Shown in pieces: positions 1-42,903 of a DNA stretch of 42,903 nucleotides (the first letter of the stretch is position 1; each line of letters opens with the position of its first letter). The position numbers were made by a program, and so were the translations under genes. The stretch lies in IMG/VR virus record IMGVR_UViG_3300036845_000213, positions 1 to 42,903 of that record. One strand, 5' to 3'. This DNA is from a virus. The notes beneath the pieces were generated by a model. That model saw only the letters and a program-made list of their open reading frames with translations. It was not told the origin of the DNA and made no database searches.

Positions 1-25
1 AAGCTTCGGCTCACCTGTAGCTCGC

Positions 26-75
26 AGATTAGGGCAAGATTAGGGCACAGTAGAGCGATAGTATAGCGATAGTAA
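26..75. repeat. Two consecutive pairs of 11-bp tandem repeats
   Basis: AGATTAGGGCA occurs twice head to tail at 26-36 and 37-47. A second pair with the same period, AGCGATAGTAT/AGCGATAGTAA, lies at 54-64 and 65-75. No gene is visible in 1-110. An 11-bp period is about one helical turn, as in iteron or protein-binding arrays. The block lies beside the window end, between the terminator of the leftward early genes and the rebuilt promoter of the right-end operon, so an origin, packaging or regulatory role is possible but unproven. Confidence 0.6.
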
Positions 76-76
76 A

Positions 77-101
77 GCGCGGCGCTATACTTGCGCCGCG
101 C
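77..101 (-). terminator. Hairpin at the end of the leftward early region
   Basis: A perfect 9-bp stem, GCGCGGCGC (77-85) and GCGCCGCGC (93-101), encloses a 7-nt loop. Read leftwards it is followed by TTTACT. It lies directly after the stop of the leftward gene at 114-455, where a terminator is expected. The T-run is short, so efficiency is uncertain. Confidence 0.6.
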
Positions 102-113
102 TGTATTGACTTG

Positions 114-455
114 TTATTCCTCCATCACAGTGTGGTGAACTTGGCCGAGACAAGGCTTGTCCACTGCCTTCCAATCGCCCCCACCCGAACGCGCCGTCTG
201 AAATTCCGCACCGATGCGGTGTGTGATGTCCTCGTTCGTGGGCGTTGTATTCGGCGGGACATAATCGGCAATCGAGCGGAAGCGGAAGCCAGTCGGAAGC
301 GGAGGAACATTCACAGACCCATTGTCGGTTTCTTCGTCAAGCCAAGCCTTGCCTTGCTGGCAAGCGCGATCACATTTGAGGTTTGCGTGGTACTCGGCAT
401 TGAGACGGACAAGCGCGACTTGCAGGGAAACGGGCAGATTGGAGAAGTGGAACAT
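114..455 (-). CDS. Hypothetical small early protein
   Basis: A 113-residue soluble protein whose family I do not recognise. It has three cysteines in its first half or near its end (LKCDRAC, KPC) but no complete metal-binding pattern, and there is no signal peptide or membrane segment. The ATG is preceded by a weak AAAGG-type ribosome site. It is the last gene of the leftward early region and forms its own unit: a promoter lies at 504-531 and the upstream genes are closed by a strong terminator at 568-617. A hairpin at 77-101 ends it. A host-takeover role would be guesswork from position alone. Confidence 0.6.
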   Translation of the reverse strand: MFHFSNLPVSLQVALVRLNAEYHANLKCDRACQQGKAWLDEETDNGSVNVPPLPTGFRFRSIADYVPPNTTPTNEDITHRIGAEFQTARSGGGDWKAVDKPCLGQVHHTVMEE

Positions 456-503
456 TTTCGGTGGCCTTTGTTTGGGAGGGCGGGATTGCCTTCCACAATC
501 AAG

Positions 504-531
504 AGCATACCACAGTCGCGAATATCGTCAA
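504..531 (-). promoter_or_regulatory. Sigma70-type promoter for the gene at 114-455
   Basis: Read leftwards: TTGACG (526-531), 16-nt spacer, TATGCT (504-509). It lies just downstream of the terminator at 568-617 and about 50 nt upstream of the ATG at 455, so it restarts transcription for the last early gene. Confidence 0.6.
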
Positions 532-567
532 ATCACGAATTGTTACAATGTCGCACGATACGATTGA

Positions 568-617
568 CAAAAGAAAGGCGGAGAACGCGCGGATAGCAAT
601 GGTCCGCGTTCTCCGCC
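568..617 (-). terminator. Strong intrinsic terminator
   Basis: GGCGGAGAACGCG...CGCGTTCTCCGCC forms a long stem at 577-617 with a 2-nt bulge. Read leftwards it is followed by TTTCTTTTGT (566-576). It follows the gene at 713-952 and separates that unit from the promoter at 504-531. Confidence 0.8.
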
Positions 618-653
618 TCCGGCGCGTCGCCTTCTCCGGCGAGCCGCGCCTAG

Positions 654-690
654 CCGCGTCGCATGTTGCGGGGGGCGCAATGCGACGCGG
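654..690. repeat. Long inverted repeat in the gap downstream of the gene at 713
   Basis: CCGCGTCGCA (654-663) pairs with TGCGACGCGG (681-690), and the inner TTGCG/CGCAA arms (666-670 and 676-680) extend the stem. Read rightwards it is followed by GATAGTTTTT, so it could terminate rightward transcription, although no rightward gene is seen here. It may add to the leftward terminator at 568-617. The rest of 456-712 holds only that terminator, the promoter at 504-531 and a short AGAGCTTTT direct repeat. Confidence 0.55.
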
Positions 691-712
691 GATAGTTTTT
701 GGTTCAGAGCTT

Positions 713-952
713 TTAGCTCAGAGCTTTTTCCGGCGTTGTCAAAGGCGGGATCGGAAGCGGCACGGCTTTGTTGTCGCGCCACTCGTAGTTGACGGGATCG
801 TCGCTTTCGATCACGCGCGTTTCGCGTACACTTGTCCAGCGATAGGACAAATCTTTGACGTAGGCCTCGGCCTCGTCTCGCGTTGCGAAGCGTAGCGCGT
901 TTCCAGCAAACGAGCCGTTCCGCTCCGCAATCACCTCTGGTTTGAATGACAT
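713..952 (-). CDS. Conserved-type small phage protein
   Basis: A 79-residue soluble protein. Its core FAGNALRFATRDEAEAYVKD and the later W-T-S-V-R and P-V-N-Y-E-W segments resemble a small protein common in proteobacterial phages, in which a short alpha/beta unit carries residues of the type F-G-x-x-L-R-F-A-T. Its function is not known to me. The ATG follows AAAGGAAACGGAAAC. It is the last gene of a unit with the 67-residue gene at 1013-1216 and is followed by the strong terminator at 568-617. Confidence 0.75.
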   Translation of the reverse strand: MSFKPEVIAERNGSFAGNALRFATRDEAEAYVKDLSYRWTSVRETRVIESDDPVNYEWRDNKAVPLPIPPLTTPEKALS

Positions 953-1012
953 GTTTCCGTTTCCTTTTTGGCGCGGAGGATAGCGCCTCCGCTCGCGGGC
1001 CGTTTTTCGTCC

Positions 1013-1216
1013 TTATCGGGGCATTCCCTCGACGCGGGCGAAATCCTTTTGCAGTTGACGAATTCGCTCGAAAGTTTCCGGCGCGTTCATGCGCAGCGTT
1101 GGCCAATCGAAGCCAAAGGTTCCGCCGCCGGCAAAGTCGCGCTGGTAACGGTTCAAAAGAATATCGATTTGACGCAGCGCTCCGGCGCGGGACTTGGGGT
1201 AAGCGGGCAGGGTCAT
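1013..1216 (-). CDS. Hypothetical small protein
   Basis: A 67-residue basic, mostly helical protein with an aromatic centre (GFDWPTLRMN) and a second helix rich in charged residues. The family is not recognised. The ATG is preceded by AAAGGAAAACGAAA, the ribosome-site type seen throughout this region. It is the first gene after the promoter at 1255-1284 and is probably co-transcribed with the gene at 713-952. An inverted repeat CCGGA-tcat-TCCGG sits in its leader at about 1236-1249. Confidence 0.65.
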   Translation of the reverse strand: MTLPAYPKSRAGALRQIDILLNRYQRDFAGGGTFGFDWPTLRMNAPETFERIRQLQKDFARVEGMPR

Positions 1217-1254
1217 TTTCGTTTTCCTTTAGCCGCCGGATCATTCCGGAGACT

Positions 1255-1284
1255 GTTATATGGTTTGATTTACGCGATTGTCAA
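1255..1284 (-). promoter_or_regulatory. Sigma70-type early promoter
   Basis: Read leftwards: TTGACA (1279-1284), 18-nt spacer, TATAAC (1255-1260), followed at once by AGTC. The spacer contains GCGTAAATC, also present in the promoter at 1766-1793, so the two look like copies. It drives the genes at 1013-1216 and 713-952. Confidence 0.75.
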
Positions 1285-1289
1285 GAGCC

Positions 1290-1367
1290 TTAAGGCGCGT
1301 AAGCAAGGTAGGCAAGGACTGCGACAATCGCCACGGCGTAGCTTGCGCCGAGTGTTAACTGTTCCAT
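1290..1367 (-). CDS. Membrane microprotein (25 aa)
   Basis: A 25-codon reading frame starting MEQLTLGASYAVAIV and continuing as a hydrophobic Ala/Val/Leu/Tyr stretch to its C-terminus. It is essentially one transmembrane helix with a short polar N-terminus. Its start overlaps the end of the upstream 32-residue gene by 13 nt, and its stop lies just before the promoter at 1255-1284. Three such genes lie in a row here. Small holin-like, host-membrane-active or regulatory roles are possible, but none can be assigned. Confidence 0.55.
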   Translation of the reverse strand: MEQLTLGASYAVAIVAVLAYLAYAP

Positions 1368-1453
1368 TGTACGAGGCCTTGCACAAGGGCCGGCATGAAC
1401 AGCAGGCCGAGGATGACGCCATACACAACCCATTCTTGGACTTGTTCGCTCAT
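1355..1453 (-). CDS. Membrane microprotein (32 aa)
   Basis: A 32-codon frame beginning MSEQVQEWVVYGVILGLL. A short charged N-terminus is followed by one hydrophobic segment of about 18 residues and a polar tail (QWNS). The ATG lies 2 nt after the stop of the upstream 28-residue gene, and the AAAGGCAAG within that gene's end serves as ribosome site. The tight coupling supports translation. A single-pass inner-membrane protein is the only safe statement. Confidence 0.65.
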   Translation of the reverse strand: MSEQVQEWVVYGVILGLLFMPALVQGLVQWNS

Positions 1454-1455
1454 GG

Positions 1456-1542
1456 TTACTTGCCTTTCCAAGCGTAGCCGATGATTAACAAAACGACGAG
1501 GGCATATATGCCGAACATCGAAAGCCAAGCGCTAAGGTCCAT
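1456..1542 (-). CDS. Membrane microprotein (28 aa)
   Basis: A 28-codon frame starting MDLSAWLSMFGIYALVV, then LLIIGYAW and a basic KGK end. This is a single transmembrane helix with a positively charged C-terminus. The ATG has an excellent ribosome site, AAGGAG with 7-nt spacing, which itself lies in the last codons of the 52-residue gene upstream. It is the best-supported member of the microprotein trio at 1290-1542. Confidence 0.7.
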   Translation of the reverse strand: MDLSAWLSMFGIYALVVLLIIGYAWKGK

Positions 1543-1547
1543 TGCGT

Positions 1548-1706
1548 TTACTCCTTGAGTTTCGCGGCGTGCAGGGCGAACGTTGCCGCTTTGTCGAGGC
1601 CTACGTCGGCCGCCGCGTCAAGCATTCTGTCAGACGTGGCGAGATGCCAGACGTGGAGGGCAAGGGCTACGGCCGCGATATGCGCCGCATGTTGGAGAGC
1701 TTTCAT
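1548..1706 (-). CDS. Small Ala-rich protein, first gene of the microprotein unit
   Basis: A 52-residue protein beginning MKALQHAAHIAAVALALHVW. The N-terminal 20 residues are hydrophobic and His-containing, and could be a signal anchor or amphipathic helix. The rest is helical and soluble. The ribosome site AAAGGA lies 11 nt before the ATG. It is the first gene after the promoter at 1766-1793 and ends 5 nt before the 28-residue membrane microprotein. A GGCGCA-ccat-TGCGCC hairpin sits in the leader at 1731-1746. Function unknown. Confidence 0.6.
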   Translation of the reverse strand: MKALQHAAHIAAVALALHVWHLATSDRMLDAAADVGLDKAATFALHAAKLKE

Positions 1707-1765
1707 CTAGCGGTTTGTCCTTTGTTGAGCGGCGCACCATTGCGCCAACCGTAGGAACAGACTGT

Positions 1766-1793
1766 CATATAATTCGATTTACGCTGTTGTCAA
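1766..1793 (-). promoter_or_regulatory. Sigma70-type early promoter
   Basis: Read leftwards: TTGACA (1788-1793), 16-nt spacer, TATATG (1766-1771), followed by ACAGTC. The TGA stop of the upstream gene at 1790-1972 lies inside the -35 hexamer, so gene end and promoter are fused. It drives the microprotein unit at 1290-1706. Confidence 0.75.
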
Positions 1794-1972
1794 GAGGCCT
1801 TTCCGTTGAACTGAGTTTCAAGGTACTCAATGAGGTATTTCGCGTACCGGACTAGCAATTCATGGCCTTCGAACATGAACGTTTCCACGTTCTCTTCAAC
1901 GGCTTTGTTGTAACGCCGCTTGAACCGTTGGAGCTTGGCCGGGGTCCATTCGATTGTGGCCGGATCGTTCAT
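1790..1972 (-). CDS. Hypothetical small helical protein
   Basis: A 60-residue charged helical protein (WTPAKLQRFKRRYNKAVEEN, then an aromatic YAKYLIEYLETQF segment), not recognised. The start overlaps the stop of the upstream 68-residue gene as TAATG, with AAAGGACAAAC as ribosome site. Its own stop codon is part of the -35 box of the next promoter (1788-1793). It is the second gene of the unit driven from 2282-2310. Confidence 0.65.
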   Translation of the reverse strand: MNDPATIEWTPAKLQRFKRRYNKAVEENVETFMFEGHELLVRYAKYLIEYLETQFNGKAS

Positions 1973-2178
1973 TAGCGTTTGTCCTTTCCGTTGGCCTCGC
2001 CCTGCGCCGCGTCTCGGAAGCGCTGGCGGTCAAACTTTGGATTGTCAGGGACGAACAGACTGATAAAGTTCGTGATTAACGCGGCCTTGGTTTCGCTATC
2101 GATTGGCGCGTCTGCCAGAACCTTGGCGATTGCCGCGTAGTGGCGATGTTGAAAGGCGGGACTTGCATAGTTGCGCAT
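1972..2178 (-). CDS. Conserved-type small phage protein
   Basis: A 68-residue protein with the pattern FQHRHYAAIAKVLADA...NPKFDRQRFRDAA. This resembles a small family often seen in early or replication regions of tailed phages of proteobacteria, whose function I do not know. The ATG is preceded by AAGGACAGACACAAA. It is the first gene after the promoter at 2282-2310 and is coupled by TAATG overlap to the gene at 1790-1972. Its leader of about 100 nt carries a large nested hairpin (2200-2274). Confidence 0.75.
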   Translation of the reverse strand: MRNYASPAFQHRHYAAIAKVLADAPIDSETKAALITNFISLFVPDNPKFDRQRFRDAAQGEANGKDKR

Positions 2179-2199
2179 TTTGTGTCTGTCCTTGGTTGC

Positions 2200-2274
2200 G
2201 TCGGGCGAGACGGCCTTTGGTTAGGGATTGTCCGTTGGCCATGCTCAAACTTCCAACGGGACCGCTCGCCCGAC
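2200..2274 (-). promoter_or_regulatory. Structured leader (nested hairpin)
   Basis: GTCGGGCGAG (2200-2209) is perfectly complementary to CTCGCCCGAC (2265-2274), and inside lies CCGTTGG/CCAACGG (2232-2238, 2253-2259). The whole leader between the promoter at 2282-2310 and the start at 2178 can fold. It ends about 20 nt before the ATG, so it could control translation or stabilise the mRNA. A short frame also starts in this leader, but I do not accept it as a gene. Confidence 0.55.
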
Positions 2275-2281
2275 TGTCAAT

Positions 2282-2310
2282 CATATAGTGTTACGCTGTC
2301 CCTTTGTCAA
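2282..2310 (-). promoter_or_regulatory. Sigma70-type early promoter
   Basis: Read leftwards: TTGACA (2305-2310), 17-nt spacer, TATATG (2282-2287), followed by ATTGACAGTC. The promoter overlaps the last codons and stop of the gene at 2291-2476. It drives the genes at 1972-2178 and 1790-1972. Confidence 0.8.
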
Positions 2311-2476
2311 GGGTGATGGTGAGCTTGAGTGCCTTCGGATAAGGCTCCTTGAGCGCTGCCTTGCGCACGTAAACCGTTCCGATTTTATGCGCGTCGGCGG
2401 GTCCGCGTTCCGCGTAGCGGACTGCGCCCTTGGTTTCCTTCTCCAAGTCCAGATTGATTTCAAACAGATTTGCCAT
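2291..2476 (-). CDS. Conserved-type small phage protein
   Basis: A 61-residue basic protein starting MANLFEINLDLEKETKGAVR, with a centre like IGTVYVRKAAL and a beta-strand C-terminus (LKLTITL). This pattern is familiar from small proteins of many proteobacterial phages; the function is unknown. I chose the ATG at 2476 because AAAGGAG lies 8 nt upstream; a longer frame lacks such a site. The gene's end is fused with the promoter at 2282-2310. Confidence 0.8.
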   Translation of the reverse strand: MANLFEINLDLEKETKGAVRYAERGPADAHKIGTVYVRKAALKEPYPKALKLTITLDKGTA

Positions 2477-2489
2477 GTGGGCTTCTCCT

Positions 2490-2717
2490 TTAGATGTTGT
2501 TGGCCACTTTCGTCGTGACATATTGGCCGGTGTCTGTGTCACAGTATTCGATTGACTTTAGGTGAATTTGTTTCCTTTCCTCATCGGTGAATATGATGGC
2601 CTTGCGCTTGAAAAGAGCATCGGCCTTTTTCATCGCAGCGTCCCAATCCTCGGCCTCGACTTCCAATGCCGGCAGATCAAGCTCGGTGGTTGCGTAAGTA
2701 AAATAGAACTTGAGCAT
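2490..2717 (-). CDS. Hypothetical protein (75 aa)
   Basis: A 75-residue acidic alpha/beta protein (MLKFYFTYATTELDLPALEV...DWDAAMKKADALF), not recognised. The ATG at 2717 has AGGAA upstream; an upstream TTG start would fall in the leader hairpin and is less likely. It is the first gene after the weak promoter and inverted repeat at 2758-2800, followed at 13 nt by the gene at 2291-2476. Confidence 0.65.
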   Translation of the reverse strand: MLKFYFTYATTELDLPALEVEAEDWDAAMKKADALFKRKAIIFTDEERKQIHLKSIEYCDTDTGQYVTTKVANNI

Positions 2718-2749
2718 CGGTGGCACGTTCCTATCTTTGGTACTGTACC

Positions 2750-2800
2750 GGCGCAATTGCGCCGCGTCAACCCATTTAGTTAACGCGGCGCATTTGTCAA
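2750..2800 (-). promoter_or_regulatory. Promoter with overlapping inverted repeats (operator candidate)
   Basis: Read leftwards: TTGACA (2795-2800), 16-nt spacer, a poor -10 TAAATG (2773-2778). The -10 lies in the loop of a perfect 10-bp inverted repeat, TGCGCCGCGT (2758-2767) and ACGCGGCGCA (2783-2792). A second palindrome, GGCGCAATTGCGCC, lies at about 2750-2763. A poor -10 enclosed by a palindrome suggests a regulated promoter. Confidence 0.5.
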
Positions 2801-2803
2801 GGG

Positions 2804-3607
2804 CTAGGCTTGTAGGCCCGCCTCCTCGCCAGTTTCAACGGCCGCAACATCCGGTTGCTGCTGTTTCTTCGGCCTCCGCTGGCGAGGAGACTTCCCTACC
2901 GGCGACGGCTTGCCTTCGCTTTCGGGCTTTTCCTTTCCGGTTGCGTACTTCACGACCATATCGATGAACGCGAGACGGTTCTTGCGCCCTTCCGCGCTTG
3001 ACGCCGTGTCGAATAGAAGCTCCGCCAGTTTGGCGGCCGGCGTCGTGTCGAAGTTCACATGTCTGTCGAACATTTCATGATACGCGCGGTGCGCGTCGTC
3101 ACGCTGCGTTCTAAGCTCGCTCATCCGCTCATCCGCGTCTTGCGCCTCCGCTTCGGCCGCCGCTTCCTTCACTGCCTTGGCCTTCTTCGGCGCGTCCGTA
3201 AGCGACTTGAACTTGCTCTTGATCCGTTCCGGATTGGTCAAGCGCAACGTCGCGCCGGGATTGCGTAGCTCCTCCGCCGCGAACACATTGAGGATTTGAT
3301 CCTTGTATTCTGCGACGAACATGTAGGCGAGCCGGGTGCTGTCGTTCTTGAACACCGTTTCCAGAGTGTAATCCGGATAGGTTTTCAGGTACTTGCCCAT
3401 AAGCTCTCGGTACTTGCCGCTCTTGAGGATCGAGCGGTCATTGATGCGCGGGTCTTTGCCCATATCGATCAGGGCTTTCGAGCGCAGCGCCATGAGGCCT
3501 TCGCCAATCTGAAAGGTCCGCTCGCGCGACTTGCCTATCTCTCGCGCGGCCTTCGCGCCAAGTTTGATGGCGTCGGTCAACGCCACCATATTCTCGTTGT
3601 CTGCCAT
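2804..3607 (-). CDS. Putative early DNA-associated protein, DUF3102-like layout
   Basis: A 267-residue charged protein. Residues 1-60 form helices around EIGKSRERTFQIGEGLMALR, an arrangement seen in DUF3102/ParB-accessory-like phage proteins. The middle (RLTNPERIKSKFKSLTDAPK) is basic. The C-terminal third is a low-complexity Lys/Arg/Gln-rich tail. ATG 3607 is chosen because AAGGAAAA precedes it and a hairpin leader lies between it and the promoter at 3654-3681. It is the largest gene of the left early region and a one-gene unit. DNA binding is inferred from composition only. Confidence 0.65.
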   Translation of the reverse strand: MADNENMVALTDAIKLGAKAAREIGKSRERTFQIGEGLMALRSKALIDMGKDPRINDRSILKSGKYRELMGKYLKTYPDYTLETVFKNDSTRLAYMFVAEYKDQILNVFAAEELRNPGATLRLTNPERIKSKFKSLTDAPKKAKAVKEAAAEAEAQDADERMSELRTQRDDAHRAYHEMFDRHVNFDTTPAAKLAELLFDTASSAEGRKNRLAFIDMVVKYATGKEKPESEGKPSPVGKSPRQRRPKKQQQPDVAAVETGEEAGLQA

Positions 3608-3629
3608 GAGATTTTCCTTCGCTGTGTAC

Positions 3630-3681
3630 GTCGCCACGATGGCGACCATCCCACATATAGGAAGCAACGTTGACTTGTCAA
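3630..3681 (-). promoter_or_regulatory. Sigma70-type promoter with leader hairpin
   Basis: Read leftwards: TTGACA (3676-3681), 16-nt spacer, TATATG (3654-3659). Just downstream, GTCGCCA-cga-TGGCGAC (3630-3646) is a perfect 7-bp hairpin or palindrome in the leader. It drives the gene at 2804-3607. Confidence 0.75.
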
Positions 3682-3774
3682 GGCATGTCTGCATTGCGTC
3701 TAACGAATAGCATGACGGCAGAAAGATGTCAAACGATTTCGCTACAAATTGTACAGAAAAAAAATGTGCTTAAA

Positions 3775-3867
3775 TCACAGAACATATATGATGAACATGG
3801 CGATCATCACCGATATGTAAAACGGCAGAAAGTACATCGTTGTCGCGATGGCGAGGCGCTTAAGCAT
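3775..3867 (-). CDS. Membrane microprotein (30 aa)
   Basis: A 30-codon frame beginning MLKRLAIATTMYFLPFYISV, then MIAMFIIYVL to the stop. A basic N-terminus is followed by a continuous hydrophobic stretch long enough for one membrane helix. The ribosome site is weak. It follows the gene at 3882-4112 by 14 nt, so it is probably the last gene of that unit. A run of eight T's follows its stop on the leftward strand with only a 4-bp stem (TGTG/CACA), perhaps a weak terminator. The remaining 3608-3774 holds only the promoter region at 3630-3681. Confidence 0.5.
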   Translation of the reverse strand: MLKRLAIATTMYFLPFYISVMIAMFIIYVL

Positions 3868-3881
3868 GATAGGTTTTTCAT

Positions 3882-4112
3882 TCAGAGCTTTTTATTTGCG
3901 GTATCACCCATCATCGCTCTCGCTCGCCCGATGATTGCGTAAGCGAACGCCAGCGCGTCATCCGGGGGTAAGCAAACCCACGCGCAGGGCGTCCCAAAGT
4001 CGATCCGGACCATGTTCTTCTCGCTCGATAGGGCGACAATCAATTCGCCTTCGTCGCTCTCGTTGAGCTTGCCTTGCGGGAATTTGCCGGTAGGACCGAG
4101 CTTATCGGGCAT
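3882..4112 (-). CDS. Conserved-type small phage protein
   Basis: A 76-residue protein with TGKFPQGKLNESDEGELIVA near the start, then a CAWVCLPPDDALAFAYAII core and a helical end. This resembles a small phage family with the signature G-K-L-N-x-x-D-E-G-E-L; its function is unknown. The ATG at 4112 has a strong AGGAGGAAGAAG ribosome site. The start overlaps the end of the upstream gene at 4102-4410. Confidence 0.8.
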   Translation of the reverse strand: MPDKLGPTGKFPQGKLNESDEGELIVALSSEKNMVRIDFGTPCAWVCLPPDDALAFAYAIIGRARAMMGDTANKKL

Positions 4113-4410
4113 CTTCTTCCTCCTGCATCCTCTGTCGCGTAAACTGACTGTCGGGGTCATGGACGTGAGACAGGAGCCAGTTCAGTTCTTCCTTGTGCGC
4201 AGCTACGGCGTCGTCATGCTCCTGCTGGTCAAGATCGGGAGCGCCCGGCTCAGTGGGTATCTTGACAAGCTCCACGAACCAGTCGTGACTGGCGACGACG
4301 CGGCAGCGTTGAGGATAGGGATATTTCCAGACCGAGAAGCGATGGCAGGCCGCCGCTTCCGATCCACTCGCCAAGAGGATGGCGAGCGCAAGGGTGATGA
4401 TCGATTTCAT
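4102..4410 (-). CDS. Secreted or periplasmic small protein
   Basis: A 102-residue protein with a clear N-terminal signal sequence: a Lys after the start, a hydrophobic ITLALAILLASG core and likely cleavage at EAAA-C. The mature start CHRFSVWKYPYPQRC is a Cys/aromatic motif that I associate with small proteins of alphaproteobacteria and their phages. The C-terminal half is acidic and helical. The ATG has GGAG upstream and overlaps the upstream gene end by 4 nt. An envelope role, such as superinfection exclusion, is conceivable, but no function is known to me. Confidence 0.7.
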   Translation of the reverse strand: MKSIITLALAILLASGSEAAACHRFSVWKYPYPQRCRVVASHDWFVELVKIPTEPGAPDLDQQEHDDAVAAHKEELNWLLSHVHDPDSQFTRQRMQEEEDAR

Positions 4411-4631
4411 TTCCGCGCTCCACTGACCGCCATGAAGTTGCAGCCGTCTGCCTCAATGTCTGTGACGTGGCCGCATTCCTCGCATCGGCCTTGCGTGTAG
4501 AACTTGTCCGCGTCGGGCATGGTTTGCTTCACGCCGCACTTGGCGCAATTGAATTGCTGGTAAACCTCCCAACCGTCCGCCATGCGCTTTTCAGCGTTGG
4601 CGACAACCTCGTAAAAGGGCGAGATGTTCAT
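4407..4631 (-). CDS. Zinc-ribbon protein
   Basis: A 74-residue protein with a helical N-terminus and a four-cysteine zinc ribbon: CAKC at about residues 36-39 and CEEC at about 57-60, then a GHVTDIEADGCNF beta part. Zinc-ribbon proteins of this size are common in phage early regions as DNA- or RNA-polymerase-binding factors, but no target can be named. The ATG at 4631 has AGGAG upstream and overlaps the stop of the gene at 4631-4984. Confidence 0.8.
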   Translation of the reverse strand: MNISPFYEVVANAEKRMADGWEVYQQFNCAKCGVKQTMPDADKFYTQGRCEECGHVTDIEADGCNFMAVSGARK

Positions 4632-4984
4632 TATTGGGCTCCTGTATATTCCATGATTTCGATTGACAGGCTTCGGCCCTTGGTCAGTCCGTAGCCTTGG
4701 TAGAGGCCGCACGTCGCATGGTAGAAGCCGGCGTCCTTTGGCGTGACGAAGCCGACTTGCGCCGTCTCGCCGTAAAGCTCCTTGGCGATAGACAGCGCGG
4801 CGCTTTGCGCGGCTTCCATCTCAAAGTCGGCCTCGATTGGAAACAGGCTGTAGTTCGATCCTTCTTGCGCGGTCGCGGCTAGCACGTCCACGTTGGCCAT
4901 CCATTTCATTGTTCCACTCGCTTTCAAACGAAGGCCCCGCGCCAAGGCGATCATGTTCCGTTGCCAAGGCGCGAGGCGTTGCAT
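4631..4984 (-). CDS. Hypothetical protein (92-117 aa, start uncertain)
   Basis: An alpha/beta protein whose clear core runs from MKWMANVDVLAATAQEG to SIEIMEYTGAQ. The longest frame starts at 4984 with a TAATG overlap to the upstream stop. The shorter, perhaps more natural start is ATG 4909 (92 residues). The extra N-terminal part (RLAPWQRNMIALARGLRLK) coincides with an inverted GCGCCAAGGCG-type repeat, so it may be leader rather than protein. Family not recognised. It lies third in the unit driven from 5244-5272 or by readthrough. Confidence 0.6.
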   Translation of the reverse strand: MQRLAPWQRNMIALARGLRLKASGTMKWMANVDVLAATAQEGSNYSLFPIEADFEMEAAQSAALSIAKELYGETAQVGFVTPKDAGFYHATCGLYQGYGLTKGRSLSIEIMEYTGAQ

Positions 4985-5220
4985 TAAGCCGCTTTGGTAG
5001 GCTGCGCCGCTGACGGCGGCGCTGGCGGCCTCAAGTCTGCGGCGGCCTCGGCACGTAATTCGAGGAACACGTCGGTCGTCAGCTTGTCGTATGCCTCTCC
5101 CACCTTGCTGTGGTCATCACTTACGGCGATGGCGAACGCCTCCAATTGCTCCCACGTCGCTAGATGGATCGGCCAGTTGTCGTCGCGGTCGTCCAAAAAG
5201 GTTTGCAACTTTGTTTTCAT
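4984..5220 (-). CDS. Hypothetical acidic helical protein
   Basis: A 78-residue protein of charged amphipathic helices (KLQTFLDDRDDNWPIHLATW, then DKLTTDVFLELRAEAAADLR) with a Pro/Ala-rich tail. It is not recognised. The ATG is preceded by AAGGAGTGTCAAG. It is the first gene after the promoter at 5244-5272 and is coupled by TAATG overlap to the gene downstream. Confidence 0.65.
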   Translation of the reverse strand: MKTKLQTFLDDRDDNWPIHLATWEQLEAFAIAVSDDHSKVGEAYDKLTTDVFLELRAEAAADLRPPAPPSAAQPTKAA

Positions 5221-5243
5221 CTTGACACTCCTTTTGCCCGCTT

Positions 5244-5272
5244 CACATAATGCAAATCAAAGCGGTTGACAA
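5244..5272 (-). promoter_or_regulatory. Early promoter
   Basis: Read leftwards: TTGTCA (5267-5272), 17-nt spacer, TATGTG (5244-5249). The spacer and -35 (TTGTCAACCGCTnTGATTTGC) are nearly identical to the promoter at 5587-5615, so the two arose by duplication. It drives the gene series from 4984-5220 leftwards. Confidence 0.7.
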
Positions 5273-5277
5273 GGGCC

Positions 5278-5562
5278 TTAGTTGAGCGGAGTGAGGCCAA
5301 CGTCTTTCAACGCGGCGACAATCGCATCATGTTGCGGGTCGGCCGGCCGCACGATTTCCAGAACGTGCAACGCTAGCTCAGTCCTGTGAACCTTGGCCCA
5401 TTCGCGCATAGCGTCGCGCAGCTTGGGCTTCATCTCCTTCGGGTAGCCGACGGCAGCCCCTAACATGCCACGTCCGTTTCCGACGCTTTCGATTTCGAAC
5501 TTGAAGCAAAGCTCGTGTTCGCCAGCCAAGTCCATGAAGTGTTCGAGATTTTTGATTTCCAT
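5278..5562 (-). CDS. Hypothetical early protein (94 aa)
   Basis: A 94-residue alpha/beta protein (MEIKNLEHFMDLAGEHELCF ... GMLGAAVGYPKEMKPKLRDA), not recognised. The ATG at 5562 has GGAGACGAAC upstream. A longer frame would start beyond the promoter at 5587-5615 and is excluded. It is the first leftward gene from the divergent promoter region, so probably one of the earliest transcripts. Confidence 0.65.
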   Translation of the reverse strand: MEIKNLEHFMDLAGEHELCFKFEIESVGNGRGMLGAAVGYPKEMKPKLRDAMREWAKVHRTELALHVLEIVRPADPQHDAIVAALKDVGLTPLN

Positions 5563-5586
5563 TGTTCGTCTCCGGTTTGCTCGACC

Positions 5587-5615
5587 CATATAGCGCAAAT
5601 CATAGCGGTTGACAA
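5587..5615 (-). promoter_or_regulatory. Leftward early promoter of a divergent pair
   Basis: Read leftwards: TTGTCA (5610-5615), 17-nt spacer, TATATG (5587-5592). The -35 shares its bases with the rightward promoter at 5609-5637, so the two cannot be bound by polymerase at the same time. Confidence 0.75.
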
Positions 5616-5637
5616 GTGGGATGATCGCAGCTATATC
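5609..5637 (+). promoter_or_regulatory. Rightward early promoter of a divergent pair
   Basis: TTGACA (5609-5614), 17-nt spacer, TATATC (5632-5637). It leads, with a short leader, into the regulator genes from 5675. The -35 overlaps that of the leftward promoter base for base. Confidence 0.8.
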
Positions 5638-5674
5638 AACATTTGCCATTTCGGCATTGTTTGGAGTTACGCGA

Positions 5675-5878
5675 ATGAACGATACCCCTCTTGTGTCTGT
5701 TATTAACGTCCACGGCGTGGATTACGTCGAGGTCAAGCGCATGGGCGGCGACAACCGTTGCCTGTCAATCGAATTGGAGGGCGCAGACCCGTTCCGCAAG
5801 ACAGTCATCAACGTCTGGAAGGAGGCGGACCAAACGCCGGAATTGCAGATCGAGGGCCGGCGGGTGGAGGTCGCGTGA
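5675..5878 (+). CDS. Hypothetical small protein, first rightward gene
   Basis: A 67-residue beta-rich protein (MNDTPLVSVINVHGVDYVEV ... CLSIELEGADPF), not recognised. ATG 5675 is chosen because GGAG lies 7 nt upstream; the frame is open further upstream but that part lies in the promoter. It is the first gene of the rightward regulatory unit; its stop is within a few bases of the next gene's start. Confidence 0.65.
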   Translation: MNDTPLVSVINVHGVDYVEVKRMGGDNRCLSIELEGADPFRKTVINVWKEADQTPELQIEGRRVEVA

Positions 5879-5880
5879 AC

Positions 5881-6120
5881 ATGAACCGGGGCGTCCTCAA
5901 TCTCGCGAAGTCGTACAACTTCGTTGAGAAGAAGCCTGTGATCGATGAGATGCGAACGCTGATCGATCACACGGAATATCGCACAGTGTCCAACGATACG
6001 AATGTCAGCGTGACGACACTGCGCAACTGGTTCTCGGGCAAGACCATTTCCCCGCGAACCGTGACCGTCAACAAAGTGCTGGCGCGATATGGGAAGCGCC
6101 TCGGGATCGTGGACCTATGA
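5881..6120 (+). CDS. Helix-turn-helix DNA-binding protein
   Basis: A 79-residue protein. The C-terminal half, TVSNDTNVSVTTLRNWFSGK followed by a basic RTVTVNKVLARYGKR helix, fits a helix-turn-helix of the XRE/Cro type with the recognition helix at SVTTLRNWF. It could repress the adjacent divergent promoters. The ATG at 5881 is 10 nt after GGAGG; a GTG at 5875 that overlaps the previous stop is an alternative. It overlaps the next gene as ATGA. Confidence 0.75.
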   Translation: MNRGVLNLAKSYNFVEKKPVIDEMRTLIDHTEYRTVSNDTNVSVTTLRNWFSGKTISPRTVTVNKVLARYGKRLGIVDL

Positions 6121-6578
6121 TTAAGTTGACATTGATACTCGATCCTGACGAGGGCGAGCAATTCGTCGGGCTGGCCGCCAAGGCTTACGGGCGCGGCGAG
6201 CTTGGGATCGAAGCCATGCGGATCGAACGCGAGGCGGCCGAACCAAAGATCGCGCCGGTCAAGCAATCCGCCATCGCCAAGTTGGTTGCGAGACGCGAAC
6301 CGCGTAAGCGTCAAGGCTACTACATTGGCATGAGGGCGGTGAAAAGCGGTAAACCGAACGGTGCGACGATCATCTTACGGGCGCTCCTGACCGAGCCAAC
6401 GCGAGATGAGTTGGGCGCGAGGTTGAACGCCAGCGGCTTCAATCGCAACGGCTTGGGCGCGACGTTGAGCAAGCTGAAAGCACGCGGCTACGTCAAACGA
6501 ACCGGCGAGGGCGAATGGCGTCTGACGCCCAAGGGCCACGAACTAGAGGAGCGGTTACGTGAAAGTGTCGCTAGCTAA
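6117..6578 (+). CDS. Putative winged-helix regulator
   Basis: A 153-residue protein. The N-terminal 55 residues are an alpha/beta part with unknown role. From about residue 85 the sequence reads RALLTEPTRDELGARLNASG, then GLGATLSKLKARGYVKRTGE and WRLTPKGHELEERL. This is a winged-helix DNA-binding fold ending in the usual 'xLTPKGxEL' strand and helix. The start ATGA overlaps the previous stop, indicating coupling. Probably a transcription regulator of early or late genes. Confidence 0.75.
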   Translation: MIKLTLILDPDEGEQFVGLAAKAYGRGELGIEAMRIEREAAEPKIAPVKQSAIAKLVARREPRKRQGYYIGMRAVKSGKPNGATIILRALLTEPTRDELGARLNASGFNRNGLGATLSKLKARGYVKRTGEGEWRLTPKGHELEERLRESVAS

Positions 6579-6966
6579 GAACCGGGACAGGACCGATGAG
6601 CAATTGGAACTGATCCATAATTTGTTGGCGGCGCTCGATCCGTTTTCCAACGTCCGCCAGATCATGACCACCCGCATGGTGCAAATCTTCCTTCTGGTTG
6701 CCGAGAAGGAAGGTTTGAGCGTCACGGAATACGCCAAGCGGGCGGACATTCCTGTCACAAGCGTGTCTCGTATCTTGATTGACATGGGCGAACGTGATAG
6801 GAACTACGAAGATGGCGCTGGCTTGGTCGAGAGCCGCGACAACCCAATGAACCGGCGCGAGAAGCAATATTATCTCACGCCCAAAGGTCGAGCCTTGCTG
6901 GCGGCCGTGTCCAAGACGACGCGGCGGCGAGCCGCGCCCGGCGGACAGGTGGCGCAAATCGAGTAA
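6559..6966 (+). CDS. MarR-like winged-helix regulator
   Basis: A 135-residue protein with the MarR-type order: MTTRMVQIFLLVAEKEGLSV, AKRADIPVTSVSRILIDMGE, a wing with charged residues, and YYLTPKGRALLAAV. The start is GTG 6559 with GAGGAG 7 nt upstream, overlapping the previous gene by 20 nt. It is last in the rightward regulatory unit and the second protein here with an LTPKG signature, so the two may be distantly related. The C-terminus is basic. Confidence 0.8.
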   Translation: MKVSLAKNRDRTDEQLELIHNLLAALDPFSNVRQIMTTRMVQIFLLVAEKEGLSVTEYAKRADIPVTSVSRILIDMGERDRNYEDGAGLVESRDNPMNRREKQYYLTPKGRALLAAVSKTTRRRAAPGGQVAQIE

Positions 6967-6984
6967 CAGTCCGCAGCGGGAGTG

Positions 6985-7207
6985 TTGGGTGCGTCCTAGA
7001 GGTGTCAATCTAGGGCGTCATGTATCCCTGCTTGGAATGGCCGCCTTGTGGCGATCCGGATTAGTCCGGCAACGCTGTGGGGCTGGCGTCAAGTCCGGGC
7101 AGCCCGGCATGATCCCGTAATAACCGCCGCCGGAGGTTGAAGCCGGCGGCGGTCTTTCCCGACGTGAAGCGTAGTCAGACGCCGTGGCTTGTGAGGGGTC
7201 ACGGCGT
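6985..7207 (+). other. Highly structured intergenic region (ncRNA or packaging-site candidate)
   Basis: About 290 nt without a convincing gene hold a chain of inverted repeats: CCTAGA/TCTAGG near 6992-7011, CCGGA-tta-TCCGG, CCGGG-cag-CCCGG, an 11-bp perfect stem ACCGCCGCCGG/CCGGCGGCGGT (7123-7133, 7143-7153) followed by CTTTCCC, and ACGCCGTG/CACGGCGT (7179-7186, 7200-7207). The big stem could end the regulator transcript. The whole could also be a small structured RNA or a packaging-initiation site, because terminase follows. Confidence 0.45.
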
Positions 7208-7255
7208 TGTCATATTTAGCGGATGGTCTACGATGACGCAACTTGGAGGTGCGTC

Positions 7256-7756
7256 GTGGACAGGCACTACCGCGAGGAGGTGTACGCGATTGAGCGCGAG
7301 GTGAAGCGCGAAGCGGACATTTTGCGCCTTGCCGAGCAAGACGGAGTGACCCCGGAAACCATCCTGCAAGGCTACCTCAGCGGAAGGTGGAAACGCCGGC
7401 ATGGCGACATTTACAGCGTTGCCGTCTCCCCGTGGATTGACTTCGAACCGGACCCCGGATGGGTGGACAGCACGATCCGCGCTCGTGTCCTGAATATTGG
7501 CTTGCAAGTCGTTGGCGACATTGCAGCGCCATTGGCGGCCAACGCCAAGGCTCGCGTTGGTGTCCTGCCGGAAGGCTACCGCCCGGCCCGAACCTATCGC
7601 ACAGCCGGAGCCGTTCTTGGCGGCCCGACCGGCGTCACTTGGGCATATTCGCTTTGGGAGGTTGGGCCGACCGGCGAACTGTGGACGGTTTGGGGCGTAG
7701 GCAGCGCCACGGTGAACAGCACCGGCTCGATCAACGCCATCGTGCCAATGGATTGA
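7256..7756 (+). CDS. HTH plus fibre-tip-like chimaera in the small-terminase position
   Basis: A 166-residue protein. The first 45 residues are charged helices resembling a helix-turn-helix (ILRLAEQDGVTPETILQGYL then a basic SGRWKRR). From about residue 60 it changes into beta-sheet sequence, SPWIDFEPDPGWV ... ARVGVLPEGYRPART ... GELWTVWGVGSATVNSTG, which is the pattern of tail-fibre tip domains ('LPxGYRPA'). The GTG at 7256 has an ideal GGAGG site; the ATG at 7223 has none. Position before the terminase large subunit suggests small terminase, but the C-terminal half argues for something else. Confidence 0.55.
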   Translation: MDRHYREEVYAIEREVKREADILRLAEQDGVTPETILQGYLSGRWKRRHGDIYSVAVSPWIDFEPDPGWVDSTIRARVLNIGLQVVGDIAAPLAANAKARVGVLPEGYRPARTYRTAGAVLGGPTGVTWAYSLWEVGPTGELWTVWGVGSATVNSTGSINAIVPMD

Positions 7757-7757
7757 C

Positions 7758-9569
7758 ATGCCAGCCCCTTCGATCCGTCAAGGCATATACGACCTGTTGT
7801 CAGCCGTTGAGATTGACACGAAGGAGGAGGGGCGTGTCCACGTTGAGCCGTGGCTGTCACAGAGGCTTGTCATCGATGCGGTAGCGAAAGGCTTGCAAGA
7901 GGGCGTCCACGAATTCGTCATCCTGAAATGTAGACAAGTCGCTATTACCACCGTGTGTTCTGTCATCGAATTATTTTGGGCGCTCGCCAACCCCGGAGTG
8001 CAAGGTGCGATCATTGCCGATAGGACCGACAATCTGGAACGATTACGCAGAATTTTTGCTGCGCTCCTCGAAACCCTGCCGCCAGAGTGGCGCAGTGGAG
8101 ACAGTCGTCTCATCGCTAATAACCGCAACGGAATGGTGTTTGCAAACAAATCTGTTATCGACCTCATGGCTGCGGCTTCTAATCCTGACTTGGGCGCTTC
8201 TCGCGCCTTAAACATGATGCACGCAACGGAATGTGGACAATGGAAAAGCTTGGCAGGAGTGGAGAGCCTGAAAGCCTCACTGGCGCGGATCAACCCGCGA
8301 CGGCTCTATGTGTGGGAGAGCATCGCAAACGGGTTCAATTGGTGGTACAACTTCTGCCAACAGGCGAAAGCCGACCGACATATGAAATTCATCTTCATTG
8401 GGTTTTGGGCCAATCCGACGTACTCTATTCCGAAAAGCGATCCAGATTACAGGATTTATTGGGACGGAAAGTTGACGGAGGACGAAATCGAACGGGCCAA
8501 GAGCGTCCGTAAAGCGTATGGGATTACAGTCAAGACGGAGCAAATTGCGTGGTGGAGACGGGAAAGCGAATTCCGGGCCGAGGAGTACATGCTCCGGCAT
8601 TTTCCTTGGACCGAGCGCGAGTGCTTCATCGCCTCGGGTTCGTCTTTCTTCCCTGCGGCGCGGACGTTGGAGTTGAGCGAGACATTAGCGGATGGCCCGC
8701 CCTACCAAGGCTACAAGTATCACTTCGAGGATCAGTTCCTTGGATCACAGATCGAGCAGACGACCAGCCGCGACGAGGTGATGCTAAGGGTTTGGGAACC
8801 GCCGGAGGACAAGGGCGTGTACGTCATCGGCGGCGATCCAAGCGGCGGGGGCGGGGGCGACGCTAATGACCATGCCATCGAAGTTTTCCGATGTTATGCG
8901 GATCGATTGGTACAGGTGGCGGAGTTCCAATCGAACAAGCCGTTGACCTATCAATTCGCGTGGGTTTTGGCGCATCTTTCCGGGGCGTACAAGGACCATA
9001 TCGCCAACATGGAGGTGAGCGGCGTCGGCGCTGCGGTGTTGCCGGAGGTACGCAATCTGCGCCACCTCGCTGAACGCGGCATCATTCAGGCGGAACCGGG
9101 CAGCAACAACATCCTCAACATGGTTGGAGCCGTGCGGTGGTTCCTCTATCGGCGGGCTGACACGCTTGGAGGCGCTGGCAATGTTGTCGCGTGGAAAACG
9201 AACCAAGACAACAAGCAGCAGATTTACAGCGCCCTACGCGACAGTCTCATGCTGCGGCGGATTGAGCTACGTTCGATCCATCTCGTCAGAGAATTGCAAG
9301 CCGTCATCGAGGACGATGGGTGGCTTGGGGCCGGGCCAGACACGGGCGAAAATGACGACCTCGTTTCAGCGACCGTGCTGGCGCATCATACGTGGATCGA
9401 GTGGCGGCGGGCTGGACTGATTGCAAGATCGATGACGTGGGAGAGCGTGAAGGGCGACCCGCCTCCCGCCAACCCCGGCACCGTGCTATCGTTTGCGTTT
9501 TCAGAACACGTTCGTAAAATAAACCAGAGGGCAAACAACAAGTCGAGGAAGATCGATGGCTATGGATAG
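7758..9569 (+). CDS. terL: Terminase large subunit
   Basis: A 603-residue packaging motor and nuclease. Residues 56-65, LKCRQVAITT, are the Walker A region of the K-x-R-Q-x-G-x-S/T type, here with Ala in place of Gly. MMHATECG at 153-160 gives the Walker B/catalytic Glu (E158). The nuclease part begins at VYVIGGDPSGGG (D360) and has its later acidic residues at GENDDL (D533/D534). It would cut concatemers and drive DNA through the portal. It lies 1 nt after the previous stop and overlaps the Acb2-like gene by 14 nt. The ribosome site is weak, so it is probably translated by coupling. Confidence 0.95.
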   Translation: MPAPSIRQGIYDLLSAVEIDTKEEGRVHVEPWLSQRLVIDAVAKGLQEGVHEFVILKCRQVAITTVCSVIELFWALANPGVQGAIIADRTDNLERLRRIFAALLETLPPEWRSGDSRLIANNRNGMVFANKSVIDLMAAASNPDLGASRALNMMHATECGQWKSLAGVESLKASLARINPRRLYVWESIANGFNWWYNFCQQAKADRHMKFIFIGFWANPTYSIPKSDPDYRIYWDGKLTEDEIERAKSVRKAYGITVKTEQIAWWRRESEFRAEEYMLRHFPWTERECFIASGSSFFPAARTLELSETLADGPPYQGYKYHFEDQFLGSQIEQTTSRDEVMLRVWEPPEDKGVYVIGGDPSGGGGGDANDHAIEVFRCYADRLVQVAEFQSNKPLTYQFAWVLAHLSGAYKDHIANMEVSGVGAAVLPEVRNLRHLAERGIIQAEPGSNNILNMVGAVRWFLYRRADTLGGAGNVVAWKTNQDNKQQIYSALRDSLMLRRIELRSIHLVRELQAVIEDDGWLGAGPDTGENDDLVSATVLAHHTWIEWRRAGLIARSMTWESVKGDPPPANPGTVLSFAFSEHVRKINQRANNKSRKIDGYG

Positions 9570-9798
9570 CGCAGAGACACGCGAAATGACATGGGGTGAG
9601 AAGGCGGTTGGCCTCACCTTCAATCCAAGCGGCGACCCTACGGTTCACCGGCTCAAGGCGTTGTATGCCGAAATCATTGACATCTGTAACGACGCGCGAT
9701 TGCACGAAGGCGAGGCGGCGCGACTGTGGTCAATCGCCATCACTGAGGCGCAAGGCGCTCAAATGTGGGCGGTGAAGGCCGCGACGTGGCGGTCATGA
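9556..9798 (+). CDS. acb2: Acb2/Tad1-type cyclic-nucleotide sponge (anti-CBASS candidate)
   Basis: An 80-residue helical-hairpin protein. The signature GLTFNPSGDPTVHRLKALYA followed near the C-terminus by TEAQGAQMWAVKAATW matches what I know of the Acb2/Tad1 hairpin family (FNPSGD...; AQMWxVK). Acb2 of other phages binds the cyclic di- and trinucleotides made by CBASS defence and keeps the effector off. The ATG at 9556 has AGGAAG upstream inside terL, and the gene overlaps its downstream neighbour as ATGA, so it is expressed with the packaging genes. The family call is from motif memory, not a search. Confidence 0.8.
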   Translation: MAMDSAETREMTWGEKAVGLTFNPSGDPTVHRLKALYAEIIDICNDARLHEGEAARLWSIAITEAQGAQMWAVKAATWRS

Positions 9799-9998
9799 CC
9801 GGACAGATGTTCCTCCGCACGGCGCAGACCGAAGATCGGATCAGTGCGCTTGAGAAGCGAATGGACGAGCTTGAGCAACGTTTTTCGCCGGCCGAGCCGG
9901 AGCCAGAGCCGGTCGTAATGGTTCCGCCGCAATACAAGGCGGGCGGCTCGCACGCGGAGCCGGAGGCCAAGCCGGCGGCCAAGAAGCGCCGCGCATAG
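9795..9998 (+). CDS. Coiled-coil protein with acidic/basic tail
   Basis: A 67-residue protein. Residues 1-32 form a short coiled coil (QTEDRISALEKRMDELEQRF), followed by a Pro/Glu-rich stretch (EPEPEPVV) and a basic AAKKRRA end. No family is recognised. The start is the ATGA overlap with the upstream gene. A small oligomeric accessory packaging or virion protein is plausible from its position between terL and virion genes. Confidence 0.65.
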   Translation: MTGQMFLRTAQTEDRISALEKRMDELEQRFSPAEPEPEPVVMVPPQYKAGGSHAEPEAKPAAKKRRA

Positions 9999-10008
9999 GA
10001 GCTAACCC

Positions 10009-11391
10009 ATGTTGCACGGCTGGCGCTTCAACGTCTTTTGCAACGGGACAGGCGGCGACAGCGGCGACGCCGGCAGTAGCGGCACCGGCAGCGACGGCAG
10101 TGACGGGACAAGCAGCAACAGCGCAACCGGCTTTGGCGGCAGCGTCAGTTTTGGCGGCGCGGCGAGCGGGCAGGGCGGCATTGGCTCTGACGCGGCGGCG
10201 ACTGGCGATACAGGCGGCCCCGCCGCTGGCTCCAATGCAGCGTCGGCTAGCGGTGGTGCGCCCGCAGCTTCGGGGGCCGGCGTAGGCGGTACGACTGGCG
10301 CTGGCGGCGGTGTTGGAGGCGTCGGGGGCGGAGCCGGCGGGACAGCCGGCGGTGGAGCCGCGACTGGCGGCGGAGGCGGAACGGCGGCGGGTGGCAGCGG
10401 GGTCAGCCCCGGCCTTCGCGGCACCGTCAACGCGCTCATGTCTCAGCTTCAAGCCGGCAACCAAGGCCCGAACACCATGGCCAATCTCGGCGTTCCGCCG
10501 GGACTTCTGAGTGGCGTTTCGACCGCGACCTCGCCGGTCACGGTTTCCGCCCTCGCGACGCCGCAAGACGCGCTCGCGCAACTGGCGGCGCAGGCGGTAT
10601 TCGGCGGGACAGGGCTTGGCGGGCTGGCGGCGCAGGCGCAGGGACCATCCACGACGACCCACGCGCGAGGCAGCGACCCGGCGGCGGCGTTGTCGGCAAC
10701 CGCGATGAACGCGATCTTTGGCGACGCCATCTCGGCGGTAAACTCAACGGCGCAATCGCCCTTCGGCGTCGGCGGAGGCGCGGGAGCCGGCCAAGGCGGC
10801 CAAGGCGGCATCGGCAGCGACGCCAATGTTGGCGTGTCAACCTTGGGAGATGTCGGAACGAACGCCTTCGGCGGAAGCCCCGGCGTCACGGGAACGAGCG
10901 TCACCGCCAACGATGTCATGGGCGAAGCCAACATGGGGAACGTGTCAACCGCTTCGCTTGGCGCACCGGGCAGCGTTGGACCGGGCGGCATCGGCAGCGA
11001 TGCGAACTTCGGCACGTCCACCTATGGCGACATGAGCGACGTGACCGGCTTTGGAGGGACGCAGGGCGTAGGCGACCCCGGCGCGAAAGGATCGAGCGCG
11101 GTTGGCGCACAATCGCCGGGCAAGACCGCCGTGCAAGCCGTCTCCATCGCCAATCAATCGTCAAACCCAACCGCGACGATCAACGCCATTGTGGATCAGG
11201 CGGCGAAAACCATGTCGCCATCCGAATTCTCGACCTTCATGCAACAGTTGAGTAATTTCGGCTATGGCTCTGAGGAAGGGCAGTCTCAAGGCGCATACCA
11301 ACCGCCGAACGAAACCGCGCCTCGCGACCCGAGCGGCACGTATTTTGACTATCTGCGGCAGAACCAAGCCAACCAAGGATTGGGCCTCTAA
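10009..11391 (+). CDS. Gly/Ala/Ser-rich low-complexity virion protein
   Basis: A 460-residue protein. Residues about 12-135 are almost only Gly, Ala, Ser and Thr. Unit GGIGSDA(A/N) occurs three times (near residues 56, 268 and 328), the last two each followed by a related STxGD segment. The C-terminal 80 residues (INAIVDQAAKTMSPSEFSTF ...) look folded. A strong AGGAGCTAACCC precedes the ATG. The same GIGSDA unit recurs in the large protein at 25413-27605, which suggests a shared architecture, perhaps ejected or internal head proteins. Function unknown. Confidence 0.65.
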   Translation: MLHGWRFNVFCNGTGGDSGDAGSSGTGSDGSDGTSSNSATGFGGSVSFGGAASGQGGIGSDAAATGDTGGPAAGSNAASASGGAPAASGAGVGGTTGAGGGVGGVGGGAGGTAGGGAATGGGGGTAAGGSGVSPGLRGTVNALMSQLQAGNQGPNTMANLGVPPGLLSGVSTATSPVTVSALATPQDALAQLAAQAVFGGTGLGGLAAQAQGPSTTTHARGSDPAAALSATAMNAIFGDAISAVNSTAQSPFGVGGGAGAGQGGQGGIGSDANVGVSTLGDVGTNAFGGSPGVTGTSVTANDVMGEANMGNVSTASLGAPGSVGPGGIGSDANFGTSTYGDMSDVTGFGGTQGVGDPGAKGSSAVGAQSPGKTAVQAVSIANQSSNPTATINAIVDQAAKTMSPSEFSTFMQQLSNFGYGSEEGQSQGAYQPPNETAPRDPSGTYFDYLRQNQANQGLGL

Positions 11392-11850
11392 ATGCCAATC
11401 AACAGAACTTACATGTGTCCAGAGTGCGCGAACCGCATAGAGGTGGCGCTGTCCGCTGACGAATGGGAAGCGCCGCCTCCGTCATGTGAAGTTTGCGACG
11501 CTCGCGAGATGCAACAGGAGTTCAAGCCGCCGGCCATCGGCGGTAGTGTGCGGATGCGAGCGGCGAAGATCACGGAGGACATCGTTGCTCGCGACTACAA
11601 CGTCGCTGACATGCAGAGGGACCGGCGCGGCGGAGCGCCCAAGGTCCGCTATAAGGACGAGACGCCGAGTTCATTGCCGGCGACTTGGCAAGGGGCGGCT
11701 GGCCAACGCTCGATGCTTGAGACGGCAATCAGCATTGGCAAGGCGCATCGCGGGCGGGACGGGCTGGACATCCTGCAAAGGAACCTCGCCAGCGGAGCGC
11801 AGCCGGACCTGATCGAAATGAGCAAGCGGCGCAGCATCAAAGTTTGGTGA
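11392..11850 (+). CDS. FmdB-like zinc-ribbon protein of the head region
   Basis: A 152-residue protein whose N-terminus carries CPEC (residues 9-12) and CEVC (about 32-35), a zinc ribbon like that of FmdB regulatory domains. It is followed by a basic middle (RRGGAPKVRYKDE) and a helical C-terminus (LDILQRNLASG). The start overlaps the previous stop as TAAATG. Similar zinc-ribbon genes sit between terminase and portal in other phages, where the role is unclear. Confidence 0.7.
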   Translation: MPINRTYMCPECANRIEVALSADEWEAPPPSCEVCDAREMQQEFKPPAIGGSVRMRAAKITEDIVARDYNVADMQRDRRGGAPKVRYKDETPSSLPATWQGAAGQRSMLETAISIGKAHRGRDGLDILQRNLASGAQPDLIEMSKRRSIKVW

Positions 11851-12455
11851 TGAGCAACTATCTTGGCGTTGACCCAAACAGTTTACGCTCGATTGTCCGT
11901 CAGTGGATGCCGGGCGGCTACGAGTGGCCGGCCAACGATACGGCTCTTTTCCCCATGCCGGCCGGGATGAACAATCAGTCCCACGCCAATCAAAACTACA
12001 CGCTTTCCGGGCGACCGGATTTGCAATCGATGACCGACGCGGGGCTGCTGCAACATCATCATTACACGGCTAGGCAGCACATGGGGAAGCAAGGCGATTA
12101 TACGCCTAGCCCCGAAAACGACCGCAGCATCGCGACCGGCAACCGCGAACTGGAAGAACAGCGGATGCACCTCGCCAGCCGTGGGATCACTTCGCCATAC
12201 GAAGATGATTGGCATGTCCTGACATGGCCGCCGGGGGAACACGTTCCGTGGGAGGAAGCGGGAAAGCGGGCGATGGCGATGGACCCGATGACGGACTTCG
12301 GCTACCGTCAGCCCTCCGTCAACGCCAACGAGCCGCCAAGGGGCATGTCAACCCCGCCCCGCGTACCGGAGCCGGAACAGCCGCGAACCCGCGATTTGTC
12401 GCACGATAAGCTTTTCAAACCAACGAACGATAATGAGCCTCAAGATACCGAGTAA
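11850..12455 (+). CDS. Hypothetical virion-region protein
   Basis: A 201-residue protein with many His, Gln and Pro (LQHHHYTARQHMGKQGDYTP; later VPEPEQPRTRDL) and no membrane or signal segment. The family is not recognised. ATG 11850 overlaps the upstream stop as TGATG. It overlaps the portal gene by 23 nt, so the two are probably translationally coupled; a minor head protein is the likeliest guess. Confidence 0.65.
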   Translation: MSNYLGVDPNSLRSIVRQWMPGGYEWPANDTALFPMPAGMNNQSHANQNYTLSGRPDLQSMTDAGLLQHHHYTARQHMGKQGDYTPSPENDRSIATGNRELEEQRMHLASRGITSPYEDDWHVLTWPPGEHVPWEEAGKRAMAMDPMTDFGYRQPSVNANEPPRGMSTPPRVPEPEQPRTRDLSHDKLFKPTNDNEPQDTE

Positions 12456-14169
12456 GCCGGGCTTCCTTGAATTGTGGATCAAGGAAGTGATCGATGAATG
12501 TATGGCCTCGTCCACGGAACGCGGAATGATTTACACCCGCGCCGGCCAATATTATTACACCGGGGCGATGGACAGCCGCGCGTCCTTGTTCAACAAGATC
12601 GGGCCGTTCGTGCGCAAACTCAGCGGCTTCCTCATGCAGCCGACCGACGTGCGCTTTCAGTTGACATACGACAGCGGCGAGGATGACGACGTGCTTGAGC
12701 GCTCGCAACTCGTTGGCGAGAAGCTGTCCGCCGATTTTCGCACGGTTGACGCCGACACGCTGTTCTCGGAAGCGGTGACGTGGGGCCTCATCAATGGTTG
12801 CCAGTTGTTAAAGGTTTTCCCTGACGAAGATAGCGGCACTTTTCGCATCGGCCACGTCCATCCGCAGAACTTCGGCGTCTTGAGCGAGACAACCTTGGCG
12901 ATTGACGAACAAGAAGCCATGTGTCATGTGAGTTATCCGACAAAATCCAAGCTGCGCACCATGCTCGTGGACCATCCGCAATACGAGCGGATCATGGCCG
13001 CGCTTGACGACGAACCGGGGCCTGACCGTGACCAAGAAGAACCAACATATTTCCATCAGATGGTTGTTGGAGGGCTCCAGCCCTTGGGAGATGTCGGAGA
13101 CGCCCCAAGCTCCGCCGCCGGCATCGTCAATGTGTTCCCTGTTCCGACCCCATGGCGTCCCCAAAGGCGATTTGCGCCAACCGTCAAACTCTGTGAAGTA
13201 TGGATCAAGGACCGCGACCGGCACGATGACTGGACGACAATTCAAACGATTTACGGGGCCGAGCCAATCATCATCGAAGGCGAACAAACCCGCCGCAACC
13301 TTTCCCGCGTCCCCGGTAAAACGCCATTCGTAAAGGTCCAAGGCCAGCCGACGCCCGGATACTTTTGGGGGCGTTCGATCATTGCCGATGTACAGATGTT
13401 GCAGGATATGCTTAACAAGCGGCTCCGCGACATCAAAGTCATGTGGGATCGAAATGTTAACGCGCCACAAGTCTTTTCAGGCTTTACGAGTGTGTCGGAG
13501 GAACAGTATTACAAGATCGTCAACGAGGGCGGCTTCATCAATGATCCGAACCCTAATGCTAAGGCCACAAAGCTACTGGACCCTCCGCCGGAAAATTATC
13601 TCGATGAATTGGAATTCATTTTCAAACTCTTCGATGAGGCGAGTGGTTTTTCTCCGATCATGTCGGGGCAGGGCGAAAGCGGCGTTAGAACCGGCGTCCA
13701 TGCTCAGACCCTCGTCCGCACATCCTCGCCGCAACTCATCGACCAAGCCAGCCGGATCGAGCGCCAGCTAGCCGACTGCGGCTACCTCGCCATCCGCGTC
13801 ATGCAGGCGATGGACGCCTTGATTTACACCACGGCCGACAGTAAAATAGAGTTTCTACTTTCCCAACTTCCGGAAAATTTCCAAGTCGAGGTTGACAGCC
13901 ATTCGGCGTCGCCGGCTTTCGCGGAAGATAACCGACAGGTGGCCATCGCGCTCGCAAGGGCAGGGGCCATCGACGCGGAGGACTTGGTTCACATGCTGCA
14001 TCCGCCCGGCGCTCAGTTGCTTCTCGCGCGGCTCCGCCAGCGGCAGAAGGCGCAAGCCAAACAGGCGCAGGAGGATAAGCAAGAGGACCTTGTTAAATCC
14101 CTCATCGGCGTTGGCGGCGGAGGCGGATCGAGGAAGCCCAAGGGCAAGGCTGGACAGTCCGTCCACTGA
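12433..14169 (+). CDS. Portal protein
   Basis: A 578-residue protein with typical portal features: an N-terminal helical start, FNKIGPFVRKLSGFLMQPTD, a wing region with PFVKVQGQPTPGYFWGRSII and VQMLQDMLNKRLRDIKVMWD (stem), and a long C-terminal helix region (ARLRQRQKAQAKQAQ) ending in a Gly-rich basic tail. The dodecameric portal forms the DNA channel at one capsid vertex. Its position after terL and before the capsid genes is standard. I place it in the podovirus portal group without assigning a subfamily. Confidence 0.9.
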   Translation: MSLKIPSKPGFLELWIKEVIDECMASSTERGMIYTRAGQYYYTGAMDSRASLFNKIGPFVRKLSGFLMQPTDVRFQLTYDSGEDDDVLERSQLVGEKLSADFRTVDADTLFSEAVTWGLINGCQLLKVFPDEDSGTFRIGHVHPQNFGVLSETTLAIDEQEAMCHVSYPTKSKLRTMLVDHPQYERIMAALDDEPGPDRDQEEPTYFHQMVVGGLQPLGDVGDAPSSAAGIVNVFPVPTPWRPQRRFAPTVKLCEVWIKDRDRHDDWTTIQTIYGAEPIIIEGEQTRRNLSRVPGKTPFVKVQGQPTPGYFWGRSIIADVQMLQDMLNKRLRDIKVMWDRNVNAPQVFSGFTSVSEEQYYKIVNEGGFINDPNPNAKATKLLDPPPENYLDELEFIFKLFDEASGFSPIMSGQGESGVRTGVHAQTLVRTSSPQLIDQASRIERQLADCGYLAIRVMQAMDALIYTTADSKIEFLLSQLPENFQVEVDSHSASPAFAEDNRQVAIALARAGAIDAEDLVHMLHPPGAQLLLARLRQRQKAQAKQAQEDKQEDLVKSLIGVGGGGGSRKPKGKAGQSVH

Positions 14170-14185
14170 GGGATATTTTCCGCGC

Positions 14186-14692
14186 ATGTCTATGGCTTTC
14201 GGTGGCGGCGACCCGACAAACGACGACCCCTCGATGGGGCAGGGCGGCGGCGCTCCACCTCCACCCGGCAGCGCTCCACCATCGCCCGGCGGCGGCGCTC
14301 AAGGCGGAGGAGGGCCGGGGCCGGGCATGATGGCTTACGCCCGATCACGCATGGGGCCACAAGTCTCAGCGCCCGGACCCGGCAACCAAGCCGACAGCAT
14401 GAACAAGATCATCCAAGCCATCAACCTCTTGAAAGTCGCGGGCTTGGGATTGTCGCCCGGCGACAAGCTGCACGCCGACGTGTTCAAGACGATCCAAACC
14501 CTCTCGCGCCATATCGGCGGCGCGGCCGGCATGGGACCCGCCGCTGGCATCCAAAAAACGATGATTGGCGACCAGTTGCGCGATACCGTCAAGAACATGC
14601 TCTTGTCGCGGATCATGGGCCAGAAAGGCCAGCAAAAGCCCGGCGCTCCACCAGATGCGCCTATGCCCTCGACCCCCTTGCCCGGTTCGTGA
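14186..14692 (+). CDS. Hypothetical protein downstream of portal
   Basis: A 168-residue protein. The first 55 residues are Pro/Gly low complexity; then comes a helical core (MNKIIQAINLLKVAGLGLSP ... FKTIQTLSRHIGGAAG) and a Pro-rich end. ATG 14186 is chosen because it follows the portal stop; the frame is open upstream only as an out-of-frame overlap with the portal gene. A similar low-complexity-plus-helical plan occurs in the other virion proteins of this phage. Confidence 0.65.
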   Translation: MSMAFGGGDPTNDDPSMGQGGGAPPPPGSAPPSPGGGAQGGGGPGPGMMAYARSRMGPQVSAPGPGNQADSMNKIIQAINLLKVAGLGLSPGDKLHADVFKTIQTLSRHIGGAAGMGPAAGIQKTMIGDQLRDTVKNMLLSRIMGQKGQQKPGAPPDAPMPSTPLPGS

Positions 14693-14731
14693 TAACACCT
14701 CTCGCCCAATTTTCAGGGCGTGGAGCGAAAA

Positions 14732-15304
14732 ATGAACAAACTTCTCATGAGCGCGGCCTTTTTGGCCTTTTCCGTCACGGCGAGCGCGGCGGGGACCGTA
14801 ACGGTGACGGACTTCACCGCCGACGCGGCGGGCGTCACCGCTAACCCGTCAAGCGACCTCGCGACAGCGACCTCCGTTGGCGTCACGACATGGACCGTCG
14901 CGGAAGTGGTTGACAGCATCGGCGGCCTCGTCAACGGCGATGTTTTGACGATGACCAATCCGCTTTCGACCTCGATTGGCTCGCTCATCACCATCTCATG
15001 GGACGGCGGCTTGTTCCACGACGCGACCACGACCTCCGGGGTCAGTTTCGTCGGTGACGAACTTGATCTGACCGGCGATGGCGCGTTGTTTGGCCCCGGC
15101 GTCCCTCTCGGCACGGTTGGCGTCCTCGATCTGTCATTCACCCAAGCGGGCGGGGCCGGCGACCTCATCAGCGGCAGCGGCAGTTTCACCGCTACAAACT
15201 CGATCCCGGAGCCATCGACTTGGGCGATGTTGCTGATCGGGACGGGCTTCCTCGCCATGTTCGCATCGCGTTCACGAAAGCGTGATAATCCGGGCATTGC
15301 CTGA
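14732..15304 (+). CDS. PEP-CTERM secreted protein
   Basis: A 190-residue protein with an N-terminal signal peptide (MNKLLMSAAFLAFSVTASAA, cleavage near 19-21), a Thr/Ser/Gly-rich beta domain, and a C-terminal PEP-CTERM tripartite signal: PEPSTWAM at 159-166, a hydrophobic helix at about 165-178, then the basic SRSRKR at 179-184. In bacteria such proteins are exported by Sec and processed by an exosortase. The phage carries no exosortase that I can see, so a host enzyme must be used. GGAG lies 6 nt before the ATG. It lies amid virion genes, between portal and endolysin. Origin from a host gene is likely. Confidence 0.85.
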   Translation: MNKLLMSAAFLAFSVTASAAGTVTVTDFTADAAGVTANPSSDLATATSVGVTTWTVAEVVDSIGGLVNGDVLTMTNPLSTSIGSLITISWDGGLFHDATTTSGVSFVGDELDLTGDGALFGPGVPLGTVGVLDLSFTQAGGAGDLISGSGSFTATNSIPEPSTWAMLLIGTGFLAMFASRSRKRDNPGIA

Positions 15305-15331
15305 TTAACAGGTTCATTGGAGGAAACGTTC

Positions 15332-15805
15332 ATGCCGTTTGTTTCTGGTTTTTTACGCATCCGAAAGAAAGGCCACCCCGATCAGGGCTTGCCACCCGGC
15401 GAGGGCGAGACTGACCCGGACTATGGGGTTGAGGTTCCCGGCGCACCGGACATCGGTTTGCCGGAGCCGCCTCCGGGCATCTGGCCGCCGCTCACCCCCG
15501 ACAACCCGTGGCGTCCACTGCCCGAGCATCCCATCGCGCCTACTCCGGGACACCCAATCGCGCCCGGAGGCGGCGGCGAGCATCCTGAACATCCCATCGT
15601 TCTGCCTCCCGGCACAGTCTGGCCGCCTCTGCCGGAAGGCGTTCATGGCAAGTATCTAGCCCTCGTCCTCATCGGCGGCGGCGGGCATGGCGCTCACTAC
15701 CGCTATGTCGTAATCGACGCGGACGCTTATCCCGACCAAGGCTTGCCGCCCCACCCGGATCAAGGCCTGCCGAACCCGCCGACCGCGCAACCCCGGCGAA
15801 ACTGA
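15332..15805 (+). CDS. Pro/Gly-rich 'PDQGLP' repeat protein
   Basis: A 157-residue protein. PDQGLP occurs four times (once near the N-terminus, three close to the C-terminus with small changes). In between lie EHPIAP/GHPIAP/EHPIVL repeats and two xxWPPL segments. A conserved short core, GKYLALVLIGGGGHG then YRYVVIDADAYP, is probably the folded part. I have seen this layout in phages of alphaproteobacteria, without known function; a virion or fibre-associated protein is possible. GGAGG at 9 nt fixes ATG 15332. Confidence 0.7.
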   Translation: MPFVSGFLRIRKKGHPDQGLPPGEGETDPDYGVEVPGAPDIGLPEPPPGIWPPLTPDNPWRPLPEHPIAPTPGHPIAPGGGGEHPEHPIVLPPGTVWPPLPEGVHGKYLALVLIGGGGHGAHYRYVVIDADAYPDQGLPPHPDQGLPNPPTAQPRRN

Positions 15806-15808
15806 AAC

Positions 15809-16339
15809 ATGACCCCGGCAGAGTGGAGACAAGTCCTCGCCATCATCGAACCACGTGGAAAGTCGTGGATTTTGGACGGGCTTGCCGACGCCATGCCGGG
15901 GTTAGTCGAAACCTACGCAATCAACACAGCCACGCGCCAACAGCATTTCCTCGCGCAACTGGCGCATGAGAGCGATCACTTTCAGACGACGCGCGAGTAC
16001 GCCAGCGGCAAGGCTTACGAAGGCCGGAAAGACCTCGGCAACACGCAAAAGGGCGACGGCGAGCGGTTTCGCGGGCGTGGCCTCATTCAGTTGACGGGGC
16101 GGGCGAACTACACGAAAGCGGCGCAAGCGCTTGAACAGCCGTTTGTCGAGAACCCGGACTTGGTTGAGAAATTTCCCGCCGCCGCCGTCGTGAGCGGTTG
16201 GTTTTGGGAGACACATGGGTTAAACCAGCTTGCCGACAAGGATGACGTGACCTTGGTCACACGCCGAGTGAACGGCGGGCTGAATGGCCTCGCCAGCCGC
16301 AAGGTGGCCTTGGCCAACGCCAAGACAGCGATTGGGTGA
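15809..16339 (+). CDS. Endolysin, glycoside hydrolase family 19 (chitinase-like)
   Basis: A 176-residue peptidoglycan hydrolase. The catalytic acids of the GH19 fold are visible as E54 in LAHESDHF and E71 in YEGRKDLGN, and RFRGRGLIQLTGRANY (87-101) is the substrate-groove motif. There is no signal peptide, so it needs a holin or similar for release; candidates are at 41644-41964 and 30556-30942. It starts 3 nt after the previous stop. It would cut the glycan strands at lysis. Confidence 0.92.
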   Translation: MTPAEWRQVLAIIEPRGKSWILDGLADAMPGLVETYAINTATRQQHFLAQLAHESDHFQTTREYASGKAYEGRKDLGNTQKGDGERFRGRGLIQLTGRANYTKAAQALEQPFVENPDLVEKFPAAAVVSGWFWETHGLNQLADKDDVTLVTRRVNGGLNGLASRKVALANAKTAIG

Positions 16340-16343
16340 CGCT

Positions 16344-16553
16344 ATGCCTCTGACCAAGCATCCCGCAGCCGAAGCCCACAAAGCCGCGCAGGCCAAGCAC
16401 CAAGCCGCAGCCAAGGCGCACGGCGAGGCGGCCGAAGCGCACGAAGCCGGCCGCCACGAAAACGGCAAGGAACGGGCGGAAAGCGCCGCCGATCATGCCG
16501 ATGACAGCGCCGAGGCGAGCGAACTAGCCAAGCAATCGTCACAGGAGACGTGA
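16344..16553 (+). CDS. Small Ala/His-rich helical protein
   Basis: A 69-residue low-complexity helix made mainly of Ala, His, Glu and Lys (AAEAHKAAQAKHQAAAKAHG), resembling a repeated AxxAH/AEAH unit. The family is not recognised. The ATG at 16344 is 4 nt after the endolysin stop with only a weak ribosome site. It could be a small virion or coiled-coil protein. Confidence 0.6.
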   Translation: MPLTKHPAAEAHKAAQAKHQAAAKAHGEAAEAHEAGRHENGKERAESAADHADDSAEASELAKQSSQET

Positions 16554-16597
16554 CAACCGGATAGGTTGACAAGCCAATATTTCTTTTGGAGGAAAAC

Positions 16598-16783
16598 ATG
16601 GCTCAGAACCGCTCATACGACCCGCCGATCACCTCGCCGCCGGAAACCCCGCCGCGCACCATCCTACAGGTCGATACGCAATCCGAGACTTCGGAATGGG
16701 GCGCGATCCCCAAGGTTGTGCCGAAGCCCGAGGGCGGGGTCCCGCTACAGCCGGCGGTCGCTGGCAAGGAAAACCGGAGCTAA
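16598..16783 (+). CDS. Small Pro-rich hypothetical protein
   Basis: A 61-residue disordered Pro/Ser/Thr-rich protein (SYDPPITSPPETPPRTILQV). GGAGG lies 7 nt before ATG 16598. A TTGACA at 16566-16571 lies upstream but without a fitting -10. It directly precedes the putative scaffold gene. Function unknown. Confidence 0.6.
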   Translation: MAQNRSYDPPITSPPETPPRTILQVDTQSETSEWGAIPKVVPKPEGGVPLQPAVAGKENRS

Positions 16784-16786
16784 CCC

Positions 16787-17329
16787 ATGCCGCGCAACAT
16801 CTCGGATGAGGAATACGCTTTCCTACAGAACAAGCGGATGACCGCCGACTTCGTTGAGAGCATCTATAACGATCCGCAACTCAACAAGGAGGCCAAGCGC
16901 CTCATCAAGCGCAAGTATCCCACCCTGTCAATTCCCGACTATGACATGGAGGAAAAGCTCGATCAGCGGCTAAAGTCCGAAGATGAAAACAAGCGCAAGG
17001 CCAATCAAGAGGCCGAAACTCAGCGCAGCCAGAAGGCTTGGAACGACAGCCGCGTTAAGGCGAAGAAAGATTATGGCCTTACCGACGAAGGCCTGACCGA
17101 TCTGGAAAAGTGGATGGAGGAACACGCCGTAGCCGATCACGAGGTTGCCGCGAGCTACCGTCATTCGAAAAACCCGCCTACGTCAACCCCAACCTATGAC
17201 AGCCAGCTTTGGGGCCACGAAAAGGCGGACAACTTCAAAGAAATTTCTGCCGACCCAGAAGCGTGGGCCAGACGGGAAATCTTGGGCGCAATCCACAAGG
17301 ACAGTGAGCGCCAACGCGGTATGAGGTAG
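16787..17329 (+). CDS. Putative scaffolding protein
   Basis: A 180-residue highly charged helical protein with a predicted coiled region (EEKLDQRLKSEDENKRKANQ) and no membrane segment. The call rests on position directly before the major coat gene, composition and size, which fit phage scaffolds that guide coat assembly and leave the prohead. No sequence family is recognised. The ATG follows GGAGCTAACCC, a ribosome site like that at 10009. Confidence 0.6.
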   Translation: MPRNISDEEYAFLQNKRMTADFVESIYNDPQLNKEAKRLIKRKYPTLSIPDYDMEEKLDQRLKSEDENKRKANQEAETQRSQKAWNDSRVKAKKDYGLTDEGLTDLEKWMEEHAVADHEVAASYRHSKNPPTSTPTYDSQLWGHEKADNFKEISADPEAWARREILGAIHKDSERQRGMR

Positions 17330-17333
17330 GTCT

Positions 17334-18350
17334 ATGCCACAGCTTGGGGCCGGAATTATCCCCTCGGGGCCAATCGGCCTTGAGTTGGAAGCGACTGTGC
17401 GGCGAGTATTCGCCCAAATGGTCGTCATTTTGATTTACAAGCAAAATCCGCTTCTGGCGCTTTTGCTTCGTAACGCAATTCGTGCGTCAGGCGGCGTTTC
17501 ACCCTATACCCAACCCGTCCAGACCGGCCAGTACGTCCAGTCAAGCTGGATTGGACCGGCCGGGCAATTCAACTTGCCCCAAGACGTGGCCGCGACCGTC
17601 AACGCGGAATTCAACATGTGTTGTCTGGCGACGCCGGTTTCGTCGCTTGGCTTGGAACAGCTTGTGACGCAAGACGCCATTGCGGTGGCGAGCCGTCTGA
17701 TGCTCAAGCTCAACGACCTTAAAAACTCCTCGTTGCAGGCTCTCTCGTCGGCCCTCTTTGGCCCGGCGACCGCGAACGTTCTGCAAATGTATTCGCTCAC
17801 CGACGCCTACGGGACAACGACCCCCTACGGCGGCTTGGCGAGGACCGGCGCGAGCGGCTACCCGGATTGGGCGGGCCTCTCGATCCCGGCGGCGGGCGAC
17901 ATCCTGACCCGCTCCGCGTTCATTCCCAACATGCTCGCGGCGGTCAAGAACGCGGGCGGCGAAGCGCTCGATTTCGTCGTCATGAGCGTCGAGGACTGGA
18001 CGACCCTCCTGACCGACTTCATGGCGGTCGAGCGCTACAACAACGATCCCTCAAGCCGGTGGGGAAAAGATGACCCTGTTAATTCTGGTTTTAGGGGTTT
18101 GCTGCTTGGTGACACTCCGCTATTTTTTGATCTGAACTGCCCGGTGGGGACGGCCTATGGGTTTAATTCCAAGTACATCACGTTGGTTGTCCACGAGGAC
18201 GCCAATTTCGCGTGGACCGGCTGGTATTCGACCATTCCGCAAGGCCAGATCGCCAGCGTCGGCTTATCGCTGACTGCGCTCAATCTGGTTTGCTCCAAGC
18301 CGTCAACCGGCGTGATTATTGATGGCATCACGGGAGGAGCGCCCTTCTAG
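17334..18350 (+). CDS. Major capsid (coat) protein
   Basis: A 338-residue protein. The central part LSIPAAGDILTRSAFIPNML ... FVVMSVEDWTTLLTD and the C-terminal NSGFRGLLLGDTPLFF ... YGFNSKYI are the segments I recognise from HK97-fold coat proteins of podoviruses. These correspond to the P-domain helix and the beta strands with a D-T-P-type turn. It would form the icosahedral shell. It lies 4 nt after the scaffold candidate. No decoration or cleavage site can be seen. Confidence 0.85.
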   Translation: MPQLGAGIIPSGPIGLELEATVRRVFAQMVVILIYKQNPLLALLLRNAIRASGGVSPYTQPVQTGQYVQSSWIGPAGQFNLPQDVAATVNAEFNMCCLATPVSSLGLEQLVTQDAIAVASRLMLKLNDLKNSSLQALSSALFGPATANVLQMYSLTDAYGTTTPYGGLARTGASGYPDWAGLSIPAAGDILTRSAFIPNMLAAVKNAGGEALDFVVMSVEDWTTLLTDFMAVERYNNDPSSRWGKDDPVNSGFRGLLLGDTPLFFDLNCPVGTAYGFNSKYITLVVHEDANFAWTGWYSTIPQGQIASVGLSLTALNLVCSKPSTGVIIDGITGGAPF

Positions 18351-18853
18351 TGCTTCCGGTAAGCGCATGGCCGCCGGGTCCGCCCGGTTCGTCGCTCTCG
18401 CCTTTTGGCGTCCCCCGCACCGTCACCGTGGGGAGCGAAGGCTATGCGTTGCCGAAAGGCGCGTGGATCGTGGACGCCGGGGCGAACAGCGTCGTCATGT
18501 TCTTCCCACAGCCCGCGATCTACAATCAGCCCCGCCACCAGATGGGGACCGGGCGACTGCCAGGACAACAACAGTGGATGACCGGGCCATGCACGCCGCC
18601 ACCATGCAAGCGCCCGACCCACGACCAGTACCTTGAGGCGTGGCGGGCGTGGCAGCGCAAAACCGGGTGGACCGGCTCGATCCGGCCCCTTCCGGGCCGG
18701 GTGCCGCCCAATTTCGCCGGGTGGCAATTGACCACCGCGCCTAGCTCGACGCTCCTCTCGCCCGGACAGAGTGGGATCGTCTTGGCTGACGGCCAGAACG
18801 TCGTCATCATGGGCGCTGGCGCTTCGACAATAACACAGGCTTTTAGCGTCTAA
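18350..18853 (+). CDS. Hypothetical virion protein
   Basis: A 167-residue protein: Pro/Gly-rich N-terminus, a beta part (RTVTVGSEGYALPKGAWIVD) and a C-terminal beta end (GQNVVIMGAGASTITQAF), with a basic, Trp-containing middle (WRAWQRKTGWTGS). It starts with GTG overlapping the coat stop by one base (TAGTG). A head decoration or minor capsid protein is possible from position. Confidence 0.6.
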   Translation: MLPVSAWPPGPPGSSLSPFGVPRTVTVGSEGYALPKGAWIVDAGANSVVMFFPQPAIYNQPRHQMGTGRLPGQQQWMTGPCTPPPCKRPTHDQYLEAWRAWQRKTGWTGSIRPLPGRVPPNFAGWQLTTAPSSTLLSPGQSGIVLADGQNVVIMGAGASTITQAFSV

Positions 18854-19284
18854 TGGCCGACCCCCCGATCATTTCGGCTCCGGTCCCGCCCTCGATTGCA
18901 GGGATCGAGCAACCTGTCATCGTTTCCGGCGGTGAAAGTTTACCTCCTTCATTCCCGCTTGGAAGCGCTGGTACGTGGTTGCCCCCACCACAAGTCGGGA
19001 TGGGCGGCGACGCTCCATTCCCGACCCCGGTCGTACCGCCGGCAGCGGTCCCGCCGAGCGTGGCCGGCTATCCACAGCCCCAATACGCGACGGGCTCTGC
19101 AACCGTTCCGACTGCGGCTAGCCTATTCCCGGCCTACACCGCGCCCGGACCCAACCCGCCGATCATCTACAGCGCCGTGCAGCCGCCGCCGCCTGTCCCA
19201 CTGCCCTTGCCGACCACCCCCGGTACGACGCCAATCACCATCTCGACCGTGCCGACCATCCCGCAACTGCCGTGGGCCGCATGA
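18853..19284 (+). CDS. Pro-rich virion-region protein
   Basis: A 143-residue protein in which Pro is about a quarter of residues (PPPPVPLPLP, VPPAAVPPSVAG). It contains two PPSIAG/PPSVAGxxQP units. There is no folded domain I recognise. It starts on the last base of the upstream stop (TAATG) and ends in a 4-nt ATGA overlap. A flexible head-associated protein is a guess. Confidence 0.55.
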   Translation: MADPPIISAPVPPSIAGIEQPVIVSGGESLPPSFPLGSAGTWLPPPQVGMGGDAPFPTPVVPPAAVPPSVAGYPQPQYATGSATVPTAASLFPAYTAPGPNPPIIYSAVQPPPPVPLPLPTTPGTTPITISTVPTIPQLPWAA

Positions 19285-19808
19285 CCCCGATCAACGCCAT
19301 CGAAGATTATCTCCCCATGTCAACGCGGGGCATCGCGGTCGCATCAGACGGAGGCATTTGGCTCTATCACCCGCCATCGCCCGGCGGCATGATCGAGCTT
19401 GAAGCGCCGACGACGCCAACCCCTCCGGTTAACACCGTCCCACCATCGATCAATGTGCTGACCGACCTCGTTGTCGGTTCGCAGGCGGTGATGATAAACG
19501 GGACTTGGGCGAACAGCCCAACCTTCACCCGCACATGGACGAGCGGCGGAACAACGATCCCCGGCGCGACGGCGACGAGCTACACGTTCCAGACGAGCGA
19601 CATCGGCAACATGATCGGCGGCGACCTGACCGGAACCAATCAGGACGGCTCCGTCACCGTGCCAACGAGCAACACCGTTGGGCCGATTGTCGCGCCGGCC
19701 GCCGACGAACCGCCGGCCGACGATCCCGAGCCGACGATGAGCGTCCGGCAGGCGGCGCAAAGGCCGCAAACGCGCCACAGTAGCAAGACCCACAAAAAGA
19801 GACGATGA
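19281..19808 (+). CDS. Ig-like-domain virion protein
   Basis: A 175-residue protein. Residues about 62-120 (GSQAVMINGTWANSPTFTRT ... ATATSYTFQTSDIG ... GDLTGTNQDGS) have the strand order of the bacterial Ig-like fold often found on phage capsid and tail proteins, with the W-x(8-12)-Y-T-F pattern. The C-terminus is a basic, disordered tail (HSSKTHKKRR). ATG 19281 overlaps the previous stop. It is probably displayed on the virion, where Ig-like domains may bind cell-surface or mucus carbohydrate. Confidence 0.7.
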   Translation: MTPINAIEDYLPMSTRGIAVASDGGIWLYHPPSPGGMIELEAPTTPTPPVNTVPPSINVLTDLVVGSQAVMINGTWANSPTFTRTWTSGGTTIPGATATSYTFQTSDIGNMIGGDLTGTNQDGSVTVPTSNTVGPIVAPAADEPPADDPEPTMSVRQAAQRPQTRHSSKTHKKRR

Positions 19809-19814
19809 TGGGTC

Positions 19815-20549
19815 ATGCTCGCGCAATACATCGATGAGGTCCAAGGCCACCTGAATGACAGCGGGGCGCAGTTCTTTACGATCCCACGCCTGACCGGCTA
19901 TATCAATCGATCCAGACGACGCATCGCCGCTGTCAGCGGTTGCCTCCGCATCATCCCGCCCGGAACGCAGACTGTCCCCGGCCAAGAGGTTTATCCCTTC
20001 TCGGCGTGGAACGCGCTCGCCATGCAAATCGTGCCGGGAGCGCAGTCGATCCTCGCCTGCCGTTCGCTTTCGGTTGGCATCGGCGGGGCGTGGAGCCAAG
20101 ACGCCAACGGCGCTTGGGCGATCCGGCAGGGGACGTGGAAGCCCATGTGGAAGCGGATCGTGTGGACTGATTTTCAGGCCCGGTTCAGGATTTACGGCGG
20201 GACGTTCTACGGAACGATTAGCCAGCCGGGCTGGTATTCACAGTATGGTGAGGGGCCTTTGGGAGCGCTTTACCTCGCGCCAATCCCCTCGATTGCCGCG
20301 CCTTTCGAGGTGGACCTGACCCTGATCCCCAAGCCGCTTCTCAGCGATAACGACATCGAGCCGATCCCCTACCCTTGGGTGGACGCGGTGAGCTATTGGG
20401 CCGCCTGCCTCGCGCTCCTGCAACAACAGCGCAAGGAGGACGCGCAGAACATGGCGGAGATATTCAGCACAGAACTTCCCATCTGCGCCGCCGTCGTTTG
20501 TCCGCAGATGGTGATGAACGCCTACGGCGCGACGCTGCGGAGCGCCTAA
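19815..20549 (+). CDS. Head-tail adaptor (tail tubular A-like) protein
   Basis: A 244-residue protein starting MLAQYIDEVQGHLNDSGAQF, a helical start typical of podovirus adaptor proteins, then PRLTGYINRSRRRIA and a C-terminal four-helix part (DAVSYWAACLALLQQQRKED). It is expected to bind below the portal and close the head channel. The next gene encodes the nozzle-like protein, the usual order. Confidence 0.75.
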   Translation: MLAQYIDEVQGHLNDSGAQFFTIPRLTGYINRSRRRIAAVSGCLRIIPPGTQTVPGQEVYPFSAWNALAMQIVPGAQSILACRSLSVGIGGAWSQDANGAWAIRQGTWKPMWKRIVWTDFQARFRIYGGTFYGTISQPGWYSQYGEGPLGALYLAPIPSIAAPFEVDLTLIPKPLLSDNDIEPIPYPWVDAVSYWAACLALLQQQRKEDAQNMAEIFSTELPICAAVVCPQMVMNAYGATLRSA

Positions 20550-22187
20550 ATGCCTATCGCGAGCGACAACCCTCCGGAGTTGATAACGGTCGAGGAGTGG
20601 AAGGGCCTCAATCAACAGGTCCCGGCCGGCAGTATCGATGACCAAGAAGAATTTTTCAACGAAAACCTGTTTGCGATGGGGCCGGGCGCACTACGGGCTT
20701 GTTGGGGGCCAAGCGCTCCGATTTACACTGCCCCGGCTGGCACACAAATATATCGTATTTTCTTCGGTTTTTATGGAAACCAGACGCCTCAGTTTTCCGC
20801 TCCACCTCCCGGCGCGATGGGCTGGATGTTCCTGTCAGACGGAACGATTGACGAAGTTGACCTCAACACCCAACAGGTGACGGGGCTTCGCGCGGCCGGC
20901 CCGAGTTGGGGGCCTCTCGGCACGCCGCAGGGTCCGGAACTTTGGGCCGCCGCCAAAGTCTGGCGACCGCAGTTTTTCGGTTCGGACGTAGGCCAAGCCG
21001 GTGGCGTCCTGTTCGGCTCGCCAGCGGGCTTGTACGGGTGGGACGGAGCAACACTGAGCAAGCCCGGCGACCCGGCTCCGGACTGGCTGACCGACCTTGC
21101 CGAGACGGACCCGACCGCTCCGATCCCACCCATGCCCTCGGGCCTGCCCGGCATCTATGCGATGGAGGTGTATCAGTCGCGCTTGTGGGTTGCCGGCAAG
21201 GACGTGATTTCCTTCTCCGCACCATCGAATGGGGCTGATTTTTCGACCACCAACGGCGGCGGCAGCTTCGGCTACTTTGGCGACAAGCTGACCTACTCCT
21301 ATGTCGATTTGCAGGCGTCCGCCGGCTTTCTCTACGTGTTTGGCGACAGTTCGACCGACCTGATTAGCAATCTCGTCCTTTCCGGCAGCGGCACGCCGGA
21401 AAGCCCGTTTACAACCAATTTCGTTTACTCGAACGTCGATCCGCAAGTCGGCCAGCGCTTTCCGCGTCCAGTCGGCGTGATCGGCCGCAATGTGATCCTA
21501 TTCAACATGGCTGGCTTCTTTTTGATGCAGGGCGCGGACGCGCAGCCGATTGGCCAGAAAGTGACCAACATTTGGAACACTCTCGACACGTCGCAATATC
21601 TGCCGACCTTTGCCGTCGCGACGATGCACGGATTTCGGGTTATTCTCGCCAACGGGCGGTTCAAGGACCCATTCGGCGTCACACGCAGTCTTTTACTCAT
21701 GTGGCATCCCGAAAGAGGCAGGGAGTTCTGGTCCGTCGCCAGTCAAGGGATCGAATTGACGAATATCGGCACTTATGAGCAGGACAGCGCTCCCGCCGCC
21801 TACGGAACGGACGGAACCAACCTTTACCGGCTGTTTGCGCAGCCTGACGAGACGTTAACCAAACGACTTGTCACTAAACAGCTTCGTGGAATTGGATTAT
21901 CGCAGTTAACCGTCAAAAACTGGATACGCGCGTATGCTGAACTGTATGACAACGACGGACGCGGCGTTTCGTTCACTGGAACGCTCGAAAGCGGCGACGG
22001 CGGCGTCCCCGGCGGCAGACAGAGCGTCGATTTCGAACTGACGCGCGGTCAAAAACACCGGATCGTCCCCTTCCCCCTTGAAGGGCATGGAATTTGGGGC
22101 CAGCTTGACATTTCCTCCAAATCGCCGGACTTTCAGATCATGCGCCTTCATCTGACCGCGCATCACAACACGCTCTACGGAGCGTAA
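20550..22187 (+). CDS. Tail nozzle or DNA-stabilisation protein (P22 gp10-like)
   Basis: A 545-residue beta-rich protein with repeating short aromatic strands (GWMFLSDGTIDEVDLNTQQV, LWVAGKDVISFSAPSNGADF, FLYVFGDSSTDL), as in the beta-propeller of P22 gp10 and T7-like tail tubular protein B. It would form the lower tail below the adaptor. The gene starts right after the adaptor's stop. A gap of 39 nt follows before the Arg-rich microproteins. Confidence 0.75.
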   Translation: MPIASDNPPELITVEEWKGLNQQVPAGSIDDQEEFFNENLFAMGPGALRACWGPSAPIYTAPAGTQIYRIFFGFYGNQTPQFSAPPPGAMGWMFLSDGTIDEVDLNTQQVTGLRAAGPSWGPLGTPQGPELWAAAKVWRPQFFGSDVGQAGGVLFGSPAGLYGWDGATLSKPGDPAPDWLTDLAETDPTAPIPPMPSGLPGIYAMEVYQSRLWVAGKDVISFSAPSNGADFSTTNGGGSFGYFGDKLTYSYVDLQASAGFLYVFGDSSTDLISNLVLSGSGTPESPFTTNFVYSNVDPQVGQRFPRPVGVIGRNVILFNMAGFFLMQGADAQPIGQKVTNIWNTLDTSQYLPTFAVATMHGFRVILANGRFKDPFGVTRSLLLMWHPERGREFWSVASQGIELTNIGTYEQDSAPAAYGTDGTNLYRLFAQPDETLTKRLVTKQLRGIGLSQLTVKNWIRAYAELYDNDGRGVSFTGTLESGDGGVPGGRQSVDFELTRGQKHRIVPFPLEGHGIWGQLDISSKSPDFQIMRLHLTAHHNTLYGA

Positions 22188-22226
22188 AACCAGCACAAGA
22201 GGCTGACCATACGTTAGGAGACTGTC

Positions 22227-22301
22227 ATGGGACCCAAGGTTGACCTGTTCAACGTCGAAGATCGTCGTGGCCGCCGCCGAGGCCGGCGTGGGCGTCGATA
22301 A
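22227..22301 (+). CDS. Arg-rich microprotein 1 (24 aa)
   Basis: A 24-residue frame MGPKVDLFNVEDRRGRR followed by a C-terminal run of Arg/Gly. AGGAG lies 6 nt before the ATG. The N-terminal half is ordinary; the C-terminus is like a protamine. It is the first of five overlapping or near-touching genes that all encode highly basic small proteins. No family is recognised. Confidence 0.6.
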   Translation: MGPKVDLFNVEDRRGRRRGRRGRR

Positions 22302-22313
22302 GAGGAGGGTCCG

Positions 22314-22388
22314 ATGGCATGGCGACGATCCCGCCCCTTGCGGATGACCCGTCGCGCCCGTCGCATCCGCGCCCGTAAGCGCCGCTAA
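22314..22388 (+). CDS. Arg-rich microprotein 2 (24 aa)
   Basis: A 24-residue frame starting MAWRRSRPLRMTRRARRIR. More than half of its residues are Arg or Lys. GAGGAGG lies 5-8 nt before the ATG, a near-ideal ribosome site. Its stop overlaps the next start (TAATG). DNA or RNA binding is the only role that composition suggests. Confidence 0.6.
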   Translation: MAWRRSRPLRMTRRARRIRARKRR

Positions 22389-22510
22389 TGATGCGGAAGG
22401 TGGGTCTGAGGAATACCCAAAATCAGGCCCGCCAGCTTAAGCCGAAAGGGTGGCGATTGCCGTCTTGGCGACCGCGCCTTTTCTCTTATCGCAAGGGCAG
22501 GAGGATGTGA
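22388..22510 (+). CDS. Basic microprotein 3 (40 aa)
   Basis: A 40-residue basic protein, MMRKVGLRNTQNQARQLKPK and onward with Trp/Arg/Lys and a C-terminal RKGRRM. It is coupled to its neighbours by TAATG upstream and TGATG downstream, and has no ribosome site of its own, so translation would depend on the upstream gene. Confidence 0.5.
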   Translation: MMRKVGLRNTQNQARQLKPKGWRLPSWRPRLFSYRKGRRM

Positions 22511-22656
22511 TGGCTCGCGGCACTTGGCTTGGGCCACGCTCTCGCGTTGACCCTGCTGGAAAACTCGGAACAAAACGGCCAACGACCCGGATCAAGCGTG
22601 CCCGAGGGCATCGGCAGGGAACGGGACGTGGCCGGCGTGGGCGAAGAAGCCCATGA
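22510..22656 (+). CDS. Arg-rich microprotein 4 (48 aa)
   Basis: A 48-residue protein beginning MARGTWLGPRSRVDPAGKLG and ending in an RGRRGRRSP-type tail. AGGAGG lies 6 nt before ATG 22510. Its C-terminus resembles the end of microprotein 1 (GRRGRR). The stop overlaps the next start by ATGA. Confidence 0.6.
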   Translation: MARGTWLGPRSRVDPAGKLGTKRPTTRIKRARGHRQGTGRGRRGRRSP

Positions 22657-22817
22657 AACGCGGGCGGCGGTTTCCCGCTCCCGGTCGCGGCGGCCCCGTG
22701 GATGTCATGCCATGGGGCGGCGACGCTTTTCCGTCCGATTGGAAACGCGGCAAACGACGCGGCAAGCGCGGGCGCAAAACTCCGCGCCCCGGCGCACGCA
22801 CTGGACCCGTAAGGTAA
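22653..22817 (+). CDS. Arg/Lys-rich microprotein 5 (54 aa)
   Basis: A 54-residue protein: MKRGRRFPAPGRGG, a short ordinary middle (VDVMPWGGDAFPSDW), then KRGKRRGKRGRK. The middle shows it is not plain low-complexity; a bipartite nucleic-acid-binding protein is plausible. The start overlaps the upstream stop as ATGA. The 40-nt gap after it leads to the resolvase gene. Confidence 0.6.
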   Translation: MKRGRRFPAPGRGGPVDVMPWGGDAFPSDWKRGKRRGKRGRKTPRPGARTGPVR

Positions 22818-22856
22818 AACGTGTTACGGTGACAAGTCAACATAAGGATTTGTCAC

Positions 22857-23417
22857 ATGTCTGTGCTTGGGATTGACATTGGGGTCACTGGCGGCGTAGC
22901 CCTGCTATCGGATACAGGGCAGTTAATCGAATTGATTGAAATGCCCTGCCTGCACGACGGGCCTAAGAAGCGGCGGACGATCAATGCGCCACTACTCGCC
23001 AGTTTCGTTTACAAATCCCACGCAACCCGCGCTTTTGTCGAAAGTGTTGGCCCAAGGCCGAAGGAGGGAGCGGTGGGAGCGTTCGCGTTTGGCGATAGTC
23101 GCGGCGTTGTCCGTGGCGTTCTCGCTAGCGCCGCTATTCCCCTCGTCTGGATTACGCCTCCCCAATGGAAGCGGGTCATCGGCATCACCCCCGGAAGTCT
23201 CGGAGCCAAAGACGAAGCCCGAGCGCAAGCCATCCGCCGCTGGCCGGCTCAAGCTGACCTATTCAAGCATAAAAACGATGATGGCTTGGCCGAAGCTGCA
23301 CTCATCGCCATAGCCGGCCTCAAGGCCTTTGACATGAAGATTGCGTCGCGTGATCCAGAGGACGATTATGCGGATCGAGCCGAATGGAAGGCAAGGGTAG
23401 ATGGCCCGAGGCACTAG
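22857..23417 (+). CDS. RuvC-like Holliday-junction resolvase
   Basis: A 186-residue RNase H-fold nuclease of the RuvC type. D7 lies in VLGIDIGVTGG, E62 in AFVESVG and D141/D142 in HKNDDGLAEAALIA, which gives the usual catalytic acids. It would resolve branched DNA arising in recombination-dependent replication before packaging. Such genes are more often in the replication region; here it lies inside the virion cluster, next to basic microproteins. AAGGA lies 9 nt before the ATG. Confidence 0.88.
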   Translation: MSVLGIDIGVTGGVALLSDTGQLIELIEMPCLHDGPKKRRTINAPLLASFVYKSHATRAFVESVGPRPKEGAVGAFAFGDSRGVVRGVLASAAIPLVWITPPQWKRVIGITPGSLGAKDEARAQAIRRWPAQADLFKHKNDDGLAEAALIAIAGLKAFDMKIASRDPEDDYADRAEWKARVDGPRH

Positions 23418-23490
23418 AGCGCAGAAAAAGGCCCGGCGGCGCAATCTCCGCAAGGGCCGAGCCAAACGCCGGAGGACGGGCGGCCGGTGA
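23401..23490 (+). CDS. Arg-rich microprotein 6 (29 aa)
   Basis: A 29-residue frame MARGTRAQKKARRRNLRKGR with a C-terminal RRRTGGR. Arg and Lys make up about half. It overlaps the resolvase end by 17 nt, and AAGGG lies 4 nt upstream of the ATG within that gene. Its MARGT start equals that of microprotein 4 (22510), so these are probably related copies. Confidence 0.55.
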   Translation: MARGTRAQKKARRRNLRKGRAKRRRTGGR

Positions 23491-23505
23491 GCAAAGGAGA
23501 CGGAA

Positions 23506-23838
23506 ATGAGCGACAACAAAGGCGATGGGGTTTCCCGGTTCAAGGCCGATGGAGCTTCCCAAGGCAGTCCGGTCGGCCGATTTCTGACGGCGGATGGTTT
23601 TCTGAACAGCGCCCGGTCACTCGCGGGGCCTCTGAGGACCGGAACGTCGCCCGACGTAGGGCCACGCGCCCAAGGCGTAACCGCTCCCGGCAGAGCCTAC
23701 GACAGTGATTTCGGCATGGATCGCGTATCGCCAAGGGAGTTTGATCCGATGGGAACCTCTCTCCGGCGTTATCGGCCCGAAGGTGTGCCTTCCGCCCTCG
23801 TCACAGAACAAGTTCGTCGTCCGCGTCGCTCGAAATGA
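23506..23838 (+). CDS. Hypothetical virion-region protein
   Basis: A 110-residue basic, disordered protein (DGVSRFKADGASQGSPVGRF ... VRRPRRSK). The family is not recognised. GGAG at 7 nt supports ATG 23506. It overlaps the next gene by ATGA. It may be a minor virion protein. Confidence 0.6.
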   Translation: MSDNKGDGVSRFKADGASQGSPVGRFLTADGFLNSARSLAGPLRTGTSPDVGPRAQGVTAPGRAYDSDFGMDRVSPREFDPMGTSLRRYRPEGVPSALVTEQVRRPRRSK

Positions 23839-24179
23839 GCCTTGTAGCCCTACTGAACGCTAAAGACCCGAATTTCGACTTTGAGCATCGGATGGCTCAC
23901 GAAGGCATGTTCATCACAGAGGGGGAAAAGTCCGGTTCACTGAATTTTTCTGGAATACCATACTGGATTGACCCGCCCATAGGCGACACTGCCGTCCCCG
24001 CAGGGTGGGGAAACACGCTGCACGCGCAAGCCCACGCTGATTTCATCAGCTTGTTCCCTTCGCCCTACGGCGGTAGTGCTATAGCGAGGCTAAACGACAT
24101 CTCGCTCTTTCCCGAGCCGGACGCATGGTGGCAATTCAGCAATTTCCAGCTACATTACGTAGCAAATCAGACATTTTAG
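23835..24179 (+). CDS. Hypothetical protein
   Basis: A 114-residue aromatic, His-containing protein (NFDFEHRMAHEGMFITEGEK, NTLHAQAHADFISLFPSPYG), probably globular. No family is recognised. The start overlaps the previous stop by 4 nt, and its last 55 nt overlap the frame of the next gene. Confidence 0.6.
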   Translation: MSLVALLNAKDPNFDFEHRMAHEGMFITEGEKSGSLNFSGIPYWIDPPIGDTAVPAGWGNTLHAQAHADFISLFPSPYGGSAIARLNDISLFPEPDAWWQFSNFQLHYVANQTF

Positions 24180-24598
24180 GCCCGAAACCGTACCGCATCG
24201 CGCAAGAGGGCGACGTGGCGTGGATGGCGGACTTGGGCCGGCGGCGCTATCCGGGCAATTATGACATTGAAGCCGCCGAAATGTGGATGCGCAACATCGT
24301 GCTTCGCCAGCCGATGGTGTTCTACCCGACCCGCACCGATAACGCCTTCATGGTCACGTTAATCGCTTTACTGCCGTGGTTGCCGGGCGAACCGGAGGCT
24401 AGCGTGGTCATGCTGTGCGCCGAGGACGGGCATATTTGGGATAGCGTCAAGCTCGCGCGGGCCTCGCTCGATTGGGCGATCCGGCGAAACTGCTTCAAAT
24501 GGGGCTTCAACTCGGACACCGCGTTTGACATCGGCCCGATTGCTCAACGGATGGGCCTTGTCAACCGATGTCCACGATACGTGGTCAATTTACGATGA
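24125..24598 (+). CDS. GNAT-like acetyltransferase-fold protein
   Basis: A 157-residue alpha/beta protein whose layout (YRIAQEGDVAWMADLGRRRY ... SVVMLCAEDGHIWDSVKLAR then RRNCFKWGFNSDTAFDIGPI, IAQRMGL) resembles GNAT-fold proteins found in virion clusters of alphaproteobacterial phages. The catalytic or acetyl-CoA loop is not clear, so activity is uncertain. The ATG at 24125 gives a 55-nt overlap; the true start may be later, within the first 35 codons. Confidence 0.6.
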   Translation: MVAIQQFPATLRSKSDILGPKPYRIAQEGDVAWMADLGRRRYPGNYDIEAAEMWMRNIVLRQPMVFYPTRTDNAFMVTLIALLPWLPGEPEASVVMLCAEDGHIWDSVKLARASLDWAIRRNCFKWGFNSDTAFDIGPIAQRMGLVNRCPRYVVNLR

Positions 24599-25014
24599 GC
24601 GGACTGTTCGGCGGCAGCCAAGGAAAGGACGCGCCGCAGGACGTGAACGTCCCACCGTTCCTGTCATCGGGCGGCGTCACTCCGGATCAGCAAGCGTTCG
24701 GGGATTTCACCTATGGACAGGACTTGCTCAACCAAGGCAGCATGTTTGGCGACGAAGGGCTTGGCGACAGCACGATGGCGACGATGGGCGCGGAGGGAGC
24801 GGCGAACACGGAAGCTCAAACGATGGGTGAGATGTCCGATAAAGATCAAACCGCGCAATACGGCCTCTACCAAAACGATGTCAACGCGCTTCAAACACAG
24901 CTTCAAAACCAAGTGACGTTAAACTCCGGAACCCAAGGCAATCTCAACGACCTCGCCTCGCTCGCCGGCTTCGGCGCGAAGGCTGGCGGCACAACCCCGG
25001 CGGCGACATCATGA
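24595..25014 (+). CDS. MSGLFGG paralogue A, virion-region protein
   Basis: A 139-residue Gly/Gln-rich protein starting MSGLFGGSQGKD, with GLGDSTMATMG in the middle, a heptad-like helix (DVNALQTQLQNQV) and a C-terminal LNDLASLAGFGAKA. It is a paralogue of the next gene, aligned at the same three places. ATGA overlaps mark both ends. Perhaps an internal or ejected virion protein. Confidence 0.65.
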   Translation: MSGLFGGSQGKDAPQDVNVPPFLSSGGVTPDQQAFGDFTYGQDLLNQGSMFGDEGLGDSTMATMGAEGAANTEAQTMGEMSDKDQTAQYGLYQNDVNALQTQLQNQVTLNSGTQGNLNDLASLAGFGAKAGGTTPAATS

Positions 25015-25409
25015 GCGGACTGTTCGGCGGCGGAACCTCAAAGACCGGCTACAATCTGACCGGCGGCGGGACGGACGCGCCATGGAATTGGGGCGTCTCG
25101 CCATTCGACCAATCGGCCATCGACCAAGCAACCGGCTCCAATGTGCAGTCAACTGAAAACCGTTACAATCAGCTTGGACTTGGCGGCTCAACCATGGAAG
25201 GGCAGGACGTGGCGGGCGCGGGCGAGATGGGATCGGCCCTGACCGGGCAGGAACAGAGCGCCAACGTCGGCTCCGCTGCGCTCAATCCAGCGTTACAGCC
25301 TCAGCTTGACAGCCTCATCGGCGCGACCGGCCAAAATCCGGCCCTTAACGACTTGGCGCAGGCGGCCGGCACCGCATCCAAGCTCGCGCCACTGGCGGCA
25401 GGAGCATGA
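25011..25409 (+). CDS. MSGLFGG paralogue B, virion-region protein
   Basis: A 132-residue protein that begins with the same MSGLFGG, has GLGGSTMEGQDVAG where its neighbour has GLGDSTMATMGAEG, and ends with LNDLAQAAGTASKLAPL. This shows a tandem duplication with divergence. The GLGDST/GLGGST and LNDLA units may be functional. It overlaps the upstream gene by 4 nt. Confidence 0.65.
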   Translation: MSGLFGGGTSKTGYNLTGGGTDAPWNWGVSPFDQSAIDQATGSNVQSTENRYNQLGLGGSTMEGQDVAGAGEMGSALTGQEQSANVGSAALNPALQPQLDSLIGATGQNPALNDLAQAAGTASKLAPLAAGA

Positions 25410-25412
25410 TCC

Positions 25413-27605
25413 ATGAGCGACAGTTTCGGCGCACCCAACCTTGACGACGCAGCGCTAGGCGACGCCATCACGAACACGGGTGGCGGGACCGACCTGTCAA
25501 GCCTGTTTGGCGGCAGTAGCGGCGGAACGAGCCTTAGCGATCTAGCGACGAGCCTGTTTGGCGGCATGGCAGGCTTGAGCGGCGGCGGATCGCAGGCGTC
25601 GGCCGGAACCGCAGCCAATCCTCCCCTGTCCTCCGGCGCAGCCACCGCGCAGCCGGCGATCAACAGCGCCGAAAGCAACCTTGCCGACGCCGCAGCGCTC
25701 CCGGCGGCCACAGGCCAGCCCGGACAGGGGCAGAACGGGCAAGGGCAAGGCGACCAAAGCCAGAGCGCCAACCAATACGCGCCGCAGAGCGCCGTCGATC
25801 AACTCAAGAAGGCGCTCACCGGCTTGAGGCAGCAACAGCGGCAAAACCCCTACCAGCCCGGCGCAGGAGCCGGCGCAGCCGACGCGGGCCAGAACAGCCC
25901 CATGCTCAACCGCGCCGCTCGCATCCCCGCCCAACCGGCGCAGCGTGCGGACGCAGCCAACATCAACAACCCGCCACCCGGCGGAGGGGGAGGCCCGCCT
26001 ATCGACCCATCCGCAGCCTATGCGGCGGGACTAAGAAGCGACGCCCCGCCAAACACCGGCTACGACCCAACCCAACCCGCCGCGAACGACAACGCCGCCG
26101 GTCAGAGCTTTCCAGACTTCCTCAACAACCTCCGGGGCAGGGTCACTCAGCCCGCCCCGACAATCGACACTGGCGGCGGTACGACTGGCGCGGGAGGCGG
26201 CGGGGCAGCGAATTACGTCCCCGGTTCGCTCTCCTATCTGGCCCGGATGTTGGGGCTTGGCCCGGCCGGCATGGGAGCGGCCATCGCCATGAAGCCTACG
26301 CCAGCCGAGACGGGCGAACTGCCGCCCGGCGGCTATTCCGCCCCACCGGGGACATCCGGCATCGGGTCTGACGCGGTGGCCGGCGGCACGGCAGGGCAAA
26401 AAGCTCCGGGCGAGGCGCGAGCGGAAGCGCCGCCAGATGACCCAAAAGCCGTCACTGCGGGCGGACGCGAGGACCAAACCATCGATCCACGCACCGGCAA
26501 GCCGTTCAAGGTCAGGGACAAGAGCATCGATCCGAAAACTGGCAAGCCATGGGTCCTGCCGACCCATAAACCGAAAGACGCCACGGCTCCGGAAGCCTCT
26601 CCCCCGCCGGCAAGTCCGATTGGCCGCAGCCGCATGATGGGCGATGTCGGCGGCCAGCAAGGCGTACCGCAGATGCTTGGAGCGCTGGCGCAGATGGCGC
26701 TCCCCCTGTTGATGGGCTTGGGCGGCATGGGCGGCGGTCGAGGGCGGCGCGGTTTCCACATGGGACGCTTCGGCCACCCCGGCGGATTTGGAGGAAGCAA
26801 TCGTGGACACCCCGGAGGCTTCGGCGGACATTGGCCTTACCATCACCCAAACTTCGGATGGGGGTTACACGGCGGTCATCCGGGCGGCGGATGGAGGCCG
26901 ATGTCTCCGGGTCATATGCGGGAAATCATGGCAGAGCGTCACGGATCAGGTGCGCTTGGCTATGGAGGCGATGGCGGCGGAACGGGCAACCCGGAAATCG
27001 ACCAGTTCATGAAGGCCCTCGGGCTTGGCGGCAACCCCAACCAAGTCGGCTTCGGACGCGGCCAGCCGGGCCAAGGCGGCGGACAGGGCGGTCGCCAGTT
27101 CAATCCAGCGCTCTCGACCAACACCCCCACATCCAATTCGATCCCCGGCGTGTCAGCGAAAATGGTTGACGACCGCGTACAACAAGCGGCGAAGGCGAAC
27201 GGCATCGATCCGAACGTGTTCTCGCGGCTCGCCTCGACGGAAAGCTCATTTGGCCAGAACTACACCAATCGCGACGATGTTGACGGCTACCCAAGCTATG
27301 GGCCGTTCCAACTTCACATGAAGCCGGGCGCGATGGGCGATCAGTTCCAACGCGAAACCGGCCTCGATCCGAAGGACCCCAACACTTGGGGCCAGCAAGT
27401 CGATTGGGTGGCCAAGCAAGTGCAAAAGACCGGATGGGGTCCTTGGCGCACGTCGGCCAATAAGCTAGGACTTAGCCCTTGGGCCGGCATCAATCGCGAC
27501 TTCAAGCCCGGCACGACGATGACCGGCGGCACGATGGCCCCAAATCCCAACCCAACCCAAGTCGGCACGGCTGGCGGATTGCCAGTGATGAGCGACAACC
27601 AATGA
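25413..27605 (+). CDS. Large internal virion protein with lysozyme/transglycosylase-like C-terminus
   Basis: A 730-residue protein. Residues 1-450 are low complexity (Gly, Ser, Gln, Pro, with GIGSDA at about 310). Residues about 435-525 are Gly/His/Arg-rich (GRFGHPGGFGGSNRGHPGGF). From about residue 582 the sequence is folded: DDRVQQAAKANGIDPNVFSR, STESSFG with a probable catalytic Glu near 610, then YPSYGPFQLHM, in the order of SLT/lysozyme-like muramidases (E-S-x-F ... GxxQ). This suggests an ejected protein that opens the cell wall for DNA entry. AGGAG lies 8 nt before the ATG. Confidence 0.7.
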   Translation: MSDSFGAPNLDDAALGDAITNTGGGTDLSSLFGGSSGGTSLSDLATSLFGGMAGLSGGGSQASAGTAANPPLSSGAATAQPAINSAESNLADAAALPAATGQPGQGQNGQGQGDQSQSANQYAPQSAVDQLKKALTGLRQQQRQNPYQPGAGAGAADAGQNSPMLNRAARIPAQPAQRADAANINNPPPGGGGGPPIDPSAAYAAGLRSDAPPNTGYDPTQPAANDNAAGQSFPDFLNNLRGRVTQPAPTIDTGGGTTGAGGGGAANYVPGSLSYLARMLGLGPAGMGAAIAMKPTPAETGELPPGGYSAPPGTSGIGSDAVAGGTAGQKAPGEARAEAPPDDPKAVTAGGREDQTIDPRTGKPFKVRDKSIDPKTGKPWVLPTHKPKDATAPEASPPPASPIGRSRMMGDVGGQQGVPQMLGALAQMALPLLMGLGGMGGGRGRRGFHMGRFGHPGGFGGSNRGHPGGFGGHWPYHHPNFGWGLHGGHPGGGWRPMSPGHMREIMAERHGSGALGYGGDGGGTGNPEIDQFMKALGLGGNPNQVGFGRGQPGQGGGQGGRQFNPALSTNTPTSNSIPGVSAKMVDDRVQQAAKANGIDPNVFSRLASTESSFGQNYTNRDDVDGYPSYGPFQLHMKPGAMGDQFQRETGLDPKDPNTWGQQVDWVAKQVQKTGWGPWRTSANKLGLSPWAGINRDFKPGTTMTGGTMAPNPNPTQVGTAGGLPVMSDNQ

Positions 27606-27621
27606 TGACTTGTCAACTTAA

Positions 27622-29655
27622 ATGAGTGACACTCAGGGCGCAGACGACACGGCGAGCGGCGGGCTGCAAAACGACATGCCGGCCATCGGCAGCGCTGCGC
27701 CTTCGCCTCGCATGGTCCCCTCCTCGCCGTTGCAGGGCATCGCGGCCTTCGCCAGACAGCTTGGCCTTGGGGGCGGCCGACCGCCGCAGCAACGCGGCCC
27801 ACCGCCCTCACCCTACGGTCGCGACCAGCCCATGCCGCCACCCAACGCCAGCGGCGCTCCGGTGCAATCACAGAACCTTTGGGACGGAACAACCGCCAGC
27901 ATCGGCCTGCCGAAAGGCTCTCCGCAGCCGCCGGCCAAGTTCACCCCGTTCATCGGCGCAACGCCAAGAGGCGACATCAGCAGTTGGGGCAAGCCTGACC
28001 CCTTCGGCGCGACACCCCAATCGTTCGAGCTTCCGACCATCTATCGCACGCTTGGCCAGTTCTTCGGGCAAAGCAACGGCGCGGCAGGACCGCTTGGGAT
28101 GCTGATTGCCGGCCACGCTGGCGCGTATATGAAAGGTTTGATGCTCGGACAGGAGTTCGCTTCTAAGCAAGCGCGGGAACAATTACTGCAAAAATCTTTG
28201 GAATTACAACAGCAACAGGAAGAATGGCACACTCAATACGCCGATGAATACGCAAAATTCGCCTTGAAAGCCGGGACCAACGACCCGGCCAAGATCGCCA
28301 CCACCACCATCAACGGACGCAATCTGTACGACACCTACGCCGACATCGCCTACAGGACCGGCGATAAAGACGTTGAGGGCATGTTGGAAGATGGCATGTC
28401 GATGGACAAAATCGTGCGTTATCAGGACTTTCGCGATAGCAAGTTAAAGGATTTGCAGAAGGCCAACGCCAAGCTGACAGAACAGGACAAGGAGGACAAG
28501 GGTTGGGCGGAAGGAAGCGGTGAAAGCAGCGAAAGCGGAGCCACGCAGCCCGGCCAACCATCCAGTCCCCTCGCGCCGCCGCCGGAGCAACCCCAACCCG
28601 CTCAACCCGGCCAGCCGCAGCAAGGAATTCAGCCGGCAACCGCAGTCGCGCGAGCCAACCCACTCGCCCCGCCCGATCAGAACGCGCAGGAAGGGCAGGC
28701 CGGCTTGGCGCTCACACCCGAACAGCAAGCCGGATTGAGCTTCGCTCGCGGCGGGCCGGCGGACGCGCTTCCCAAAGGCGAACGCGGCGGCATCGCCAAG
28801 GCCTACGCCAACGAAATCCAAGGCAAATTGTCGGACCTCAACGGACGCTCACAGGGCATGAGCGAAGATCAGATCATGCAAGAGCTTCGCCGCATCAGCC
28901 CGGCCATCGCCAGCGACGCTCGCGGCCTCCTGAACGGCGCTCCGGTGCCGGGCGGATGGAGCCAAGTCGGCTCGCGGCCATACTGGAAGGACATGGTTGA
29001 CATCCTGCAAAACGCGCGACCCGGATGGATACCCGAAGATGCAACCGAACTGACGACGTTCCTCCGTTCGTATGACACCGGCCCGATCAGCCAACAGTTG
29101 ATCCGTGGCGGGCGCATGGGCGCGGCCGGCAAGACGGCGCTTGAAGCGCTCAATCGAGCGGTCGAGGCCAGCCCCGGCTTGGACAACAACGCCATCGCCA
29201 ACAAATTCAAATCATGGCTTGGCGGCCAGCTTGAGGGGAGCGACGTTTGGTCAGGCGTGTTCAATGCGTTGCAGACCTACGTCCAAGAAAGCATGGCGGT
29301 CGCCAACGGCGGCAAACCTTACGAGGGCGACATCAACCGCCTCATGAGCCAAAACTATTTCGTCAGCAGCCCCAACATCATCCGACGCTTCTTGCAACAG
29401 GACGCCGAAAACACAGTCGGCACGCTCGACCAACTCAAGGAAGATTGGCAGAAGCGCACGCGCAAGACTGCCAACCCCTATCACTACAACGAAAAGCAAG
29501 TCGGCTTACTACGCGGCTTGTCGCATCTTCAACCTGACGGAACGTTCAGCCCGCCAACCAATGAAGTTCCGGATGACTTGAAGGCGCTCGGCGGTGTAAA
29601 GAAGGGCGGCGGATCAGGAATTCCGCAAGGATGGACTGTAACGCCGATACAATGA
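27622..29655 (+). CDS. Large internal virion protein
   Basis: A 677-residue protein: Pro/Gly/Gln-rich first 140 residues, a hydrophobic GMLIAGHAGAYMKGLMLG near 155, a long Gln/Glu-rich helix (ARE QLLQKSLELQQQQEEW region), a second disordered Pro/Gln-rich part (about 290-360), and a helical C-terminal half. Its size and plan resemble internal virion proteins that pass into the host with the DNA. No domain is recognised with confidence. It lies 16 nt after the previous gene. Confidence 0.6.
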   Translation: MSDTQGADDTASGGLQNDMPAIGSAAPSPRMVPSSPLQGIAAFARQLGLGGGRPPQQRGPPPSPYGRDQPMPPPNASGAPVQSQNLWDGTTASIGLPKGSPQPPAKFTPFIGATPRGDISSWGKPDPFGATPQSFELPTIYRTLGQFFGQSNGAAGPLGMLIAGHAGAYMKGLMLGQEFASKQAREQLLQKSLELQQQQEEWHTQYADEYAKFALKAGTNDPAKIATTTINGRNLYDTYADIAYRTGDKDVEGMLEDGMSMDKIVRYQDFRDSKLKDLQKANAKLTEQDKEDKGWAEGSGESSESGATQPGQPSSPLAPPPEQPQPAQPGQPQQGIQPATAVARANPLAPPDQNAQEGQAGLALTPEQQAGLSFARGGPADALPKGERGGIAKAYANEIQGKLSDLNGRSQGMSEDQIMQELRRISPAIASDARGLLNGAPVPGGWSQVGSRPYWKDMVDILQNARPGWIPEDATELTTFLRSYDTGPISQQLIRGGRMGAAGKTALEALNRAVEASPGLDNNAIANKFKSWLGGQLEGSDVWSGVFNALQTYVQESMAVANGGKPYEGDINRLMSQNYFVSSPNIIRRFLQQDAENTVGTLDQLKEDWQKRTRKTANPYHYNEKQVGLLRGLSHLQPDGTFSPPTNEVPDDLKALGGVKKGGGSGIPQGWTVTPIQ

Positions 29656-29656
29656 C

Positions 29657-30379
29657 ATGCCCGCATTCGAGTTGACATCGCCAGACGGCAAAAAATACCG
29701 GGTTGAAGGCCCCGAAGGCGCGACAGCCGATCAGGCTTACGGCATCCTGCAAAAGCAGCTTGGCCAGTCACCCGATCAAGCAACGCCATGGAAACGATTT
29801 ACAGGCGCACTGACCCACGATCTGGAAGAACCGGCCGCCGAAGGCATGAAGATGGTGGGGATGAAGCCTTGGCAGTCCTATCGCGACTACGAAGAACAAA
29901 CGAGAGGCCAGCCGCAATCGCTCGCGCGTGAGTTGGGTGAAAGCGCTGGCGAAATTGGCAAAGGCTTAGTGGCCAGAACGCCAGTCGGCGGTGCGATCAC
30001 GGGAGCTTTGGAACCGGCGGACAACGCTTGGGACCGAACCAAGAACGCCGCTTATGGAGCGGTAGGGGCGGGAGGGGCCAGAGCCTTTGGACGAGCCGCG
30101 CCGGGGGTCAAGCACGGCTTGGACGCCTTGGCGGAAGCGGCGGCGGGATACACCCTTGGAAGCCACTACGGCGGGCTTGGCTCCCTTGCCGGCGGCGCTT
30201 TGGGCGGCATCCTCGGCGCGTCACGCCTACAGCATTACGCCGGCATCCCCGGTCCTGCCACAATCCTATCACATGTCCTCAAACGCTATCCCGGCCTCGC
30301 CGCCGAACTCGGCCCTTGGGCGAGGCCCTACATCGAACAAGGATGGGACTACCTCAATGCCCCGGACCAAAGTCAATAA
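29657..30379 (+). CDS. Internal virion protein with N-terminal 'PDGKxYxV' domain
   Basis: A 240-residue protein. The first 37 residues (FELTSPDGKKYRVEGPEGAT then ADQAYGIL) form the small domain seen at the N-terminus of many phage internal or ejection proteins. From about residue 100 to 200 Gly/Ala-rich hydrophobic segments occur (GGLGSLAGGALGGILG), which may insert in membranes. It starts 1 nt after the previous stop. A DNA-ejection channel component is a reasonable inference. Confidence 0.65.
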   Translation: MPAFELTSPDGKKYRVEGPEGATADQAYGILQKQLGQSPDQATPWKRFTGALTHDLEEPAAEGMKMVGMKPWQSYRDYEEQTRGQPQSLARELGESAGEIGKGLVARTPVGGAITGALEPADNAWDRTKNAAYGAVGAGGARAFGRAAPGVKHGLDALAEAAAGYTLGSHYGGLGSLAGGALGGILGASRLQHYAGIPGPATILSHVLKRYPGLAAELGPWARPYIEQGWDYLNAPDQSQ

Positions 30380-30710
30380 GGCGGACGATCCGCTCGACCT
30401 CAACGGACGGCTCTACCGGCAGTTAGGCAAATTGCTTGACGACATGGAGCGGGCCGACCGCGACGAACTGATGACCATGCCGCAGCGCATCTCGGCGCTG
30501 ATCGCGGTTGCCCGCGTGCAGAAAATGTTCCAAGACTTGCGCAAGGGAGAATTCAATGCCGGAGCCGGCAGCGCCATCAACAAATACGCCGCAGCCTTCG
30601 CGACGCCCGATGCAACTGGTCGGGGAGACAAAAACTCCCGATCCGGAACCGTTGTCCAGTTTGATCCAACAGAACGCGAGGACGACGACGACCGGGACTT
30701 CGACGCCTAG
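30357..30710 (+). CDS. Small conserved-type phage protein
   Basis: A 117-residue helical protein (DLNGRLYRQLGKLLDDMERA ... PQRISALIAVARVQKMFQDL ... AGSAINKYAAAF) with an acidic C-terminus (EREDDDDRDF). The pattern L-x-x-R-L-x-R-Q-L and the AxRIxALIAxxR core look like a family in alphaproteobacterial phages; a small terminase-like or regulatory role has not been shown. The ATG at 30357 overlaps the previous gene by 23 nt. Its last 155 nt overlap the next gene in another frame. Confidence 0.65.
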   Translation: MPRTKVNKADDPLDLNGRLYRQLGKLLDDMERADRDELMTMPQRISALIAVARVQKMFQDLRKGEFNAGAGSAINKYAAAFATPDATGRGDKNSRSGTVVQFDPTEREDDDDRDFDA

Positions 30711-30942
30711 CATCAACCCCGAATACGTTCATCGCGTCGCATGGAAAGCCGGCGTGATGGGGTCGCTAAACGTCCTGTTCATCGTCCTCGCGGTCAGGGC
30801 GATCCTCCTGATCGCGGTCATCGGCTCGATCATCCTTGCGGTCATTGTCGAGCGGTCGCCGGACCCGTGGCGGCTGGCGGCGCTCGGGGTCTACGCGGCG
30901 GTCGTCGTCGTCCCGACGATCTGGCTTTCGAGTCGCAAGTAA
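30556..30942 (+). CDS. Small membrane protein, holin candidate
   Basis: A 128-residue protein. An N-terminal 60 residues of Pro/Thr-rich sequence is followed by two hydrophobic segments (GSLNVLFIVLAVRAILLIAV and AALGVYAAVVVVPTIWLS, with a third between) and a short basic end. ATG 30556 is chosen for GGGAG 6 nt upstream; another ATG at 30610 (start of MQLVGETKTPDPEP) has no ribosome site but would shorten the overlap with the previous gene. Holin or envelope protein from topology only. No clear terminator is seen in 30943-30990. Confidence 0.6.
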   Translation: MPEPAAPSTNTPQPSRRPMQLVGETKTPDPEPLSSLIQQNARTTTTGTSTPSINPEYVHRVAWKAGVMGSLNVLFIVLAVRAILLIAVIGSIILAVIVERSPDPWRLAALGVYAAVVVVPTIWLSSRK

Positions 30943-30990
30943 CGATATTCCCTTATTCCACTCAACCCATTTGCGCATTGAGTTATAGCC

Positions 30991-31362
30991 TCACTGAGAG
31001 CCATCTTGGTTTTTGGCTCCACCCATCCCGAACCCTCTGCCCTTGCCAGTCCTTGGCTTTACGACTGGACTAAATTTGGCGAAAACCGGGGTCCCACCGG
31101 AATTACTCGTCACCACGCGCTGCGATCCCCACCGGACGCCACAGCGGAAGCACGGCTTGTCGTCGCGATAGGTCAGGATGCTATCGGTTTCGAACGCCAG
31201 TCCAAGCTCCAACAGCTTGCGGCAGGCGTCCGTCTCGCTCCTGACCCCAAGGTCCACCATGTCAAAAGCTATACTCCGCCCCTCCAAAATCTCCGAAGGG
31301 GCAAGAGTACAGCCGTTGTACCACAGCGTTCCGTTCTTCCAATCAAGCCGGATTACGCTCAT
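30991..31362 (-). CDS. Hypothetical protein with a Cys pair
   Basis: A 123-residue protein (MSVIRLDWKNGTLWYNGCTL ... DKPCFRCGVRWGSQ) with a single C-x-x-C and a basic Gly-rich tail. No complete zinc site is visible. ATG 31362 is supported by GGTGG upstream. It is the last gene of the leftward recombination operon, overlapping the HTH gene by 20 nt. Confidence 0.6.
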   Translation of the reverse strand: MSVIRLDWKNGTLWYNGCTLAPSEILEGRSIAFDMVDLGVRSETDACRKLLELGLAFETDSILTYRDDKPCFRCGVRWGSQRVVTSNSGGTPVFAKFSPVVKPRTGKGRGFGMGGAKNQDGSQ

Positions 31363-31666
31363 AGGTTTTCCACCGTCCATTCGTTCCCCGCATCAACGCC
31401 ACGCGCACGTCATGCCGCGTCATGCGCTCCTTGGGGGCCGGGTAGAAGCCGACCATCTTCTTCGCCCTCTCGGTCAGAACGATGTCATGGTTGGCAAGGA
31501 AGCGGGCCACCCGCAGCATCGTGTCAATCCGAGGGGTGAACGTGATGTCCCTGAGCCACCGGCTCAACGTCTCACGCGCCACCCCCGTCCGATTGGACAC
31601 GTAGGCTGTTGGATAGCCGGAAGTACGGAGCAACGTTTTCAGTTCTTCGAAAACCGGAATAATCAT
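31343..31666 (-). CDS. HTH (XRE-like) DNA-binding protein
   Basis: A 107-residue protein. Residues 15-40, TSGYPTAYVSNRTGVARETL then SRWLRDITFTPRI, form a helix-turn-helix with ARETLSRWL as recognition helix, as in the Cro/XRE family. The remainder is basic (RMTRHDVRVALMRG). The start overlaps the previous stop as ATGA. It may regulate the operon that encodes it or the nearby divergent promoters. Confidence 0.72.
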   Translation of the reverse strand: MIIPVFEELKTLLRTSGYPTAYVSNRTGVARETLSRWLRDITFTPRIDTMLRVARFLANHDIVLTERAKKMVGFYPAPKERMTRHDVRVALMRGTNGRWKTYERNPA

Positions 31667-31866
31667 CGGCCGTTGTCCTTTTCCCTGTCCTGCGGGACTT
31701 TCATGATGACGCGCACTTGGCCATTCTTGTCAGCAATTGGCAACGCCTCAAAGACAAGCTGGTAGCCGTCGCCATTGCGGTTCTCAAAACCCGCGCCGAT
31801 CTTGGTCCACCACGATTTGCCTTTATCATCTTCACGTACAGTGAGTAGGTCATACCTCTGAGCCAC
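31663..31866 (-). CDS. Conserved-type small phage protein
   Basis: A 67-residue basic beta-rich protein (RYDLLTVREDDKGKSWWTKI ... AFENRNG-like GAGFENRNGDGYQLVFEALP). The W-T-x-I-G-x-x-F-x-N-x-D/N-G pattern is common in small phage early proteins of unknown function. It begins with GTG, with GGAGG 6 nt upstream; a TTG 2 codons earlier would overlap the ribosome site. The start overlaps the exonuclease gene's end. Confidence 0.72.
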   Translation of the reverse strand: MAQRYDLLTVREDDKGKSWWTKIGAGFENRNGDGYQLVFEALPIADKNGQVRVIMKVPQDREKDNGR

Positions 31867-32566
31867 GTTCAACCTCCGGGTTTACGATCTTCAACGAAGG
31901 ATCGCCATAAGCAAGCTCCTCCGGCGTCAACACCCGGCGCGTCACGACATACGCGCCGAGGCTTCTGGCCCGCTCCGTACACACGTCAAGAGCGTCACAG
32001 AAGGCGTTTAACGCCGACCGAAGCGCCATCTGGTAGTGGCGATCAATCAGCGTAATCTTGTGGAAGGGCGGCATCTGCGGATGGTAACTGAAAAAGTGGA
32101 CAGCCTGAAACCGATCCGCGACAAGCAAATGGCCCTGCACTTGCGCCCGATAGTCGTCGCCCGGCCCTTCCAACAGATATTTCATTTGGGTCTGCGGGGC
32201 CGGGCATTTGACCTCGACGCCTTCCTTCATGTCGTTCAGCATCCGATCAGGCGAAGCGCCAAGCCGGCCATCGTTCGTCGTCACGAAGCCTCCCGGCTCC
32301 AATTTCATTTCGTTAACGAATTCGAATAACGCCACCGCTTGCGGCTCTTTTTCCTGCCCTTCGCGGACGTATCGCACGAAACCAAGCTCGTCGTCAAGCG
32401 TTTCATGCAACAGTCTTTCCGCCACCAGACGATACAGGTAGGCCACTGACTGTCTGCTCGGCTCGCCCTTCGGGGTCACGATACGGTGGAAGTTGCTGCT
32501 CGTCGGCCGCCCGAGGCGTAGGCTGTACCACCGTTCCGACCCCTGCTCCACGTCGTAGAATTTCAT
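31850..32566 (-). CDS. YqaJ/lambda-type exonuclease
   Basis: A 238-residue PD-(D/E)XK nuclease. QGSERWYSLRLGRPTSSNFH at the N-terminus, the catalytic GASPDRML ... GVEVKCPAP (D and E-x-K) in the middle and YRAQVQGHLLV after it are the sequence marks of YqaJ-family viral recombinases. It would resect 5' strands to yield 3' single strands for the ERF protein at 33316-34056. ATG 32566 has GAGG upstream. Its first 164 nt overlap the Arc-like gene in another frame. Confidence 0.88.
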   Translation of the reverse strand: MKFYDVEQGSERWYSLRLGRPTSSNFHRIVTPKGEPSRQSVAYLYRLVAERLLHETLDDELGFVRYVREGQEKEPQAVALFEFVNEMKLEPGGFVTTNDGRLGASPDRMLNDMKEGVEVKCPAPQTQMKYLLEGPGDDYRAQVQGHLLVADRFQAVHFFSYHPQMPPFHKITLIDRHYQMALRSALNAFCDALDVCTERARSLGAYVVTRRVLTPEELAYGDPSLKIVNPEVERGSEV

Positions 32567-32765
32567 TGACAACATCCTCAAGCTTGTAGACGCGCTTTTC
32601 CAGCGCCTCCATACGCGATCCCGCCACTCCTAAATGCCGTTGAATGGCGTCGATGATTTCCGTGTTCATGGAACGCCCGTTCTCCGCCGCCCGATTGGCC
32701 ACCAAAGTCCGTAACCCCGGCGGCAACCGAAGCATATACTGAGCGGCTTTTTTGGGCGCGATCAT
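32403..32765 (-). CDS. Arc-like ribbon-helix-helix protein
   Basis: A 120-residue protein. Residues 10-46 (YMLRLPPGLRTLVANRAAEN then GRSMNTEIIDAIQRHLG) fit the Arc/MetJ-type ribbon-helix-helix; the next part is a short coiled coil (MEALEKRVYKLEDVVNEIL) and the C-terminal third is disordered. It could repress its own operon. ATG 32765 overlaps the previous stop as ATGA. The unusual feature is the 164-nt overlap with the nuclease gene downstream. Confidence 0.8.
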   Translation of the reverse strand: MIAPKKAAQYMLRLPPGLRTLVANRAAENGRSMNTEIIDAIQRHLGVAGSRMEALEKRVYKLEDVVNEILRRGAGVGTVVQPTPRAADEQQLPPYRDPEGRAEQTVSGLPVSSGGGKTVA

Positions 32766-32974
32766 TGCGCAGTCAGCCACTCGATCATCCCCGGAAGCTG
32801 ATACTCGACTTGAGCCTTGTGCTTCCCAAGAAGCTCCTCGCGCGTGTAACCCATGCACTCAAGAAACTCTAACTCGTGTTCCCACTCAGCGATGGTGCGC
32901 TCTCTGCCCTTGCCGTAGACCATCTGCCCGCAGCACAAGCAGGCCTTCTTGTCGTGCGCCGGATAATTACTCAC
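32762..32974 (-). CDS. Small Cys-motif protein
   Basis: A 70-residue protein, SNYPAHDKKACLCCGQMVYG, then a charged helix (ERTIAEWEHELEFLECMGYT). It has a C-x-C-C cluster, perhaps half of a metal site. The start is GTG 32974: GGAGG lies 7 nt upstream and the GTGA overlap with the 25-residue membrane microprotein confirms it; a longer ATG version would place its start on the ribosome site. Confidence 0.7.
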   Translation of the reverse strand: MSNYPAHDKKACLCCGQMVYGKGRERTIAEWEHELEFLECMGYTREELLGKHKAQVEYQLPGMIEWLTAQ

Positions 32975-33048
32975 GGTCTGATCCTCCATAGTAAAACGAT
33001 TAGTTTGACAGCGTAATAAATGCCGGGCGTGGCAATCCCGGCAATCAT
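32971..33048 (-). CDS. Membrane microprotein (25 aa)
   Basis: A 25-residue frame MIAGIATPGIYYAVKLIVLL followed by WRIRP: one hydrophobic helix with a basic C-terminus. It fits exactly between two genes, 8 nt after the stop of the 87-residue gene and with a GTGA overlap into the next gene. The ribosome site is weak. The gene fit and composition make translation likely; no function can be assigned. It resembles the microproteins at 1290-1542 and 3775 in type, not in sequence. Confidence 0.55.
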   Translation of the reverse strand: MIAGIATPGIYYAVKLIVLLWRIRP

Positions 33049-33055
33049 GATGCGG

Positions 33056-33319
33056 TCAGCCCAACTCATTGTCGTTCGACGGAATTGTAAGCTCCATCGC
33101 TTGCTTGGCTGACTGCAAACGGTCGAAGCAGTCCATCCAATTCTCGTAAGTGTAACACGCTACGGCTAACAAGCTGTCATCCTCACGATGCAGCGTCAGC
33201 ACAAACACGTTGCTCTGCGGGTCCCAAGCCCAACCCGTGTGATCGGCGTGAATATCGTCGCCAGCCGAGAAGATCGAGCCAAGATCGAGGCCGGCTTCGT
33301 ACTTTGACTTGTCAGTCAT
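33056..33319 (-). CDS. Hypothetical acidic protein
   Basis: An 87-residue acidic protein (GLDLGSIFSAGDDIHADHTG, then VFVLTLHREDDSLLAVACYT), probably beta-rich. It is not recognised. GGAG lies 8 nt before the ATG, inside the end of the ERF gene, with a 4-nt ATGA overlap. It is part of the recombination operon, so an accessory role is possible. Confidence 0.62.
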   Translation of the reverse strand: MTDKSKYEAGLDLGSIFSAGDDIHADHTGWAWDPQSNVFVLTLHREDDSLLAVACYTYENWMDCFDRLQSAKQAMELTIPSNDNELG

Positions 33320-34056
33320 TTCGTCATCTCCTTCTGCACCCGCCGCTTCGCCCGCTCCTTGAGCGCGAGGATCAGGCGGGGGAAATCCTTCACCCGAATG
33401 TCGGCAATCTCCTTCACGTCGGTCAACATCGTGTTGAGGAAGGCTGCCTCCTTGGTTTCCGTCTTGTTAAGCAAGTCGATTAACTCAGCGACTTGCTTGT
33501 GGTCGATGAAAGCGTCCACAGCCCCTCGACCATCATTATCCTGCCCTTTGCGGACAACGTTACAAAGCAGATCGGCGATGTACCTTTTGGCGTAAGATTG
33601 CGCAGAGCCACGCGCCTGTAAGGCGTTCCGGCCGGGTCCAACGTCGGGTGGGACCGGATAAACGCTTTCCCTTTCCCACCCCCACCCGATGAGCGCCCCG
33701 TGGACGACGACAACATCCGCCCTAAGCTCGGGAGCGCTTGACCAGAATTGGAGCGAGAGGCCGTGCTTGACGAGCAAGGGTCGTAGGACGAAATCCATTT
33801 GCTCATACGTCGAGAATGGATATTTGCCCTTTGCTCCCAAATCGACCGTCCCGTCTCTTTCAACGGGCGACAGTTCCGCTGCGAACGCGGCGAAATGGTA
33901 TTGATAGGCTTCTTTCGCCTCATCCCTCAAAGCTCCCTGTCTCATTTTCAAAACTTCAAGCTTGACCGCTTCCGGTATCTCCGGATCGCGCATCATCGCC
34001 ATGAGTTGTCCGCCGAAGTCTTGCGCTGGACGTTCGATGATTTGTGTGTCAACCAT
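33316..34056 (-). CDS. erf: ERF-family single-strand annealing protein
   Basis: A 246-residue protein. The ERF core shows FAAFAAELSPVERDG, KGKYPFSTYEQMDFVLRPLL and, most clearly, ARGSAQSYAKRYIADLLCNV followed by QDNDG, equivalent to the 'G-S-A-x-T-Y-x-K-R-Y ... D-D-D-G' mark of the family. It anneals single strands made by a nuclease such as the YqaJ protein in the same operon. GGGAG lies 8 nt before the ATG. It is the first gene after the leftward promoter at 34080-34108. Confidence 0.9.
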   Translation of the reverse strand: MVDTQIIERPAQDFGGQLMAMMRDPEIPEAVKLEVLKMRQGALRDEAKEAYQYHFAAFAAELSPVERDGTVDLGAKGKYPFSTYEQMDFVLRPLLVKHGLSLQFWSSAPELRADVVVVHGALIGWGWERESVYPVPPDVGPGRNALQARGSAQSYAKRYIADLLCNVVRKGQDNDGRGAVDAFIDHKQVAELIDLLNKTETKEAAFLNTMLTDVKEIADIRVKDFPRLILALKERAKRRVQKEMTK

Positions 34057-34079
34057 TGTGAACTCCCGATGGAAAGCGT

Positions 34080-34108
34080 ATCGTATAACATCTTGACATT
34101 CGTGTCAA
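34080..34108 (-). promoter_or_regulatory. Leftward promoter of the recombination operon
   Basis: Read leftwards: TTGACA (34103-34108), 17-nt spacer, TACGAT (34080-34085). It interlocks with the rightward promoter at 34093-34120: the two -35 boxes form the palindrome TTGACATTCGTGTCAA (34093-34108), an obvious operator candidate for the regulator at 34138-34572. Confidence 0.75.
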
Positions 34109-34120
34109 CCGGCTTATGTT
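34093..34120 (+). promoter_or_regulatory. Rightward promoter of the regulator gene
   Basis: TTGACA (34093-34098), 16-nt spacer, TATGTT (34115-34120), 18 nt before the ATG at 34138, so the leader is very short. The spacer contains the other strand's -35 box. Simultaneous use of both promoters is sterically unlikely. Confidence 0.7.
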
Positions 34121-34137
34121 ACGACCAAGGTGTAAAA

Positions 34138-34572
34138 ATGGAACATATCGAGCTTATCAGTCAACTCAAAAACTTGTCAGTCAATTTGCCTCCGACGCTA
34201 CAGCGGGAGATGGCGATGGTGCTGCACAAGATCGCCTATCCGATGAAAGACATCATTGCGAAGGTGCCGGGCCTATCGCTGACAGAGCGAGCGAAGAAGC
34301 TCAAGGTGTCGCGGCAAACGCTGTACGTGTGGCAGAACGAAAAGTTCCGCCCCACGCTCAAGCAGGCCAAGCGTCTCGCCAAGGTGAGCGGCGTTCCACT
34401 TGAACACATTCTGGACGATGGCTTTGAGGACAGGAATGACGCTCGAAGGAAGGCTCGCAAGAAGGCTACGCGAGTGGCAGCAACAGGCAAAAAAGCTCCG
34501 CGACGTAATCAGGGAGTTGCACCCAAAAGACAGCGAGCGGCTACGCCTCGAAAACGATCTGAGGCGGCTTGA
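34138..34572 (+). CDS. Repressor-like HTH protein with basic tail
   Basis: A 144-residue protein. Residues about 40-80, IAKVPGLSLTERAKKLKVSR then QTLYVWQNEKFRPTL, form a helix-turn-helix with SRQTLYVW as the recognition helix, and AKRLAKVSGVPLEHIL is the next helix as in Cro/CI-type proteins. The last 45 residues are Lys/Arg-rich (RRKARKKATRVAATGKKAPR) and overlap another reading frame. It starts 18 nt after the -10 of its promoter and is the natural candidate to bind the palindrome there. Confidence 0.78.
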   Translation: MEHIELISQLKNLSVNLPPTLQREMAMVLHKIAYPMKDIIAKVPGLSLTERAKKLKVSRQTLYVWQNEKFRPTLKQAKRLAKVSGVPLEHILDDGFEDRNDARRKARKKATRVAATGKKAPRRNQGVAPKRQRAATPRKRSEAA

Positions 34573-34636
34573 GCTTTGCATTAACGATCTGGCGGCGGAC
34601 TTAATGGCGCGATCTGCGCCCCCGCCTCCGGCGTGA
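34436..34636 (+). CDS. Small charged coiled-coil protein
   Basis: A 66-residue helical protein (RLARRLREWQQQAKKLRDVI ... RLRLENDLRRLELCINDLAA) with a Pro-rich end. The heptad-like spacing indicates a coiled coil. AGGACAGGA lies just before ATG 34436. It overlaps the basic tail of the upstream regulator by 137 nt in another frame. The L-E-L-C-I-N-D-L-A-x-D-L-M segment looks conserved rather than accidental. No function is known to me. Confidence 0.6.
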   Translation: MTLEGRLARRLREWQQQAKKLRDVIRELHPKDSERLRLENDLRRLELCINDLAADLMARSAPPPPA

Positions 34637-34715
34637 TTTGCGGGCAGCGTTCATCGCGATAGCGATAATCTGACGGCGGCTCCGGGGACGGCTCCCATGG
34701 TGGGTTAGCTCCCGG

Positions 34716-34958
34716 ATGTTCGCTCCAACATCAGAACCTAATGGCATGTCAGAAACCTCGTTTATCCTCGTTGTCATCCTCATCATAATCGTCATTTGGC
34801 ATGAGGAATATAGCGATGATAGGCAAAGGCGTAACGCTAAAACGCCAGAAGATCACAAAGTCCTAGATGAAGAAATCGCTGGCCGAACATGGGCTTGGCG
34901 CATCACGTTCATCGTATGTGGAGCATTGGCTGTTTGGCACTTTATTGACAAATCATAA
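34716..34958 (+). CDS. Two-helix membrane protein
   Basis: An 80-residue protein (or 70 if it starts at ATG 34746): hydrophobic TSFILVVILIIIVIW, a charged loop (HEEYSDDRQRRNAKTPEDHK) and a second helix (TFIVCGALAVWHFI). The start is uncertain because neither ATG has a good ribosome site. It could be a holin-like or envelope protein of the regulator unit. The 80 nt before it (34637-34715) hold only a CGATAGCGATA motif similar to the window-start repeat. Confidence 0.55.
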   Translation: MFAPTSEPNGMSETSFILVVILIIIVIWHEEYSDDRQRRNAKTPEDHKVLDEEIAGRTWAWRITFIVCGALAVWHFIDKS

Positions 34959-35112
34959 CATCCTCCACCTCCTGCTGCTCCGAAGGCCGGGCGCAGAGTT
35001 TCGGGAATTCAGGAGAGCCTACCATCCGGAACGTCTCTTTGGACTTTCGTGCAGCACCGCTGCGGAGCATGTCTCGATTTTTTACCAAGGAAATTCGCCC
35101 AACCCCACCCAT
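34942..35112 (-). CDS. Doubtful 56-aa reading frame after a TATAAT box
   Basis: Read leftwards, a perfect TATAAT stands 12 nt before ATG 35112, and the frame encodes 56 mostly polar, basic residues (MGGVGRISLVKNRDMLRSGA ...). There is no ribosome site and no clear -35 box; a leaderless mRNA would be needed. It overlaps the end of the gene at 34716-34958 by 17 nt. The rest of 34959-35257 shows a GCAGC/GCTGC stem near 35053-35065 followed by a T-run (rightward terminator candidate) and a GGGCGC/GCGCCC inverted repeat at 35187-35216. Confidence 0.3.
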   Translation of the reverse strand: MGGVGRISLVKNRDMLRSGAARKSKETFRMVGSPEFPKLCARPSEQQEVEDVMICQ

Positions 35113-35257
35113 TTTTTCTGTAAAATTATACCCGGTCTATTGTCGTTGACTTTTAGCCGCAGTCGTATCCCCGCCAGTCAGCCTCGGGCGCTCCCGCTAT
35201 GAAGGCTCCCGCGCCCTCTCCCTCCCGAAGCCCTGCCTGAAAGGACTGTGGCTACCA

Positions 35258-35692
35258 TCAGGTTCCGACATCCGCCCACCCTTCGGTGTGCGCCGGGATC
35301 GGAATGCCTGACCGTTCCGCTAGCCTCACGAAGATCGCCAGTTGCTTGGCGCTCGGCGGATAGCGCTTGCCGGCCCAACTGGCGAGGAAGTCCTCCTCCC
35401 ACTCGGTCAGGTCATCCACCTTTTCGAGTAGGAGTTTAGCGTAGCCGGCGAAGGTCTTGCGGGGCGGCTTGGGAGCCCCATCGACCTTGCCTTCGGCGTA
35501 GGCCTTGGCCGCGACCTCGCGCACGAAGTCCTCGGTATAGCCGCCGCCCTTGAGGACCTGTTCCCACGACAGCCCGCTCCCCACCACCAGCTTGTGCGCC
35601 AGCCGGGCGGCGTTGAGCGCTTCCCCATCGTGAGCGGAACCGATCATCCCCAACAAGGCCGCCAGCCGCTTCTGGTCAATCGTTCCGGCCAT
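35258..35692 (-). CDS. DUF2786-like phage protein
   Basis: A 144-residue protein. The N-terminal 45 residues (DQKRLAALLGMIGSAHDGEA then ARLAHKLVVGSGLSWEQVL) match the small helical DUF2786-type domain common in phages; the C-terminal part, LLEKVDDLTEWEEDFLASWA then PPSAKQLAIFVRLAERSGI, is a second helical module frequently fused to it. Function unknown. ATG 35692 is chosen over the adjacent GTG. It lies downstream of the VapE-like gene with a structured gap between. Confidence 0.72.
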   Translation of the reverse strand: MAGTIDQKRLAALLGMIGSAHDGEALNAARLAHKLVVGSGLSWEQVLKGGGYTEDFVREVAAKAYAEGKVDGAPKPPRKTFAGYAKLLLEKVDDLTEWEEDFLASWAGKRYPPSAKQLAIFVRLAERSGIPIPAHTEGWADVGT

Positions 35693-35868
35693 CACACCCT
35701 ACCTCGCTCCTCACCCCGTCAACCCAACCTCGCTTCGCTCGGCTCGCTGCGCTCGGGGTTGACTGGGTTCGCTCGCTTCGGTTTTCCACTTGCGTGGGCC
35801 GGGACGAAAACGCGCTCCGCAGGGGGCCGAACAAATCCGCATGGGCAGAAAATCTCCGTGATTTGTGG

Positions 35869-35977
35869 GTGTAGCAGTGTAGTGTAGTGCAGCATTTTCT
35901 TAGGAGGGGTATTAGCTGCGCAGGATGCAATAAGGCTCCTTCGTGGGCTTTTGCTACATTGTGCTGCACCGCTACAC
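35869..35977. repeat. Long imperfect inverted repeat between helicase and DUF2786 genes
   Basis: Arms of 26 bp at 35869-35894 and 35952-35977 match at 19 positions; five of the seven differences still give G-U pairs in a rightward transcript, so the RNA stem would have only two mismatches. The right arm reaches the stop of the helicase gene. The rest of the 280-nt gap (35693-35971) holds a TCAACCC/GGGTTGA stem near 35719-35762 with a CGCTTCGCTCGG/CGCTGCGCTCGG direct repeat inside. An RNA, terminator or origin structure are alternatives. Confidence 0.5.
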
Positions 35978-37216
35978 CGCTGGTGCGTACTCCCAAACGT
36001 ATCCGCGTTTTGTGCGCTCTGGACATTTTCTCCATCCTGCCAAGGACATAGCGGTCTTGATCCGGTTTTGATCGGCGGTTCCTAAATTCGCCTTATCCAT
36101 GTTCAATGCGCCTTGGGCCACGTCCATGACCGAAACACGCTCCGCGACATGGCCGACTAACCAATTGAAAACAGGCTCCTCCCATGCGTCCACAAACCGC
36201 CTTTCGGCCTGTTCCGGGCGGATAATCTCCTTCTCGAATTTGGGGTCTGGCCACCATTGTTCCCCATGCCGGTAGCGTTCAACCGCCTCCGCGAACAGTT
36301 GGTCGCGGTCCCGGCGCAAGGCCTCGATGTCGATCCTGCGGACGACCGAGGCTGGCCACAGCCGGCGAGCGCCCGTCTCGTCCTTGTTGTAGTCGCGGCG
36401 GTTGGTCGTCGCGATGAACACGCACTGCCGCGCCACCTCGACCTGAGTTTTCCCATAAGGAGGGCGGAATTTTTCGTGCGTCCGGGTGACGAAGCTCTTG
36501 AACGTCTCGGTCGTCGCCTTGGTGAACCGGGCAAGCTCGCTCTCCTCGATGATCCACTTGCCGATGACGTGCTGCTTGGCGTCCTTGGACGAGATGTCCC
36601 CGATGTCGTCGGAGAAATACTCGGCCCCGGCGAGGATCGAACAGGCGAGCGATTTCATCATCCCCTGCTCGCCTTCCAAGACCAGCATGTGGTCGCATTT
36701 GCAGCCGGGGTCGAAAATCCGGGCGACCATCGAAATGATGAACATCGGCCCGATGGCGCTGAGATAGTCCGTCTGGCCCTCGACCCCGAGATAGGTCGAA
36801 AGCCAGCCGTTGAGCCGGGGCGCTCCGTCCCACGCAAGGCTGTTGAGGTAGTCCTTGATCGGGTGAAAGCTTCGCTCGTGGGCGCGGATTTCGACCGCTT
36901 GGCCTACGATGTCCCGGCCGATCCGGGGCATCCCGTGATGTTGCAGCCACTCTTGCAGGCGGCCTACGTCGTCGTCGGTCAGGCTCTTGGGCGGCGGCTT
37001 GCCTTGGCTTGAGCCGGGCGCTTGCGGCAGGGGTTTTTGGATTTCCGTTTCGTTGAGCATTTCGTTGAACGCCAACGCCGCCGCTAGCGACGGCTCGTTG
37101 CGCAGCGCGATCAGCACGTTCGCGAGGTCGGGATAGATGCGGCCACGGTCGTCGGTGCGGAGAAGCGTGACCCAAGGGCGGCTTGGGAATGGGACGACGC
37201 GCGGACCTCTAGCCAT
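35972..37216 (-). CDS. VapE-type SF3-like replication helicase/ATPase
   Basis: A 414-residue P-loop protein of the virulence-associated E family. Helical N-terminus, FHPIKDYLNSLAWDGAPRLN, Walker A EGEQGMMKS (181-189), Walker B KWIIEESEL (220-228) and VFIATTNRRDY as the sensor-1 region are in the expected order, followed by GARRLWPA. In phages and satellites such proteins act as replicative helicase or primase-helicase. It is the only replication enzyme visible here, so host polymerase must do synthesis. It overlaps the upstream gene by 8 nt. Confidence 0.88.
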   Translation of the reverse strand: MARGPRVVPFPSRPWVTLLRTDDRGRIYPDLANVLIALRNEPSLAAALAFNEMLNETEIQKPLPQAPGSSQGKPPPKSLTDDDVGRLQEWLQHHGMPRIGRDIVGQAVEIRAHERSFHPIKDYLNSLAWDGAPRLNGWLSTYLGVEGQTDYLSAIGPMFIISMVARIFDPGCKCDHMLVLEGEQGMMKSLACSILAGAEYFSDDIGDISSKDAKQHVIGKWIIEESELARFTKATTETFKSFVTRTHEKFRPPYGKTQVEVARQCVFIATTNRRDYNKDETGARRLWPASVVRRIDIEALRRDRDQLFAEAVERYRHGEQWWPDPKFEKEIIRPEQAERRFVDAWEEPVFNWLVGHVAERVSVMDVAQGALNMDKANLGTADQNRIKTAMSLAGWRKCPERTKRGYVWEYAPAV

Positions 37217-37637
37217 TGTCTTGCTCCGCCGGCTTTTCCTCCTGTAAACCTTTGAGGATGTCGCTTGTCTCGACGCTGAGTTGACGGATTTGCTCCCACA
37301 GCCTCCGGCACTCCGCCGTCTGCCCGCGCCCCGCAGCCTCGTACAAGTAGAGCCAGTTCTGCGCCCCCTTGACGCAACGGCGCATGACCTCCTTCATTTT
37401 CTGCTTGTTGATGTCGTCCACGATGCTTCCTCCAATATGTAAACGGCAGAACCATACGAGCGCGTCAGGATAGCCCACGCCAAAGGGCGCGTCAGCGCAA
37501 CCGCATGACGCGCACAATTGATCGGAGGGCTTGATTTCGGGGAGAAGGGTGAGTAGGTTCGTTTCAGCGACGCACAGATCGTCGCCAACGTAGGGGACCC
37601 ACCGGGTTTTCTTCACGGGCCTTGTGGATTTCTTCAC
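37209..37637 (-). CDS. Hypothetical protein with Cys motif, helicase partner
   Basis: A 142-residue protein. Basic N-terminus (KKSTRPVKKTRWVPYVGDD), a Cys/His set around LCASCGCAD ... WFCRLH that could bind zinc, and a helical C-terminal half. It starts with GTG 37637, GGGAG 6 nt upstream, and overlaps the helicase gene, so it may be a zinc-containing replication partner. No family is recognised. Confidence 0.62.
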   Translation of the reverse strand: MKKSTRPVKKTRWVPYVGDDLCVAETNLLTLLPEIKPSDQLCASCGCADAPFGVGYPDALVWFCRLHIGGSIVDDINKQKMKEVMRRCVKGAQNWLYLYEAAGRGQTAECRRLWEQIRQLSVETSDILKGLQEEKPAEQDNG

Positions 37638-37677
37638 GTTGTCTCCCTTCTAGGCCGCAACCTGAAGTGGATGATTT

Positions 37678-37704
37678 GCGGGGCCGGTTGCCTGCCGGCC
37701 CCGC
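37678..37704. terminator. Perfect hairpin in the divergent gap
   Basis: GCGGGGCCGG and CCGGCCCCGC form a perfect 10-bp stem around a 7-nt loop; ATTTATG follows rightwards and AAATCATC leftwards. It lies between two divergently read genes (37637 leftwards, 37758 rightwards), so it is not an end-of-gene terminator; an operator or transcription block between the units is possible. A TTGACG stands nearby (leftward strand, about 37723-37728) without a clear -10. No other feature is seen in 37638-37757. Confidence 0.5.
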
Positions 37705-37757
37705 ATTTATGTTAAGCTCAAATCGTCAAGCCTCGCAAGCGCTACGGGTAGTGGCTC

Positions 37758-38072
37758 ATGCCCGCCATCGGACCTTCTAATAGCGTGTCAACCATTATAG
37801 TTGACAGCACCGGCCATGCGGTCGCTGACCCGCAGACCAACATTGTCGCTCAACCGCAGCCCATCGGCAGGCAGCGGCTCGTGTGGGCGCTCCCCCTCAA
37901 TCCCGGCCCACGGCTCGTCTCCGCCGGCTCCGCCGTGGCCGCCCCGTCAGGCGCAGTCCTATCGTCGCCAGCAGCCGAAGTCGTAGGCGCGGGATGGGTC
38001 ATCATCAGCCGGCTTCTGATCGCCGTGCCGACCGAGGACACGCGCTCGTTGGGAGGGGGAGGAACGCCCTGA
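37758..38072 (+). CDS. Hypothetical protein, start of second rightward cluster
   Basis: A 104-residue Val/Ala/Pro-rich beta protein (SVSTIIVDSTGHAVADPQTN ... RLVWALPLNPGPRLVS), probably globular, not recognised. It has a weak ribosome site. It overlaps the next gene as TGATG. Its position at the head of a fibre cluster suggests a virion role. Confidence 0.58.
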   Translation: MPAIGPSNSVSTIIVDSTGHAVADPQTNIVAQPQPIGRQRLVWALPLNPGPRLVSAGSAVAAPSGAVLSSPAAEVVGAGWVIISRLLIAVPTEDTRSLGGGGTP

Positions 38073-38260
38073 TGCTGTCGATCATCCTCATCGTCATCCT
38101 CATCCTGATCCTGCTTGGCGGCGTCGGCGGGCCTTACGTCAGTCCGGGCTTCCGGCCCGGCTACGGCGCGGGCTGGTACGGCAACGGCCTGATCTTCGTC
38201 CTCCTGATCGTCGTTCTGATCCTGATGCTCGCGGGCGTCCTGCCCGCGTGGCGGCTCTGA
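38072..38260 (+). CDS. DUF3309-like hydrophobic protein
   Basis: A 62-residue protein: membrane helix 1 (SIILIVILILILLGGVG), a Gly/Tyr/Trp-rich loop (RPGYGAGWYGNG) and helix 2 (LIFVLLIVVLILMLAG). This is the plan of DUF3309 hydrophobic proteins of alpha- and betaproteobacteria (IL-rich helix, W/G/Y loop, second IL-rich helix). A host origin is likely. GGAGGAACGCC precedes the ATG. Envelope role, stress or holin-like, unknown. Confidence 0.7.
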   Translation: MLSIILIVILILILLGGVGGPYVSPGFRPGYGAGWYGNGLIFVLLIVVLILMLAGVLPAWRL

Positions 38261-38261
38261 C

Positions 38262-38579
38262 ATGCCGTTGAGCAAACGCTACTTGCCGGAGCATCCGCCC
38301 GCCGAGAGTTGCAGCTTCGGGGTGGATTTCAGTTTCGTCATCCCGTTCGGCGTCGGCATCTCGTCCGGATCGCTCGCGATCTTCACCAACCTCGCCACCC
38401 CCGTCCCGGCGGACGCCGATTGGGTGAAGGGGCCGGTCATGGTGCAGGGCCGGGCGATTTATGCTCTACTGAGCGGCGGCGTCGCCGGCACGGACTACCA
38501 ACTCGTCTGGACCGCCACCGACACGCAAGGGAACATCTGGCCAAGGACCACGCTTTGCCTGTGCGCTGAAACGAGTTGA
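38262..38579 (+). CDS. Putative fibre-tail adaptor protein
   Basis: A 105-residue beta protein (MPLSKRYLPEHPPAESCSFG ... FVIPFGVGISSGSLAIFTN ... GTDYQLVWTATDTQGNIWPR). The beta-sandwich-like pattern and its place just before the tail fibre fit a small fibre-tail adaptor of podoviruses. The family call is from pattern memory and moderate. It starts 1 nt after the previous stop. Confidence 0.6.
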   Translation: MPLSKRYLPEHPPAESCSFGVDFSFVIPFGVGISSGSLAIFTNLATPVPADADWVKGPVMVQGRAIYALLSGGVAGTDYQLVWTATDTQGNIWPRTTLCLCAETS

Positions 38580-38582
38580 GCC

Positions 38583-40613
38583 ATGCCGTCCGATGATGTC
38601 ATTCTCGACCTCAAGCAGATCGCCGGCTTTCCGTTGTCCGGCTCCGCCATCCAAGGCGATAAGGTCGTCTTGCAGCGCGGCGGGCTTGGCGGCCCATATG
38701 TGTCAATCGATCCGATTAACCTGATCGGCACCGCGCTCGCCACGCCCGGCGACAACATGGCGATTGGCGGCCAGCTTCAAGTCCAGTCGGTCGAAGCCGG
38801 CAGTTTGCAAGTCTCCAACGCCGCTGTCGGCCTCCTCAACGCGCAGAAGGCGTTCGCCCTCAATCTGACGGTGACGTGGGGATCGTTTAACACGCTCACC
38901 GCAGCCAACGCGGCCATCGCCAGCCTGACCGTCTCGGGCGACATGCAGCTTGGCGGCACGGCCAACCTCGCCAACGCCGTGGTGCAGAACACCTTGAGCG
39001 TCGGCGGCCCCGCCACCTTCGGCGCTCTGACCACGCAGAACCTCCTCGTCTGCAACGTCGGCACGTTCGAGACGGGCCTGATCGTCAACGGCAATCTGGC
39101 CATCGCCGGGACCGGCACGGTCAACGGCTATCCTATTGTCACCACCGGCAACGTCGGCGGCCTCGCGCCCATCGAAAGCCCGGCCTTCACCGGCACGCCG
39201 ACTGCGCCGACCCCGGCGACCACTGACAACTCGACCGCCATCGCCACCACCGCGTTCGTCGTCGCGGAGGTGGCGAATGTCGTCGCGGGCTACGCGCCGC
39301 TCGCCTCGCCAGCGTTCAGCGGCATTCCGACCGCGCCGACCCAACCGCTCGGCACTTCGACCGGGGCGGTCGCCACCACCGCCTTCGTGATGGCCGCCGT
39401 CGCCGCCTCGACCGCTGGCGTCGCCTCGTTCAACGGGCGCACCGGCATTGTCGATTTGGAGTTGACCGATGTCACCGCCGTTGGCGGCGCTCCCTTGGTC
39501 AGTCCGGTATTCACCGGCAGTCCGACCGCCCCGACCCCGGCGACTGGCAACAACAGCCAACTCTTGGCGACCACCGCGTTCGTCGCCAACACCGTCTCCG
39601 CCATCGACGCCGGAGTGACGACCTTCAACAACCGCGCCGGAGCGGTCGTCTTGCAGACCGCCGACATCACCGGGGCGGGCGGAGCCTTGGCCAGCGACGC
39701 GGGCGTGTCGAGCTTCAACGGCAGGACCGGCGACATCGTTCTGACTGCCAACGACGTGTCGGCGGCGGGCGGCGTGGCGGCCAACTCGCCCGCTCTGACC
39801 GGCGTTCCCACCGCTCCGACCGCGACCCCCGCAAGTCTGTCAACCAATCAGCTTGCCACCACCGCGTTCGTCCAAGCGGCTATCGCAGCGGGCGCAGCCG
39901 TGTCCAGCTTCAACACCCGCACGGGCGCGATCACGCTGACCACGGCGGACGTGAGCGGGGCTGGCGGCCTGACCGGCTTCGTCATCACCACCCAATCGTT
40001 CACCGCGACCGGCGCGGCAACCTATACCCCGCCAGCCAATTTGGTTTACGCCGTTGTCGAAGTGATCGGCGGCGGCGCGAGCGGCGGCCCGGTCGCGGGC
40101 GCGGCGAACGTCTATGGCGGCGCGGGCGGCGGCGGCTCGGGAGCTTATGCGCGAAGCACGCTTTCGGCGGCGCAGATCGGCGCGAGCCAGCCTGTCACCG
40201 TCGGCGCGGGCGGCACGGCGACGCCCACGGCGGGCGCGAACGGCGCAACGTCCTCGTTCGGCTCGCTGGTCAGCGCCGGGGGCGGCGCGAGCGGCACCGC
40301 TGGACCCATCGGCGTTCCGGGTCAGGGCTCGCAAACTGGCGTCGGGCAGTTGGTCCGGGCGGGCGGCGCGGGCGGCCCCGGCTGGACGGGCGTCGGCAAC
40401 GGCGCGGCTTACGGCGGCTTTGGCGGTTCGGTGTGGGGCGGCTATGTCGCGGGCTCGGTCGCCACCGCCAACACCGGGGTCACGCCAGCGGCGGCTCGCG
40501 CCAACTCCGGGGCGGGCGGCTCGGGCGCGGCGACCAACAATTTCGCTCAGAACAACGCGGGCGGCAACGGCGCGGCGGGGATCGTGTTCGTCACTGAATT
40601 TTCGAGGAGTTGA
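38583..40613 (+). CDS. Tail fibre protein
   Basis: A 676-residue fibre. After a short N-terminal domain, the shaft has repeats of two kinds: SPAFTGTPTAPTP...TTAFV (at least four copies, residues about 205-420) and SFNGRTGxIxLTxxDVxxAGG (at least three copies), both known from phage fibres. The C-terminal 200 residues are a Gly-rich tip (GGGASGGPVAGAANVYGGAG ...), like adhesins with glycine-rich sheets. It should bind a host surface receptor. It starts 3 nt after the adaptor. Confidence 0.88.
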   Translation: MPSDDVILDLKQIAGFPLSGSAIQGDKVVLQRGGLGGPYVSIDPINLIGTALATPGDNMAIGGQLQVQSVEAGSLQVSNAAVGLLNAQKAFALNLTVTWGSFNTLTAANAAIASLTVSGDMQLGGTANLANAVVQNTLSVGGPATFGALTTQNLLVCNVGTFETGLIVNGNLAIAGTGTVNGYPIVTTGNVGGLAPIESPAFTGTPTAPTPATTDNSTAIATTAFVVAEVANVVAGYAPLASPAFSGIPTAPTQPLGTSTGAVATTAFVMAAVAASTAGVASFNGRTGIVDLELTDVTAVGGAPLVSPVFTGSPTAPTPATGNNSQLLATTAFVANTVSAIDAGVTTFNNRAGAVVLQTADITGAGGALASDAGVSSFNGRTGDIVLTANDVSAAGGVAANSPALTGVPTAPTATPASLSTNQLATTAFVQAAIAAGAAVSSFNTRTGAITLTTADVSGAGGLTGFVITTQSFTATGAATYTPPANLVYAVVEVIGGGASGGPVAGAANVYGGAGGGGSGAYARSTLSAAQIGASQPVTVGAGGTATPTAGANGATSSFGSLVSAGGGASGTAGPIGVPGQGSQTGVGQLVRAGGAGGPGWTGVGNGAAYGGFGGSVWGGYVAGSVATANTGVTPAAARANSGAGGSGAATNNFAQNNAGGNGAAGIVFVTEFSRS

Positions 40614-40617
40614 TCCT

Positions 40618-41460
40618 ATGACTTGCGCCCCATTCCCTGCCCCCTGCGTCACCTCCGGCATGAGTATGAACGTTCAGGTGTTCAGCGTCAGCGGCGTCTA
40701 CATGCCCTCGCCGGGTCTGGTGGCCTTGACCGTCGAATGCCAAGGCGGCGGAGGAGGCGGCGGCGGCGCTCTCGGGGCCTTGGTCGCGACGACCGGCATG
40801 ACGAACTGGATGCTGTCGGGCGGCGGCGGGGCGGGCGGCTGCTACGCCCGCAAGACGCTTCCGGCGGCTCTCGTCCTCGGCGGCGTCACCGTCACCGTGG
40901 GCTTGGGCGGCGTCGCGGGCTCGGCTTCGCAGAACACTCAAGCCGGGCCGGGCGGCGCGACCTCGTTCGGGGCGTTATGCCTCGCCAACGGCGGCGGCGG
41001 CGGCTGGTCGAACGTCTATTCGGGCGGCCTCGGCGTCAATCACGGCCTCGGCGGCCAGCGCGGCACCGGGACGGACACGAACCCCGGCGTTGGCGACATC
41101 GCCACATGGGGCAACGCTGGCGGCAGCGGAACCACGCTGTGGTTCAACGCGACCGACACAGGCGGCGCGGTGATTTGGAGCGGCGAGGGCGGCGGCTCGC
41201 ACTTCGGCTCGTCGCCTCCGCAGAGCGCCCAAAACCCGGCCGGCGTCCCCGGCGTCGCTGGCGAGTTTGGCTCGGGCGGCTCGGGCGGCGCGAGCGGCTA
41301 CGCCAACGGGCCTGCCGTGGGCGCGGCGGGCGGCAATGGCCTCTGCATCGTCACTGAGCATATCTGGTCGCCCCCGGCCACCCCCGTCCCCGGCTGCGGA
41401 CCCGCCCGCGTAGCTTGGCCAGCGCCATGGTGTCCGCCCGGTCAGTGGTGGGGCGATTGA
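40618..41460 (+). CDS. Second Gly-rich tail fibre/adhesin
   Basis: A 280-residue protein whose body resembles the tip of the previous fibre: GGGGAGGCYARKTLPAALVL with TVTVGLGG here equals GGGGSGAYARSTLSAAQIG with VTVGAGG there. It has no shaft repeats, so it may attach to the fibre end as a second adhesin or be an assembly partner. GGAG lies 9 nt before ATG 40618. The end has Cys/Pro/Trp (PGCGPARVAWPAPWCPPGQW). Receptor specificity may be controlled by the pair. Confidence 0.8.
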   Translation: MTCAPFPAPCVTSGMSMNVQVFSVSGVYMPSPGLVALTVECQGGGGGGGGALGALVATTGMTNWMLSGGGGAGGCYARKTLPAALVLGGVTVTVGLGGVAGSASQNTQAGPGGATSFGALCLANGGGGGWSNVYSGGLGVNHGLGGQRGTGTDTNPGVGDIATWGNAGGSGTTLWFNATDTGGAVIWSGEGGGSHFGSSPPQSAQNPAGVPGVAGEFGSGGSGGASGYANGPAVGAAGGNGLCIVTEHIWSPPATPVPGCGPARVAWPAPWCPPGQWWGD

Positions 41461-41642
41461 TGGCCCGAGTTCAACTAGAAATTGAGGAATGGCAGCGGGT
41501 TCTCGCGATGCTGGCAACGCAGCCGTGGAACGTGGCCAACCCGCTCATCATGAAAATCGGGGAGCAACTGAGGACGCAGCAGCAGGCGGACGCCCCGCCT
41601 CCCGCTCGCCCAAATTCGGACGGGGCGAAGGTCGAGCATTGA
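41460..41642 (+). CDS. Small helical protein
   Basis: A 60-residue protein with an amphipathic helix (RVQLEIEEWQRVLAMLATQP) and a second short helix (NPLIMKIGEQLRTQQQ), then a Pro/Ala-rich end. ATG 41460 overlaps the fibre stop as TGATG. It could be a helper of the membrane protein next to it, but no family is recognised. Confidence 0.6.
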   Translation: MARVQLEIEEWQRVLAMLATQPWNVANPLIMKIGEQLRTQQQADAPPPARPNSDGAKVEH

Positions 41643-41643
41643 C

Positions 41644-41964
41644 GTGACCGCTCCGGAACTTCCGCCGACCGCCTCCGACATCGCCGCCATCGCCCTGCCG
41701 GCGGTCGGCGGGGTGGCTGTCGGCGTCGTCCTGACGGCGGTCCTCCTCATCGTCGCCGGCCGCTTCGATCCCACCCAAGGCGTCCTGACCCTCTCGATCA
41801 TGATTACCCTCGGGCTTTTGGGCGCGGTCGCCTACTGCCTGATCTTCACCATCCCCAACGACGACATTACGCCGGGGGTGGTTGGGGCGTTGAGCGCCGG
41901 CTTCGGAGCCGTCGTCGCCCATTGGCTCGGGCGGACACAGGGTCCACCGCCTCCAAAGGACTGA
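41644..41964 (+). CDS. Membrane protein, holin candidate
   Basis: A 106-residue protein with three hydrophobic segments: AIALPAVGGVAVGVVLTAVL, LTLSIMITLGLLGAVAYCLI and VVGALSAGFGAVVAHWLG, followed by a short charged Pro-rich end. The size and number of helices fit a class I/III holin; its place at the end of the late cluster with an unlinked endolysin at 15809 supports this. It starts with GTG 41644 and ends shortly before a GGACTG/CAGTCC stem at 41959-41979, a weak candidate for a shared terminator. Confidence 0.6.
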   Translation: MTAPELPPTASDIAAIALPAVGGVAVGVVLTAVLLIVAGRFDPTQGVLTLSIMITLGLLGAVAYCLIFTIPNDDITPGVVGALSAGFGAVVAHWLGRTQGPPPPKD

Positions 41965-41977
41965 TCCAGCCACAGTC

Positions 41978-42184
41978 CTATCGCGCAGGGCTGGTGTTTC
42001 GGGGGTCGCCGGTACGGTCATCCCCGTTCGGGCTCCTGCCCATCACCACGAAGCCTGCCATCCACAGCCGGACGAGGACCCGATCAACGGCCCGCTCTAG
42101 CTCGTCGTCCGTCGCGTCCGGACGCGCGTCGTCGCGCACCGCGTCAATCAGCGCCCGTCTGGCCCGCTCGCCGGCTGCGGTCAT
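41978..42184 (-). CDS. Small helical protein, paralogue of 42360-42662
   Basis: A 68-residue protein (TAAGERARRALIDAVRDDAR ... ELERAVDRVLVRLWMAGFVV). The core DRVLxxLWMxGFxV occurs in nearly the same form in the gene at 42360-42662 (DRVLMELWMRGFAV), so they are copies that diverged. ATG 42184 overlaps the previous stop as ATGA. It is the last gene of the right-end leftward operon. Function unknown. Confidence 0.65.
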   Translation of the reverse strand: MTAAGERARRALIDAVRDDARPDATDDELERAVDRVLVRLWMAGFVVMGRSPNGDDRTGDPRNTSPAR

Positions 42185-42363
42185 GCCCGGCACCAAACGA
42201 CTGCCCACGCCCGCAGCCACGCGACCAAGAGCGACCGGCTGAAACCCGTCGCCAAGTCCGGCCCGTTTGACAGGGTGACGACGTAGCGAAAATCGTCCCG
42301 TCCGACCTGATCGAGCATCGCCCGTTGCAAGCGCCAGCGTCGCGGCCGGAATATGAAGCTCAC
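42181..42363 (-). CDS. Small basic protein
   Basis: A 60-residue protein (SFIFRPRRWRLQRAMLDQVG ... LATGFSRSLLVAWLRAWAVV), with aromatic and Arg residues and an amphipathic C-terminal helix that could touch membranes. It starts with GTG 42363, which overlaps the previous stop as GTGA; GGAGG lies 10 nt upstream. It is coupled on both sides. Family not recognised. Confidence 0.6.
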   Translation of the reverse strand: MSFIFRPRRWRLQRAMLDQVGRDDFRYVVTLSNGPDLATGFSRSLLVAWLRAWAVVWCRA

Positions 42364-42662
42364 GCCCGCTTGTCCTCCACGTCCCCTTGGTTGTACTTCG
42401 TCCTGCCCTTCGTGTCGCGCCAAGCCGCGTGCGCCTCGGGGTCCACCCGCTCGCCGGTAGGCGACCTGTCCGCAAGCTTGCGGGCGCTCACGGCGAAGCC
42501 GCGCATCCAAAGCTCCATCAACACCCTGTCAGTCAATTGCCTTAACAGGGCGTCAGTCGGCGCTCCCACCTTCCCCTTCGTGTTGGGGAACACGCCCACC
42601 TTCATCTCCGGCGCTTCCTTGAGGACCGCTAGGAGCGTCTGTCTCGCGCTGTGGCCGTACAT
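42360..42662 (-). CDS. Small helical protein, paralogue of 41978-42184
   Basis: A 100-residue protein (MYGHSARQTLLAVLKEAPEM ... LRQLTDRVLMELWMRGFAVS) with a charged C-terminus. It shares the DRVLxxLWMxGFxV core with the gene at 41978-42184. ATG 42662 has GAGG 7 nt upstream; a GTG four codons earlier (42674) is possible. Its 5' part overlaps the zinc-ribbon gene upstream by about 110 nt. Confidence 0.62.
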   Translation of the reverse strand: MYGHSARQTLLAVLKEAPEMKVGVFPNTKGKVGAPTDALLRQLTDRVLMELWMRGFAVSARKLADRSPTGERVDPEAHAAWRDTKGRTKYNQGDVEDKRA

Positions 42663-42762
42663 CGCACACCTCACCGTCGCAGCAGTTGGCTTCTCCCCCT
42701 AAGCAGTAGAGGCAGGGCTGTCCATTGATCCACATGGCACCGTGGCATCGTTCGCATCGCAT
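42553..42762 (-). CDS. Zinc-ribbon microprotein
   Basis: A 69-residue protein. CERC (3-6) and CLYC (17-20) around GAMWINGQP form a compact zinc ribbon; two further cysteines (NCC) follow. The C-terminal half is disordered and overlaps the next gene. AGGAG stands 6 nt before ATG 42762. It may bind nucleic acid or host proteins. Confidence 0.62.
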   Translation of the reverse strand: MRCERCHGAMWINGQPCLYCLGGEANCCDGEVCDVRPQRETDAPSGPQGSAGDEGGRVPQHEGEGGSAD

Positions 42763-42866
42763 GTCAATCTCCTAGCCTTACAACAGGGGGCGCACCGACG
42801 TTGGCCGCAATGGCATTTGTGGGTCAACAGGCCGCAGCCATCGCACCTTCGCTTCCTGTGCCTCAT
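42699..42866 (-). CDS. Cys-rich basic microprotein, first gene of right-end operon
   Basis: A 55-residue protein whose first 30 residues are Arg/Cys/His-rich: CDGC, CHC and CAPCC sets (MRHRKRRCDGCGLLTHKCHC ...). This looks like one or two small metal-binding knuckles. AGGAGG lies 5 nt upstream of ATG 42866. It overlaps the next gene by 64 nt in another frame. It would be the first transcript from the promoter rebuilt at the circular junction. Confidence 0.6.
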   Translation of the reverse strand: MRHRKRRCDGCGLLTHKCHCGQRRCAPCCKARRLTCDANDATVPCGSMDSPASTA

Positions 42867-42879
42867 GTCAACCTCCTAG

Positions 42880-42903
42880 CATGACAGTACACGTTGATTT
42901 GTC
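42880..42903 (-). promoter_or_regulatory. Partial promoter at the window end, completed by the window start
   Basis: The last bases, TTGATTTGTC, joined to the first, AAGCTT, give on the leftward strand CTTGACAAATCAACG: a perfect TTGACA followed 16 nt later by CATGCT and then the AGGAGG of the gene at 42866. The -10 is poor (3 of 6). The other early promoters here have the same TTGTCAA(G) context, so it is likely that the two ends are continuous. Confidence 0.5.

Follow-up and report, generated by a model that had tools for sequence, protein, structure and literature searches.

An optional, exchangeable phage gene coding for a PEP-CTERM protein and its possible display by the host exosortase

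Exosortase/PEP-CTERM export is a large sorting system of environmental Gram-negative bacteria, most of whose cargo is without known function. Within it, PEPxxWA-CTERM proteins (NF035944) and exosortase XrtV (NF035943) are partners. Phages have their own surface proteins for superinfection exclusion, the lipoprotein Llp of T5 and the Cor-type proteins, which are encoded by morons and use other anchors, e.g. lipoprotein signals. The established model for PEP-CTERM proteins comprises Sec export, processing by the exosortase and release to the surface or the exopolysaccharide (PMC1569441), with support in cyanobacteria (PMC12188702). In viruses, a survey of hot springs lists the TIGR03118 family, which has a putative exosortase-interaction domain (n = 13), as acquired from cells (PMC11003980); this is a different protein family from the one described here, and it is dealt with in a single sentence of a gene-transfer survey, without follow-up there. 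No description of phage PEP-CTERM proteins was found in the open-access literature (most subscription journals and bioRxiv preprints lie outside that search), in line with the preliminary description of the present locus, which knew of no phage reported to use the exosortase system. The tag and the idea of phage surface morons are known; their combination and a recurrent phage gene class built on it are apparently new.

The window analysed here is a complete IMG/VR virus record of 42,903 bases from a soil phage. Its PEP-CTERM gene (Table 1) starts with ATG and has a codon usage that resembles the one of the phage core genes. Residues 1–21 of the product (MNKLLMSAAFLAFSVTASAAG) resemble a Sec signal peptide and its carboxyl terminus is IPEPSTWAMLLIGTGFLAMFASRSRKRDNPGIA. 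The protein matches Pfam PF07589 with 31.9 bits (E 1.2e-7; gathering cut-off 20.7) and TIGR02595 with 22.6 bits (cut-off 16), the latter reaching 26.4 bits when the entire record was searched; TIGR02595 has no match in any of 14 control genomes. It shares the PEPSTWA box with the PEPxxWA-CTERM proteins but scores 26.4 bits with NF035944, under the cut-off of 35, and thus falls outside this subtype. The AlphaFold model, computed with eight orthologues (mean pLDDT 69), features a helix at residues 3–13, a beta-rich region at 20–157 and a second helix at 161–185. The assignment as a phage PEP-CTERM protein, put forward in the preliminary description, is upheld by the two profile matches; sequence and model agree with the signal peptide that was predicted there. 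Like the bacterial proteins of the PEP-CTERM/exosortase (EpsH) system (Haft 2006, PMC1569441), the phage proteins combine a predicted signal peptide, a single PEP box at the carboxyl terminus, a hydrophobic helix and a basic cluster with diverse ectodomains. They differ from that system in being encoded by phages that have no exosortase, nearly always by one gene per phage, in the exchange of the gene as a cassette, and in ectodomains with no close relative found among the bacterial matches listed.

Table 1. Features of the PEP-CTERM gene and of the genes around it in the window
Feature	Position	Strand	Basis or remark
PEP-CTERM protein gene	14732..15304	+	190 aa; PF07589 and TIGR02595 above cut-off; orthologues occupy the same slot
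Shine-Dalgarno GGAG	14722..14725	+	6 nt upstream of ATG; sequence
Predicted signal peptide, residues 1-21	14732..14794	+	sequence; model helix 3-13
Beta-rich ectodomain (family A1), residues 22-156	14795..15199	+	model; dN/dS 0.34
Sorting box PEPSTWAM, residues 159-166	15206..15229	+	sequence and PEP-CTERM profile models
Hydrophobic helix and basic cluster RSRKR, residues 167-184	15230..15283	+	sequence; model
Small inverted repeat CGCCC-N8-GGGCG	14703..14720	+	immediately 5' of the Shine-Dalgarno; sequence
Portal protein	12433..14169	+	phrog_156 E 5e-5; upstream border of slot
Conserved small ORF between portal and slot	14186..14692	+	in all lineage relatives; matches no family
Pro-rich PDQGLP protein	15332..15805	+	recurrent neighbour of phage PEP-CTERM genes
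Endolysin, inside slot	15809..16339	+	phrog_181 E 6e-54
Conserved ORF, downstream border of slot	16787..17329	+	conserved among relatives
Major capsid protein	17334..18350	+	phrog_9953 E 3e-16; query for unbiased survey

The gene lies in a slot delimited by the portal gene and the small ORF that follows it on one side, and by a conserved ORF and the capsid gene on the other. In the window the slot is filled by the PEP-CTERM gene, the PDQGLP gene and the endolysin gene, in this order, so that the earlier placement between portal and endolysin genes stands, with one small ORF intervening on the upstream side and the Pro-rich ORF on the downstream side. Other genes identified are those of a terminase (phrog_2) and of tail fibre proteins, while the right half of the window codes for an exonuclease, an Erf-like annealing protein and a helicase. 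Searches of the record for a tyrosine integrase and for tRNAs found none, and no exosortase (PF09721) was found in it either, as had been stated in the preliminary description. The PDQGLP family, rich in proline and carrying repeated PDQGLP-like motifs, has no match in Pfam or PHROG; homologues are encoded at many viral loci (e.g. L199, L176, L195), and in 34 of 50 PDQGLP-bearing loci, belonging to several phage groups, its gene is found at most 400 nt from the PEP-CTERM gene. The surface protein may have the PDQGLP protein as a partner.

A survey free of selection for the PEP-CTERM gene was obtained by fetching relatives with the capsid protein alone. All 80 loci retrieved have the portal gene upstream, and 32 of them code for a PEP-CTERM protein in the portal–capsid slot: 9 with an ectodomain of family A1 (the one of the window), 12 of family A2 and 11 of family A3 (L261 and L264 among them). 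No PEP-CTERM protein was found anywhere in the remaining 48 records. Note that several loci are near-identical and the counts are therefore of contigs, not of independent events. In a maximum-likelihood tree of portal plus capsid, L248 (no PEP-CTERM gene), L249 (A1) and L250 (A2) group in a single clade, L243 (A3) is sister to L183 (A2), L263 (A3) is nested inside an A2 clade, and L251 and L255, both without the gene, cluster with L252 and L257 (A1). Ectodomain types have thus been exchanged repeatedly among very close phages, and the PEP-CTERM gene is a swappable, optional phage cassette, present in some relatives and absent from others at the same site, as is characteristic of a moron. In some relatives without the gene, ORFs that by sequence resemble HNH endonucleases are found in the slot (L251 8350–9440, L270 8284–8730, L277 8596–9012, L301 5396–5797), identifying it as an insertion hotspot.

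Orthologues of the window protein, at 53–99% identity, are encoded at the same position and have all three parts of the protein. A search of IMG/VR with this protein found 91 relatives, of which eight, near full length, belong to phages of the same lineage. Many others match in the tag only and represent separate recurring ectodomain families, among which are A2 (LQIEVFDNG; more than 60 contigs), A3 (ENIGS / EDIGS) and A4–A5 (LQLSI / TALTLWN). When the ectodomains alone were compared by HHalign, A4 and A5 were found to be related (98% probability) and no homology was detectable among A1, A2, A3 and A4. Fold searches with the A1 ectodomain gave nothing under E 1e-3, and those with A2 gave two weak matches (TM ~0.3, from a model of pLDDT 64) that point to no informative fold. 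The third residue of the box varies in some members, which have PEA, PES, PET, PEL or PEI instead of PEP. An A2 member encoded by L218 (1339–1998, same contig as L266) carries the hydrophobic tail VPGPVVGAGLPG in place of PEP-CTERM, and another sorting tag may therefore substitute for it.

In A2, the largest family, the ectodomain is under strong purifying selection, with a median dN/dS of 0.11 compared to ~0.32–0.33 for signal peptide and tail, and its mean identity is 88%, followed by 85% for the PEPSTWAM box, 57% for the signal peptide and 38% for the helix plus basic tail. A box that is kept together with a helix conserved in hydrophobicity and charge only is the pattern expected of a sorting tag. 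All parts of A1 have a dN/dS near 0.33–0.38.

PEP-CTERM-bearing contigs of IMG/VR number more than 100 and are distributed over about a dozen gene-sharing communities plus singletons (Louvain communities, defined with non-overlapping ORFs, some of which may be pieces of one lineage). The phrog_2 terminase is present in 19 of 42 tested records, and in several communities the PEP-CTERM gene has phage replication, portal or head genes as neighbours. The genes flanking A2 are unrelated from lineage to lineage. Each of 49 viral records tested scores above the PEP-CTERM cut-off, in nearly every case with exactly one gene, and none codes for an exosortase (PF09721); as the records were picked for carrying the gene, their copy number and lack of an exosortase are the only informative results. 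The exceptions to single copy are L068 (record G451), with five PEP-CTERM genes, and L060 (G447), with two, whose records may include host DNA. Searching 50,697 phage records by tblastn with the A1, A2 and A3 ectodomains, an A4 member and the consensus tail gave no match. The nearest capsid and terminase of the named-phage set are ~35% identical and belong to Manatee Spring records, which are uncultured and hence point to no host. No cultured representative of these soil phages was found.

When 84,980 species genomes were scanned with A1, proteins sharing the tail were found in Bradyrhizobium, Sphingomonas, Roseiarcus, Phenylobacterium and others, with no close full-length relative among the matches listed. 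The A2 protein has no match in 398 genomes of the Roseiarcus order and 248 of its family, searches that were run without a positive control genome, and the phage capsid protein gave only partial noise of 25–30% in the 398 genomes of the order. Among candidate Alphaproteobacteria with similar tails, 11 of 14 genomes carry exactly one exosortase. The five candidate exosortases examined all score best with XrtV, two above its cut-off and three below, a further likeness to the PEPxxWA-CTERM/XrtV pair, and XrtV is sporadic in the Roseiarcus family (2 of 99 genomes). A tetranucleotide ranking of hosts was set aside: it placed Roseiarcus first, but at r = 0.52 and with unrelated phyla intermixed. XrtV-bearing Alphaproteobacteria are candidate hosts only, composition being non-decisive. 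A genome titled Frankia sp. RB7 codes for a PEP-CTERM protein that is, by eye, almost identical to those of Bradyrhizobium (L086, L096, L107, L115); this record may be mislabelled or contaminated.

On balance these data somewhat favor that the gene is a mobile, optional phage moron whose product is displayed by the host exosortase, with masking of a receptor or of exopolysaccharide as its most likely function. After Sec export, the C-terminal helix would keep the protein anchored in the inner membrane and PEPSTWAM would face the periplasm, where an exosortase of the host (in the candidate Alphaproteobacteria, one resembling XrtV) would recognize and cut the tag. Such processing is likely. The beta-rich ectodomain, once cleaved off, would reach the outer surface or the exopolysaccharide layer. 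There it might bind and mask whichever receptor or exopolysaccharide serves competing phages, or progeny that re-adsorb to debris, leading to superinfection exclusion, a masking role that is proposed tentatively. That unrelated ectodomains have repeatedly been exchanged on the same tag, and that close relatives can do without the gene, fits a specificity trait of this kind. Against the overall reading stand the lack of a capsid match in the 398 genomes of the Roseiarcus order, the rarity of XrtV in the Roseiarcus family, the want of an informative fold match for the ectodomain and the PEA, PES or PET found in place of PEP in some members. As with Llp of T5 and the Cor-type morons, these are small exported phage proteins, optional and variable among close phages; the anchor is here an exosortase tag and exclusion is a proposal only. 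The presence of such genes in many unrelated phages suggests a widespread, apparently undescribed remodelling of the infected-cell surface. It is plausible, although this goes further, that the host exosortase serves a widespread, hitherto undescribed class of morons as display platform and that unrelated ectodomains, swapped onto one conserved tag, coat the infected cell and set exclusion groups among phages of soil Alphaproteobacteria. If so, phage takeover of the surface would extend from lipoprotein anchors to exosortase anchors, and phages loading varied proteins onto the tag would offer a limited set of cargo proteins, open to testing and with a strong selective reason to exist.

The main alternative, which is unlikely but not negligible, is that the displayed protein alters host exopolysaccharide, aggregation or adhesion to favor phage spread or host survival rather than to exclude phages. 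The bacterial PEP-CTERM/exosortase system is linked to exopolysaccharide, floc and biofilm formation (PMC1569441; PMC12188702), and the exosortase gene of MAG palsa_929 adjoins one that reads as a polyprenyl glycosyl-phosphotransferase. However, for a phage in which no integrase was found it is harder to see how the host would benefit in the long run, and frequent swaps of unrelated ectodomains suit a specificity trait better than a common matrix function.

Decoy, passive cargo and lysis roles fit less well than surface display in view of the points against each. A decoy occupying the host exosortase and blocking export of host PEP-CTERM proteins, which the conserved recognition box and variable helix would suit, is improbable: the ectodomain, for which a pure decoy would have no need, is the most constrained part of A2. 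Even less probable is that the phage picked up a host gene by accident and has no use for it. The bacterial similarity among the matches listed is to the tail of ordinary PEP-CTERM proteins only, as this explanation would have it, but no close bacterial relative of the ectodomain was found (among the matches listed for A1), the gene is under purifying selection, its codon usage is phage-like, and it recurs in many phage groups, nearly always in single copy. The suggestion in the preliminary description that a host gene had been picked up accordingly gives way to that of a class of phage genes that recurs and is swapped between phages. A lysis protein is equally improbable: the nearby endolysin gene and a predicted layout that in outline resembles a unimolecular spanin (export signal, beta-rich periplasmic domain, C-terminal helix) are outweighed by the lack of a lipobox cysteine (no A1 or A2 member has a Cys before residue 36), the restriction of the endolysin in the slot, among relatives, to the near-identical L002, and the location of the PEP-CTERM gene next to replication genes in other phage groups.

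A scan for promoter consensus sequences found no clear one directly upstream of the PEP-CTERM gene. Terminator-like hairpins are found immediately 5' of the Shine-Dalgarno of PEP-CTERM genes in several unrelated phage groups (L212–L214, L199–L209, L171–L172 and L182), as is the small inverted repeat of the window, and possibly act in attenuation or in stabilization of the mRNA.
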